42,530 nt of DNA from a virus. This document shows, piece after piece, positions 1-42,530 of this stretch. Made by a program: the position numbers and the translations under genes. The notes beneath the pieces are model-generated. The model had not been told where the DNA came from. It was given only the letters and a program-made list of their open reading frames with translations, and did no database searches. The first letter of the stretch is position 1, and each line of letters starts with the position of its first letter. The stretch lies in the IMG/VR virus record IMGVR_UViG_3300045049_000094, positions 1 through 42,530 of that record; one strand, given 5' to 3'.

Positions 1-39
1 GTACTGGAAGGTGCCCGGGTCGTAGTTGTAGATCTTCAT
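1..39 (-). CDS. Tail fibre assembly-like protein, N-terminal fragment
   Basis: Thirteen codons are visible, starting ATG at 39-37 and reading MKIYNYDPGTFQY before the window ends. This opening resembles small phage proteins encoded just after tail fibres (MKIYNYDP... type), which usually act as fibre chaperones or tail accessory proteins. A GAGG ribosome site lies eight bases before the ATG, and the fibre gene ends 11 bases upstream, so it is probably cotranscribed with the fibre. Only the start is seen, so the family call is tentative. Confidence 0.55.
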   Translation of the reverse strand, partial: MKIYNYDPGTFQY

Positions 40-50
40 TCTTGCCTCAG

Positions 51-1904
51 TTAATACTTAATGCATGCGAGAAGGGCAACGTTCTTCGGACGCGTTTCGG
101 TGCCGCCCGTGCTTTGAATCGTGATGCCGGTTGAAGCAAAGCCGGTGGAGTTGCCATTGATGGCCGCGCCATTGGAGCCGGCAGCAAGAATCTGGTTGCC
201 CGATGCCGCCGCAGACGACGAGTGAGCGTGAGTTGGGTCGTTGACGCCGTGGTTGTGGCTGGCGAAGCTGTCGGCCTGCACGCTGCCAAATGCACGCCCC
301 GGGTCAACGCCGGCACCATTGTCGTACCCCCGTGGAAAGCGGCCTCGAAGATCCGGAAGGTTGAATGTCGTAGATCCGTCCCCTGCGCCGAACGTCGTCC
401 CGATTGCCGAGTACAACGTCGCGTAGGTCGTCCGCGAGACGGCTGACCCATCCGCCGCGAGGAAACCTATCGGCGGCGAAGAAGTCGCGAAGAAGCACAC
501 CTCGCCAGCACGATTCCCAAGCTGTGCGAACTGCACTGCATGCTGACTTTGCGTTGCAGGCGCGACCGGCTCCGCACCGCCTGTCGTCCACAGCAAGATG
601 AACGAGGCGAGGGCCTGCGAGTAGGCGAAGCACGCGAAGCCGTTCGCCGCGAGCTCGCCGCCTTGCAATGGCTGATGGCCTGCGCCGACGACAGCTGTCG
701 CGCCGAGGCCGTTCACATTGAGCGTCGTTGCGCCGGTGTTGGCGCTCGCAACGCGCACGACGACCGTGAGGTCATCGGTGTAGCTCGTCGGAGCCGGCGT
801 CAGCGTCGCCGTCAGCGCATTTGCCGTGCCGCCTGCGGCACTCGCGTAGTTAAACGCGTTCCGCTGCACTTGCCCGGCCTGCGGGGTGTGCTGCGAGGCG
901 GTGGCAGCAGCAGTCTGCATTGCCCCGCCGGTGCATTCGACCAACACGTACGACGTAATGTCTTGGCGCCAGATGAACAGTGCTCGACCGTTCGCGACGA
1001 GCTCTCCGCCCTGAAGGGCTTGATGCGCGGCGCCAACAACGGGCGACGCAGACACGATGCCCGGGTTGGGCGTGAATGTCGTCGCGCCCGTGTTCGTGTT
1101 CTTGATCTTAACCCAGAACGGCTGATTGTCAGCGATCGTGGTCGAGGGCAGCGGGAAAGAAGCCTGCACGACGTTGGCGCTTCCGTTGTCCGTGCCGTAG
1201 AGCAAGCCTGACGTGATGATCGAGCCGAGAATGCCGGTGCTTGGCAGTATCGGAGCCGTCGAATACTGACTGATGTTGCCGCTCGTGAGCGATGACGCGC
1301 CGAATGGGACCGTCACGACCCACAGGCCAATCCAGCCACTGTCGGGCGTCGGCGTGACCTGCGTTCCGGTTGTGGCTGCAGCGCCGGCCTTGATCTGGTA
1401 CGCGATGACACCATCGCGGAACGTGTTCGACGTCGACCCGCTGTTGTTCGGGCCGGACCACGGTTGCGACGGATTCGCCGAGTTGTAGAACTGCAGCACA
1501 ACGGGCGAGTTGCCAGTCGTCGGATCCAGGCTGATGTCCGAGTCCTGATACTGCGCTTCGATCAGGTAGTTGATCGACTGCCCGCTGGTTGTGGGCGCGG
1601 CGAACGAGCTGGTCGTGTACGTTCCGAGTTGGATGCCCTGTTTGAGGATCTGGTGCGTGGTATCCGCCGGCAGCGTGCCGCACGTCGTCGCTTCGAGCGC
1701 CTCCATCTGATAGATCTCGCCGGCGCCGACCTGGACGGTCATGGTGGCAGGACTTGTCGGGGTGCAGGAAAGGCCGTTGACGATGCCGGACGTACCGAAC
1801 ATGGCCGCACACACTTTGGCGATCGCCGTCATCGTCTGCTGGGCCTGCGACGAAAACAGCCATTCGTAGACCTGCTGGCCTACGTACGTTTCGACACGAC
1901 GCAT
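51..1904 (-). CDS. Tail fibre with tail-collar domain
   Basis: A 617-residue fibre, probably the host-binding distal protein of the contractile tail. Residues about 465-530 form a phage tail collar domain (AADGSAVSRTTYATLYSAIG, then FNLPDLRGRFPRGYD). The C-terminus has SHNHG and HAHS histidine motifs and the closing ETRPKNVALLACIKY typical of collar fibres. Two internal segments, residues about 271-328 and 389-444, repeat the same pattern (NTGATT ... GGEL.ANG ... GGA), so the shaft seems built from duplicated modules. The N-terminal 200 residues are probably the tail-attachment part. It is the last large gene of the late operon, and a hairpin sits just upstream of it. Confidence 0.9.
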   Translation of the reverse strand: MRRVETYVGQQVYEWLFSSQAQQTMTAIAKVCAAMFGTSGIVNGLSCTPTSPATMTVQVGAGEIYQMEALEATTCGTLPADTTHQILKQGIQLGTYTTSSFAAPTTSGQSINYLIEAQYQDSDISLDPTTGNSPVVLQFYNSANPSQPWSGPNNSGSTSNTFRDGVIAYQIKAGAAATTGTQVTPTPDSGWIGLWVVTVPFGASSLTSGNISQYSTAPILPSTGILGSIITSGLLYGTDNGSANVVQASFPLPSTTIADNQPFWVKIKNTNTGATTFTPNPGIVSASPVVGAAHQALQGGELVANGRALFIWRQDITSYVLVECTGGAMQTAAATASQHTPQAGQVQRNAFNYASAAGGTANALTATLTPAPTSYTDDLTVVVRVASANTGATTLNVNGLGATAVVGAGHQPLQGGELAANGFACFAYSQALASFILLWTTGGAEPVAPATQSQHAVQFAQLGNRAGEVCFFATSSPPIGFLAADGSAVSRTTYATLYSAIGTTFGAGDGSTTFNLPDLRGRFPRGYDNGAGVDPGRAFGSVQADSFASHNHGVNDPTHAHSSSAAASGNQILAAGSNGAAINGNSTGFASTGITIQSTGGTETRPKNVALLACIKY

Positions 1905-1921
1905 TGAAGAACTCCAGGCAA

Positions 1922-1948
1922 TAAAAAAGCCCGCGCAATGGCGGGCTT
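1922..1948 (-). terminator. Rho-independent terminator or intercistronic hairpin before the fibre gene
   Basis: On the minus strand an eight-base stem AAGCCCGC/GCGGGCTT (1948-1941 with 1934-1927) with a six-base loop is followed by a run of T ending TTTTATT. It lies between the gpI-position gene and the fibre gene, so it could reduce read-through or protect the RNA 3' end. Q-type antitermination would be expected to pass it. Confidence 0.75.
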
Positions 1949-1968
1949 CGAAGCGAAGGGAAGGGGCG

Positions 1969-2655
1969 TCAGTTCGTGATGAGGACGCCGATATTGGTGG
2001 CTACGGGTCTTGTGGCGTTGATCGCTGCGTAGATGTCGGCATCGGATGCGGCGGATACTTCTGCGGCCAACGAGCCGGTGTAGCTCTGCGAGGTCGGTGC
2101 GTTGAGCGCCGAGATCTGGATTGCGTCGCAATAGGCGGCGCCGGCGGACCCACCAGTTACGAGCGGGCGGTACACAGTGATGAGAGCGCCGTAGATCGGC
2201 GCGATAGATCCCATCCGCGCTACCCCGCAGAAGCTGTTCACGCCTGTATTCGCGCCGAGGCATCCAGTATCGAGCGGCCGGTTCGGCTCAAATACGATGG
2301 GAGTGCGCCCTGTCAGCCGCGTGAGTACTGCGATCATCGCTGGCCGAGTGGCCTTCTGCTGAAAGATCGTGTACTGGATGCGCGCGATATAACTGGCGTC
2401 GCTCTCGTTCGGCTTGCGCGGCAGGTTGCCGCCGAAGAAATCGGCCGCCCACAAATCGATCCAGCCGCCGGTCGAAGTCCCAAGGCGCATTTGCGCTTTG
2501 AAGAACATGATCAGCGTGTATAGGACCGCAAAGACCGATGCGATACCGCTCAGCAGGGCGCTGATGTTCTGCGCTTGGCTCCAGTCCCCGAACCAGCCGC
2601 GCGGCAAGTAGGAGCGCAGACGGCTGATAATGTCCGATTGATCGCCTGTCGACAT
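1969..2655 (-). CDS. Baseplate/tail protein in gpI position
   Basis: A 228-residue protein directly after the gpJ-like baseplate gene and before the fibre, the place of gpI in P2 and gp48 in Mu, which join the baseplate to the fibres. Residues 1-110 (ISRLRSYLPRGWFGDW..., GGWIDLWAADFFGGNLPRKPNESD) resemble a conserved tail-protein N-terminus in which helical segments precede a RK..E.D..Y..RI motif. The remaining half is less conserved in appearance. Its ATG is separated from the gpJ stop by a single base, which suggests translational coupling. Function is inferred mainly from position. Confidence 0.65.
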   Translation of the reverse strand: MSTGDQSDIISRLRSYLPRGWFGDWSQAQNISALLSGIASVFAVLYTLIMFFKAQMRLGTSTGGWIDLWAADFFGGNLPRKPNESDASYIARIQYTIFQQKATRPAMIAVLTRLTGRTPIVFEPNRPLDTGCLGANTGVNSFCGVARMGSIAPIYGALITVYRPLVTGGSAGAAYCDAIQISALNAPTSQSYTGSLAAEVSAASDADIYAAINATRPVATNIGVLITN

Positions 2656-2656
2656 A

Positions 2657-3796
2657 TCAGTTGACCGTTACCGAACTGGCGGTTGCGTTGAAAACGTACT
2701 GGTAGGTGATCGCGAGATCGGCCGTTCCGCCGTTGAGCAGTACATTCGAGACATTCGTCACGCCCGCCACCGCATAAGCCTGCGCTGCAAGACTCGTGTA
2801 CGGCAGCGTCGCCCCGCTCGGCGTTGTCTTGATCGCGTTGATGTAGGCGACCAACGCGGCCTGCACGGACGCCTTGACGGTGGATGGCGTGTATCCGGTT
2901 GCAACCGACACGCTCATCGATACCGTAACCGCACTCTGTTGCGGACCGTGCACCCCGTATGTGACCGTGAGCGGCCGCACTTTCTCAATCGCGTTTGCGA
3001 CGTTGGTCTGCTCAGTCGACGTGAGGTTGCCGCTGCCATCGTTTGCGACGACGGTGAAATACCCGTATTGCTGCTGGCCGTTGTACTGCTGGTTCTCGAC
3101 GACGATGCCGCTCATGTTCTGCTGGACACCGGCGATCGCCGCCTGGATTGCGACCAAAGTTGCGCCGCCGAGGCCGGCAACCCACAGGACGAACCGAGCC
3201 CGCACGGCCGCGTCGCTTTCGGCTGCGATGCCATTCTGGACGTTCGACCCGTTGGTTACGTAATCGACGCCAGAGATTGCAGTGCCAATCGTGTTCAGCG
3301 CACCTGCAGCGACATTGCCGATAGTCCCGGCCACAGAGCACTGCATCGTAACGTTGACGCTGCCCTGGCCAGCGGGGAGGACGTAGCCGTTCTGGCTTGC
3401 GCTGTAGGCGGCGTTCGTCGAATCTGCGATCACCGTGTAGCTGACGGTGCCATCGGCGGTTGTGACGATCGCGCCGACGGGGATGAGTGCTTGGTTCGTG
3501 GGCGTGTAGCGCGCGAAAGTCTCCTGCGTCGTTGCGGCGACAGCAGCCTCGCGCGAGAAGCCGAACTGCGCTAGCCAGGAATCGAGGTCTGAGCCGCTAG
3601 ACGTCGCCGCTCGCGCGAGAGCGGCGACCTGCAGAATCAATCCTTGCAGCCAGAGCGCCACACCGCCGAGCGCTTCGCCGACGGCAAGCAGGACGGATCC
3701 CACCGAGAAATCTATCAGCGACGAGGCGGACCCTTGCACCGCGGTGGCGAAGTTCGAGACGATAGCGCCGAACGACTGAGTGTTCAGGTTTGCCAT
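2657..3796 (-). CDS. Baseplate J-like protein
   Basis: A 379-residue baseplate wedge protein of the P2 gpJ / Mu gp47 family. Family features seen are a hydrophobic N-terminus (GSVLLAVGEALGGVALWLQGLILQ), a DLDSWLAQFGFSR segment, the central ESDAAVRARFVLWVAGLGGAT motif about residues 190-215, and a repetitive beta-rich C-terminus. It should assemble around the gpV spike hub and contact the sheath. It starts immediately after the stop of the gp25/W-position gene, with no gap. Confidence 0.85.
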   Translation of the reverse strand: MANLNTQSFGAIVSNFATAVQGSASSLIDFSVGSVLLAVGEALGGVALWLQGLILQVAALARAATSSGSDLDSWLAQFGFSREAAVAATTQETFARYTPTNQALIPVGAIVTTADGTVSYTVIADSTNAAYSASQNGYVLPAGQGSVNVTMQCSVAGTIGNVAAGALNTIGTAISGVDYVTNGSNVQNGIAAESDAAVRARFVLWVAGLGGATLVAIQAAIAGVQQNMSGIVVENQQYNGQQQYGYFTVVANDGSGNLTSTEQTNVANAIEKVRPLTVTYGVHGPQQSAVTVSMSVSVATGYTPSTVKASVQAALVAYINAIKTTPSGATLPYTSLAAQAYAVAGVTNVSNVLLNGGTADLAITYQYVFNATASSVTVN

Positions 3797-4207
3797 TCAG
3801 GGCTCTTGCGAGGTGTCGAATGAAACGAACTGCGGCGTGGCCGTGTTCGCGTCGATGTACTTGATCGTCGTGCTGACGGCGTTGTTGACCTGCGCAATGT
3901 CGATCTGCGGAGCAGGCTGCCGCGCGACCGCCTTCTCGAGCAGCATTTGCCCTTTGATGAGGGCCTTCGCCGCGCCGACGTTTCCTGGAGAGCCAACCTT
4001 GCGCGGCACGCCAGCGCCGTAGGGTGGGTGCCACGTATAGTCTGCCGAGGCTATTGCGTTGCCTGCCGCGTCATTCAGCGCTGGGTTTGTCAGCAACCGC
4101 CGATATATCCTCTGTGTACCGGTGGTCTGCTGATCCGCGAGTGCGAGATCGCCCGACGGCGAGACGCTCAGGTCTCCGCCGTAGTAGTGATACAGGTCAA
4201 TGGTCAT
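3797..4207 (-). CDS. Baseplate protein in gp25/gpW position
   Basis: A 136-residue protein between the spike (gpV-like) and gpJ-like genes, the usual place of the gp25/gpW baseplate wedge protein. It begins MTIDLYHYYGGDLSVSPSGDLALADQQTTGTQRIYRRLLTNP in continuous reading, then has a W-H-P-x-Y-G-x-G segment; such patterns occur in short tail proteins of Burkholderia phages that replace classical gp25. Its ATG overlaps the gpV stop by four bases. The family identity beyond position is uncertain. Confidence 0.65.
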   Translation of the reverse strand: MTIDLYHYYGGDLSVSPSGDLALADQQTTGTQRIYRRLLTNPALNDAAGNAIASADYTWHPPYGAGVPRKVGSPGNVGAAKALIKGQMLLEKAVARQPAPQIDIAQVNNAVSTTIKYIDANTATPQFVSFDTSQEP

Positions 4208-4905
4208 AGCGGGGGGCCGGAGTTCCCGGTGCCGGTCTGCACGCCCGAATGCTCGTGCGTATCGTCGATGCGGTGGCCGTTGGCAGAGACCCGGCCGCTG
4301 AAATTCGTATTGCCAGTGACGCTCGACGCGTTGCCGGAACCATTGTCGCCAGAGATCACGATACCGCCTTGCCCGGTGACGGTCTTCGTCACCAACAACG
4401 TGCCGTTGATTGTGGTGTTGGCATCGATCGTGAAGCCGCTCGCGAAACTGGCTGTTCCGGTACCGTCGCCATTCATGACGACAGTCGATCCAGCCTTGTC
4501 GGCGAGCGTCACCTTGCCGTCATTGGTGAGCTTCACGAATTGGCCTTGCTGATGCACCGCCCAGACTTCACCACTCGGTACGGCTGGTGCAGTCTGGGCG
4601 ACTGAGAAGATGCGCGCCACGATGACGCCTGACGAGAAATCTCCGTGCTCAAAGACAACGACAACCTGATCGCCGATTTGCGGCCCTACGGCGACGCCCC
4701 AGCCATTGCCGATGCCAATCGCGCCGAGAGGCATCCAGTTCGACTCGGTAGGCGCTTGTCCCGGATCAGTTGGCTCGACCGTGACCTTTACCGCATGATT
4801 GGATGCATCGTAGCTACTGATGGTCGCGAGCGTGGGCCATGAGAGGTGACTATCCGCCATCCGCGCCTGTTGGCGGATCGCATTCGCAAGACGTGCGATG
4901 CTCAT
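4204..4905 (-). CDS. Baseplate spike protein, gpV-like
   Basis: A 233-residue membrane-piercing spike of the gpV/VgrG type. The N-terminal half forms an OB-like domain (WPTLATISSYDASNHAVKVT, then VGPQIGDQVVVVFEHGDFSSGVIV), followed by a repetitive beta-helix stretch with GDGTGTASFASG-like turns about residues 125-205. Near the end, DDTHEHSG places H217-x-H219, the H-x-H motif that binds iron at the needle tip in P2 gpV. The gene lies between gpD-like and gp25/W-position genes and overlaps both by four bases, as expected of a baseplate cassette. Confidence 0.88.
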   Translation of the reverse strand: MSIARLANAIRQQARMADSHLSWPTLATISSYDASNHAVKVTVEPTDPGQAPTESNWMPLGAIGIGNGWGVAVGPQIGDQVVVVFEHGDFSSGVIVARIFSVAQTAPAVPSGEVWAVHQQGQFVKLTNDGKVTLADKAGSTVVMNGDGTGTASFASGFTIDANTTINGTLLVTKTVTGQGGIVISGDNGSGNASSVTGNTNFSGRVSANGHRIDDTHEHSGVQTGTGNSGPPL

Positions 4906-6020
4906 AGCGTCACCGTCGAGTCGGGTGCATGATTCTTCGCTTCGATCGTCATCTCATAGCCACCGTCGAAGCTGAGGCGTCGGGTAATGCTGTCTGGAAA
5001 GTAGACTTGATCGAAAGCGGTTCCAGTGCCGCTCAACTGAATGAGTGACGTGGTATCGAGGTCGTTGTCGCCGGGGATCGTCAGGCCCTCGAGCTTCATC
5101 TCGTGCGCGACGATTTGGTTGTACCAGCTCTGCGCACGCTGGAGTGCTTGATCCTTGGTCAGGTTTGGGACCGTCTTCGAGTAGATCTGCGCACCGGCGC
5201 CGACCGTGGCTGATCCGACTTTGATGGTCTTCACGTTCGACGGATACGACACAGTGAAACCCTTAGCGAACTTCTTGTTCCACGAGCGGATTTTGACCTG
5301 AATGCCGCGAGAGACGGTCAGCGCGCGTTGAAATCGCACCGCCTCGAAATTCGCTTTCGGGCCCGCGCCTGTATCAGATACCTGATACACGATCTGATAT
5401 GGCGGCGTCGTCAACGGACTTGGCGCCGGATGGAAGTAGAGCGTTTGACCTCGCACCCATACCTTGAAGCCTTCCAGATCTGCTAAATACGTCAGCAGAT
5501 CCCACTCGGAGCGCTCATCCGCCATGTTGACGTGGTCAATTTCATAAAACTTGCCGACCTTGGTGGTGGTCGCCGTAACCGAAGCGACCAGGCCGTGAGC
5601 CTCGGCCAGTTGCGTCGCGATCTGGCTGGAAGTCTGGTTCGGCCACTTTTGTGTCGTTTTGTCGTCGATGAAGACTCGTGTCAAATCACGGCCATCGACC
5701 TCGATGGTGTTCGTAATCGGATCAACGCTCACATGGTCGACTTGACCGTAGATAAAGCTATCAAGATCGTATGGAGTAAACGACGTAGGGTCGGGAGGAA
5801 ATCCAATAAAAAGCTCGACGTACATGTCTCGCTGTTGCGAAAACCAATCCGCGTCCCGATCCGGAGGCAGCATCGCACCAGCGAACTTGCATCTGAACGT
5901 ATCGGCGGAGTAGTACGCGTTGTTTGTCACCTCCATCTCCATCCAGCCCGCAATGAGCTCGCCATTTAGCTTCACTGCACCGCGCGGTGTTCTCGCACTC
6001 GGAATGAGAAATGACGTCAT
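4902..6020 (-). CDS. Late control gpD-like tail hub protein
   Basis: A 372-residue protein of the P2 gpD / Mu gp44 type, which forms the hub between tail tube and spike. It has the expected beta-rich domains with IYGQVDHVSVDPITNTIEVD, GRDLTRVFIDDKT and a C-terminal QVYFPDSITRRLSFDGGYEM segment. The reading frame is open 39 codons further upstream, but the ATG at 6020-6018 is chosen because it follows the stop of the upstream gene by two bases and the family begins here (MTSFLIPSARTPRG). The stop overlaps gpV by four bases. Confidence 0.85.
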   Translation of the reverse strand: MTSFLIPSARTPRGAVKLNGELIAGWMEMEVTNNAYYSADTFRCKFAGAMLPPDRDADWFSQQRDMYVELFIGFPPDPTSFTPYDLDSFIYGQVDHVSVDPITNTIEVDGRDLTRVFIDDKTTQKWPNQTSSQIATQLAEAHGLVASVTATTTKVGKFYEIDHVNMADERSEWDLLTYLADLEGFKVWVRGQTLYFHPAPSPLTTPPYQIVYQVSDTGAGPKANFEAVRFQRALTVSRGIQVKIRSWNKKFAKGFTVSYPSNVKTIKVGSATVGAGAQIYSKTVPNLTKDQALQRAQSWYNQIVAHEMKLEGLTIPGDNDLDTTSLIQLSGTGTAFDQVYFPDSITRRLSFDGGYEMTIEAKNHAPDSTVTL

Positions 6021-6022
6021 AG

Positions 6023-6991
6023 TCAGGAACTGAGAATGCCGCCGGCTGCGCTGCTGCTGTACGGCGGAATTACGAGCGTCGAAATACCTGAAAGAGTCGG
6101 TTCGGTGAGGTTGTTCGCATTCGCGATCAACGTCCACGCTGTGGGATCGCTGTATTCCTTCGACGCGAGGTCAAACAGGTTGCCGCCGCCGACAGTCACA
6201 GTACGCACGCTCGAGTTCACCTGTCCGAGGTTCGTCGTCATGCGCCCCAAAACTCCCTTGAGTTGCAGCAACTGCGTCTGAAGCGTCGTTGCCCCGAGCT
6301 GCGAAGTGAATGTGGCAACGTTCGATAAGAGTGGTACCGAAGGGAGCACACCGGCAGGGACGCCGACGCTCGCAAGTATGGAGTCGGTGGACGAAATCAG
6401 TGATGAAACGCGTTGTGCGGCGGCATTGATCGGTTGCAGCACAGATGCGATCGTGCTCTGCGCTGCACCAACGAATGTCGACACAGAATCGATCGCGCTT
6501 GACACCGTGCTCATCAGTCCGCTGAGAGCACTATCGTCGATTTCTGTCGTCAGCGAGTTCGCGGTGTCTAAGTCACTGTTGATAACGTCATCGGCATCAG
6601 GGTCAGCGTCCGTCGATACGGGCGCGGTCAGATCCTCCAATACCTCTAGCGTAATCCGGTATGGTATTCGCCCGAACCGAACCTCAGGCAAGAACTCACT
6701 GATGAGCACCGAAAGGTACAGCTCATCGAATGAAAACGTCAGCGGCTGCCCGGCGTCAGCCATTTGCTTGACGGTAAGCATCTGGTCGAGCTCGCTCAAT
6801 CCGTCCGCAGTCGGAAAGAACGTGCCGGACCAGGCGATCGGCCGCGGGTCAACCCCGAGCGACTGAATGTCCCGCACGCCGCCGAGCATTTTCTTGATCG
6901 AAAGCCGCTGCGCACCACCATAGGAGAACTCTTCGGGGATTTCGAATTCTTGAAAGACGAAATCACCCAGAACGAGAGAGGTATCAGCCAT
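6023..6991 (-). CDS. Tail protein with C-terminal LysM-like domain
   Basis: A 322-residue tail protein. Residues 1-115 form a domain resembling N-terminal regions of phage tube-hub proteins (DFVFQEFEIPEEFSYGGAQR). Residues 145-255 are rich in S, T, V and L with a coiled-coil look. Residues about 270-312 (GGGNLFDLASKEYSDPTAW, LTEPTLSGISTLVIPP) resemble a LysM or gpX fold. It lies between tape measure and gpD-like genes, where phages encode hub or chaperone proteins. The fusion of an N-terminal hub part to a gpX-type domain is inferred. Confidence 0.75.
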   Translation of the reverse strand: MADTSLVLGDFVFQEFEIPEEFSYGGAQRLSIKKMLGGVRDIQSLGVDPRPIAWSGTFFPTADGLSELDQMLTVKQMADAGQPLTFSFDELYLSVLISEFLPEVRFGRIPYRITLEVLEDLTAPVSTDADPDADDVINSDLDTANSLTTEIDDSALSGLMSTVSSAIDSVSTFVGAAQSTIASVLQPINAAAQRVSSLISSTDSILASVGVPAGVLPSVPLLSNVATFTSQLGATTLQTQLLQLKGVLGRMTTNLGQVNSSVRTVTVGGGNLFDLASKEYSDPTAWTLIANANNLTEPTLSGISTLVIPPYSSSAAGGILSS

Positions 6992-6992
6992 A

Positions 6993-8780
6993 TCAGCTCT
7001 TTACGCCTGGCATCGGCAATGCCAACGTTGAATCGATGCCACCCGTATTCAAACCGAGGTTCAGCGGATCCGCCATGTATGGCGTCACTGCCTGTGCGAC
7101 CTTGCGGCCATCGATGTTGATGGTTGTATGAACGTTCCCGCCTTGATTTTTTTCCGGCGGCCTCACCGTATCGACATTCTTCAATTCGCCGTGATCGACG
7201 CGTGCTTTTGCGCCCGGGGTCAGCTTCGCGCCACCGTTGTCCTTGTAGGAGTCGATCTCTGCCTGATTCATGGGGCGGAATGCATAGATCGCCGCAGCGA
7301 GTGTCCCTAGCGCCAATACGGCGATACCGATCGGGCTTATCAGTGCGGAGACGGCGGCCCCTAGTCCGCCGGCACCAGTCAAACTCAAAGCTAGTCGCAG
7401 CGCGTCGAATGCCCCCTTGATGAGCAGAATCGATCCTGCCGTCGCAGAAAGGGTCGATAGCCCTAGGAACGCTCCCACGAATGCTGTGACTGCGGTCTGG
7501 TGACGCTCCATGAAGCCGACCAGATCCGACAGCTTGGGCGTGAGCCAGTTGAATGCCTCGATCAACTTAGGCATTACGTCATACGCCAACCTGACCTTCA
7601 GGTTTTCCCATTGCGAGTCCAGCTGTGCGCGCGCGAGCTGCGGATCAGTTTTCGCAAGATTGCTATACGCCTTGGATGAATCCGGAGCACGCTGGATCAA
7701 ATCGCGATCCCGTTGGAATTGCGTAGCCTTGTTGACGAGCGTTTGGAGCCCGAATGCCGCGATGCGGTTCTTCGTCAGAGCGTAGTACGCGTCGATTTCG
7801 GAGATGTGGTTCTTTGCCTCAAGCTGCGCGATCGCGGGCTTGATGTACTTCACCGCGTACAACTCGGGGTTCTTTGCGAATTCGTCCGATCCGACGATGC
7901 CACCCGGCAGAATCTTCGATGTCGTCCGGTTGTGAGGGTCCGCGACAACCATCTTCGGGTTCACGAGTCCCGCAGCCTCCCAGTTCGCAATCAGATCCTT
8001 GGGGATCATCTTGCCGACGATCACTCCGAAAAGCGACGCGATCGTATTTCCTGCGCCCGATGCGCCGCCGCGACCAGCCTTGAACTCTTGAATCAGCGTC
8101 GGGAGGTAGTTGTACTTGAAGTCATCCGATAGGTAAGGTGCCGCCGAGCGTGAGTACTTCAACGCCTGGTGGAAATCGGACACCGTGACGGTGCCGTTCA
8201 TCGCGATGATGGCTTTCGACATCATCTCGGCCTGCGATTTGACGCCTTCCTGCGTCAGCGCCCCTTTCGTGCCGAGCTCGATAGCCTTGATCATGTCGAA
8301 GCCGACGTGATCTTGAGGGGCACCAGTAATAGACTGCATGACTGCGCTCATGCGCTGGACCGTCGGCAGGATGGAGAGCGCTTCGTCGTACTTCCCTTCA
8401 CCGAATGCCGAGCGCAGCTCGAGCAGCGTCTTGATGTTCTCGGACGCCTTGGTCGACATGACCTCGTGCGTCGTTTCCCATGCCTTCTGCACGCTTTTGG
8501 CGACGTCAACCTGCGACATGCCCACGTTCTTGAGGATCGCGAGTTGGTGATAATATTCATCGGCCGACTTGATCGCGCCATCGAACAGCTTCAATCCGAA
8601 CGCGCCAGCGCCAAGCAGGGCGCCTCCTTGCAGCATCGTCAGCTTGATCTTGTCCAGCCGCGCCTGAAACTGCGTGGCTTGCCCGTGAAGCTTCGAGAAC
8701 TGCTGCGACATCGCCATGAGCGCGCCGCTGACCTGGTTCACGACCGAGATCTTTACGGCGATCGAATAGGCTTCGAACAT
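6993..8780 (-). CDS. Tail tape measure protein
   Basis: A 595-residue tape measure protein that sets tail length and is ejected during infection. It has long helical N-terminal repeats (QQFSKLHGQATQFQARLDKI), the AILKNVGMSQVDVAKSVQKAW segment common in Mu-like tape measures, and a hydrophobic zone about residues 420-501 with possible membrane-spanning helices. The C-terminus ends in INIDGRKVAQAV, a typical tape-measure closing motif. It follows the chaperone and morphogenesis genes; a 261-base gap upstream holds an opposing small gene. Confidence 0.9.
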   Translation of the reverse strand: MFEAYSIAVKISVVNQVSGALMAMSQQFSKLHGQATQFQARLDKIKLTMLQGGALLGAGAFGLKLFDGAIKSADEYYHQLAILKNVGMSQVDVAKSVQKAWETTHEVMSTKASENIKTLLELRSAFGEGKYDEALSILPTVQRMSAVMQSITGAPQDHVGFDMIKAIELGTKGALTQEGVKSQAEMMSKAIIAMNGTVTVSDFHQALKYSRSAAPYLSDDFKYNYLPTLIQEFKAGRGGASGAGNTIASLFGVIVGKMIPKDLIANWEAAGLVNPKMVVADPHNRTTSKILPGGIVGSDEFAKNPELYAVKYIKPAIAQLEAKNHISEIDAYYALTKNRIAAFGLQTLVNKATQFQRDRDLIQRAPDSSKAYSNLAKTDPQLARAQLDSQWENLKVRLAYDVMPKLIEAFNWLTPKLSDLVGFMERHQTAVTAFVGAFLGLSTLSATAGSILLIKGAFDALRLALSLTGAGGLGAAVSALISPIGIAVLALGTLAAAIYAFRPMNQAEIDSYKDNGGAKLTPGAKARVDHGELKNVDTVRPPEKNQGGNVHTTINIDGRKVAQAVTPYMADPLNLGLNTGGIDSTLALPMPGVKS

Positions 8781-8790
8781 GGTGATCCGA

Positions 8791-9045
8791 ATGAGAAGGC
8801 GGGACAGGATTCAGGAGTGGTTCGCCGACCGCGCGGTTTGGGTGCAGTACCCGAACGTCAAGATGGTCAGCACGCCGCAAAGGCGACGTCCGTTCTTCCG
8901 CTACCAGATGCCAACCAGCACGCGGATCACGCTGGCGCTGCTCAGCCTGATGGGGCTGGCGATCATGCTGCCTGCCCTCATTGCGGCCGGCTTCTTCCTA
9001 TATGCATTTCTCGGTGCGGCTTTCGGCTGGCTTCCGAAGACCTAG
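8791..9045 (+). CDS. Small membrane protein encoded antisense within the tail operon
   Basis: An 84-residue plus-strand gene in an otherwise minus-strand operon. The basic N-terminus (MRRRDRIQEWF) and RRR cluster precede residues about 47-80, a long hydrophobic stretch (ITLALLSLMGLAIMLPALIA, then GFFLYAFLGAAFGW) able to span the membrane once or twice. I take the ATG at 8791, preceded by GGTGAT at suitable spacing; ATG 8779 is the alternative. Its stop shares CTAG with the stop of the convergent minus-strand gene. The minus strand here has no good reading frame, which favours a real gene, perhaps an accessory 'moron'. No clear promoter was found. Confidence 0.55.
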   Translation: MRRRDRIQEWFADRAVWVQYPNVKMVSTPQRRRPFFRYQMPTSTRITLALLSLMGLAIMLPALIAAGFFLYAFLGAAFGWLPKT

Positions 9046-9533
9046 ACTGTGTGGTCGTAGCCAAGCGCTGGCGGCAATGAAGACCTACCCATCAGGCCGG
9101 CAACCGACGCGCCGCCCAGCACCTTCATGATGTAGGCGTGGTTGTGAATGACTGCCGGGCCCAGCACCGGGCGCGGCGGAATTCCACGCGACGTTCCCAA
9201 CTCCTGCCACAGCGCAATATCGCTCTTCGAGCCGATGATCGCCTCGTAGCCCGAGACTTGATGCTCGTACGACGCGCGCAATCCCCCACTTCGCAACAGC
9301 GGATCGTTTTCGGTATATCCCTGCGCTATGCGGTCGGCTTTTGTGGTATCAGCGAGTTGCCGCCACGCTCCGAATTGCCCGACAGCCGGTTGGTAGGTGC
9401 CGATCTCCGCCTGTGCGGTCTTCTCAACGCGATCTGCAACAGCTTCGAGCCCACGCTGCAGCGCGACAGCAGGCGTGGCCGCAGCCTGAGCGAGGTGAGT
9501 CGCAAACGCCGCGAGGCTGTTGAACTGTTTCAT
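9042..9533 (-). CDS. Tail completion / virion morphogenesis-like protein
   Basis: A 163-residue protein between the tail chaperone and tape measure genes. It has a helical N-terminus (FNSLAAFATHLAQAAATP, GLEAVADRVEKTAQAEIG) and a middle with TENDPLLRSGGLRASYEHQV, then LWQELGTSRGIPPRPVLGPA. The LR.S..L....... / W.E.GT...PPRPFL pattern is that of HK97 gp10 and Mu virion-morphogenesis proteins that act at the tail end. Start ATG 9533 overlaps the TGA that ends the frameshifted chaperone, and a GGAAG ribosome site precedes it; an ATG seven codons earlier lacks one. Confidence 0.75.
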   Translation of the reverse strand: MKQFNSLAAFATHLAQAAATPAVALQRGLEAVADRVEKTAQAEIGTYQPAVGQFGAWRQLADTTKADRIAQGYTENDPLLRSGGLRASYEHQVSGYEAIIGSKSDIALWQELGTSRGIPPRPVLGPAVIHNHAYIMKVLGGASVAGLMGRSSLPPALGYDHTV

Positions 9534-10131
9534 AGTGCATCCGGCTTCCGCCATGACATCGTGTCGAAGTCGAATCGACCTCCTTCGTGCTCCGACATGG
9601 TGATTGCCATGGCCTTACGCTCAATGCGGTCCAGCTTGATCGGCTGCGGCGCATCCGACCATTGACCGAGTGCAACGTGGAACGGAACCCCGTTTTTCAC
9701 GAGCCAGCAAAACTCGCGGAACTCGGGGTTCCTTACAAGTTTTTTAGGGATTCAGTGGCATTTGCGGCATCGGATGCTCCTTTCGCCTTCTCCTCGATAT
9801 GGCCGAGCACGGCCAACATCCCCTCGCGTCCAACACGGGTGATCGCAGCTTCGACCTGCTGATTCGTCACCGGCGGCGGCACGCGTACGCCGTCGATCTC
9901 GACCACCATCACGGCCGGCATAACATACGCGAGTACATAGTGCTGGTTGGACGAGGCCTCGCCGATCGCTCTCATGACACGGCTTTCCGTAAGGAAGTCC
10001 GGTTCTTCGACCACAAGGCGACGGCCGAGCGAGTCGACCACCACATTGCCGGGTAGCGACGCCGCAGCGCCGTGCGCCTGATCCTCAGCCGGTGGGGCGC
10101 CGTGCGGGTTCACTGTAACTTTTGGGGGCAT
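9530..10131 (-). CDS. Tail assembly chaperone, long form made by -1 frameshift
   Basis: Reading 0-frame from 10131 to the slippery A AAA AAC (9745-9739) and then shifting -1 gives 131 + 69 = 200 residues. The extension begins LVRNPEFREFCWLVKNGVPF and ends SWRKPDAL at TGA 9532-9530, which overlaps the next gene's ATG. That the -1 frame stays open exactly to this coupled junction supports a real product. It corresponds to lambda gpGT and P2 gpE+E', whose short and long forms bind the tape measure during tail assembly. The extension has no start signal of its own. Confidence 0.8.
9684..9745 (-). promoter_or_regulatory. Programmed -1 ribosomal frameshift signal
   Basis: The heptamer A AAA AAC at 9745-9739 is in the correct phase (CTA AAA AAC). 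Six bases later starts a perfect nine-base stem, GGAACCCCG (9732-9724) with CGGGGTTCC (9692-9684), whose 31-base loop has a smaller GCGAG/CTCGT stem. Slippery site, short spacer and stable stem together are the classic -1 frameshift layout. The zero-frame stop TAA lies in the spacer. Confidence 0.85.
9733..10131 (-). CDS. Tail assembly chaperone, short form
   Basis: The 132-residue zero-frame product, equivalent to lambda gpG or P2 gpE. It has a proline- and alanine-rich N-terminus (MPPKVTVNPHGAPPAED) followed by a compact domain with PDFLTESRVMRAIGEASSNQ and YVLAYVMPAVMVVEIDGVRV. The stop TAA comes just after the slippery heptamer, so most ribosomes should make this form and a minority the 200-residue form. 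The upstream tube gene stop lies directly after the tail of the intergenic spacer, with eight bases between the genes. Confidence 0.8.
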   Translation of the reverse strand: MPPKVTVNPHGAPPAEDQAHGAAASLPGNVVVDSLGRRLVVEEPDFLTESRVMRAIGEASSNQHYVLAYVMPAVMVVEIDGVRVPPPVTNQQVEAAITRVGREGMLAVLGHIEEKAKGASDAANATESLKNL

Positions 10132-10139
10132 GTGTTACC

Positions 10140-10580
10140 TCAAATGAGTTGAATCTTGCGACCCGCCTGGGCCGTAAACTTCTGGGTTACCTTGTCCTGC
10201 CCCTTCCAGTTGCCATCATCTTCCGCTGCCAAGTCCATGTCCGAGTATTGGTACTGGGAAATGGACCCGTCGAGGTTGTTGATCGTCCAGGTGACGAAGA
10301 TCGCTGCCGGCGGGAGACCGGCATAGTAGTCCGCCTCCTTCTGCGCAAAGTACTGCTCGTACGACGGGTCCTGACGATCGATCTCGAAGGTCAAGACATG
10401 GCCGTCCGGAATGTTGCGATACCTGAGGCGCCCATCGATACCGACGCTCTTCAGCTTGACGACCCCTGGCTTTGCTTCGAAGGCGATCAGGCCGTTAATC
10501 GTTACCGTTCCGTTGTTCGAATCGATGATCGTCAACTGCGCCCCGTCGCGGCCTACGTTGAAACTGTTCTCGCCTGCCAT
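10140..10580 (-). CDS. Tail tube protein
   Basis: A 146-residue protein directly after the sheath gene, the standard place of the contractile-tail tube protein. It reads MAGENSFNVGRDGAQLTIID, then TVTINGLIAFEAKPGVVKLK and a C-terminal QKFTAQAGRKIQLI, a pattern of phage tube families where short beta strands alternate with G and N turns. The ATG at 10580 is preceded by AGGAG with a six-base spacer; an ATG five codons upstream has no such site. A hairpin between sheath and tube may set their ratio. Confidence 0.82.
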   Translation of the reverse strand: MAGENSFNVGRDGAQLTIIDSNNGTVTINGLIAFEAKPGVVKLKSVGIDGRLRYRNIPDGHVLTFEIDRQDPSYEQYFAQKEADYYAGLPPAAIFVTWTINNLDGSISQYQYSDMDLAAEDDGNWKGQDKVTQKFTAQAGRKIQLI

Positions 10581-10596
10581 GTGCGGCTCCTGCAAA

Positions 10597-10621
10597 AGAC
10601 GAAGCCCGCGCGCGGCGGGCT
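10597..10621 (-). terminator. Hairpin with partial T-tract between sheath and tube genes
   Basis: A seven-base stem AGCCCGC/GCGGGCT (10621-10615 with 10609-10603) and five-base loop, followed on the minus strand by TCGTCTTTT. The interrupted T-tract suggests a leaky terminator or RNA-stabilising hairpin rather than a full stop. It lies just before the tube ribosome-binding site. Confidence 0.5.
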
Positions 10622-10636
10622 ACGAATGGATTGGGT

Positions 10637-12619
10637 TTATGCCTGGTTGACGGTGACCTGGACCGTCGAGCCGCCCTGCAGCGAAATCACGAACTCCCGT
10701 ACGATCGAGAGGTACGTGACCTTCACGAGAGTCTGCATCAATCCCACCGCGACCTGGTTGCTCGGATTGTTCGCAGCGTTGGTCTGCACCGAGAACGGCA
10801 CCTTCGTCGGGTTGTTCACGTCCCCTATGAACTTCTGGACGAGCCACAGACCGGAAAGGAATGCCGTGATCGCGTCATTCACTTCCTGCCGCAGGTCAGT
10901 CGTCTGCGGGTTGCCGACGACGAATCCGAAATTCGACGCGAGGGTGAGCGCCAAGAAGTTGGTCATCGACGTGTACGCCTCGCTGTTCGTGGCGGCGTAC
11001 GTCGAGCAGTTCATGTCCGTCTGGAACGCGAAGTAGTTGCCTCCCGGCGCCGGATTCGCGAGGTAGTCGAGACGACCCTGAACCGCCTGCAGTGCTTCCG
11101 CGTCCGCGTACAGCTGGTTCTGCGACGAGCGTTGCGTGCCGATGAGGCCGTTGACCGGCTTGTTCAGCGTCGACTGATTCGGCGTGAGGCTGGCGCGCAT
11201 CGGCGCCCAGAACGTCGCGGGCCCAAGAAGCCGTTGCACATTGTTGACCGTGTCCTGCCAGTACACCCAATCGCCGACGAACGTCTTGAAGCTGTAGTTG
11301 TCGACGCCAGCAGAATTGAGCAGGCTGGAGACGGTCGAAATCGACTGGCCGGCCGATCCCTGGCCAGCGCCGAAGATGCCGTAGAGCTGGCAAAACTGCG
11401 CGATCGTGTTCCAGTGCGCCGAAGTCGAGTGGTCGATCAGGTTCATCGTCAGCACGTTCGCGTTCTGCAGCGCGTACATGCCAGTGGGCGGCGTCGAGTT
11501 CGTGCCGACCAGCGTTGCATCAGTCACGCCCGCGGCGCCGTCCGTGCCACCCGAGAACGTGTACGTGGCGAGAGCCGGAGCAGCGACGGACGAGCCGAGG
11601 CTTGCTACCACGAGCTGCGACGGGCCACGCACACCGGACTGCCCGTTGTTGATCGCGCTGACGAGATTCGTCCAGCAGCCGGTGCCCAGCGTGTACGAGC
11701 CGCCCGTGCCGCCACCGCCGCCGGTAAGCGTAGCGGTAGCCGACGTGTAACCGCTGCCCGGCATGGTGATGTTGATCGGCCCCAAACCCCAGGTGAGGTT
11801 GAACGTTGCGCCGGAGCCAGAGCCGGTCGTGCTGATCTGCGCGACCGGATTCGTAGGCACTGAGCCGCCGCCGATCGAGCCCGCGCTCTGGATGCTCATC
11901 GTAGCAACCGCGCCGGACGAGACAGTCAGCACCTTGATGATGACGCCGTTCGAGAGCGTAATCAGGTCGTTGGCCGCGTAGCCGGTACCGCCAACGCCAA
12001 GCGTTGTGCTGACGGCCTGTAGTGTTGCGTTGCCGCTCGCCTGCACACCGCCAGAGGTTTGCGGTGCGCTGATCGACAGGGCTGGGACCGACGTGTATCC
12101 GGTGCCGGCCGTCGTGGAACCGGGCATGACGCCGACGGCGAGGTTGTCGAAGATCTCCGAGAGGTACCCGGGGAGTGCGACGGTGCACTTGTACGTGTTC
12201 GGCTTCGTGCCGTTCGCCATCGTCGCTTGCAGCGTGTTGCCGACGACGCCGGTGTAGAAGCCCGTCAGAGTGGCACCCGTCACGCTCGAGCCGTCTTTCA
12301 GCGCTGACGTTGCGGCCGTATCGGTCCCGTCAGTTACGCGCACCGCAGTGTTGTTCGTCTGGCCACGTGCGAAAGCGATCGCCATCGCCGTTGCGAGGTC
12401 GGACTTGCGATTCGTGACGGGGCCGAGATAGAGCCCGGCCTGCTGCGGCGAACCGACGACGTACGGGCTGTTCACCGGCCCCCACGATGCAACGCCGACC
12501 TGACCGAGGCCGTTCGAAGCGATGCCCTGCACGACCGGCGGAGGCGCGACCACCTGCACGTAGGCGCCGGGCGGCAGTTGCCCGGCGGTATTCAGTTGCC
12601 CAGCCTGATAGATCGGCAT
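10637..12619 (-). CDS. Tail sheath protein with glycine-rich insertion
   Basis: A 660-residue contractile sheath protein. The N-terminus (GQLPPGAYVQVVAPPPVVQG, ASNGLGQVGVASWGPVN) and the C-terminal part (FVGDVNNPTKVPFSVQTNAA, NPSNQVAVGLMQTLVKVTYL) match Myoviridae sheath families. Residues about 165-312 are an insertion with three GxGY motifs (GTGYTS, GTGYAA, GSGYTS) and a run of glycines; this probably projects from the tail surface. The ATG has GGAG eight bases upstream. A strong hairpin precedes the gene and another follows it. Confidence 0.9.
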   Translation of the reverse strand: MPIYQAGQLNTAGQLPPGAYVQVVAPPPVVQGIASNGLGQVGVASWGPVNSPYVVGSPQQAGLYLGPVTNRKSDLATAMAIAFARGQTNNTAVRVTDGTDTAATSALKDGSSVTGATLTGFYTGVVGNTLQATMANGTKPNTYKCTVALPGYLSEIFDNLAVGVMPGSTTAGTGYTSVPALSISAPQTSGGVQASGNATLQAVSTTLGVGGTGYAANDLITLSNGVIIKVLTVSSGAVATMSIQSAGSIGGGSVPTNPVAQISTTGSGSGATFNLTWGLGPINITMPGSGYTSATATLTGGGGGTGGSYTLGTGCWTNLVSAINNGQSGVRGPSQLVVASLGSSVAAPALATYTFSGGTDGAAGVTDATLVGTNSTPPTGMYALQNANVLTMNLIDHSTSAHWNTIAQFCQLYGIFGAGQGSAGQSISTVSSLLNSAGVDNYSFKTFVGDWVYWQDTVNNVQRLLGPATFWAPMRASLTPNQSTLNKPVNGLIGTQRSSQNQLYADAEALQAVQGRLDYLANPAPGGNYFAFQTDMNCSTYAATNSEAYTSMTNFLALTLASNFGFVVGNPQTTDLRQEVNDAITAFLSGLWLVQKFIGDVNNPTKVPFSVQTNAANNPSNQVAVGLMQTLVKVTYLSIVREFVISLQGGSTVQVTVNQA

Positions 12620-12634
12620 TTAGCGTGCTCCAAA

Positions 12635-12660
12635 CAAAAAAGGGCGCCCGCAGGCGCCCT
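12635..12660 (-). terminator. Strong rho-independent terminator upstream of sheath
   Basis: Perfect eight-base stem AGGGCGCC/GGCGCCCT (12660-12653 with 12648-12641), four-base loop, then six T residues on the minus strand. It sits between the 58-residue gene and the sheath gene. Late transcription must pass it to reach sheath, so antitermination or partial read-through is implied. Confidence 0.8.
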
Positions 12661-12685
12661 CAAAGAGGTGTGGGTGAGGGAGTGC

Positions 12686-12862
12686 TTAGCGCGGGAAGAC
12701 GCGGTGCACGTGGCGATGGTTTTCGCCAGCCAGCACGGATGCGATCTCGTCCGGATCGGTGATCGTCGATCCGCGCGCGTGGTCGCCGAACGGGTGAACC
12801 ACCACGAGGTGATGTTCGGGTGCAGCCGGCGCGGCCGGCGCTTGCTTCATTTCGTCAGCCAT
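12686..12862 (-). CDS. Small conserved-type phage protein upstream of sheath
   Basis: A 58-residue protein reading MADEMKQAPAAPAAPEHHL, then a histidine-rich part with VVHPFGDHARGSTITDPDEI and ending HVHRVFPR. A GGAG site lies five bases before the ATG, and the gene fills the space between the neck protein and the sheath. Mu-like phages carry a comparably small gene here (gp38 type), but I do not see clear sequence similarity. Function unknown; it may act in tail assembly. Confidence 0.65.
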   Translation of the reverse strand: MADEMKQAPAAPAAPEHHLVVVHPFGDHARGSTITDPDEIASVLAGENHRHVHRVFPR

Positions 12863-12870
12863 GGCGGCTC

Positions 12871-13716
12871 CTAGTAGGTGCGAGTGACGATCGGGTCACC
12901 CTGCTGATCTTCGAATTGCACTTTCGCCGCGACCACCGTCGCGATGGTCTGGGTCACCGTGGTGGCGTACTCGATCTCGTAGAAGAAGTCTCGCCGGTAC
13001 ACGCGCACCTTTTGCGCTTCATCGACCCATGCGTTTCGTCGGTATTGAATCCGCGCGCCGTAGCCATCAGGCATTGTGATGAAGGTGACTGGCGCGAATC
13101 CGACCTTGATTGCATTGCCGATGGCGTTGCGCGTTGACGGGTCCGGCGCCCACACCGTCAGTTGGAACAGCTGCGACTGCCGCTCCCATTCGGTCGTCAC
13201 CTGACCTGTTGTGCCAACGCGTGCGGCGGATGCCCGCACGCCTGCCGGCAGCGTAATGACCGGGCCGCTATTCACGGTGCCCGGGTACGCCGTAGCAATC
13301 AGCGCTGCGAGGCCTGTGGCGATCGAGGTCAGCGTGTCGGTTGCCTGTACCGAATAGATGAACGGCTGGCCGCCAATCAGCGCGGCAACGTTGTGTGCGG
13401 TGAAGGGTAAAGGCATTGCGCCGCCGACGGTCAGCGTTCCCTTGCCGGCGACGAGCGTGATCGTCGCGGTGGCGATCGACATAACCTTCGCCGCGGGCTT
13501 GTACCGCGTCACGTTCCGTTCGGTGTTCGGTACCGGGAAGACGCTCACATCGGCGAAGCCCTGCGGCATGTCGCTGTCGATCTGTTCCGGAAGCGGCCAG
13601 CCCGGGAAAATGTTGATCGTCTTGCCGGTCACCGAAGGCTGGCCGGTCCCGTTCGGGTATAAGAAGCCCGCGATCTGCGACGCCACTACGTTCAGGACGT
13701 CGGATACGTCGGACAT
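12871..13716 (-). CDS. Neck/tail-terminator region structural protein
   Basis: A 281-residue protein between the connector genes and the sheath. It has SGFLYPNGTG-like and INIFPGWPLPEQIDSDM motifs, then a long beta-rich part and a C-terminal VRVYRRDFFYEIEYATTV segment. Position and size suggest a tail terminator or neck protein of a Burkholderia-type myovirus, but no defined family is recognised. It ends in TAG, nine bases before the next gene's start. Confidence 0.55.
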   Translation of the reverse strand: MSDVSDVLNVVASQIAGFLYPNGTGQPSVTGKTINIFPGWPLPEQIDSDMPQGFADVSVFPVPNTERNVTRYKPAAKVMSIATATITLVAGKGTLTVGGAMPLPFTAHNVAALIGGQPFIYSVQATDTLTSIATGLAALIATAYPGTVNSGPVITLPAGVRASAARVGTTGQVTTEWERQSQLFQLTVWAPDPSTRNAIGNAIKVGFAPVTFITMPDGYGARIQYRRNAWVDEAQKVRVYRRDFFYEIEYATTVTQTIATVVAAKVQFEDQQGDPIVTRTY

Positions 13717-13717
13717 G

Positions 13718-14080
13718 TCACGCCTCCAGCCGCTCGACGAGCAGGTTCGGTCCCAGTGAATTCACGTATGGCCCCCAGACTTGGTAGCGCTGGCCTTTGT
13801 CGTCTGTGACGATGTCTCCTCGCACAACAGAGCCCACAGCGATCCCAGCCGATAGCGGCATGAAAACATTCCACAACGTCTTGTTTGCGTCTGCCGGGAG
13901 GTTGGCCTCGGGCTTGCCGCGTTCCTTGGCCAGTTGAATCGATGCGGGTTTTCCGCTGTACAGAAGCTGTTCGGCGCCCGGGTTTGTCCCACCGTTTCCG
14001 CCGTACGGCTGGACACCGCCGCCCGTCGCGACCGGTGGCCGGCTGATCGAGATCGTCCTTGGGTAGAGAAAGCCGCTCAT
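13718..14080 (-). CDS. Head-tail stopper-like protein
   Basis: A 120-residue protein that starts SGFLYPRTISISRPP and ends GQRYQVWGPYVNSLGPNLLVERLEA. The GD.V.D..G..Y.V.....N.....L.V.LE pattern is typical of small beta-barrel head-completion or stopper proteins (SPP1 gp16 / HK97 gp7 position). Its start overlaps the previous gene by four bases. The assignment is from pattern and location. Confidence 0.6.
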   Translation of the reverse strand: MSGFLYPRTISISRPPVATGGGVQPYGGNGGTNPGAEQLLYSGKPASIQLAKERGKPEANLPADANKTLWNVFMPLSAGIAVGSVVRGDIVTDDKGQRYQVWGPYVNSLGPNLLVERLEA

Positions 14081-15003
14081 GCCATCAGCCGCGCGCGGTA
14101 TGGCGCGAGAAGTGCCTTCGTATCGTCGTCCATTACAAAGCTGTTCAGGACGCCGGCCTGATTGGCGAACCGTTGCATCGCGGTGTCGCCGGCCTGCAAA
14201 CGCTGCATCGTGCCGGGCATGCCTGCCACGGCGGTGATGTTGTTCACGATGTTGGCGCAGGCCTGCTTCACCTGCGCGGGCAGGGTCGCGTATGTCCAGC
14301 CCGCCACGTAGTGCATGCGCACTTCGGTGTAGTAGGCCAGTAGCACCCCAGCCGGCACCCAGACCGTGCCCGTCTCGGGTTCGCAGCTATTCGCTTGCGG
14401 CGTCCATACTTCCCACGCTGGCGGCCCGCCGAACTTCGACATCACGGCGAGCAGGTTGTAGGTGTCGATCGATCCGACCGCGTCCATGCCGCGGCGCATA
14501 TAGCCATAGCGACCGACGCCCGAGAGGATTGCCATCACCGGGGTTTGCGCGACCATGGTGATCGGCCGGTCCTCGGGCATGGTGCGCTGCTCGACGATCG
14601 TCAGCCCCGCGGCCAGCGTGGCGCCCTGCGCGTGTACAAATTGCACGTTGGCAAACGTCACCTGCTGGCCAACGATGGCCTGCACCACGAGCGCTTCAGT
14701 GATCGCGGACGTAGCGACGTCGACGATCAAGACGGAACCGACCTTCAACATGCCCGTTGGGCCGGTCACATTCACCACGACCGATGTGCCTGGCTGGATC
14801 GCAGCGCCAAGCGTGAGAGACAGGCTTGGCGACATGCCGGCCATGTAGCACGGGTTGCCATTGCCATCCGGCGCCCAGATCAAGCCCTCTCGCCGCGCCA
14901 GATACGCGTCGATCTGTGCGCTCGCCTGTTGCACCTGGGCGCCCGTTGCATTCGGCACTCCGTAGGTGGCGTAATCGGCGCTCTGGAGGTAGACAGACGG
15001 CAT
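14077..15003 (-). CDS. Head-tail adaptor-like protein
   Basis: A 308-residue protein. The N-terminal segment (YLQSADYATYGVPNATGAQV, ASAQIDAYLARREGLIW) and C-terminal helices (LPAQVKQACANIVNNITAVA) resemble connector adaptors of the gp6/gp15 type, with a beta-rich domain (residues about 55-140) inserted between them. It follows the capsid and small-protein genes and precedes the stopper-like gene, as an adaptor should. A longer-than-usual connector is notable; most gp6-type adaptors are near 100 residues. Confidence 0.6.
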   Translation of the reverse strand: MPSVYLQSADYATYGVPNATGAQVQQASAQIDAYLARREGLIWAPDGNGNPCYMAGMSPSLSLTLGAAIQPGTSVVVNVTGPTGMLKVGSVLIVDVATSAITEALVVQAIVGQQVTFANVQFVHAQGATLAAGLTIVEQRTMPEDRPITMVAQTPVMAILSGVGRYGYMRRGMDAVGSIDTYNLLAVMSKFGGPPAWEVWTPQANSCEPETGTVWVPAGVLLAYYTEVRMHYVAGWTYATLPAQVKQACANIVNNITAVAGMPGTMQRLQAGDTAMQRFANQAGVLNSFVMDDDTKALLAPYRARLMA

Positions 15004-15362
15004 TAGCGGCTCGAGAAGAGGGCGCCCACGTTGGAGAGCGTACCGCCAGCGATGGTGACCGTGAACGACTGAAACGGCGCGCCGTCGTTGATATTCAGCA
15101 CGCCAGCCGCGCCCGCCGTCAGCGACTGCGTCAACGCTGGGCCTTGCGGAATGGTTCCCGCCTGGTCAAGGTAACGTTGGACGCTGATGCTTCCCGTCGC
15201 CGAACTCGTGGCACCGATGGCGATCTTGGGATAGCCGCCGGCGAGAAGGAGTGGCGACGTCCCGGGGGCCGACAGGCCCATCTGCGCACCAGTCAGGAAC
15301 GCTTGGACCAGAGGCCCGGCGTCAACCGGCGTGTGCGTCAGTACTTGCGACGTTTCCAGCAT
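15003..15362 (-). CDS. Small head-region structural protein
   Basis: A 119-residue protein, GAT-rich and probably all-beta (AIGATSSATGSISVQRYLDQ, FQSFTVTIAGGTLSNVGALF). Such proteins close to capsid genes often decorate capsomers or close the portal region. The start at 15362 overlaps the 3' end of the upstream 93-residue gene by 41 bases; no later start codon fits, and GAGA lies before it. The stop shares an ATG junction with the adaptor-like gene. Function inferred from position only. Confidence 0.5.
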   Translation of the reverse strand: MLETSQVLTHTPVDAGPLVQAFLTGAQMGLSAPGTSPLLLAGGYPKIAIGATSSATGSISVQRYLDQAGTIPQGPALTQSLTAGAAGVLNINDGAPFQSFTVTIAGGTLSNVGALFSSR

Positions 15363-15603
15363 GGCTGTCTCTCAATCCTGCGCCATGAGGCAGCAGCAGC
15401 GGTGAACGCTGAGCGATCTCATGGTCGATCATGTATTGCCCGAGGTTGTCGGGCACCTCGGCGGACCCCGCGCAGAACTCGACCGGGAAGAGGTGAGGCC
15501 GCCCGTCTTCGTCCAGCCATTCGGTGGTCGGGAAATCCCGGCCCGGCTGAACGAAGACTGTGTGGCGCGCGACTTCCCGGTCTTGAGGGCGATAGACGCG
15601 CAT
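15322..15603 (-). CDS. Small phage protein after capsid
   Basis: A 93-residue protein starting MRVYRPQDREVARHTVFVQP at ATG 15603-15601, overlapping the capsid stop by one base (TAATG). It has a GRDFPTTEWLDEDGRPHLFP segment and PDNLGQYMIDHEIA. This type of short protein is often found right after phage capsid genes. The same frame is open far upstream, across the capsid gene, but the coupled ATG is the sensible start. No function is known to me. Confidence 0.6.
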   Translation of the reverse strand: MRVYRPQDREVARHTVFVQPGRDFPTTEWLDEDGRPHLFPVEFCAGSAEVPDNLGQYMIDHEIAQRSPLLLPHGAGLRDSHAGNVASTDAHAG

Positions 15604-16604
15604 TACGGACGCTGTACGGCCACAACGCCGTGAGCGTAGGAAGCCGCCTTGCCGATGATGGCGTCGAACATCACCCCCACGAATTGCCCCGACAGATTGC
15701 CGGTCAGGCCGAGTTGGAACAGAAGCGGATTCGGGTTGTCCGTTTCGCCGCTGACGTACGGCATTTCGATCATGTCCTCGGTGAGGATCACGGCGAAGTA
15801 GTTCTTGTTGCCGCTCGGAGGAGCCGAAAAGCCATAAGCGGCGCCGGTAGCGGCCTGCAAGAATTGATCGCCGATGAGCGGCAGGACGCCGGCTTGCGTG
15901 GCCAGGCCCTTCACGACCACACCCGATACGACTTCGACTTCCGTCAGCGTAATCTGCCCGGCACGCGCTTCGCGGTCGATATAGTCGCCAAGCACCGGAT
16001 TCAAGTAGATCGCGGTGGGCTTCACGATGTACGTCTGGCTCGCAAACAGCGAGGCGACAGCCGCCTTCAGCCCGTCGATGATCGACGCTCCGGGAGCGAT
16101 CGTAAACTGCGTCGTGATTTGGGAGAGCAGCCCCATGTACTGGACCGTCGTCGGCGACGACAGGCTCGTGTCGTTGCCCGACCAGACACCGGATGCGCGT
16201 GCGACGTTGATGCCGCTGACGATGTCCTCGATGTCGCGCGCAATGACCTCGGCGAACTTCTTCTGTTGTTGCGTGACCATTTTGTCGAACAGAGCGATGT
16301 TCGATTGGTTCACGCACGCCTTGATGAAGGCCGACCGCTCGACACGCGTCGGGCTCGAAGGCGACGGGCTGATCGCCGTGCTGCCCTGACCGCCGGTGCT
16401 TTGGAATGCCGCGCTGGCGATAGCAGTTTGCTCGAAGTAGCGGTGCGGCTGGCCGGTGGCCGGGACTTGCTTGAAGCGTTGGAGCGCCACGGAACGGCGC
16501 CGGACGAGATCGGTGATGACCGGCTCGTAATCGTTGACCTCGATCGCGCCGGTGCCGAGGTAATCGGCAGCAGCCTGGAGGGTCATCATCTGGGCTTGCG
16601 ACAT
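15603..16604 (-). CDS. Major capsid protein
   Basis: A 333-residue shell protein of HK97-like type. It has a helical start (MMTLQAAADYLGTGAIEVND), a PHRYFEQT.. segment and a beta-rich C-terminal domain that closes in GVMFDAIIGKAASYAHGVVA. Location after the protease-scaffold gene and before connectors fits. A terminator-like hairpin stands 20 bases upstream of the ATG, which may give this abundant product its own mRNA 5' end. Confidence 0.8.
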   Translation of the reverse strand: MSQAQMMTLQAAADYLGTGAIEVNDYEPVITDLVRRRSVALQRFKQVPATGQPHRYFEQTAIASAAFQSTGGQGSTAISPSPSSPTRVERSAFIKACVNQSNIALFDKMVTQQQKKFAEVIARDIEDIVSGINVARASGVWSGNDTSLSSPTTVQYMGLLSQITTQFTIAPGASIIDGLKAAVASLFASQTYIVKPTAIYLNPVLGDYIDREARAGQITLTEVEVVSGVVVKGLATQAGVLPLIGDQFLQAATGAAYGFSAPPSGNKNYFAVILTEDMIEMPYVSGETDNPNPLLFQLGLTGNLSGQFVGVMFDAIIGKAASYAHGVVAVQRP

Positions 16605-16624
16605 AGTCGGAATCCTCTGGGCAA

Positions 16625-16649
16625 TAAAAAAGCCGCCCGAAGGCGGCTT
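16625..16649 (-). terminator. Hairpin terminator upstream of major capsid gene
   Basis: An eight-base stem AAGCCGCC/GGCGGCTT (16649-16642 with 16637-16630), loop of four, then TTTTTATT on the minus strand. It lies between the protease-scaffold and capsid genes and looks like a full rho-independent terminator. Confidence 0.75.
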
Positions 16650-16678
16650 ATGCTGGTGTTGGGTAGGAGAAGTGGGCG

Positions 16679-18046
16679 TTATGCGTTCGGCTGCATCCGC
16701 GCAAGCGTGATCGCCGCGAGACGCTGCGTCGTGGTCGCGCCGGCAGCCCTCAACTCAGCGTCTTTCGCGCCCGTCTCGGTGTGCGCGGCATGCACACCCG
16801 GCTTGGCGGCCGGAGCAACATCCGTCGGACGCGCGGGCGCGGCGGATGCGCTAAACGCCTTCCCTTCGAGTTCCTTCACCTTCGCCACCAGGTCACTGAT
16901 CTGGGCCGTGGCGCTCTTGAGCGCGTCACTTTCGCCGCTCGATGCGGAAGCCTCGAGCCAGTCGTGGTCGCGCCACAGATGCGGCAGCTTCCCGAGCACT
17001 GCTTCGGCCTCCATCTTGTCGGCCATGCGACGCAGCACAGCCACGTGGCCTTGGCGTTCATGGCCGCCCATGCCGGACGCCTCCATGGAGTCCGCAGCGG
17101 CGCGGATACGATCGGCATGCTCCTTCACCTTGTGGAGCACGTTGGCCGCTTCCAACTTGCCGGCGCTCGCCTTCAGGTCTGCGACCTCCTTGAGGATCGG
17201 CGCGGTTTCTTCCTTGACGGCCGCCTTGACGGCCTCCATCAGTTCCTTGATATCCATTTCCGGAATCTCCGTAGAGGCGGACGCCTCCAGTGAAGTTGTG
17301 GTGTAGGCGGCCTTGTCCTTGAACAGGATGGCAGCGCCAGTAAAGACACAGCTCGTCACCTCGATCGGGTCGCTGTTCCAGTCCTTGATGCCAGTCTGCG
17401 CTTCGTACGAGAAGCCCAGGAGCCGCTTCTTGGCCTGAATCTCAGAGACCACGGCCGGAAAGTCCGCGCCGTACAGAAAACCTTCGATGTGGATGCCGTC
17501 ACCTTCAATGGTGGCGGCGGTGATCACGCCGATCTTCTTCGTCGGGTCGTGCCCGCTCAGATTCGGCTGATAGTCAACGCCCATGCCCAGCAGCGAAGCC
17601 AGCGCCGCTTCTGCAACCGCTCGCGGAATCAGCACGCGCTTACCATTTGCGCCGCCGACCGGTTGGTCGCTAGCCTGGTCGATGCGGGTCATGATCCCGG
17701 AGAAGGGCACCTTGTTTGGATGCCCCGGAGTCACGGGCACATCAAGCGCCATCGCCTCGAATCGCATTGCACGCAGGCCGCCATCGGTCGCGCCCGCCGG
17801 CTGCATGTCGAGTCGCGCGGATTGATGGGCTTCCCATTTCGACGTGTCCAACCCAAGCTCTTTCGCCCGGCGCAGGATGCGTCGCCGCCCTTCGGAGCGC
17901 TGTGCGTCAGACAGGCCTTTAGTGTGATCCAGCATCGACCAGGCCATCTTGACGTGGGTGACGTCGTGCATGGGCAGATCGCGTGTCTCTGGAACCGCGA
18001 AATCGCTGGCCGGCAGCGCATCTCGTTGCTCTTTCGTGAGCGCCAT
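16679..18046 (-). CDS. Prohead protease-scaffold fusion
   Basis: A 455-residue protein in three parts. Residues 1-75 (DALPASDFAVPETRDLPMHD ... KELGLDTSKW) resemble the DUF6582 domain often fused to phage head proteins. Residues about 92-265 look like a herpesvirus-fold prohead protease, with H166 (SGHDPTKKIGV) and S213 (LLGFSYEAQ) as candidate catalytic residues. Residues about 270-400 are long helices and probably the internal scaffold. It lies just before capsid, as expected for a maturation protease. The catalytic assignment is inference. Confidence 0.75.
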   Translation of the reverse strand: MALTKEQRDALPASDFAVPETRDLPMHDVTHVKMAWSMLDHTKGLSDAQRSEGRRRILRRAKELGLDTSKWEAHQSARLDMQPAGATDGGLRAMRFEAMALDVPVTPGHPNKVPFSGIMTRIDQASDQPVGGANGKRVLIPRAVAEAALASLLGMGVDYQPNLSGHDPTKKIGVITAATIEGDGIHIEGFLYGADFPAVVSEIQAKKRLLGFSYEAQTGIKDWNSDPIEVTSCVFTGAAILFKDKAAYTTTSLEASASTEIPEMDIKELMEAVKAAVKEETAPILKEVADLKASAGKLEAANVLHKVKEHADRIRAAADSMEASGMGGHERQGHVAVLRRMADKMEAEAVLGKLPHLWRDHDWLEASASSGESDALKSATAQISDLVAKVKELEGKAFSASAAPARPTDVAPAAKPGVHAAHTETGAKDAELRAAGATTTQRLAAITLARMQPNA

Positions 18047-18048
18047 GG

Positions 18049-18255
18049 TCAGAGCTGCGCCTTGATGGCGTTGATGATGCTGTCGGCGTTCGTCGTGGTG
18101 CTGCCGATCGTGGCTTGCAGCCTTGCGATGGCATTCTTCAGTTCGGCCGCCTTTTGTTCCACTTCCGCGAGCGCGCCAGCAATCCGAAGGGCGGATGCGG
18201 TCTGCGCTTTTTCTTGCGCGATCCGCTCGGTCGTCAAGGTGGCTTGTCCGCTCAT
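18049..18255 (-). CDS. Small coiled-coil head-region protein
   Basis: A 68-residue protein that is almost entirely helical (IAQEKAQTASALRIAGALAE, EQKAAELKNAIARLQATIG), so a coiled coil. GGAGA precedes the ATG, and the gene sits two bases before the protease-scaffold gene. It may help scaffold or portal assembly, but no family is recognised. Confidence 0.55.
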   Translation of the reverse strand: MSGQATLTTERIAQEKAQTASALRIAGALAEVEQKAAELKNAIARLQATIGSTTTNADSIINAIKAQL

Positions 18256-18267
18256 GGTGTTCTCCGG

Positions 18268-18513
18268 TTAGAGCGCCTTAATGCGCTCGAGAATGGGCGC
18301 GAATTCTTCGCCCAGATGTTCTTCGACCGATACTGCGCGCCGCTTCAGTTCGATGAGGGCGATGCTGATTGCGCAAATGGCACCGTGCGCCGGGCCTACA
18401 AGCTCCGACGACAGTGCTGAAGCGAGCAATTCGCTCAGCGATGGGTCGAGGATCTGTTCGGCGATTTCTTCCGGCGCGGCCGAGTCTCGCGCATCTTTGG
18501 CGGGGCGTGCCAT
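18268..18513 (-). CDS. Small helical head-region protein
   Basis: An 81-residue protein with acidic helices (APEEIAEQILDPSLSELLAS) and an SEEHLGEEFAP-like C-terminus. It lies between a decoration-like gene and the coiled-coil gene in the packaging cluster, two bases after the upstream stop, so it is probably translated by coupling. Function unknown. Confidence 0.55.
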   Translation of the reverse strand: MARPAKDARDSAAPEEIAEQILDPSLSELLASALSSELVGPAHGAICAISIALIELKRRAVSVEEHLGEEFAPILERIKAL

Positions 18514-18515
18514 GA

Positions 18516-18836
18516 TCAGGCCACGACCACGACATCGAACGTGCCCGCGCTCAACGTGTTCGCCGCGAGCCGCGGCGTGAGTGTGACGTTGAAGCTGTTC
18601 GAGGTCTTCGACGCAGACGGTACGAACCAGGTGGCGTCCTGACCAGGGTTGACGAGCACCCCATAATTGGCCGGCAGATTGGCCGACGTAGGCAGTGTCA
18701 CGGTGGTCGTAACGGCGGCGCCGGCGCTGCCGCCAGCGACATTCGCGACACCAGGAATGACGGCGATGATCGTGCGATCCTGATTCGCCGGCTGCGCGCC
18801 GTCAGGTACAGCGATGGAATGCTGGATAAGGCTCAT
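18516..18836 (-). CDS. Decoration-like structural protein
   Basis: A 106-residue beta-rich protein (TTTVTLPTSANLPANYGVLV, KTSNSFNVTLTPRLAANTLS, AGTFDVVVVA). Its size and all-beta look next to portal suggest a capsid decoration or spike protein. Start overlaps the portal stop by four bases. No known family is firmly recognised. Confidence 0.55.
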   Translation of the reverse strand: MSLIQHSIAVPDGAQPANQDRTIIAVIPGVANVAGGSAGAAVTTTVTLPTSANLPANYGVLVNPGQDATWFVPSASKTSNSFNVTLTPRLAANTLSAGTFDVVVVA

Positions 18837-20137
18837 TCAGTTGCTCCAGTGGAGGATTGGATGTCAGGGTCGTCGACTTCCTTGGCCCCCTGCGCGGCCT
18901 TCATCGCGATCTGCATGTCGGCGTAGGTCAGATCGGCCCAGCGCGACTTCAGCGGCTCAAGGCCTTTCTGTGCACGGTATTCGTTCGGCGTGCAGGCGTT
19001 GTTCTGGTACTCGGTCTTGAAGATCTCGGCGATCATCTGCTCGTCTTCGCGATCGAGCCCGTCGAACTGGAAGCGCAGGTTGACGAGGCCGTGTCGAGCC
19101 CACAGGACGTCGCGATTGATGTGCGATTGCACGCGCAGCGCCATTGGCTTGATGGCTGAGTCCCAATCACGGTCCTCGGCCGTCTCCGCGGTATTGCGGT
19201 TCACGTCGCGCTCGATGCCCATGCCCTGCGGCGAGAGTTGGAAGCCTGTCGCGATCTCGCGGATCAGGAACTCCTGCCACTTCAGATACAGCGCATCGTC
19301 GGTGCCAGCATGCAGCCGCATGACCTCCGGCTTATTCTGGTTTCCAAGGATCGGCGTTTGCCCTTGGCCCTCGACCTCATTGCGCCAGTAGGCGCGAAAT
19401 GCCAGCAACTCGGCCTCGTTGCCAACCTGGCCGACGTAGATGGCATTCTGCGGCTGCGCGTTGCTCGCGGCGTTCGATGCATACCGGCCCACCCCGAGCT
19501 TCCACGAGATCGAGTCGTAGGCGATTTCGAGTGGCCCGTAGCCGTACGGCGTTTCCGTCGACGGGTTCAGACGCATGTAGATGATCTCTTCGGCGCGCAA
19601 CTGCTTTGCGTTCACCTCCGAGAGAATCGAGCCGCCCGTGTAACCTAGCGCTTGCAGGAAGCGGATCGACTTGGGATTGCCGTCCCACTTCACCACCGGG
19701 CGAATCGTCGTCGCGTCGACGGGCCAAAGCCAGATCGGCCGCGCGGGATCGGGCGAGACTGCCTGCTCCAGCGTGCCGGCTCCGGTCACCAACGCGTCTT
19801 CTATCCACTGCTCGAGCAACGTCGTGAAACTATCCGATTCGTTCGGATTATCGAGGCACTTCGCGACGAGCTCGGCCTGTTGCTGCGACACACGCGCGCC
19901 GTTTTCCGTGACGATCTGCCACGGCAACGTAGAGATTGCATCCTTGATGCGGTTGATTGCTCGGCGTGCGTACACCGTGCGGCTGAAATACCGCAGGTTC
20001 GTCGGCGTGGGCTTTGGGGTGCCCAAGGTCCGGTTCTGGCCCATCAGGCTGATGAGCTTCGGATAGGCGAGGGACTCGCGCTCCGGCTGGTAGCGCCGCC
20101 GTGCGGCCCATAGCCGGATGTCTGTCAGAAGTCCCAT
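18833..20137 (-). CDS. Portal protein
   Basis: A 434-residue HK97-type portal, the dodecameric ring through which DNA enters. It includes FSRTVYARRAINRIKDAIST, WLWPVDATTIRPV, TPYGYGPLEIAYDSI and ETAEDRDWDSAIKPMALRVQ, all typical of this family, and ends with an acidic tail. It follows the large terminase with three bases between them, and it precedes decoration and head genes. Confidence 0.9.
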   Translation of the reverse strand: MGLLTDIRLWAARRRYQPERESLAYPKLISLMGQNRTLGTPKPTPTNLRYFSRTVYARRAINRIKDAISTLPWQIVTENGARVSQQQAELVAKCLDNPNESDSFTTLLEQWIEDALVTGAGTLEQAVSPDPARPIWLWPVDATTIRPVVKWDGNPKSIRFLQALGYTGGSILSEVNAKQLRAEEIIYMRLNPSTETPYGYGPLEIAYDSISWKLGVGRYASNAASNAQPQNAIYVGQVGNEAELLAFRAYWRNEVEGQGQTPILGNQNKPEVMRLHAGTDDALYLKWQEFLIREIATGFQLSPQGMGIERDVNRNTAETAEDRDWDSAIKPMALRVQSHINRDVLWARHGLVNLRFQFDGLDREDEQMIAEIFKTEYQNNACTPNEYRAQKGLEPLKSRWADLTYADMQIAMKAAQGAKEVDDPDIQSSTGATE

Positions 20138-20140
20138 GCG

Positions 20141-21394
20141 TCAGGCGAAGTAAAGTCCGGTGTGGACGACCGGCCAGCGATTCGAGATAAAATAGCCCAA
20201 TGCATCGGGCGCGTGATCCTTGCCCGAGCTCTTATCGGGCTCTCCGTTTTTGTCGTACACCTGTTGCTCAAGGCATTCAGTAATGACGGGGCACTTGTCC
20301 GTATCGATGTACAGCCTGCGGAATCCGTCTCCATTCAAGATCGCGGCATTCATGGCGTTCACTCGATCTCTCACGGCCGGGTTCGAACCATTCACGCGAA
20401 CCTCGATGCCGTGATCGCGCAGTATCTGGAGGTCAGACAGCGCAGCGTTCACCGACTTATGTCCGCGCCCGCTGGCATCCGGATAAGCGGTAATGTGATG
20501 TCCCTCGAAGCGCGTCACCAATTGAGAAGCAAGGGCCGGCGTGTCGCGCACGCCCGTCAACTCGGCCACCACGATCGGGCAATCGAGCCGGATCACCGAC
20601 ACGATGGCGGTGCAGTTGTAGACGTTGAAGTCCACGCCGACGTGTAGCGGCTCGCACGGCTCGATCTCGGCTGAGATGTGGTTCTGGAAGCGGTCGAAGT
20701 CCGGATAGACCGCGCCGCTCGTCAGATTGACGAATAGCCCTTCGAGGTAAGCATCGAGCAGGTTCTTCGGGTAGATCGCCCGCAACTGGTCGATGTACCC
20801 ATCCGGTAGATACGGGTTGCTCGACGTCGGCGCGCGGTAGAGCTTGTACCCCTTGGCCTCGGCGTCCTTCGCCTTGTGCCATGTGTCATAGACGAACCTG
20901 AAGCCTTCCGGCGTCGTCGCGATCGCGAGCGTATTGGGCTCGCCGTCCGCCTTCTTCTTCCGGCAGCGCGCGAGGCACTTGCGCCACGCGTTCGCCGCCT
21001 TCTTCTGCTCGAGCGTGTCGAACTCGTCGATCCCGCCGTCGGAGATCTCGAAGCCGACAATGCGGTCCGGGTTGTCCAGCGTCCGAAAGATGACGCTGCC
21101 GCCCGTGCGCAGCTTCAGCTCCTTGTCCGCCTTGTTCAGGCGGCTCCGGATCTTCATCGCATCGAGCCGCTCTTCGAACTTCGGCCAAGCGATGAGGCTG
21201 ATCAGGTCGTACGTCGGCGCGAAGTAGCCGACGTTGAACTTCGGATACGCGAGCTTCTTCAGGAGCAGCCGAGTCACCAGCGCGTCGGACTTTCCAGCAC
21301 CGAATCCCCCCACAAAGGCGGGAAACTGGTAGTCGGAAAATACGAAATCTTCCTGCGGCTCGGTCAATGCGAGGTCTACTTCCAGCTCACGCAT
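20141..21394 (-). CDS. terL: Terminase large subunit
   Basis: A 417-residue DNA-packaging ATPase and nuclease. Walker A is GGFGAGKS at residues 29-36; Walker B is GGIDEFD with D123 and E124; the coupling motif TTPEG follows near 160. In the RNase H-like nuclease domain the metal-binding acids are D255 (HVGVDFN), D306 (YPDASG) and D393/D397 (KDHAPDALGYF). The start overlaps the small subunit stop. The family is that of Mu gp28/T4-like small phage terminases; no missing key residue is seen. Confidence 0.93.
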   Translation of the reverse strand: MRELEVDLALTEPQEDFVFSDYQFPAFVGGFGAGKSDALVTRLLLKKLAYPKFNVGYFAPTYDLISLIAWPKFEERLDAMKIRSRLNKADKELKLRTGGSVIFRTLDNPDRIVGFEISDGGIDEFDTLEQKKAANAWRKCLARCRKKKADGEPNTLAIATTPEGFRFVYDTWHKAKDAEAKGYKLYRAPTSSNPYLPDGYIDQLRAIYPKNLLDAYLEGLFVNLTSGAVYPDFDRFQNHISAEIEPCEPLHVGVDFNVYNCTAIVSVIRLDCPIVVAELTGVRDTPALASQLVTRFEGHHITAYPDASGRGHKSVNAALSDLQILRDHGIEVRVNGSNPAVRDRVNAMNAAILNGDGFRRLYIDTDKCPVITECLEQQVYDKNGEPDKSSGKDHAPDALGYFISNRWPVVHTGLYFA

Positions 21395-21926
21395 CGTCCT
21401 TCCTCGCGCGGCGCACCTTGATCACGATTGACTCGGGCGCGTCCTCATCCTCATCCTTCATCAGGTCCGCGCGCGCTAGCTCGAGCTTTCGGATCAGATC
21501 GATCTGGCGGATGATCAGGTCGGCGTAGTCGGGGGCGGCCGCTTTGATCTCCTTCTTATCGAAGGGGCCGTATTCTTTCTCGACCGGATCATATTGCTGG
21601 CCGGTCTTGCGAATGACCTCCAGCGCGCCGTCGACCATCTCCATCAGATCGACCGAGCCCGCCAGACGGACGAAGCGATGCAGCTTCACGCGCGCCAGCC
21701 GAATCTCGTCGTCGAGCGATCCTACCTCCGCGCGCTGGTATAGCTTGCGTTCCTCGGGAAGCAGCGCATCGCTATAGAAGCCGTGCTTCAACGCATTTGT
21801 CGCGGTGTTCGGCTTCTTGGGGCCCGTGCTGGCGCCCCCATGGAGCTTGCAGCGCTTCTTCCCTTCCATCGGGGCGCGCTTGCAAGGACTTCCGGACCTT
21901 GTCTTGGCCCCACATGTTTTTGCCAT
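21387..21926 (-). CDS. terS: Terminase small subunit-like protein
   Basis: A 179-residue DNA-recognition protein. The N-terminus carries four cysteines or histidines (CGAKTRSGSPCKRAPMEGKK RCKLHGG...) ending in the HGGASTGPK motif, which is common at the start of phage small terminases. The rest is helical. ATG 21926 has GAGG six bases upstream; an in-frame ATG four codons earlier has none. It overlaps terL by eight bases. Position and motif agree, but proteins with this motif also occur as unlabelled HGG-motif proteins. Confidence 0.75.
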   Translation of the reverse strand: MAKTCGAKTRSGSPCKRAPMEGKKRCKLHGGASTGPKKPNTATNALKHGFYSDALLPEERKLYQRAEVGSLDDEIRLARVKLHRFVRLAGSVDLMEMVDGALEVIRKTGQQYDPVEKEYGPFDKKEIKAAAPDYADLIIRQIDLIRKLELARADLMKDEDEDAPESIVIKVRRARKDDA

Positions 21927-22025
21927 GTGCGGCCTCAATCATGGGGTTTGTTTCCGCGTTTTAGGTTTTTCCTATCAGACGAGGGCCGTCGCCGGATATA
22001 ACCCCGCGTTTTTGGAGACTTTCGA

Positions 22026-22040
22026 GACTATGCGATAGTC
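22026..22040. repeat. Palindrome GACTAT-GCG-ATAGTC upstream of terminase
   Basis: A perfect inverted repeat with six-base arms about 100 bases before terS, inside the 144-base gap after the Acb2-like gene. Part of it (TGCGATAGTCAA) recurs exactly at 31234-31245, at the start of the CII-position gene. It may be an operator, but no binding protein can be named. Confidence 0.35.
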
Positions 22041-22070
22041 AATATCTATCGTCGCCGAGAGAAAGGCGGC

Positions 22071-22295
22071 CTAGAACGTCGTGGGCTGCGCAATCGAGCG
22101 CACCGCCGACATGAATCCCTTCTGCAAATCGGTCTTTGCGACCTCCACCCATCGCTTGTCCGTGACAGGCATGGTCTCGAGCGCTTGAATCAGGGCGCCA
22201 ACTTCTTCGGCTTTCTTCTTCACGGCATTCATTGCATCGATCTCGCCCTGCGACAGATCCCGGTATCCCTTGATCTGTTTATGCTGGTTGTCCAT
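22071..22295 (-). CDS. acb2: Acb2/Tad1-like cyclic-nucleotide sponge (anti-CBASS)
   Basis: A 74-residue protein starting MDNQHKQIKGYRDLSQGEID and ending with KTDLQKGFMSAVRSIAQPTT F. The pattern QH..I.GYR.L...EID.MN ... RW....T..Q.G.M...R.IAQP..F is that of the Acb2/Tad1 hairpin family. Members bind cyclic oligonucleotides made by CBASS or Thoeris defences and so stop the alarm signal; they act free in the cytosol as hexamers. The ATG has AAGGTG at proper distance; a GTG two codons upstream does not. Located among late-promoter-proximal small genes. Family identity is from remembered sequence pattern, not a search. Confidence 0.75.
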   Translation of the reverse strand: MDNQHKQIKGYRDLSQGEIDAMNAVKKKAEEVGALIQALETMPVTDKRWVEVAKTDLQKGFMSAVRSIAQPTTF

Positions 22296-22327
22296 GCTCA
22301 CACCTTTGATTTGGGGTTAGAAAGAAT

Positions 22328-22423
22328 GCCGCCGCCCGGCGCCTGTAGGACCCGCGTTGCACGGGAGGAGGTGAAGGCTTACGTCTCGTCGGCGGCTGCC
22401 GTGGATGTCAGGGCTCTCACGGC
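22328..22423 (-). ncRNA. Structured leader upstream of the Acb2-like gene
   Basis: On the minus strand, three helices can form: GCCGTG/CACGGC (22423-22418 with 22403-22398), GCCGCCG/CGGCGGC (22396-22390 with 22334-22328) and, inside it, CCCG/CGGG (22365-22362 with 22354-22351). The RNA also contains CACCUCCUCC (22373-22364), like the 16S rRNA 3' end, and its CACCU could pair with the AGGUG of the Acb2-like gene's ribosome site. No open reading frame with a good start was found on this strand. A cis-regulatory leader is inferred. Confidence 0.4.
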
Positions 22424-22433
22424 CTACCCATGC

Positions 22434-22461
22434 GAATAAGAAAGCCCGGCTGGAGCCGGGC
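22434..22461 (-). terminator. Terminator after the 96-residue gene
   Basis: Perfect eight-base stem GCCCGGCT/AGCCGGGC (22461-22454 with 22451-22444) with a two-base loop as drawn (probably a tetraloop), then TTTCTTATT on the minus strand. It separates the promoter-proximal small genes from the Acb2-like gene. Confidence 0.75.
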
Positions 22462-22499
22462 GAACCGAAGCGACTCTCGACTTCGGGAGGAGACTCAAT

Positions 22500-22790
22500 T
22501 CAACCGCGATTCTTGGCGCGCTCGCTTTCGAGCATTTCCTGATCGAGGTCGGTGCAGGAGCGGATATGCCCACCAGGAGCGATGCGAATTGCCGCAATCT
22601 CAACGTCCAACGCGTCGCGCGCCCATGCTAGCGCTTTCCCGACGTGCTCCCGGCAAGTACTGGGCGCCGCGAATTCGAAGCCGTCGACGGTGATGGAAAC
22701 GCCCATCTTGTCGTACTCGATCGTCACGCGCCCGAATTTCTCCAGGTCCGAATAGTCGAGGTCGGCTGGCGCGAGGATCATTCCGTGCAT
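22500..22790 (-). CDS. Small phage protein of unknown function
   Basis: A 96-residue protein (HGMILAPADLDYSDLEKFGR, DKMGVSITVDGFEFAAPSTC, ALDVEIAAIRIAPGGHIRSC). GGAG precedes ATG 22790. It lies in the segment after the late promoter, next to an anti-defence gene, so an accessory or anti-defence role is possible, but nothing in the sequence names it. Confidence 0.6.
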   Translation of the reverse strand: MHGMILAPADLDYSDLEKFGRVTIEYDKMGVSITVDGFEFAAPSTCREHVGKALAWARDALDVEIAAIRIAPGGHIRSCTDLDQEMLESERAKNRG

Positions 22791-22900
22791 TTACACTCCA
22801 TCGAGAAAGCCATCAGCGAGCCCGCCAACCCGTTCGCCGCGTGGGCGCGCTTGGCCAGCCATGCCGGCAGTCTGCGGGTTTGCTGAAGGTTCTCGGTCAA
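22778..22900 (-). CDS. Possible 40-residue protein with TTG start
   Basis: Reading from TTG 22900-22898, which overlaps the upstream gene's TGA (TTGA), gives LTENLQQTRRLPAWLAKRAH, then AANGLAGSLMAFSMECKCTE and a stop at 22780-22778, overlapping the next gene's start by 13 bases. It would fill a gap of about 105 bases in a dense operon, and the TTGA junction is the same as that of ninG. There is no ribosome site, so it depends on coupling. Confidence 0.35.
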   Translation of the reverse strand: MTENLQQTRRLPAWLAKRAHAANGLAGSLMAFSMECKCTE

Positions 22901-23094
22901 TGCCGCGTTGCGAAGGCCGCTTGCGCCGCTTCCGCGGGCGTGAGGCCGAGCAAGTACAGATCAAGCAGGTAGCCGTACATCCAATCGCTCGGGCGCCATG
23001 GCGGCGTCACGAATCCGTCGGCAACGGCGTAGTCGAACGCGGCGCGCGTCCATTCTTCGATCTTCGCCCGGTCGACGTCGGAGAGATCGTTCAT
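22897..23094 (-). CDS. Small phage protein, first gene of the late operon
   Basis: A 65-residue protein, MNDLSDVDRAKIEEWTRAAF then DYAVADGFVTPPWRPSDWMY, ending AEAAQAAFATRH. It is the first gene beyond the late promoter and its attenuating terminator. No clear ribosome site is visible. The sequence looks protein-like (amphipathic helices) but no family is recognised. Confidence 0.5.
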   Translation of the reverse strand: MNDLSDVDRAKIEEWTRAAFDYAVADGFVTPPWRPSDWMYGYLLDLYLLGLTPAEAAQAAFATRH

Positions 23095-23120
23095 GAGCGG
23101 AAATCGTGGGCCGGAAATGC

Positions 23121-23144
23121 AAAAACCGCCTTGGCGGCGGTTTT
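23121..23144. terminator. Bidirectional terminator, tR'-like
   Basis: Stem AAAACCGCC (23122-23130) with GGCGGTTTT (23136-23144), loop of five, A/T tracts at both sides, so it can work on either strand. It is about 107 bases downstream of the predicted late start site, exactly where a Q-dependent operon carries its early terminator. Confidence 0.75.
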
Positions 23145-23257
23145 CTATGGACGACAGCAGTCATCAAATCGTGAGTGCTGGCCCGAGTAGGGCACCTTCC
23201 TGGCGCGGTCTGTTTCGCGCACCTGTTCCGATATGGCTTTCGGAAGGTTCGAGGCAC

Positions 23258-23286
23258 ATTGTAGACGCGCGCGCGCGAGTTTACAA
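23258..23286 (-). promoter_or_regulatory. Late promoter, pR'-like
   Basis: On the minus strand TTGTAA (23286-23281) and TACAAT (23263-23258) are 17 bases apart. The -35 box overlaps the last codon and stop of the Q-like gene. The spacer contains twelve bases of alternating CG (23266-23277). The expected start is near 23251, followed by a strong terminator, as in lambda pR'-tR'. Confidence 0.7.
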
Positions 23287-24018
23287 CTGTTCCGGAGCAT
23301 TTTTTAGCAAATCGCGGACTTGGCCTCCGCATGCGGCTGTCGCGCCGGTCAGGCAGATCATGATCTCATCGAAGATCCTGTTGTGCCCGCGGCTCCATGA
23401 GCCGGCCGGCAATTCGCAATAACGCTCGCGCTCGCCGTCCGTGTGACGCTTTAGACCAGTCCCTTCGCACTTGCTGCATTTCGTCGTCATGCCAGTACGT
23501 TCGACGATGGCGCCGGTGCCGTTGCAGCGATCGCACGCCTCCAGGAGCCACTCTTTCAGCACACCCTTGGCCATCTTGATGAGATAGTTCAAATCCTGGG
23601 CCCGCAGGCGCGCGCGGGCCTTCTTGACGAGCAGATATAGCGCGCGGTTGTACGTCGTCGCGTCATACAGGTACTTGACGCGCCAGAGGGCGGCGCCAAG
23701 CTGATCCGACATGCCGAATGCTGTCAGGCGATCGATCGACTTCACGAAGTCTGCGTGCCAGGCCAGATCCTTTGATTGGGCCGCACTGACGATTTGTTCT
23801 TTCATACCCACGGTCGATCTCCCGGTTTCGATGTAATCGCGGCAACGCCGCATCTCTGCAATGTCTGTCGAGCCCTTTTGCTTGCCGAGCCCACAGACGT
23901 TTTTCTTTGCCCCCAACCACTCCTGGCGCTCGAGCGCGGCGCAGCCGGCGCATGTTCGCGCTTGGCGCTCTTCGAGAATGATTGCCGGGTCTCGATAGTC
24001 GCGCTGGCGGAGGATCAC
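23281..24018 (-). CDS. Q-type late antitermination protein with N-terminal cysteine domain
   Basis: A 245-residue protein. Residues about 160-187 carry CDRCNGTG and CSKCEGTG, the paired CxxCxGxG zinc motif of DnaJ-type and phage Q antiterminators (phage 82 type). Residues 1-66 hold another set of cysteines (CAGC, VCGLG, RRCRDY) that in many phages is a separate small protein; here both are one frame. GTG start 24018 overlaps the previous TGA and follows GAGGAGG. A late promoter lies at its 3' end, which strongly supports a Q role: loading onto RNA polymerase there to pass late terminators. Confidence 0.7.
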   Translation of the reverse strand: MILRQRDYRDPAIILEERQARTCAGCAALERQEWLGAKKNVCGLGKQKGSTDIAEMRRCRDYIETGRSTVGMKEQIVSAAQSKDLAWHADFVKSIDRLTAFGMSDQLGAALWRVKYLYDATTYNRALYLLVKKARARLRAQDLNYLIKMAKGVLKEWLLEACDRCNGTGAIVERTGMTTKCSKCEGTGLKRHTDGERERYCELPAGSWSRGHNRIFDEIMICLTGATAACGGQVRDLLKNAPEQL

Positions 24019-24230
24019 GCGTCCTCCTCACCGGTCATACCAAGGAATCGATACTCGATCTGGCCAGATTCGCGCGCCGGCGCTTCAAAGGCCTGCGCAA
24101 CGTCCCAGTCGGTCACGATGCGCTCCGTCTTCACGCGCGGCATTGGCGGAGGATCCAGGCGCGTCGGTGGGATCGGCTGGTAGCCCCGAATCCCGGGTTG
24201 CAGGAGTAGTCGTTTCAGCCAACCAATCAC
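24015..24230 (-). CDS. Small phage protein between ninG and Q
   Basis: A 71-residue protein with GTG start at 24230 in a GTGA overlap with the ninG stop and a strong AGGAGG before it. It reads VIGWLKRLLLQPGIRGYQPI, has a proline-rich middle and a KTERIVTDWDVAQAFEAPAR segment, and ends GMTGEEDA. The frame is open upstream but lacks a signal there. Lambda nin-region phages often have such small genes; function unknown. Confidence 0.6.
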   Translation of the reverse strand: MIGWLKRLLLQPGIRGYQPIPPTRLDPPPMPRVKTERIVTDWDVAQAFEAPARESGQIEYRFLGMTGEEDA

Positions 24231-24793
24231 GCGGCCTCCTTTTTCATGCGTCGCACCTCGGCGCGATAGAACGCTTTCAATCTCAGGATCTCGTCGAGGG
24301 TGAGCTTTAACGGGGGATGAGGGCCCTCGAGCCACTCAACGCGCTCCATCCCGATCTTTTTGATCAGGTTTATGCGATAGGCGATGAGGTTTCCGTGCAA
24401 ATCCTTGTTGCATGGCTTGCACTGCTTATGCACGTTATCGGGCTCGAACCGGAGCGCAGGCGCACGTCCCACGCCTTGGTAATGCCCAGCATGCCATTGG
24501 CCTCGGTGAGAGCGCTCGCACGATATGCACGCGTTATTCGCGTCTCGGCAGCGAATCCATGTATTGAAGACGTCCTGCAATTCGCCCAAATGGTCCTTTC
24601 TCGTCTTGAGCTTTGCGAGCGCTTCGCGTGTTGCTTTGCGCTCTTCGCGCTGGACACGCGCTACCTTCTTTGCGGCGAGCCTGCGTGCCCATTCTAGCGA
24701 GCACGGCACCGAGCACACCTTCGACATGCTGCTGATCGGCGCGAAGGTGCGCGCGCAGATCCTGCATTTCTTGGGCTTGAGCGCGCGGATCAA
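24227..24793 (-). CDS. ninG: NinG/Rap recombination endonuclease
   Basis: A 188-residue NinG family protein (Rap in lambda), a structure-specific DNA endonuclease that helps resolve recombination intermediates. It has an N-terminal zinc motif CRICARTFAPISSMSKVCSV, a basic coiled helix about residues 33-65 and the nuclease region ACISCERSHRGQWHAGHYQG followed by NVHKQCKPCNKDLHGN. I choose TTG 24793 because GGAGGG lies four bases before it, it overlaps the previous TGA, and LIRALKPKKCR is the family start. Confidence 0.88.
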   Translation of the reverse strand: MIRALKPKKCRICARTFAPISSMSKVCSVPCSLEWARRLAAKKVARVQREERKATREALAKLKTRKDHLGELQDVFNTWIRCRDANNACISCERSHRGQWHAGHYQGVGRAPALRFEPDNVHKQCKPCNKDLHGNLIAYRINLIKKIGMERVEWLEGPHPPLKLTLDEILRLKAFYRAEVRRMKKEAA

Positions 24794-24921
24794 GATTCCC
24801 TCCAAACCGCCACATAGCCGAGGACGAGCGCAATCGTTCCCCATACATCGGCTTCAGCCTGCGATAGGTGAGGTGCCCAAATGGCGATTGCGGCAAGGAA
24901 AAAGAACGGGCTGCCTTTCAT
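24790..24921 (-). CDS. Tiny membrane protein upstream of ninG
   Basis: A 43-residue protein, MKGSPFFFLAAIAIWAPHLS then QAEADVWGTIALVLGYVAVW RES. Two hydrophobic stretches suggest one or two membrane spans, or a signal-type N-terminus. Start overlaps the DUF1367-like stop (ATGA), and its TGA overlaps the TTG of ninG, so its translation probably feeds ninG. Too short for most gene finders. Confidence 0.6.
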   Translation of the reverse strand: MKGSPFFFLAAIAIWAPHLSQAEADVWGTIALVLGYVAVWRES

Positions 24922-25439
24922 TCCCCGAACCCCTCCAAAATGCTTTCCATCGCAGCCTCGGCAGCCTCAGCCGTCAGCGCCGGCCACAGATACCGGCATG
25001 CATGCTCGCTGCGTAGGAATTCGACGGCGTCCTCGTGGAACTGGCGCATCGCGTCCTCGTCGCACTTCTTGTAGCTGATCGAGCGCGGTACCGGCACGAC
25101 TCCGCCCTTCGGCCCGGCGAGCCAGTCGCAAAATCCGGCGCCGATCTTCAACCAGTTGCGGAACTGCTCGAAACTCTTGATGCGCTCCTGCGCGCGGAAG
25201 ACGGTCGACTCAAGCACCATGTGCCGACGGTGGAAACCGCCGTGCCGCGGCGCCCAAGTCTCGATGCTGAAGATCTCGCCGGCGCCGGCGCGCGTGATCC
25301 AGTTCCAGAATCGGCGCCACGACTTCTGGTCGGCCTCGCCGAGACCGTCGATCATCTCGAACAGGGCGAGCCGCAGCGTCGCGCGCTGTGCGTCGTCGAG
25401 CTGCAGATCCGTGCGCTTCACGAGCGTGATGTCCGTCAT
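24918..25439 (-). CDS. DUF1367-like phage protein
   Basis: A 173-residue protein from ATG 25439, which overlaps the previous stop. WRRFWNWITRAGAGEIFSIE, GGFHRRHMVLESTVFRAQER, FRNWLKIGAGFCDWLAGPKG and PRSISYKKCDEDAMRQFHED match the DUF1367 family, found beside ninG, ninB and replication genes in many phages. Its biochemical role is not known. The frame stays open upstream, but the upstream gene already uses that DNA in another frame. Confidence 0.78.
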   Translation of the reverse strand: MTDITLVKRTDLQLDDAQRATLRLALFEMIDGLGEADQKSWRRFWNWITRAGAGEIFSIETWAPRHGGFHRRHMVLESTVFRAQERIKSFEQFRNWLKIGAGFCDWLAGPKGGVVPVPRSISYKKCDEDAMRQFHEDAVEFLRSEHACRYLWPALTAEAAEAAMESILEGFGE

Positions 25440-25741
25440 GCTGCCTCCAACTCGTCGTCGTACAGGTTCTCGACTGCCCCGTGGCAGATGCCAAGCCGCT
25501 CGCCGATCTGCTTCGCGGTAAGCGGGCCGTCGCGCTCGAGCAGGTTCAGCAGCCTCTCGCGGCCGGGACGGAACTTCACAACACCAGCGCGCGGCCGCGA
25601 TAACCCTTCGCTGCGCGCCATACGATGCACCGAGTTCGGCGTGTGCCGTGGGAACAGCGCCATCAGCTCGGCGTGAGACGGGACAGTCGCATAACGCTCG
25701 CGCAGCAACGCGATCTCGGTCGTGAGCCAGTCGTTTTTCAT
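25436..25741 (-). CDS. Helix-turn-helix DNA-binding protein
   Basis: A 101-residue protein with two DNA-binding parts: an N-terminal Myb/SANT-like segment (WLTTEIALLRERYATVPSHA, HTPNSVHRMARSEGL) and a C-terminal winged-helix part (RERLLNLLERDGPLTAKQIG, ERLGICHGAVENLYDDEL). It overlaps dnaB by four bases. Such proteins occur in phage replication modules, perhaps as regulators or helicase-loader partners. The exact role is open. Confidence 0.65.
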   Translation of the reverse strand: MKNDWLTTEIALLRERYATVPSHAELMALFPRHTPNSVHRMARSEGLSRPRAGVVKFRPGRERLLNLLERDGPLTAKQIGERLGICHGAVENLYDDELEAA

Positions 25742-27120
25742 TCGAACCCCCTGCGGGTTTTCTCGGGAATGTGTCGCTCCGGCGGCGTGTACCCGGGCGC
25801 CAAGTCTGCGAATCGCTGTTGCTCGCCAATGAACGCTGTCCGAACGCTGCCGGTCTCGCCGTTACGCTGCTTGCCGATGATGATTTCCGCGGTGCCGCGC
25901 TCCATCGAGTCGGGGTTGTAGACCTCGTCGCGATAGAGCAGCAGGATCGTGTCGGCGTCCTGTTCGATCGCACCGGAATCTCGTAGGTCGGCCATCGTCG
26001 GCCGCTTGTTCGGCCGTTGCTCGACGCCGCGATTGAGCTGCGCGAGGGCGATCACAGGCACGCCAAGTTGCTTGGCGAGGCCCTTCAGCCCTGCCGAGTA
26101 GCTACCGATGCGGAGGTCCTGCCGCTCCTCGGTACCGCCGGTCATCAGCCCGAGGTAGTCGACGATGACAAGGCTCAGGCCGTGGCGGCGCTTGATGGCG
26201 CGGCTGCGGCTGACGATCTCCGGCAGCGACAAGCCGGCTGTGTCGTCAACCAGCATCGGCAGGTCGGCGAGCACTGAGACGGCATGCGTAAGCCGCGGCC
26301 AGTCTTCGTCGGTCATCTTCTTGCCGTCCCGGATATGTCCGAGCGGAATGCCGCCGATGCGAGCAAGGTTGCGCTGATGCAGTTGCTTCGTCGGCATCTC
26401 GAGCGAGAAGAAGGCGACGGTACCGCCTTGCTCCGCCACGTGGCCGCCGATGCACATCGTCACCGCGGTCTTCCCCATCGCAGGCCGGCCGGCGACGATG
26501 ACAAGGTCACCGGGAGACATCCCGCCGCCGAGCTTCTCGTCGAGGTCGCGCAGCCCAGTGGAGACGACGTTGAGCTCGGCGCCGTGGTAGCGACGATCCA
26601 GTTCTTCGACGATCTCCGTCAGAACCGGCCCGGGCAGCTGAGGCTCGAAGGACCGCGTTTCCGACAGAGGCTCGAACTTCGCCTGCGCCTCAGCAATGAT
26701 CTCGGCTGCCGGGCGCCCGTTCCGCTCGTACACCATCGATCCGATGTCAGCGACCGTCGACAGCACGCCGCGGAGCTTCCAGCGCTCGATGACGATCTCA
26801 GCCCACCGGGCGATGCCGGCACTCCCCGGTACCGCAGCGACTAGCGAATTCAGGTACGCGAGACCGCCGACGTCCTCGATGTGCCCGCTGGAGCTGAGCG
26901 CCTCGAAAACCGTGATCACGTCTGCTGCGCGGTTCGCGACGATCAGCTTCTGGACCGCCTCGAAAATCCGGCGGTGGTCGAATCGGAAAAAGTGCTCTGC
27001 GCGCAGATCGCCGATCCGGTCGATCGCGTCGCTGTCGAACATCAGCGCGCCGAGGATCGACTGTTCCGCCTCGATTGCCTGCGGCACTTCGCGCAGATGC
27101 ATGTGCTCAGGTGCGTTCAT
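25738..27120 (-). CDS. dnaB: Replicative DNA helicase DnaB
   Basis: A 460-residue hexameric helicase of the DnaB family. The N-terminal domain (HLREVPQAIEAEQSILGALM, FFRFDHRRIFEAVQKLI) precedes the RecA-like domain with Walker A GRPAMGKT at 211-218, Walker B LVIVDYLG with D321 and the Q/R motif RDSGAIEQDADTILLLYRDE. Full length. It overlaps the initiator gene upstream by four bases; initiator plus helicase equals the lambda O-P idea with a phage-encoded helicase in place of a loader. Confidence 0.93.
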   Translation of the reverse strand: MNAPEHMHLREVPQAIEAEQSILGALMFDSDAIDRIGDLRAEHFFRFDHRRIFEAVQKLIVANRAADVITVFEALSSSGHIEDVGGLAYLNSLVAAVPGSAGIARWAEIVIERWKLRGVLSTVADIGSMVYERNGRPAAEIIAEAQAKFEPLSETRSFEPQLPGPVLTEIVEELDRRYHGAELNVVSTGLRDLDEKLGGGMSPGDLVIVAGRPAMGKTAVTMCIGGHVAEQGGTVAFFSLEMPTKQLHQRNLARIGGIPLGHIRDGKKMTDEDWPRLTHAVSVLADLPMLVDDTAGLSLPEIVSRSRAIKRRHGLSLVIVDYLGLMTGGTEERQDLRIGSYSAGLKGLAKQLGVPVIALAQLNRGVEQRPNKRPTMADLRDSGAIEQDADTILLLYRDEVYNPDSMERGTAEIIIGKQRNGETGSVRTAFIGEQQRFADLAPGYTPPERHIPEKTRRGFE

Positions 27121-27932
27121 GCCAAGTCCTTCCCGTGGTGTCGTTTCGCCTGTTCGCCCTGGGTCGTCAAACCACAGGAGCCGTCAGCTCGCAGGTACCA
27201 GAGCTTGAACCAGCAGCCGCGCACGGACTTTCGGTAGACCGAGCGCCAGTCCTTGTACCGCTTCGCGTCAGGCGTCGTGTAGCGCTCCTTGAACTCGAGC
27301 CAGTGCAGCCGCAAGAATTCGATCGGGATACCCGTCTCGTCGGCGTATGTGAAAACCGAGTCTTCATCGGGGATTGCCTTCTCTCCTCGCGACTTGCATT
27401 CGTCGAGGAACGTCTGGAAAGCGATGGCCGCTTTCCGTTTTGGTTTGCCTGCACCGGTTTCCTCGGGCCCATTGCCCCCCTTGGGGGGTATGGGGGGTTC
27501 TTCTTTACTCTTACTCTTATCTTCTCTAGCTAACGCACCTGTAACGGCGTCGCTTGATTCCTGTAACGATTGCTGCGTTACATCACCGTTACTTCTATGA
27601 CTGGCAACGCGTTTGGCGGTCTGTGCACGGTTCTTGGCAGACGTGCCGTTGTGCTCGTTGAAGCGAATTAGGCGGATACCGTTGTCGATTTCTTCGATCC
27701 AGCCGATCTCGAGCAGCGCTGCTCCAAGATTCGGTACTCCCGTCTTGCGGGCGATCGTTGCGATGCTCAAGCCGTACATCGAACCGTCCGCAGAATGGTC
27801 GTCGGCAGTGGCCCAAAGCCAATACAGGCCGCCTACAACGGCAGCTTCCGCGCAGCCCGTCAGATCGCACAGACGCGACACTCTGGGATCGTCCCAGAGG
27901 TTCGTGCGCATCTTGATCCATTCACCCGCCAT
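27117..27932 (-). CDS. Replication initiator, O-like
   Basis: A 271-residue protein. Residues 1-95 are a winged-helix domain (GEWIKMRTNLWDDPRVSRLC, GGLYWLWATADDHSADGSMY, ARKTGVPNLGAALLEIGWIE), as in phage O-type and DnaD/replisome organiser proteins. The middle is hydrophilic and holds the repeat cluster in its DNA. The C-terminal part (LRLHWLEFKERYTTPDAKRY, SVRGCWFKLWYL) may contact the helicase. It sits directly upstream of dnaB. No obvious ribosome site precedes the ATG. Confidence 0.75.
   Translation of the reverse strand: MAGEWIKMRTNLWDDPRVSRLCDLTGCAEAAVVGGLYWLWATADDHSADGSMYGLSIATIARKTGVPNLGAALLEIGWIEEIDNGIRLIRFNEHNGTSAKNRAQTAKRVASHRSNGDVTQQSLQESSDAVTGALAREDKSKSKEEPPIPPKGGNGPEETGAGKPKRKAAIAFQTFLDECKSRGEKAIPDEDSVFTYADETGIPIEFLRLHWLEFKERYTTPDAKRYKDWRSVYRKSVRGCWFKLWYLRADGSCGLTTQGEQAKRHHGKDLA
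27539..27592. repeat. GTAACG repeat cluster inside the initiator gene (candidate ori)
   Basis: Four copies of GTAACG in 54 bases: 27541-27546 and 27563-27568 forward, 27576-27581 and 27587-27592 inverted. Lambda places origin iterons in gene O; this cluster lies in the same kind of hydrophilic middle section. The unit CTGTAACGAT, 3 bases, TGCGTTAC, 5 bases, CGTTAC is repeated at 27970. Confidence 0.6.
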
Positions 27933-27969
27933 GTGAGCTGTCCGTTCGTGTATCGATTGTGTTTCGTGT

Positions 27970-28001
27970 CTGTAACGATCAGTGCGTTACGTCGGCGTTA
28001 C
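27970..28001. repeat. Second GTAACG repeat cluster upstream of the initiator gene
   Basis: CTGTAACGAT, 3 bases, TGCGTTAC, 5 bases, CGTTAC at 27970-28001 has exactly the spacing of 27561-27592, 409 bases away. It lies across the end of the 57-residue gene and the start of the 46-base gap before the initiator gene. It may be an autoregulatory operator or a second part of the origin. Confidence 0.6.
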
Positions 28002-28152
28002 GAATCTCTGCTTCGTATTGCCGCAGCTTTTGAAGGGCATCGCGCGCCATCCACTGAAACGCCGCGCCCGTTTGGCACAGCTCCATTCGGTGTAGAAGTT
28101 CAAATACGTCGTCGAGAATTGGGTGAGAATGAAGTGAAGGTGTCACATTCAT
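27979..28152 (-). CDS. Small phage protein between methyltransferase and initiator
   Basis: A 57-residue protein from ATG 28152 (ATGA overlap with the helicase-methyltransferase stop): MNVTPSLHSHPILDDVFELL, HRMELCQTGAAFQWMARDAL, ending AEIRNADVTH. It fills the gap in the operon and its end carries part of the second GTAACG cluster. Helical; no family recognised. Confidence 0.6.
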   Translation of the reverse strand: MNVTPSLHSHPILDDVFELLHRMELCQTGAAFQWMARDALQKLRQYEAEIRNADVTH

Positions 28153-30662
28153 GCGGCCTCCAGCGTGTCGAACAACGACGGCATGCTGTATTCGCGCTCA
28201 GCCGCGCGCAGGTAGTGCACAGAGTCCATGAAGTACGCCGGATTCAGCTCGGACCCGCCGCCGCGGCGCCCTTTGAGGATCGCGCGGTAAGGAACGGTGC
28301 CGATGCCGCAAAACGGGTCATATACCAGGTCGTCGGTATTGCTGTAGCGCTCGATCAGCCGATCGACAATATCGAACTGCAGCGGGCACACATGCTTCTC
28401 GACAGCGCGTTTTGCCTGATCGCCGTTGAGCGTCAGCATCCTGGTGACGTCGTGCCAAACGTTCGGATCGTGCGATCCCGGCGAGAGGCTCATGAATTTC
28501 GTTGGCAGCCGGCCCGACGCTTGGAGCTCCTCGCCGATCCGGACGTGAAACTCGTAGTCGTAGACGTTTTCCAGGCTGAACTTTGTGAAGAGGCTGGCCA
28601 GATTGTCCGGGCCCAACGACGCGAGTTCTTCCGCGGTCATAAGTCGGTTGCCGCTCGAACGCCAAAAGGCGTGCGCATCGATCTGCCAGCGCGCAAGGCT
28701 GTACTCATCTTTCGATTTGCGCACCGGGACGTCGGCGTAGCCCTTGGAGCGGTCCGACTGCGGCTTATGGAAGAGCAGGATGTACTCAGGTGAGCCGACG
28801 CCCATCTTCGTGCCGTCTTTGCACATTTCGCTGTACGAAAGGCGGTACGTCTGGTTGTTCTCGCGCACGACGTCAGTGTTGACCGTGATCATTCCGCAGT
28901 AGTCGAATCCGTGCTTACGGCCATGAAAGAGCGCCTCCGCGTGGAAAGGACTGACCGTCGGAATGCCGGCGCCGGTCACGTTACCGAACAAGATCCGGTC
29001 CTTGACGTGGCACGCGTAGATGCGGCCAGGCCTCAGGATGCGCAGCAGTTGCGGCGTCAAGAAGTCCATCTGCTGCCAGAAGTGGTCGTTGTCTTCCGTA
29101 TGGCCGAAGTCGTTGTAGCTCGGCGAGTACTCGTAGTGGTTCGCGAACGGAATCGACGTGACGATCAGGTCGACGTGGTTGTCCGGAAGGCGTCGCGCTT
29201 CCTCGACGCAATCGTTATTCGCCACAGTGAAGCGATCGCTAGATACTTCGATACGCTCCACGCCGATCGAACGCGCGAGCGTTTGTTGCATGGCGAGCTG
29301 ATTGAGGCCGTACTCTCGAATGATTTCGCTCATCTTCGCGGTCATCTCGTTGTGTTGTCGCCATTTAGCGAGCAGCGTGCGCAGCGTCTCCTGCTCGGCT
29401 TCTGTGTAGACGATGTCGATCCGAACGCGATGCTTCTGCAGGAAACGCTGCACGCGGTGAATCGCCTGAATGAAGTCTCGGAACTTGAATCCGATGCCAG
29501 CGAAGATCTCCCAGTGACAGTGCCGCTGGAAGTTGCAGCCAGCGCCGGCGAGGATTGGCTTCGTCGACAGGCGTTTCGCGCGCCCGTGGCTGAAGTCGAC
29601 GATGCGTCGCTCTCGCTCTTCGAGTTCCTGTGTGCCCCAAACGCTGACCACGTCAGGGATTGCACGTTGGATGGCGTGTCGCTCGTCTTCAAGGTCATGC
29701 CAGACGATGACGTGATCGTCTGGCGACTCCGCCACGAGCTCGGCGACTTTCTCGACGCGCGACTCGAGGCTTCTGCGTTTTTCGCCGGCTGCCCCGGACA
29801 GGCCCATGGCGAGATCCGGAATCAGAAGCCCTTGTCCATCACGCTCGACTCCGGCCGCTTCGTAGTCGCTGGGGATCTCGTGATAGCGAATGTCGAGGTC
29901 TGGAAGCTCGTAGCCCTCGTCGGAGTACCCAAGGTCACTCGGGCGTTGCAGGAACACTGCCCAGCTCGATACCCACAGCCAGAATTCCTTCTCCTTGTGC
30001 GGATAGAGCGTAAGGTTCCCGGCCTTCTCGCTGTCGCGCTGGAAGAAGCGCGTCAGCGCTTGGCCCGTGTCCATGACGCCGAGGAACCCGGCGTAGTGGA
30101 TCAGCTCTTTGAAGCGGTTCGGGCTGGGCGTCGCCGAGCAAACGAACTTGAATTCAACGCCATCGAACAGCGGAAGGAATTCCTGATAGGTCTTCGAGCC
30201 GAAGCTACGAAGAATGTCTGCCTCATCGAGGCTTGCCGCGCGAAAGAGTGACGGCGTCAGCTTGCCTTCGCGCACTGATTCGTAGTTCGTGAAGTAGAGC
30301 GTGCGCTCGTCGTCGATTTCGCTATCCGAGCGAATGAACCGCGCCTGAATTCCGTATTCGCCCGGAAACCGTTCGTCGATCTCCTGGAAGAATTCCTGAC
30401 GCACGCCGAGAGGCATCACCTGCAGGCGCAGCCCGGGCCGATGAATGCCGATGAGGCGATGCAATTCGATCTGCGTCGCTGTCTTGTGCAGGCCGAACGA
30501 AGCGAAGACGGCGCGGCGACCGCCTTGCGCCGCCCAGCGCACGATGTCGCGCGTGTGCGGCTTCAGGTTCGGATTGACTTCGTCCGGCGATACGTCGAAG
30601 CCATGGAAGCTCGCCATGCGAATCTTCTGCCGAAGGAATTCGGCATAGTCGGGTGCGCTCAT
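28149..30662 (-). CDS. SF2 helicase fused to amino-type DNA methyltransferase
   Basis: An 837-residue two-domain enzyme. Residues about 1-440 are an SF2 helicase: motif I region FGLHKT (56-61), motif II DEAD (146-149), SAT (176-178) and motif VI QAIHRVQR (399-406). In related fusions motif I is GLGKT; here H59 replaces the glycine before the lysine. Residues about 470-837 are an N4/N6 methyltransferase: motif IV TSIPF (502-506, variant of TSPPY) comes before motif I DPFCGIGT (782-789), a beta-type order. It probably modifies phage DNA against restriction. It overlaps both neighbours by four bases. Confidence 0.82.
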   Translation of the reverse strand: MSAPDYAEFLRQKIRMASFHGFDVSPDEVNPNLKPHTRDIVRWAAQGGRRAVFASFGLHKTATQIELHRLIGIHRPGLRLQVMPLGVRQEFFQEIDERFPGEYGIQARFIRSDSEIDDERTLYFTNYESVREGKLTPSLFRAASLDEADILRSFGSKTYQEFLPLFDGVEFKFVCSATPSPNRFKELIHYAGFLGVMDTGQALTRFFQRDSEKAGNLTLYPHKEKEFWLWVSSWAVFLQRPSDLGYSDEGYELPDLDIRYHEIPSDYEAAGVERDGQGLLIPDLAMGLSGAAGEKRRSLESRVEKVAELVAESPDDHVIVWHDLEDERHAIQRAIPDVVSVWGTQELEERERRIVDFSHGRAKRLSTKPILAGAGCNFQRHCHWEIFAGIGFKFRDFIQAIHRVQRFLQKHRVRIDIVYTEAEQETLRTLLAKWRQHNEMTAKMSEIIREYGLNQLAMQQTLARSIGVERIEVSSDRFTVANNDCVEEARRLPDNHVDLIVTSIPFANHYEYSPSYNDFGHTEDNDHFWQQMDFLTPQLLRILRPGRIYACHVKDRILFGNVTGAGIPTVSPFHAEALFHGRKHGFDYCGMITVNTDVVRENNQTYRLSYSEMCKDGTKMGVGSPEYILLFHKPQSDRSKGYADVPVRKSKDEYSLARWQIDAHAFWRSSGNRLMTAEELASLGPDNLASLFTKFSLENVYDYEFHVRIGEELQASGRLPTKFMSLSPGSHDPNVWHDVTRMLTLNGDQAKRAVEKHVCPLQFDIVDRLIERYSNTDDLVYDPFCGIGTVPYRAILKGRRGGGSELNPAYFMDSVHYLRAAEREYSMPSLFDTLEAA

Positions 30663-30856
30663 ACCAACTCCGTCACGTGCCGCGTGCCAACGCGCTCAAG
30701 AATCCGGAGGCCGTCCTGCGAAAGCGCGAGCCCATCGTCTCGGTCGTCGACGTAGACGAACACGTACCGGTCGTCGCTCTGTTGAGCGACAAACTCGACC
30801 CGTCGACCGGACGGGGCAACGAACTGCTTGCCCTGATCGCGCTTGCTCAAATTCAT
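30659..30856 (-). CDS. Small phage protein upstream of helicase-methyltransferase
   Basis: A 65-residue protein from ATG 30856, in ATGA overlap with the upstream regulator gene: MNLSKRDQGKQFVAPSGRRV, EFVAQQSDDRYVFVYVDDRD, ending VGTRHVTELV. It looks like a small beta domain. The frame is open upstream but that DNA codes the regulator. Function unknown. Confidence 0.65.
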   Translation of the reverse strand: MNLSKRDQGKQFVAPSGRRVEFVAQQSDDRYVFVYVDDRDDGLALSQDGLRILERVGTRHVTELV

Positions 30857-31227
30857 GCGGCCGCCTGTTGCTGTGCGAATGCCTGTTGGATGTACTCGCC
30901 GATGACCTGCGCGCTTTGGCGCTTGTACTCGGCGCGCGCTTTCTGTTCTGCGAGCTCGAGCCACTGCCGCGGGTAGTCGCAGCCGGCGAACATGCAGAAG
31001 AGAAAGAGGCGGTGGTGGTCCAGGCGGCGCTTGCCGGCCATGAACTCGGAGAAGTGGGGGTAGTGGATCCCGCAATTGCGCGCGAGCGTCTTTCTATCGA
31101 ACCTACGCAGCCCGATCTCGAGGGCCTTCTCCATGCACTGCTCGAAGGTCATGGCCTCGATGTCGGAATCGGGTAGACGGGTTGCCTCGACGTACGGCGC
31201 AAAGATTCGGATTTCTTGTTGTTTCAT
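30853..31227 (-). CDS. CII-position regulator
   Basis: A 124-residue DNA-binding protein, second gene after the Cro-like gene. Residues about 40-95 carry a helix-turn-helix of the Cro/CI type: FDRKTLARNCGIHYPHFSEF, then AGKRRLDHHRLFLFCMFAGC. A helical C-terminus follows (KARAEYKRQSAQVIGEYIQQ). Start is uncertain: ATG 31227 is used, and TTG 31245 six codons upstream is possible; neither has a strong ribosome site. Position corresponds to lambda cII, but sequence similarity to CII itself is not clear. Confidence 0.6.
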   Translation of the reverse strand: MKQQEIRIFAPYVEATRLPDSDIEAMTFEQCMEKALEIGLRRFDRKTLARNCGIHYPHFSEFMAGKRRLDHHRLFLFCMFAGCDYPRQWLELAEQKARAEYKRQSAQVIGEYIQQAFAQQQAAA

Positions 31228-31299
31228 GGCTGTTGCGATAGTCAAAAGTCATGGTTACCCACGTTGGTCCCCGCTTGTGTACCCAGTTGCTCAGCGGGC

Positions 31300-31325
31300 G
31301 AAAATGAAGGCGTGATAAACACGCC
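31300..31325 (-). terminator. tR1-like hairpin after cro
   Basis: Stem GGCGTG/CACGCC (31325-31320 with 31314-31309), loop of five, then TTCATTTTC on the minus strand. It lies between the Cro-like gene and the CII-position gene, where lambda has tR1. The 160-base gap around it has no other convincing gene. Confidence 0.45.
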
Positions 31326-31404
31326 TCCGAAAACAGTGCCTACCTACCTCTCCGTTCTGCGAGCCGCTCGCGCCGATGCAATCGCGCAAGCTCGTACACA
31401 CTCA

Positions 31405-31731
31405 TCAGCCAACGCATTTCGCCCTCGCGAGCTTCTCCTTGCCGGTCGTGCCGCCAACGGGAGGCTGTGTGTCGTCATGCGCGGTGTCATCGACCGAACC
31501 GACGGGAGGTTGCGTATCGTCGGATGCTTGAGCTCGGTCAATCAGGTCGGCCAAGAAAAGGTCAGGCCTTTCGAGCTTCACGCTTGCTGGAATGCCGCGC
31601 GTTTTCCAGTTCTGGATTCGCTGAACCCCGCCGGACGCCTTGTCGTATCCGAGCAGCTCAGCGAGCTTCGTAGGGCCGCCCAACTTTTCGATGAGCTTGG
31701 CGTCGGGGTGCGGTTCAGGATGTTTATTCAT
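31405..31731 (-). CDS. Cro-like DNA-binding protein
   Basis: A 108-residue protein divergent from the repressor gene. Residues about 12-50 form a helix-turn-helix (LIEKLGGPTKLAELLGYDKA, VQRIQNWKTRGIPASV) resembling small Cro/YdaS regulators. The C-terminal part is low-complexity with a DDTQPPVG repeat (two copies). The promoter's predicted start falls at about 31732, just before the ATG at 31731-31729, so the mRNA is probably leaderless. It should repress or balance CI at the shared operators. Confidence 0.72.
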   Translation of the reverse strand: MNKHPEPHPDAKLIEKLGGPTKLAELLGYDKASGGVQRIQNWKTRGIPASVKLERPDLFLADLIDRAQASDDTQPPVGSVDDTAHDDTQPPVGGTTGKEKLARAKCVG

Positions 31732-31775
31732 GTGGTGTATTAAACACCACGTTTATCGGCATGTCAAACACCGCG
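31732..31775 (-). promoter_or_regulatory. pR-like promoter with CI/Cro operators
   Basis: Minus strand TTGACA (31767-31762), 17 bases, TTTAAT (31744-31739). Operator-like repeats cover both boxes: GTGGTGT..ACACCAC (31732-31750), TAAACACCACGTTTA (31742-31754 region) and CAAACACCGCGTGT (31766-31778 region). Half-site AAACACC/GGTGTTT is shared with 33289-33330. Confidence 0.75.
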
Positions 31776-31814
31776 TGTAACAACATTTTGTTTACTTATG
31801 GAAACATGCACGGC

Positions 31815-32606
31815 ATGAAAGACCGTCAGATTCATGCCACGGCCGCCCGTCTGCTCGAGGCAGCAAAAATCCTGAAGGGCACCGCCGGCCCTTCGGACCT
31901 AGCTCGTCTGCTCGGGGTCTCGCCCCAAAAAGTGACAAACTGGATGAGCCGCGGTGTCTCGAAAGAAGGGTTGTTGGAGGCGCAGCGACTGATAGGATGC
32001 AGCGCGACCTGGTTACAAACAGGAGAGGGCCAGATGGTCGAGGGCTCCGTTCATAACCAGGCCGAAGCGCAAAGCCCGAAGAGCGAAGAAACGCAGCGTT
32101 TAATCGCCAAATTGCTGCCTGAAGGAAAAGGTAACGTCCTGACGTGGGAGCGGCCGGAGGATCTCGAATTCGACGAGGACAGAGTCTGGATCGACCGCTT
32201 TGACTATCGTTTTTCGGCGGGGTCCGGTTTGATGCAGTGGGAAGTGAGGCAGAAGAAGGCGCTCCCCTTCGATATGAGCTTTTTCAAGGGGCTCGGAGTG
32301 CGGCCACAAGATTGCCGGCTGGCGCAGGTCCATGGCCGAAGCATGGAGCCGTACCTATATCATCGAGACATGATGATGATCTGCACGGCCAACACGCGGA
32401 TCAAAGACGGCCTCGTTTATGCTGTGTACTTCGAGGATGAGCAGCTTGTGAAGCAAATCTTCAAGGAGCCTGGAGGTGGGCTGCGGTTACACTCTTTGAA
32501 CCCGGAATTTCCTGACAGAGTGCTGGTTGGCGACCAGCTCGCGGCCTTGCATGTGGCTGGCGAAGTGATCTATCGGTCAGGGTCTGGACCGGCAGGCGGT
32601 AACTAG
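31815..32606 (+). CDS. CI-type repressor with S24 self-cleavage domain
   Basis: A 263-residue lysogeny repressor. The helix-turn-helix is at about residues 24-47 (GPSDLARLLGVSPQKVTNWM). The S24/LexA-type domain has the nucleophile S176 (GRSMEPYL) and general base K213 (LVKQIF), with a candidate cleavage site A135-G136 (RFSAGSG), so it should be inactivated by RecA after DNA damage. ATG 31815 is chosen for family length; ATG 31806 is possible and has GGAA close by. It diverges from the Cro-like gene and is followed by two small genes and a terminator. Confidence 0.88.
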   Translation: MKDRQIHATAARLLEAAKILKGTAGPSDLARLLGVSPQKVTNWMSRGVSKEGLLEAQRLIGCSATWLQTGEGQMVEGSVHNQAEAQSPKSEETQRLIAKLLPEGKGNVLTWERPEDLEFDEDRVWIDRFDYRFSAGSGLMQWEVRQKKALPFDMSFFKGLGVRPQDCRLAQVHGRSMEPYLYHRDMMMICTANTRIKDGLVYAVYFEDEQLVKQIFKEPGGGLRLHSLNPEFPDRVLVGDQLAALHVAGEVIYRSGSGPAGGN

Positions 32607-32614
32607 GAGCCGTA

Positions 32615-32830
32615 ATGGACGAAGAGACCTCTACCGCGATATTTGCGTTGTGTGTTACGCAACATTTGACCCTCAAATCTGTTTCGAAAATGATGCAGGT
32701 TGTGTCAAAGAACGCATCTGAGCAGGACATCTATGAGATGAGCGAGACGCTCGGCGCGGCCCTCGATGCCTTCGATGATGTCTTGACCCGCACGAAAGCA
32801 GTGATCGACAAGGCAGCCAAGCATGGCTAA
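32615..32830 (+). CDS. Small protein cotranscribed with repressor (rexA position)
   Basis: A 71-residue protein, MDEETSTAIFALCVTQHLTL, then SVSKMMQVVSKNASEQDIYE and FDDVLTRTKAVIDKAAKHG. GGAG lies at good distance before the ATG, eight bases after cI. No family is recognised. Being expressed with the repressor, it is available in the lysogen and might influence host fitness or exclude other phages. Confidence 0.65.
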   Translation: MDEETSTAIFALCVTQHLTLKSVSKMMQVVSKNASEQDIYEMSETLGAALDAFDDVLTRTKAVIDKAAKHG

Positions 32831-33179
32831 CGCAGACTATAGCCTCATGCAGAGATTGGCCGAGCAAGAATCCGTTCTACGCTCGATTCCGGTTGACACT
32901 ACCGGTGGCGGTGGGGATGATGGGGGCATGGAAGCTAGAATCGCCGCCCTCGAACAGGCCAATCTTGAGACTCGCGACCGGCTCGCGAGGATCGAAACTC
33001 GTCTCGACTCCGTGGCAACTAAGGCTGACCTGGTTGGGCTTCATGGTGATATGCAATCTATGCGCGTCGCACTCCACCAGGAGATAAACGCCCAGACTTG
33101 GAAGCTCGTGACGTTCGTCTGCAGCTTCGGTACTGCCCTGGTGGCCGCCACCTATTTCATCGCGAAACACGTCAGCTAG
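32823..33179 (+). CDS. Coiled-coil membrane protein cotranscribed with repressor (rexB position)
   Basis: A 118-residue protein. Residues about 36-80 are a coiled coil (MEARIAALEQANLETRDRLA, RIETRLDSVATKADLVGLHG) and residues about 94-115 a single membrane segment (LVTFVCSFGTALVAATYFIA). It overlaps the preceding gene by eight bases and is followed by a terminator. Similar coiled-coil plus tail-anchor proteins are common in prophages without known function. Its lysogenic expression suggests an immunity or exclusion role, not shown. Confidence 0.68.
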   Translation: MANADYSLMQRLAEQESVLRSIPVDTTGGGGDDGGMEARIAALEQANLETRDRLARIETRLDSVATKADLVGLHGDMQSMRVALHQEINAQTWKLVTFVCSFGTALVAATYFIAKHVS

Positions 33180-33202
33180 CGCCGACTCTCGGCTCCGACC
33201 AG

Positions 33203-33227
33203 AAGCCCGCCCCGAGCGGGCTTTTTT
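33203..33227 (+). terminator. Terminator of the repressor operon
   Basis: Stem AAGCCCGC/GCGGGCTT (33203-33210 with 33216-33223), five-base loop, followed by six T residues. It separates cI and its two partners from the rightward promoter. Confidence 0.85.
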
Positions 33228-33288
33228 GCGCCCGCGCGCCAGCCACCTATCACGCGGCCCATCTCATATGAAAAATCAATGTTCATCG

Positions 33289-33330
33289 TTAAACACGGTG
33301 TTTGACACGAGAATAAACATGGTGTTTAAT
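33289..33330 (+). promoter_or_regulatory. pL-like promoter with two operators
   Basis: TTGACA (33302-33307), 17 bases, TTTAAT (33325-33330), the same boxes and spacing as the cro promoter. A perfect operator palindrome AAACAC-G-GTGTTT (33291-33303) overlaps the -35 box and a near copy AAACAT-G-GTGTTT (33315-33327) overlaps the -10. Repression by CI is expected; the start is near 33337, reading into the structured RNA region. Confidence 0.78.
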
Positions 33331-33392
33331 TGATCCCATCGCAGCACCAAACGCGCAACGGCGCACCGGGAAGTCTCCGGGTTCTTTAAACA

Positions 33393-33860
33393 TGATGGCG
33401 GATGAACTGGCTCGAACCATCGGGCCCACCCCCTGGCCTCGTGCGGGTGAAGCAAAAGCACGGGAAATGGCGGCCTGATGAGCTGCTACCGAAAGGCGCC
33501 GAGCGATCGTGGCGCGGTAACGATCGCAACCGTCCTCGAGCCGGAGCTGGCTCGGCCAGGAGTAGCCGGCCGAGGACGTAAAGCAATGTTGAGTGAATGG
33601 CGCTGTGAAGTGCGCGAGCTCGTGGAATGGAGCGCACAAACCAGACGGCCGAGCGTGGATCGCTCGGATGCGAGAAGTCGGCCGAACAAGCATACCGCCT
33701 CCATGCGGGGTCGACAGCCGGTTAGCGATCGGCCACAGCGCCATTCACTGAGCAGTGCTGAAAAGCAGTCTTTAGCGGAGCCATCCTACCGTCGGCGCGG
33801 CGACGTGAAATAGCCCGTACGCATGCAATCACTCCGCGGGTGGCTCCGCCAAAGACTGTT
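33393..33860 (+). ncRNA. Candidate large structured noncoding RNA
   Basis: This stretch downstream of the pL-like promoter has no convincing gene but many stable helices: 33438-33444/33458-33464; GCGATCGT/ACGATCGC (33503-33510/33520-33527); a 13-bp stem with a bulged A (33531-33544/33566-33578) closed by CTGGC-TCG-GCCAG; a perfect 16-bp stem AGTGAATGGCGCTGTG (33592-33607/33734-33749) enclosing a multibranch set with GTGCGC/GCGCAC, CGGCCGA/TCGGCCG, CCGC/GCGG and GCCG/CGGC; and a 20-bp stem (33766-33786/33838-33858, one mismatch and one G-U) holding CGTCG/CGACG. Function unknown. Confidence 0.65.
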
Positions 33861-33907
33861 AGTAGTCCTTTTGAAATTCTAGATCGGGAAAGCGACAGAG
33901 GGCCGGT

Positions 33908-34060
33908 ATGAGGGTGTTTGAGCCGTCGGATGACTGGCGCCTACGCGGTTTGGACGACGCACTGGAGCCGAGTGATCCGCTCACCGAAGAAGAGGAACGA
34001 GAGCTGTACGAGCAGGAGCGTGAACAACGCGCCGATTGGCGCCGAAGGGGATCGCCGTGA
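33908..34060 (+). CDS. Small acidic phage protein
   Basis: A 50-residue protein, MRVFEPSDDWRLRGLDDALE then PSDPLTEEEERELYEQEREQ, ending WRRRGSP. GAGGG is before the ATG. It is the first protein gene after the structured RNA region, and its stop overlaps the next GTG. Strongly charged, helical C-terminus; unknown function. Confidence 0.65.
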   Translation: MRVFEPSDDWRLRGLDDALEPSDPLTEEEERELYEQEREQRADWRRRGSP

Positions 34061-34206
34061 AATTCGAGCCGCTGCTGTTGAACATCATCATCGTGTTGGC
34101 GAATGCGTACCTCGAATACACATGCCCGAATCCCTGGGAGCCGCCGACCCGGCGCAGATGGGTGTACCGGCGCACCGTCGACCTCTCGCAGATCGCATTG
34201 CTGTAA
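34057..34206 (+). CDS. Small phage protein, GTG start
   Basis: A 49-residue protein with GTG in a GTGA overlap: VKFEPLLLNIIIVLANAYLE, then YTCPNPWEPPTRRRWVYRRT VDLSQIALL. The first 20 residues are hydrophobic and could span or touch the membrane. Unknown function. Confidence 0.55.
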   Translation: MKFEPLLLNIIIVLANAYLEYTCPNPWEPPTRRRWVYRRTVDLSQIALL

Positions 34207-34260
34207 CGATTTCTCCACGGCGGAAGCCAGCGCCGGACTACCTCAAGTTAGGAGTCCTTT

Positions 34261-34407
34261 ATGGAATTCCTCACGCAAGAAGAGCTTCGTCGAATTGAGC
34301 TGTCGCAGGAGATCTGCGCGGCCGTGTTTCTCGGAGCGTTTGCCGCGCTGTGCGCGCTGCCGTTCGCGTTCGGCGGCCGGCTGTTCATTGCCATTTTCGG
34401 AGGTTGA
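34261..34407 (+). CDS. Tiny membrane protein
   Basis: A 48-residue protein, MEFLTQEELRRIELSQEICA followed by the hydrophobic AVFLGAFAALCALPFAFGG and LFIAIFGG. A clear AGGAG precedes the ATG. One or two membrane spans are likely. Unknown function. Confidence 0.6.
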   Translation: MEFLTQEELRRIELSQEICAAVFLGAFAALCALPFAFGGRLFIAIFGG

Positions 34408-34408
34408 C

Positions 34409-34618
34409 ATGTTCCAGACACCGAAGCGCGGTACCGACCTGCGCCACGTGGACACACGAGACGCGCTGACCGACGAAGAGCGGCAAGCGGTTCGGCGCGA
34501 GCGACAGCGCGAAGCATTGGGCCTGTCGGCGCCGCGCGTCGTCATCGGCGTCTCCTATGTGCCGCCGGCAGTCGCACGCCAGTTCCACTACATCGACTGG
34601 TTGCGAGGCGCCTCATGA
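34409..34618 (+). CDS. Small phage protein
   Basis: A 69-residue protein, MFQTPKRGTDLRHVDTRDAL, then an arginine-rich helix (TDEERQAVRRERQREALGLS) and PRVVIGVSYVPPAVARQFHY. GGAGG lies just upstream, inside the end of the previous gene. Overlaps the next gene by four bases. Unknown function. Confidence 0.6.
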   Translation: MFQTPKRGTDLRHVDTRDALTDEERQAVRRERQREALGLSAPRVVIGVSYVPPAVARQFHYIDWLRGAS

Positions 34619-34728
34619 GCGGACTCGTGATTGGGCTGGTCATCTGGCTGTTTGTGGTCGCGATGCTGCTTCGCCTGATCTATGGCGCAGGCGAGCCCGT
34701 GCGCCGCAAGAAGGGCGGCAAGTCATGA
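34615..34728 (+). CDS. Tiny membrane protein
   Basis: A 37-residue protein, MSGLVIGLVIWLFVVAMLLR then LIYGAGEPVRRKKGGKS: one membrane helix followed by a basic tail, so an N-out, C-in topology is likely. ATGA overlaps on both sides. Unknown function. Confidence 0.55.
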   Translation: MSGLVIGLVIWLFVVAMLLRLIYGAGEPVRRKKGGKS

Positions 34729-34886
34729 CGCGACAACTCGACCGGTTCTACGCAAAGCACCCGCGTGCGGCGTTGGCGATTGCGATCGTGATCGCGTTCG
34801 TCTGCCTCGTCGCGATCCAGTCCTTCGACCGCGCCGGCCAACAGCCCGCGCAGCAGATTCAGGCAAACACAAGGAATATGACGTGA
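34725..34886 (+). CDS. Tiny membrane protein
   Basis: A 53-residue protein, MTRQLDRFYAKHPRAALAIA then IVIAFVCLVAIQSFDRAGQQ: a basic N-terminus, one membrane helix and a Q/A-rich tail. ATGA and GTGA overlaps with neighbours. Unknown function. Confidence 0.55.
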   Translation: MTRQLDRFYAKHPRAALAIAIVIAFVCLVAIQSFDRAGQQPAQQIQANTRNMT

Positions 34887-35152
34887 ACAAGCAAATCACC
34901 ATGGACTCTGTCGAGTCCTCGCAGATCCATAGCATTGGCCACGACGCCGAGACAAACACCCTCGCGATCCGGTTCAAGAGCCGCAGCGGCCCCGGTTCGC
35001 TGTATCACTACAGCAACTTCACTGCCGACGACTATGCCGCGTTCAAGGCGGCCGAATCGAAGGGTGCTCACTTCGGCAAGTACATCAAACACTTCACGGA
35101 GAAGTATCCGTTCGTGAAGGTCGAATCTGCACCATCGAAGGAGCTGGCATGA
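34883..35152 (+). CDS. KTSC-domain protein
   Basis: An 89-residue protein with GTG start: VNKQITMDSVESSQIHSIGH then LAIRFKSRSGPGSLYHYSNF and FGKYIKHFTEKYPFVKV. The S..I...GYD....L.I.F..G..Y.Y..V....Y..F..A.S.G.F....I pattern is the KTSC domain, common in phage and bacterial proteins and related to the lysyl-tRNA synthetase C-terminus. Located just before the recombination genes. Biochemical role not established. Confidence 0.8.
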   Translation: MNKQITMDSVESSQIHSIGHDAETNTLAIRFKSRSGPGSLYHYSNFTADDYAAFKAAESKGAHFGKYIKHFTEKYPFVKVESAPSKELA

Positions 35153-36228
35153 GCACGGCACTGACGACGCGCAACGAATTCGGCGCGCAGCAGCAGACGA
35201 TGGCCGTCGTGGAGACTGCATCGACCGCTATCGCCGCGCAATCAAAAGCCATGGTGGAAGCTCGCTATGTTATGGCGATGCAGCGTCCGCGAAACTGGGA
35301 TCAGGTGCGGCAAGACCTGATTCTGGAGTGCCGGCGTCCCGCCTTCGCCAACAACAAGAGCGCCTACTACCGCAAGCCGATCGGCAACGGGGTAGAGGGC
35401 CTTGGAATTCGGTTCGTCGAAGTCGCACTGCGCTGCATGAAGAACGTGTTGGTCGAAACGACCATGATCTTCGAGGACGACTCGAAAGAAGTGCATCGCG
35501 TCAGCGTCACCGACCTCGAATCGAACTTGACTTATCCGCTGGACGTGCGCGTCTCCAAAACGGTGGAGCGCTCGAAGCCGATGGACGACGGCTCGTACAT
35601 TTCGATGCGCATGAACAGCTACAAGAAGCCGGTCTATACGGTGCCGGCGAACGATGACGATCTGCTCAACAAGCGGGCCGCGCAGATCTCGAAGGCTATC
35701 CGGACGCTCGGCTTGCGCATCATCCCGGGCGACCTGCAGGACGAGGCCGAAGCAATCATCAAGGCAGTCCGGCTCGACGAGGCCGCGAGCGACCCCGCAG
35801 CAGAACGCAAGCGCATCGCTGACGCCTTCGCAGAGATCGGCGTGAAAGCCGCCGATCTGACCGCTTACCTGGGCCACTCCCTCGATACCTGCTCTCCGCC
35901 CGAGTTGGTTGACCTGCGCGGCATCTATGGCGCAATCAAGGATGGCGAAGCCACCTGGAAATCGGTCATGGAGAACAAGGCTGAGCAGCAGGGCGGCGGC
36001 GATCCTGCTGGCGGTGCGCCGGCCGTCAATGGCGGGGCTACGGTCACGGGTAAGGTCGTGCCCGTTTGCTCCGAAGAGGAATTCAAGAAAAAGTCCGCCG
36101 AATGGCGCAAGACGATTGTCGACAAGAAGAAGTCAGTCGCGGAGCTGACCGCGATGATCGAGACACGGACGCTTCTCACCGAAGAGCAGAAGATGCAGAT
36201 CGACGCCTGGAGCCACGAAAATGACTGA
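35149..36228 (+). CDS. Probable single-strand annealing protein
   Basis: A 359-residue protein just before a YqaJ-type exonuclease, the normal place of a RecT/Red-beta/Erf-type annealing protein. The conserved-looking core is residues about 25-215 (VMAMQRPRNWDQVRQDLILE, YYRKPIGNGVEGLGIRFVEV, AAQISKAIRTLGLRIIPGDL). The C-terminal part is helical and alanine/lysine rich with a GGG linker, perhaps for binding host SSB or the nuclease. I do not recognise a classical RecT motif, so the class is unclear. It overlaps the nuclease gene by eight bases. Confidence 0.65.
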   Translation: MSTALTTRNEFGAQQQTMAVVETASTAIAAQSKAMVEARYVMAMQRPRNWDQVRQDLILECRRPAFANNKSAYYRKPIGNGVEGLGIRFVEVALRCMKNVLVETTMIFEDDSKEVHRVSVTDLESNLTYPLDVRVSKTVERSKPMDDGSYISMRMNSYKKPVYTVPANDDDLLNKRAAQISKAIRTLGLRIIPGDLQDEAEAIIKAVRLDEAASDPAAERKRIADAFAEIGVKAADLTAYLGHSLDTCSPPELVDLRGIYGAIKDGEATWKSVMENKAEQQGGGDPAGGAPAVNGGATVTGKVVPVCSEEEFKKKSAEWRKTIVDKKKSVAELTAMIETRTLLTEEQKMQIDAWSHEND

Positions 36229-37864
36229 ACGCATCATTCACAACCTGGTTCAGGGCACGCCGGAATGGGAGCAGTTTCGTTTTCAGCACTTCGGTGCGAG
36301 CGAAGCCGCAGCCATGCTCGGCCTCTCGCCCAAGGTGCGGCGCACGGAGCTTTTGCACATGAAGCATACCGGCACCGCGCGAGAGTTCAGCGAGTGGGTG
36401 CAGAGGAACATCCTCGACTACGGCCACGAAGTCGAGGCACTGGCAAGGCCGCTAGTCGAGGTCCTCATCGGAGCGGACCTTTACCCCGTTACTTGCTCGC
36501 TCGGTCGCCTGTCGGCGTCGTGCGACGGGCTCACGATGTCGGAAGACATCGCATTCGAGCATAAGCAGTACAACGCAGCGCTGTTTGATGCTCTCTCAAA
36601 CGGCGTGTTGCCGGAAGAGCATATGCCGCAGGCGCAGCAGATCATGCTGGTAACAGGAGCGTCGCGCGTTGTGTTCACGTGCTCGGACGGAACGCCTGAT
36701 CGGCTCGTGACCCTGGACGTGCTGCCAGACGAAACATGGTTCGAGCGCCTGCGCACTGGCTGGGCCCAGTTCGAGAAGGATCTCGCCGACTACCGGCCAC
36801 AGGAAGTCGTGGAGACGCCGAAGCCCGAGGCCATCATCGCGCTGCCGGCGCTGGCGGTGCAGATCCGCGGCGAAGTGATCACCAGCAATCTGCCGGCATT
36901 CAGGTCGGCGGCGGAGCAGTTCATCGCGAGTATCAAGACCGACCTGAAGACCGATGAGGATTTTGTCCAGGCGGCCGCGACGGTCAGTTTCTGCGATGAC
37001 GCGGAAAAGAGGTTGGCCGCCGCGCTCGACGGCGCCATCGCGCAGATGAGCACGGTCGATGAAGTGAAGCGCACTGTCGAGCACTTGATCGAACAGTTCC
37101 GCAGCAAGCGTCTTGAGCTCGACAAACTGGTCGAGAGCCGCAAGAAGAAGATCAAGGAAGATGCGGTCGCCGAGCGGCGCCAGAAGTACGCCGATCACGT
37201 CGAGGCGTTGAACAACGCGCTGGGTGATGTGAGCATTGCGGTGGCCGCGCCCGACTTTGCGGGCGCCATCAAAGGCTTGAAGACGATCGCCAGCCTGAAC
37301 GACAAGCTGGATACGGCGCTTGCCAACGGGAAGATTTCCGCCGACGCGGCCGCGCGGGACCTGCGCGCGAAGCTCGACTGGTATCAGGAGCACGCCATCG
37401 GACATGCATTCCTGTTCCGCGATCTGCAGACGCTGATCCAGAAACCGGCCGAGGACTTCCAGCTGGCAGTCACTACCCGCATCGAGCTGCACAAGCAGGA
37501 AGAAGCGAAGAAGACCGCGGCCCCTGCAGCCGTGTCCGAATCATCGGCTGTCGCGGCGACGTCGGCATCCGTACAGCCCTCGCTCGGATTCGTCCATAAC
37601 CAAGTCGCGCCCTGGATCGGATCCGTGCGAGTCGAACCGACTGGCGCACCGACTTTGCGCCTTGGGCAGATCAACGAACGGCTCGCGCCGATCACGCTGA
37701 CCGCCGACGGCCTTGCTGCTCTCGGCTTTCCGCACGCAGCAACCGACAAGAACGCGAAGCTGTATCACGAAGCGTCGTTCGTCGACATGTGCGCAGCGCT
37801 GATTCGGCACGTCCAGGCAGCGGTCGGCAACTTGCAGACAACCTCGCTGGAGCGCGCAGCGTAA
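36221..37864 (+). CDS. YqaJ-type exonuclease with long C-terminal extension
   Basis: A 547-residue protein. Residues 1-205 are a YqaJ/lambda-exonuclease fold: TPEWEQFRFQHFGASEAAAM, then catalytic D (SASCDGL) and the E-x-K motif in AFEHKQYN. It should chew 5' ends and hand 3' tails to the annealing protein. Residues about 225-430 are long helices resembling DUF1351-type phage proteins, and a last domain of about 80 residues (APITLTADGLAALGFPHAAT) is separate. The extension more than doubles the usual nuclease length. Confidence 0.82.
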   Translation: MTERIIHNLVQGTPEWEQFRFQHFGASEAAAMLGLSPKVRRTELLHMKHTGTAREFSEWVQRNILDYGHEVEALARPLVEVLIGADLYPVTCSLGRLSASCDGLTMSEDIAFEHKQYNAALFDALSNGVLPEEHMPQAQQIMLVTGASRVVFTCSDGTPDRLVTLDVLPDETWFERLRTGWAQFEKDLADYRPQEVVETPKPEAIIALPALAVQIRGEVITSNLPAFRSAAEQFIASIKTDLKTDEDFVQAAATVSFCDDAEKRLAAALDGAIAQMSTVDEVKRTVEHLIEQFRSKRLELDKLVESRKKKIKEDAVAERRQKYADHVEALNNALGDVSIAVAAPDFAGAIKGLKTIASLNDKLDTALANGKISADAAARDLRAKLDWYQEHAIGHAFLFRDLQTLIQKPAEDFQLAVTTRIELHKQEEAKKTAAPAAVSESSAVAATSASVQPSLGFVHNQVAPWIGSVRVEPTGAPTLRLGQINERLAPITLTADGLAALGFPHAATDKNAKLYHEASFVDMCAALIRHVQAAVGNLQTTSLERAA

Positions 37865-37961
37865 CGAACGGGCGACGCCGCCGGCCGACAGGAATGGGCG
37901 AAAGCGGTTCTCCAACTGGCCGGCGGCGGAGCCCCCTCATGAACACTCGAAAGGAATTGCC

Positions 37962-38567
37962 GTGAGAGAGGACATCGAGACGTTTCTCGCGTCGACCAGC
38001 GAGTCGACCGCCAAGACGATATCCGCCCGAATTGGGATGCCGCTGGAGGATGTGGCGAAGGAACTGCACCGCATGCACTCGAGCGGCGTCGTCGAACGCG
38101 AGAAGCGGCCGGGGAAAGGAAACGAGTACTGGTACTGGCTCACGCGGGCCGAGGCCAGCGCAGCGGACGCGGACAACGAAGAGGTCGCCGCCGACGAGGG
38201 CAAGCAAATGCAGAGCGGCGAGGCCGACGACGCCGCGCGGAAAGAGATCGAGCGAATCCGGGACCTTGCGACCCTTGTCGAGGAGCTGACCGCCGAGCGA
38301 GCCGCGCTGCAAGATGCCAACGCGCGGTTGAAGTCGAACAACGCCGCACTCGAACAGCGAATCGACGAACTGACGCTGGGTCCGATCGGTGCCAAATCGC
38401 CCCTGTTCGTGACGATCGGCCGGTACGCGAAGCCGCAACGGCACACGTCGATCGAGAAGGCCCAGAAGCGCGCGGCGGCGCTGGTGCGCGGAGAGAAGGA
38501 ATCGGAAGTGCTCGTGCTCGAACCTGTCGGCCGGATGGTCCGCGGGTCGGAATGGAGGGAGCGATGA
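37962..38567 (+). CDS. Winged-helix, coiled-coil phage protein
   Basis: A 201-residue protein with GTG start and AAGGA upstream. Residues 1-60 are a winged helix (TAKTISARIGMPLEDVAKEL, HSSGVVEREKRPGKGNEYWY). Residues about 95-135 are a coiled coil, and the C-terminus (PLFVTIGRYAKPQRHTSIEK) is a separate small domain with basic residues. It could be a DNA-binding regulator of the early operon, similar to DUF1627-type phage proteins. Function inferred. Confidence 0.65.
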   Translation: MREDIETFLASTSESTAKTISARIGMPLEDVAKELHRMHSSGVVEREKRPGKGNEYWYWLTRAEASAADADNEEVAADEGKQMQSGEADDAARKEIERIRDLATLVEELTAERAALQDANARLKSNNAALEQRIDELTLGPIGAKSPLFVTIGRYAKPQRHTSIEKAQKRAAALVRGEKESEVLVLEPVGRMVRGSEWRER

Positions 38568-38749
38568 CCGAGGTCGCTCTCTGGAAGATGCTGGCGGACC
38601 TTGAGTCGGCCTATCCGTCGCTCGACGATCACGCGGCATTGAAACCGGCGCGCGATGCTTCGCGTGTCGGTCAGGTCGTTCCGCTGTCTGAATCGACCAT
38701 CTCTCTTATTCGAGAGCTCCATTCCCAAGTTTGCAACACTTCGCGCTGA
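38564..38749 (+). CDS. Small phage protein
   Basis: A 61-residue protein in ATGA overlap with the previous gene: MTEVALWKMLADLESAYPSL, DDHAALKPARDASRVGQVVP, ending ELHSQVCNTSR. It is the last gene before a convergent minus-strand gene. Unknown function. Confidence 0.6.
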   Translation: MTEVALWKMLADLESAYPSLDDHAALKPARDASRVGQVVPLSESTISLIRELHSQVCNTSR

Positions 38750-38772
38750 TTGCTCCGGAGGTGGCGCAAGCC

Positions 38773-39057
38773 TCAAGGAGGCCCATCGCTGCCCGGCGGC
38801 TCAGATTCTCTGTCGGCGCTCTCATCGGCCTTTTCGCGATTTTCCTTAATTCGATCGCCGATCTCAGATCGGGTGGGAGGCTTGAATGCCGGAGGCCACT
38901 TGTCTTGCGCGATCGGCGGAGTGATGTCGGCGCACACCTCGGCGTCGTGGCCGTCAGATACGCAACTCTCGAACCGATCGGCTTCCTCGGGAGTTCGAAA
39001 GGTGTACTTGATGTCTCCGACGATAACTTCGGTCGGCGAAAGCCTGATTACGGCCAT
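38773..39057 (-). CDS. Small phage protein on the opposite strand
   Basis: A 94-residue protein in opposite orientation to the early left operon: MAVIRLSPTEVIVGDIKYTF, RTPEEADRFESCVSDGHDAE, then a charged tail ending ESEPPGSDGPP. GAGGAG is six bases before the ATG, so it is a good gene. It must have its own promoter in the 170-base gap upstream of the methyltransferase, but I cannot point to one. It might be expressed in the lysogen. Confidence 0.65.
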   Translation of the reverse strand: MAVIRLSPTEVIVGDIKYTFRTPEEADRFESCVSDGHDAEVCADITPPIAQDKWPPAFKPPTRSEIGDRIKENREKADESADRESEPPGSDGPP

Positions 39058-39186
39058 TGATCACTCCTCGCTTCCTTGAAAGGGAAACGCGATCGTAGCA
39101 CGGCAGATCCTTGCCGCTCCCGGCGGCACTTCATTTCCGCACGCACGCTGCATTCAACCCTCGGATTCGCGTGCGGTCCTTTGACG

Positions 39187-39214
39187 GGGCGGCCTGTATG
39201 GCGCCCTTCTTTTT
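39187..39214 (+). terminator. Possible terminator before the methyltransferase gene
   Basis: Stem GGGC(G)GCC/GGCGCCC with one bulged G (39187-39194 with 39200-39206) and loop TGTAT, followed by TTCTTTTT. It sits 16 bases before the methyltransferase ATG, so the methylase may be separately or weakly transcribed. Confidence 0.5.
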
Positions 39215-39229
39215 ACCAAATTCACCGCA

Positions 39230-41233
39230 ATGAAACGTGACTTGCACTCGCTAACGCTTGATCTCGGTTCAGAGCTGATCGTCGACAACTTCGCTGGCGG
39301 CGGCGGGGCATCGACCGGGCTCGAGCGCGCATTCGGTCGCCCGGTAGACATCGCGATCAATCACGATCCCGAAGCGCTGGCGATGCATGCCGCGAATCAT
39401 CCTCGTACGACGCACTACTGCGAAAGTGTGTTCGACGTCGACCCGGTCGAAATCACCGGGAATCAGCCTGTGGGCCTCGTCTGGCTTTCGCCGGACTGCA
39501 AGCACTTCAGCAAGGCCAAGGGCGGCAAGCCCGTGTCGAAGAAGATCCGCGGGTTAGCGTGGATTGCGTTGCGCTGGGCAGCGACGGTCAAGCCGCGCGC
39601 CATGATGCTTGAGAACGTCGAGGAGTTCGTGACGTGGGCCGATGTGATCGAAATTTCCTCCGGAAAACATATCCCAGATCCGGACAAGAAGGGCGAGACC
39701 TTCCGAGCCTTCATCGGAATGCTTACGACAGGTGTCCGGCGCGATCATCCAGCGCTGGCCGAAGCGTGTGAAGTGCTGGGGTATGCGATCGATGGCCACG
39801 AAGCGGATCGTCTGTCGGCAGGCCTCGGATATACCGTGGATTATCGCGTGCTGCGCGCCTGCGACTACAGCGTCCCGACAATCCGCAAGCGGCTATTCAT
39901 CGTCGCGCGCCGCGATGGCCTACCGATCATATGGCCGGCACAGACGCACGCCGACCCAACGTCGGCCGCCTTCAAGCCCGGCAAGCTGAAGCCGTGGCGA
40001 ACCGCGGCCGAGTGCATCGATTTTTCGATTCCATGCCCGAGCATCTTCGAGCGCGCGCGGCCGCTCGCAGATGCAACGCTGCGCCGTATCGCCCGCGGAC
40101 TGATGAAATTCGTCATCGAGAGCGATGACCCATTCATCGTTCCGGCTGAAAGACTCGGAGTCTCCACGTTGATCCAGACGGGCTACGGCGAGCACGAAGG
40201 GCAGGAACCGCGCGTTCCGGGTCTCGACAAGCCGCTCGGCACCGCGGTCGCTGGCGGCGCAAAGCATGCGCTCGTCGCGGCCTTTCTGGCAAAACATTAT
40301 GGGGGCGTAGTCGGCACCGGAGTTGACGTACCCACCGGCACGATTACAACTACCGACCATCACTCCGTCGTCACAGCAACCTTGGAGGTGGCGCATGAAG
40401 GCAATCGAAGCAATTCGAATCGCGATACATCTGGGATTGATCACACTGAACGAAAAGGGCGAGTTTTGGCGAATCGCAACATCCGACCGATACGGAACGA
40501 TCACGCCGAAAACGCCGAAGCGGGCGGAGTGCAAGCTGAAGCGCGGGTACCTGGGGGTGAAGGTGTGCGTGGGCGGCCGGCAGTATTTGATGCAGGCGCA
40601 TCGGGCAGTCTGGGAGTTGACCAAAGGACCGATCCCAGATGGACTGGAGCCGAACCACGGCGACGGAAACAAGCGCAACAACTCGCCGGGGAATCTCGAA
40701 TTGGTGACGCGCGGCAAGAATCACGAGCACGCATATGCGACCGGGCTCAGGAAACCGCCGATCAATCCGATCGTGAGCAGCCTGGCGGAGCGAGCCAAAG
40801 CACTGCGGGCGCAGAGCATGACGTACGCGGCGATCGCGAAGGAAATGGGCGTTTCCCAGACGACGGCATTTCGAGCGGTGCAGCACGAGTCGTAGCCTTC
40901 CTGATCAAGTTTTATTCGCAAGGCGGCCAGTGGCAGGACGCGCGCGACCCCATGCACACGATCCCGACGCGCGACCGCATCGGCTTGGTGACGATCCACG
41001 GCGAGGACTACGCGATCGTCGACATCGGTATGCGGATGCTCACGCCGCGCGAACTCGCGCGCGCCCAGGGATTCCCCGACAGCTACGTGCTCGATCCAAT
41101 CGTGAACGGCAAACGCCTTTCGAAGTCCGCGCAGGTTCGCATGATCGGAAACAGTGTGTGCCCTGATGTGGCGACGGCGCTGATTCGCGCCAACTTCGCG
41201 CACGAGAAAGAACTGTCAACCGCTGCCGCGTAA
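39230..41233 (+). CDS. C5 cytosine DNA methyltransferase, interrupted by an HNH gene in another frame
   Basis: A 667-codon frame of a Dcm-type enzyme: motif I DNFAGGGGASTG (19-30), motif IV SPDCKHFS (87-94, with PDC where PC is usual), motif VI ENV (128-130), motif VIII IRKRLFIVARR (218-228), then after the insert motif IX RELARAQGFPDSY and motif X QVRMIGNSV. Between codons about 385 and 554 the frame passes through an HNH gene and encodes a hydrophilic, low-complexity stretch unlike methyltransferases, while HHSVVTAT and VAFLIKFY on either side look like adjacent parts of one domain. Whether the 667-residue product is active is unknown. Confidence 0.82.
   Translation: MKRDLHSLTLDLGSELIVDNFAGGGGASTGLERAFGRPVDIAINHDPEALAMHAANHPRTTHYCESVFDVDPVEITGNQPVGLVWLSPDCKHFSKAKGGKPVSKKIRGLAWIALRWAATVKPRAMMLENVEEFVTWADVIEISSGKHIPDPDKKGETFRAFIGMLTTGVRRDHPALAEACEVLGYAIDGHEADRLSAGLGYTVDYRVLRACDYSVPTIRKRLFIVARRDGLPIIWPAQTHADPTSAAFKPGKLKPWRTAAECIDFSIPCPSIFERARPLADATLRRIARGLMKFVIESDDPFIVPAERLGVSTLIQTGYGEHEGQEPRVPGLDKPLGTAVAGGAKHALVAAFLAKHYGGVVGTGVDVPTGTITTTDHHSVVTATLEVAHEGNRSNSNRDTSGIDHTERKGRVLANRNIRPIRNDHAENAEAGGVQAEARVPGGEGVRGRPAVFDAGASGSLGVDQRTDPRWTGAEPRRRKQAQQLAGESRIGDARQESRARICDRAQETADQSDREQPGGASQSTAGAEHDVRGDREGNGRFPDDGISSGAARVVAFLIKFYSQGGQWQDARDPMHTIPTRDRIGLVTIHGEDYAIVDIGMRMLTPRELARAQGFPDSYVLDPIVNGKRLSKSAQVRMIGNSVCPDVATALIRANFAHEKELSTAAA
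40395..40895 (+). CDS. HNH endonuclease nested in the methyltransferase gene
   Basis: A 166-residue HNH_3-type endonuclease in the +1 frame relative to the methyltransferase. The nuclease core is AHRAVWELTKGPIPDGLEPN then HGDGNKRNNSPGNLELVTRG, with H69, N87-H88 and N95/N96 in the right places. Residues about 142-164 are a helix-turn-helix (MTYAAIAKEMGVSQTTAFRA). GGAGGTG precedes ATG 40395 by six bases. It is probably a free-standing homing endonuclease that entered the target-recognition region of the methylase. Confidence 0.85.
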   Translation: MKAIEAIRIAIHLGLITLNEKGEFWRIATSDRYGTITPKTPKRAECKLKRGYLGVKVCVGGRQYLMQAHRAVWELTKGPIPDGLEPNHGDGNKRNNSPGNLELVTRGKNHEHAYATGLRKPPINPIVSSLAERAKALRAQSMTYAAIAKEMGVSQTTAFRAVQHES

Positions 41234-41255
41234 TCGGCAACGCTCCGAGGACACT

Positions 41256-41510
41256 ATGACGAAAGAAAAAGGCAAGAAATACGGCAAGCTCGACGCCCTC
41301 ATTTTGGCGTCGATCGGAATGCAACCGAAGCCATTCTCGGCGGTCTTCGTCGGAGACGTGAAGGAAGAGTGCTGCCGTATTGCCACAGCCGCCGACACGC
41401 GCAAACCGCCGTTCGGCGTGGAGCCATTCCGCGTTTGCGATCGCCGGCTCCAGGCGCTGCGGAAAGCAGGAAAGATCGTGTCGACAACGAAGGGATGGGT
41501 ACTGCCATGA
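41256..41510 (+). CDS. Small winged-helix-like phage protein
   Basis: An 84-residue protein: GKLDALILASIGMQPKPFSA, then FRVCDRRLQALRKAGKIVST TKGWVL. Helix order and the final beta-wing-like TKGWV suggest a winged-helix fold. AGGAC is just before the ATG, and it overlaps the next gene by four bases. Role unknown; perhaps DNA binding. Confidence 0.62.
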   Translation: MTKEKGKKYGKLDALILASIGMQPKPFSAVFVGDVKEECCRIATAADTRKPPFGVEPFRVCDRRLQALRKAGKIVSTTKGWVLP

Positions 41511-42439
41511 CGAATCGAGAAGAATGGCAGCCGTGCCCGTTTTGCGGCACCGAACTCACCGGCCCGAACGAAGCCGGCTATTACGTGCATTCGCCGAAAG
41601 ACTGCTTTCTTGGAGAGTACGAGATCGAACCTTCGGCGATGGGTGAGTGGAATCGCCGTGCCGCTCTCTCGCGCTCGCAGGACGTTGCGCGGGTGGCAGA
41701 GCCAAGTGTGTTCGAATGGCTCGAAACCGAGGTGACGGCCATCGATTGCTGGTATCGCGGCGATCCGAGCTACGAGCACGACGCGCACTGGATGAAAGAC
41801 AAGGTGCTGAAGCTGATCGGCGAGGCACGAGAGGCATTCATCGACCCCCAGCCGGCGCAAGCTGGGGCGAGCGATGAGTTCGTGTCGGTGCCTCCCGGTC
41901 TCACGCGAGAGGAAAAGCGGCAGTTCGTGTTGGATCACGCCGCGCCCGCTGCGCCGGCTGTAGCACCGATGGCGGCGACGGTAGAGCGGGCATGGCACGC
42001 CGGAAGAAACGCTTGGATGGCCGCTACGCGACACTCCACGCAGGAAGCCTCCGATAGCGCTGCTATTGCCGCGATGCGCGCAGTACTGGATGCCGCCCGC
42101 GCCCAAGCAGACCCTATTGCATGGGTCCGTTTCTGTAGCGACGGGACAATCGAAGGCCCGATTATGGATGCATACATGGAAGACGTGCGAAAGAGTTCTG
42201 GCGCTTGGACGCCGCTAGTGGCGCGCAGCGAGGTCCGCGCCCCCGCCCAGGCAGAGCAGCACCGGGCGTTGAGCGAGGAGCAGATCGACGCGGTGATGGA
42301 GCAGGCCCAAGTGTTCGCGTCAGCATGGTCGCTTGTAGGCGGGGTATTCGACCACGGCGACGCTCTCGAAACCGCCGAGCAGGAGAAAGCCAATCTGCGC
42401 GCCCTTCTCGCCACCATCTACGGAGTCCCCAATGAGTGA
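41507..42439 (+). CDS. Lar-like protein with long extension
   Basis: A 310-residue protein. Residues 8-52 (WQPCPFCGTELTGPNEAGYY, KDCFLGEYEIEPSAMGEWNR RA) have the CPFCG zinc-ribbon and W-N-R-R ending of Lar restriction-alleviation proteins, which in Rac prophage reduce type I restriction. The remaining 250 residues are helical and contain generic phage segments (SEEQIDAVMEQAQVFASAWS). Only the N-terminus is family-like, so anti-restriction activity is a possibility only. ATGA overlap with the gene upstream. Confidence 0.62.
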   Translation: MTNREEWQPCPFCGTELTGPNEAGYYVHSPKDCFLGEYEIEPSAMGEWNRRAALSRSQDVARVAEPSVFEWLETEVTAIDCWYRGDPSYEHDAHWMKDKVLKLIGEAREAFIDPQPAQAGASDEFVSVPPGLTREEKRQFVLDHAAPAAPAVAPMAATVERAWHAGRNAWMAATRHSTQEASDSAAIAAMRAVLDAARAQADPIAWVRFCSDGTIEGPIMDAYMEDVRKSSGAWTPLVARSEVRAPAQAEQHRALSEEQIDAVMEQAQVFASAWSLVGGVFDHGDALETAEQEKANLRALLATIYGVPNE

Positions 42440-42530
42440 GAAAGTGACGTTGAGCGAGGATCAGTGGACGGATGCCATTCGAAAGCACTACGTCAGCTTG
42501 GGCGACGATGAAGGTCAAGGAGTTCATCCG
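42432..42530 (+). CDS. Phage protein, N-terminal fragment
   Basis: Thirty-three codons are visible from ATG 42432, overlapping the previous gene by eight bases: MSEKVTLSEDQWTDAIRKHY then VSLGDDEGQGVHP, where the window ends. The start resembles the repeated LSEEQID segment of the gene upstream. Not assignable from this fragment. Confidence 0.5.
   Translation, partial: MSEKVTLSEDQWTDAIRKHYVSLGDDEGQGVHP

Follow-up and report, generated by a model that had tools for sequence, protein, structure and literature searches.

A modular, boxA-bearing structured RNA leader at the early-left promoter of Burkholderia-type temperate phages as a candidate antitermination element

Positions 33338-33860 of record IMGVR_UViG_3300045049_000094, a temperate phage or prophage record of Burkholderia type, are an untranslated leader of structured RNA. 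The whole 42,530-nt record was analysed and is called the window, and coordinates are window positions. The original prediction had described one large RNA; instead, the leader consists of module A (33366-33578), a variable domain (33588-33755) and module B (33764-33860). Arguing by analogy with known systems, we consider it probable (roughly a two-in-three chance) that module A acts in cis as an antitermination RNA that would work through host NusB-S10 and boxA, replacing lambda N/nutL or HK022 putL. That the early-left operon is antiterminated in cis is suggested by the position, direction and single copy of module A, by the repressor and RecE/RecT context and by the conserved boxA.

The early-left locus and its noncoding leader

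The window encodes a CI-like repressor with an S24 peptidase domain (31761-32606, + strand; Pfam Peptidase_S24, 7.8e-17; PHROG 4 transcriptional repressor, 1.9e-29) and, divergent from it on the pR side, a Cro-like DNA-binding protein (31405-31731, - strand; PHROG 8008 DNA binding protein, E 1.2e-19). Two small ORFs lie between the repressor and pL (32615-33179) on the strand of the repressor gene, and the second encodes a C-terminal membrane segment; given their lambda rexA/rexB position, they are possibly exclusion genes. A terminator-like repeat (~33203-33229) precedes the pL-like promoter. This promoter (33290-33330, + strand) is predicted from TTGACA at 33302-33307 and TTTAAT at 33325-33330, separated by a 17-nt spacer, and these elements place the expected RNA start at ~33338. 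Two operators, TAAACAYGGTGTTTR, at 33290-33304 and 33314-33328 overlap it, and pR matches it in operator type and promoter shape. With the S24/CI repressor adjoining, these features fit the earlier claim of a repressor-controlled pL-like promoter. Both the early-left operator and the promoter are retained in homologue L012.

The first probable gene 3' of the leader (33908-34060, + strand) encodes 50 aa and belongs to PHROG 23884, of unknown function. It is ~520 nt from boxA, and the nearest gene varies among phages. Small early genes follow and, further into the early operon, a RecE-like nuclease (36221-37864, + strand; PHROG-based). The locus layout is thus that of lambda pL, with ~570 nt of untranslated RNA in place of N. 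Neither a promoter nor a terminator was found between the leader and the downstream operon. A terminator scan 3' of the leader gave candidates no more numerous than in shuffles, and thus revealed no strong intrinsic terminator that antitermination would have to overcome.

The fold of 33340-33870 has an energy of -244.1 kcal/mol compared with -213.2 +/- 6.6 in dinucleotide shuffles (z = -4.69; 0 of 100 shuffles as stable). A chain of strong helices had been claimed for this region, and all of them were located where they had been placed. These are a perfect 16-bp stem (33592-33607/33734-33749), which is an inverted repeat of AGTGAATGGCGCTGTG, a bulged stem with a capped hairpin (33531-33578), an 8-bp hairpin (33502/33503-33527) and a 3' stem (33764-33786 with 33838-33860). 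The start proposed for the RNA, 33393, was too late, because it left out a 5' hairpin and boxA at 33366-33390.

The original prediction also held that the region has no plausible gene, and we agree. The sole open frame, 33478-33813, is interrupted by an in-frame TAG in L012, the closest homologue (~95% identical there), and by stops in L001, L002, L006 and L010. Substitutions in this frame are distributed 2/5/6 over the codon positions, a third-position bias too small for coding. Hypothetical proteins annotated over the RNA leader in phages Magia (L256; 2919-3328, minus strand) and Bcep176 (L001; 3983-4146) are probably not genes. In Bcep176, gp28 and gp29 are tiny hypothetical CDS annotated across module A.

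Structure, conservation and occurrence of the leader modules

Module A is ~210 nt long and comprises, from 5' to 3', hairpin H0, boxA, GATRAA, P1, an H-type pseudoknot, P4, P5, P6 and P8. H0 (33366-33380, + strand; CCGG-GAAGTCT-CCGG) abuts boxA; in relatives its sequence differs and the hairpin is retained. The boxA, GTTCTTTAAA (33381-33390, + strand), is ~43 nt from the expected RNA start and matches 10 of 11 positions of the published consensus for functional gamma-proteobacterial boxA, GYTCTTTAANA (PMC5725501). It is the sole exact GYTCTYTAAM in the window. Here it reads GTTCTTTAAAC, with the last consensus base mismatched; several relatives have the full consensus (for example L060, L061 and L136), and in several T7 is changed to C. 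All 28 distinct 5' ends have G2, C5 and A9. The GATGAA motif lies at 33401-33406 (+ strand); in most relatives its distance from the start of boxA is 20-21 nt, and GATR has this offset in 24 of 32. As a comparison, the host rRNA leader boxA, examined in L051-L056, is TGCTCTTTAAAAAT with GATAAG at offset 22. In a Burkholderiaceae genome that carries module A, the rRNA leader has TGCTCTTTAAAAATTAACAGCCGATAAG after a hairpin-like sequence soon past the promoter. Set side by side, module A and host rrn leaders thus have in common a hairpin followed by boxA near the transcript start.

Downstream of this, covariation supports both the P1 hairpin (33409-33426, + strand; GGCTCGA/TCGGGCC) and the pseudoknot (33427-33464, + strand), which is formed by S1 (33427-33431/33445-33449) and S2 (33438-33444/33458-33464) and has an A-rich loop at 33450-33457 (family form AAnGYAAAA). 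The P4 hairpin (33468-33488, + strand) is nearly invariant in sequence and its pairing is predicted. P5, CCGAAAGG, and P6 (33503-33509/33521-33527) together occupy 33489-33527 on the + strand. P6 is supported by covariation, and its loop, TGGCGNGGTAA, is conserved among relatives. A loop pairing, P7, is proposed between 33497-33500 and GGCG of the P6 loop; its pairs are invariant. The terminal bulged stem P8, CGTCCTCG...CGAGGACG (33531-33578, + strand), has several two-sided changes.

Two checks had been proposed for the original prediction, a covariation test on aligned homologues and an Rfam search. The first supported module A. In a 12-sequence alignment 95.5% of pair cells were standard, and 12 pairs had two-sided changes compared with 5.5 in shuffles and 0-4 in slid controls. 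Among 15 distinct members, pseudoknot S1 was 100% paired with 12 two-sided cells (2.5 in shuffles) and S2 had 21 (5.6 in shuffles), while 18 distinct P6 stems had 36 (10.5 in shuffles); both of these alignments were hand-anchored on conserved motifs, so that their shuffle comparisons are a guide and not a probability. Individual pseudoknots were not unusual relative to shuffles of GC-rich sequence, and what supports the pseudoknot is compensatory change together with a topology that stays constant from member to member. The Rfam search (4227 families) gave no match in the window at the gathering threshold, leaving both modules unmatched, and at E up to 5 the leader had only weak unrelated matches near the upstream terminator. 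Neither RNA was found described in the open-access literature.

Module B (33764-33860, + strand) is a ~100-nt stem-junction RNA. Its outer stem (33764-33786/33838-33860) encloses a hairpin (33790-33805, + strand; CGTCG-GCGCGG-CGACG) and the conserved sequence AAATAGCCCGTA (33808-33819, + strand). Across the family, an outer stem of 9 to ~24 bp surrounds the hairpin GNCG-KCGCGG-CGNC, which is followed by AAATAGCCCGTA. RNAalifold gave two-sided changes at 18 of 25 pairs, and the hairpin had 23 two-sided cells compared with 7 in shuffles. A GCGG/CCGT pairing is possible and is invariant. The outer stems contain 24 G-T and 5 A-C pairs, an excess that favours the + strand as the module B RNA. A Pistol-like ribozyme, prompted by AAAUAG after the hairpin, was rejected because the layout differs and there is no Rfam match.

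Between the two modules, domain D (33588-33755, + strand) is closed by the perfect 16-bp stem. Its interior (33590-33735) folds no better than chance (z = -0.36), and other phages have different stems at this position. A third recurring stem module, CGACTGCyCTGATCGAAT.GCATT...GTGCCATTC...GAGCGCAGTC, lies 3' of module A plus D or of module B; it is present in L003, L007, L011, L212, L225, L227, L247 and L249, and in L001 after a second module B. An alternative leader core, GTGCGCCGGGACC...GAGCAACCGGCCGGC..., stands before module B in L249, L255 and L001 (~5150-5225), and in L249 and L255 it is preceded by a boxA-like GATCTTTAAG.

Pattern scans of viral contigs and genomes together with model searches placed module A at ~30 phage loci. 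It occurs once per phage in 23 of 23 records, and a second copy sought on the pR side was not found. Most relatives also have it after an early promoter in the same layout. CI-type repressors are just 5' of it in many loci (15 S24 repressors among 57 upstream ORFs in the surveyed loci). Among named phages, Bcep176, Magia, BgManors32 and Shewanella phage QDWS have module A or a leader akin to it; the last three have a related leader with boxA directly past the promoter. The gene order in Magia and QDWS is repressor, leader, early genes, RecT. RecE/RecT-type genes are 3' of the leader in the window and in named phages, and the leader runs in the same direction as the early operon both in the window and in three annotated phages. 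The leader had no match in the plasmid collection. Several candidates were discarded as chance matches: all except L029 of the 12 matches in a pattern scan of the genome collection, the weak model matches L043, L044 and L049 in genomes (judged from their alignments) and, among the matches listed, most of those from a loose P6-loop scan.

Modules A and B are separable and recur in differing orders and combinations. By BLAST, 33380-33590 and 33764-33860 match Burkholderia phage Bcep176 separately, and B precedes A both there and in L046. Module A itself is divisible, since L050 retains boxA, P1 and the pseudoknot with a different 3' part, and Magia, BgManors32, QDWS and L212 retain boxA, the P6 loop and P8 with a different middle. 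Module B was found in ~40 distinct phage sequences, in 25 of 300 sampled Burkholderiaceae genomes and also in unrelated metagenomic phages; L033-L036 and L038-L041, from early scans, were chance matches. In some phages it occupies module A's place, right after an operator-bearing early promoter (L016, L037, L214, L235, L236 and L238, among others); searches of these records gave no confident match to module A. L013 and L014 have identical module B copies in quite different flanks, which suggests recent transfer of the element between phages. In five unrelated metagenomic phages (L017, L018, L020, L248 and L251) a strong terminator is followed by module B and then by another structured stretch, which in L017 and L018 has the form TCGGAAGTGACGCTCCGGCATG ... 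CCTCACTAAGGGGTTTTTTT. This stretch resembles an independent noncoding RNA that has a promoter and a terminator of its own.

A proposed role in antitermination and its alternatives

In E. coli, boxA alone recruits an rRNA-type complex and is its key element (PMC10250234, PMC4807359). We propose that when the CI repressor leaves pL, polymerase would transcribe H0 and then boxA, ~43 nt from the start. The boxA would bind host NusB-S10 and load an rRNA-type complex with NusA, NusG and probably SuhB and S4. The pseudoknotted body may stabilise this complex by docking on polymerase or Nus factors, a role that N on boxB has in lambda, and would thus supply what N/boxB or the rRNA context gives elsewhere. 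Polymerase could then read through the early operon as well as the ~570 nt of untranslated leader, ignoring Rho or intrinsic terminators. Module B, which is also found alone at early promoters, may be a second antitermination element; its lack of boxA brings it nearer to HK022 put.

Several observations count against antitermination. Module A has a single copy and no pR counterpart, unlike nutL/nutR or putL/putR, and downstream intrinsic terminator candidates are at shuffle level. The boxA in the window lacks the last consensus base and T7 is C in several relatives; moreover, boxA may repress, as in E. coli suhB, where it promotes Rho termination (PMC5725501). The order B before A in Bcep176 and L046 was also counted against this reading.

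The original prediction placed an HK022 put-like RNA where lambda has N. The conservation with compensatory changes, the adjoining CI repressor and the downstream RecE operon are in line with this; however, the functional unit begins upstream with boxA, so that its likeness to rRNA/nut antitermination is as great as to put. A purely put-type leader, whose folded body binds polymerase directly and whose boxA is accessory or vestigial, is an alternative to weigh. In HK022 this position is taken by putL (~70 nt, two stems), which works without a phage protein (PMC9378689), and module B holds the early-promoter place in several phages without any boxA. By contrast, few parts of module A are as well conserved as boxA and the GATR spacing, and boxA persists where the middle of the RNA has been replaced (Magia, BgManors32, QDWS, L212). 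We regard such a leader as unlikely. Nor do we favour another kind of regulatory leader, which would attenuate or delay the early operon, using boxA in the manner of the suhB leader, or would act in RNase III processing, stability or translation; we judge it improbable. RNase III might cut the 16-bp and ~20-bp stems, the untranslated stretch before the first gene is long and boxA can repress via Rho (PMC5725501). Yet the nearest gene starts ~520 nt after boxA and differs between phages, and the pseudoknot and P6 loop are conserved far beyond the needs of a simple cleavage stem.

A trans-acting or structural noncoding RNA (an sRNA, a Nus-factor decoy or sponge, or a packaging or scaffold RNA) seems very unlikely. 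The RNA is large and ornate and is joined with other structured modules in variable order, and a boxA decoy could titrate Nus factors away from rRNA. Against this, there is no internal terminator ahead of the operon, the RNA has the direction of the early operon in the window and in the three annotated phages, and it is present once per phage. The protein scaffold or trans-acting RNA raised in the original prediction is unsupported, with no promoter or terminator between the RNA and the operon. That the region is coding, or folds by chance through its GC content, is hardly credible. The frame 33478-33813 is open in the window, but it is broken in L012 and absent from the other homologues checked, and the strong covariation in both modules argues against chance folding; together, the in-frame stops and compensatory changes refute this explanation.

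Cis antitermination by module A is accordingly the reading we prefer among these. A broader idea, which we hold tentatively and with slightly more doubt than belief, is that Burkholderiaceae temperate phages, and some unrelated metagenomic phages through module B, carry structured RNAs at the N/put position as a modular kit. Module A would capture the host ribosomal antitermination complex without a phage protein and the boxA-free module B would act directly, which would make this a new class of RNA-directed processive antitermination.

Comparison with known systems

The main precedent for RNA-only antitermination in phages is HK022 put, which established that RNA can stand in for N (PMC9378689). 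If our reading is true, module A would be a second, larger and apparently commoner RNA-only solution that borrows a ribosomal RNA signal. It would make testable what replaces N or the S4/SuhB context in building a robust antitermination complex on boxA alone. The two modules also add RNA families that Rfam lacks, and they account for an empty or misannotated stretch beside the repressor in several sequenced phages.

Like HK022 put, module A is just 3' of an early promoter, has no evident phage protein and would be expected to act in cis on polymerase. HK022 put is ~70 nt with two stem-loops and occurs as two copies per phage (putL and putR), and the paper on its structure makes no mention of boxA (PMC9378689); by contrast, module A is ~210 nt, pseudoknotted, boxA-bearing and present once per phage (23 of 23). 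With lambda nutL/N it shares a place after pL, a boxA and a repressor-controlled early operon with recombination genes. It differs in having a hairpin 5' of boxA and a large RNA body instead of boxB, and no N-like gene was recognised beside the leader, where the first gene is the 50-aa member of PHROG 23884. The rrn leader (boxB-boxA-boxC), for which the Burkholderiaceae host leader was compared directly, likewise has a hairpin, boxA and GATRA at near-equal spacing soon after the start. Module A, however, continues with a pseudoknot and P6 domain rather than boxC and the 16S leader helix, and it drives phage genes. The suhB leader also has a boxA inside a non-ribosomal 5' leader (PMC5725501). 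That boxA is near the gene start and represses, whereas here boxA is ~520 nt from the first gene and a conserved fold follows it. GOLLD and ROOL are large structured noncoding RNAs that can be phage-linked. The RNA described here, by contrast, has no Rfam match at gathering score, is much smaller and is a leader, not a free RNA.
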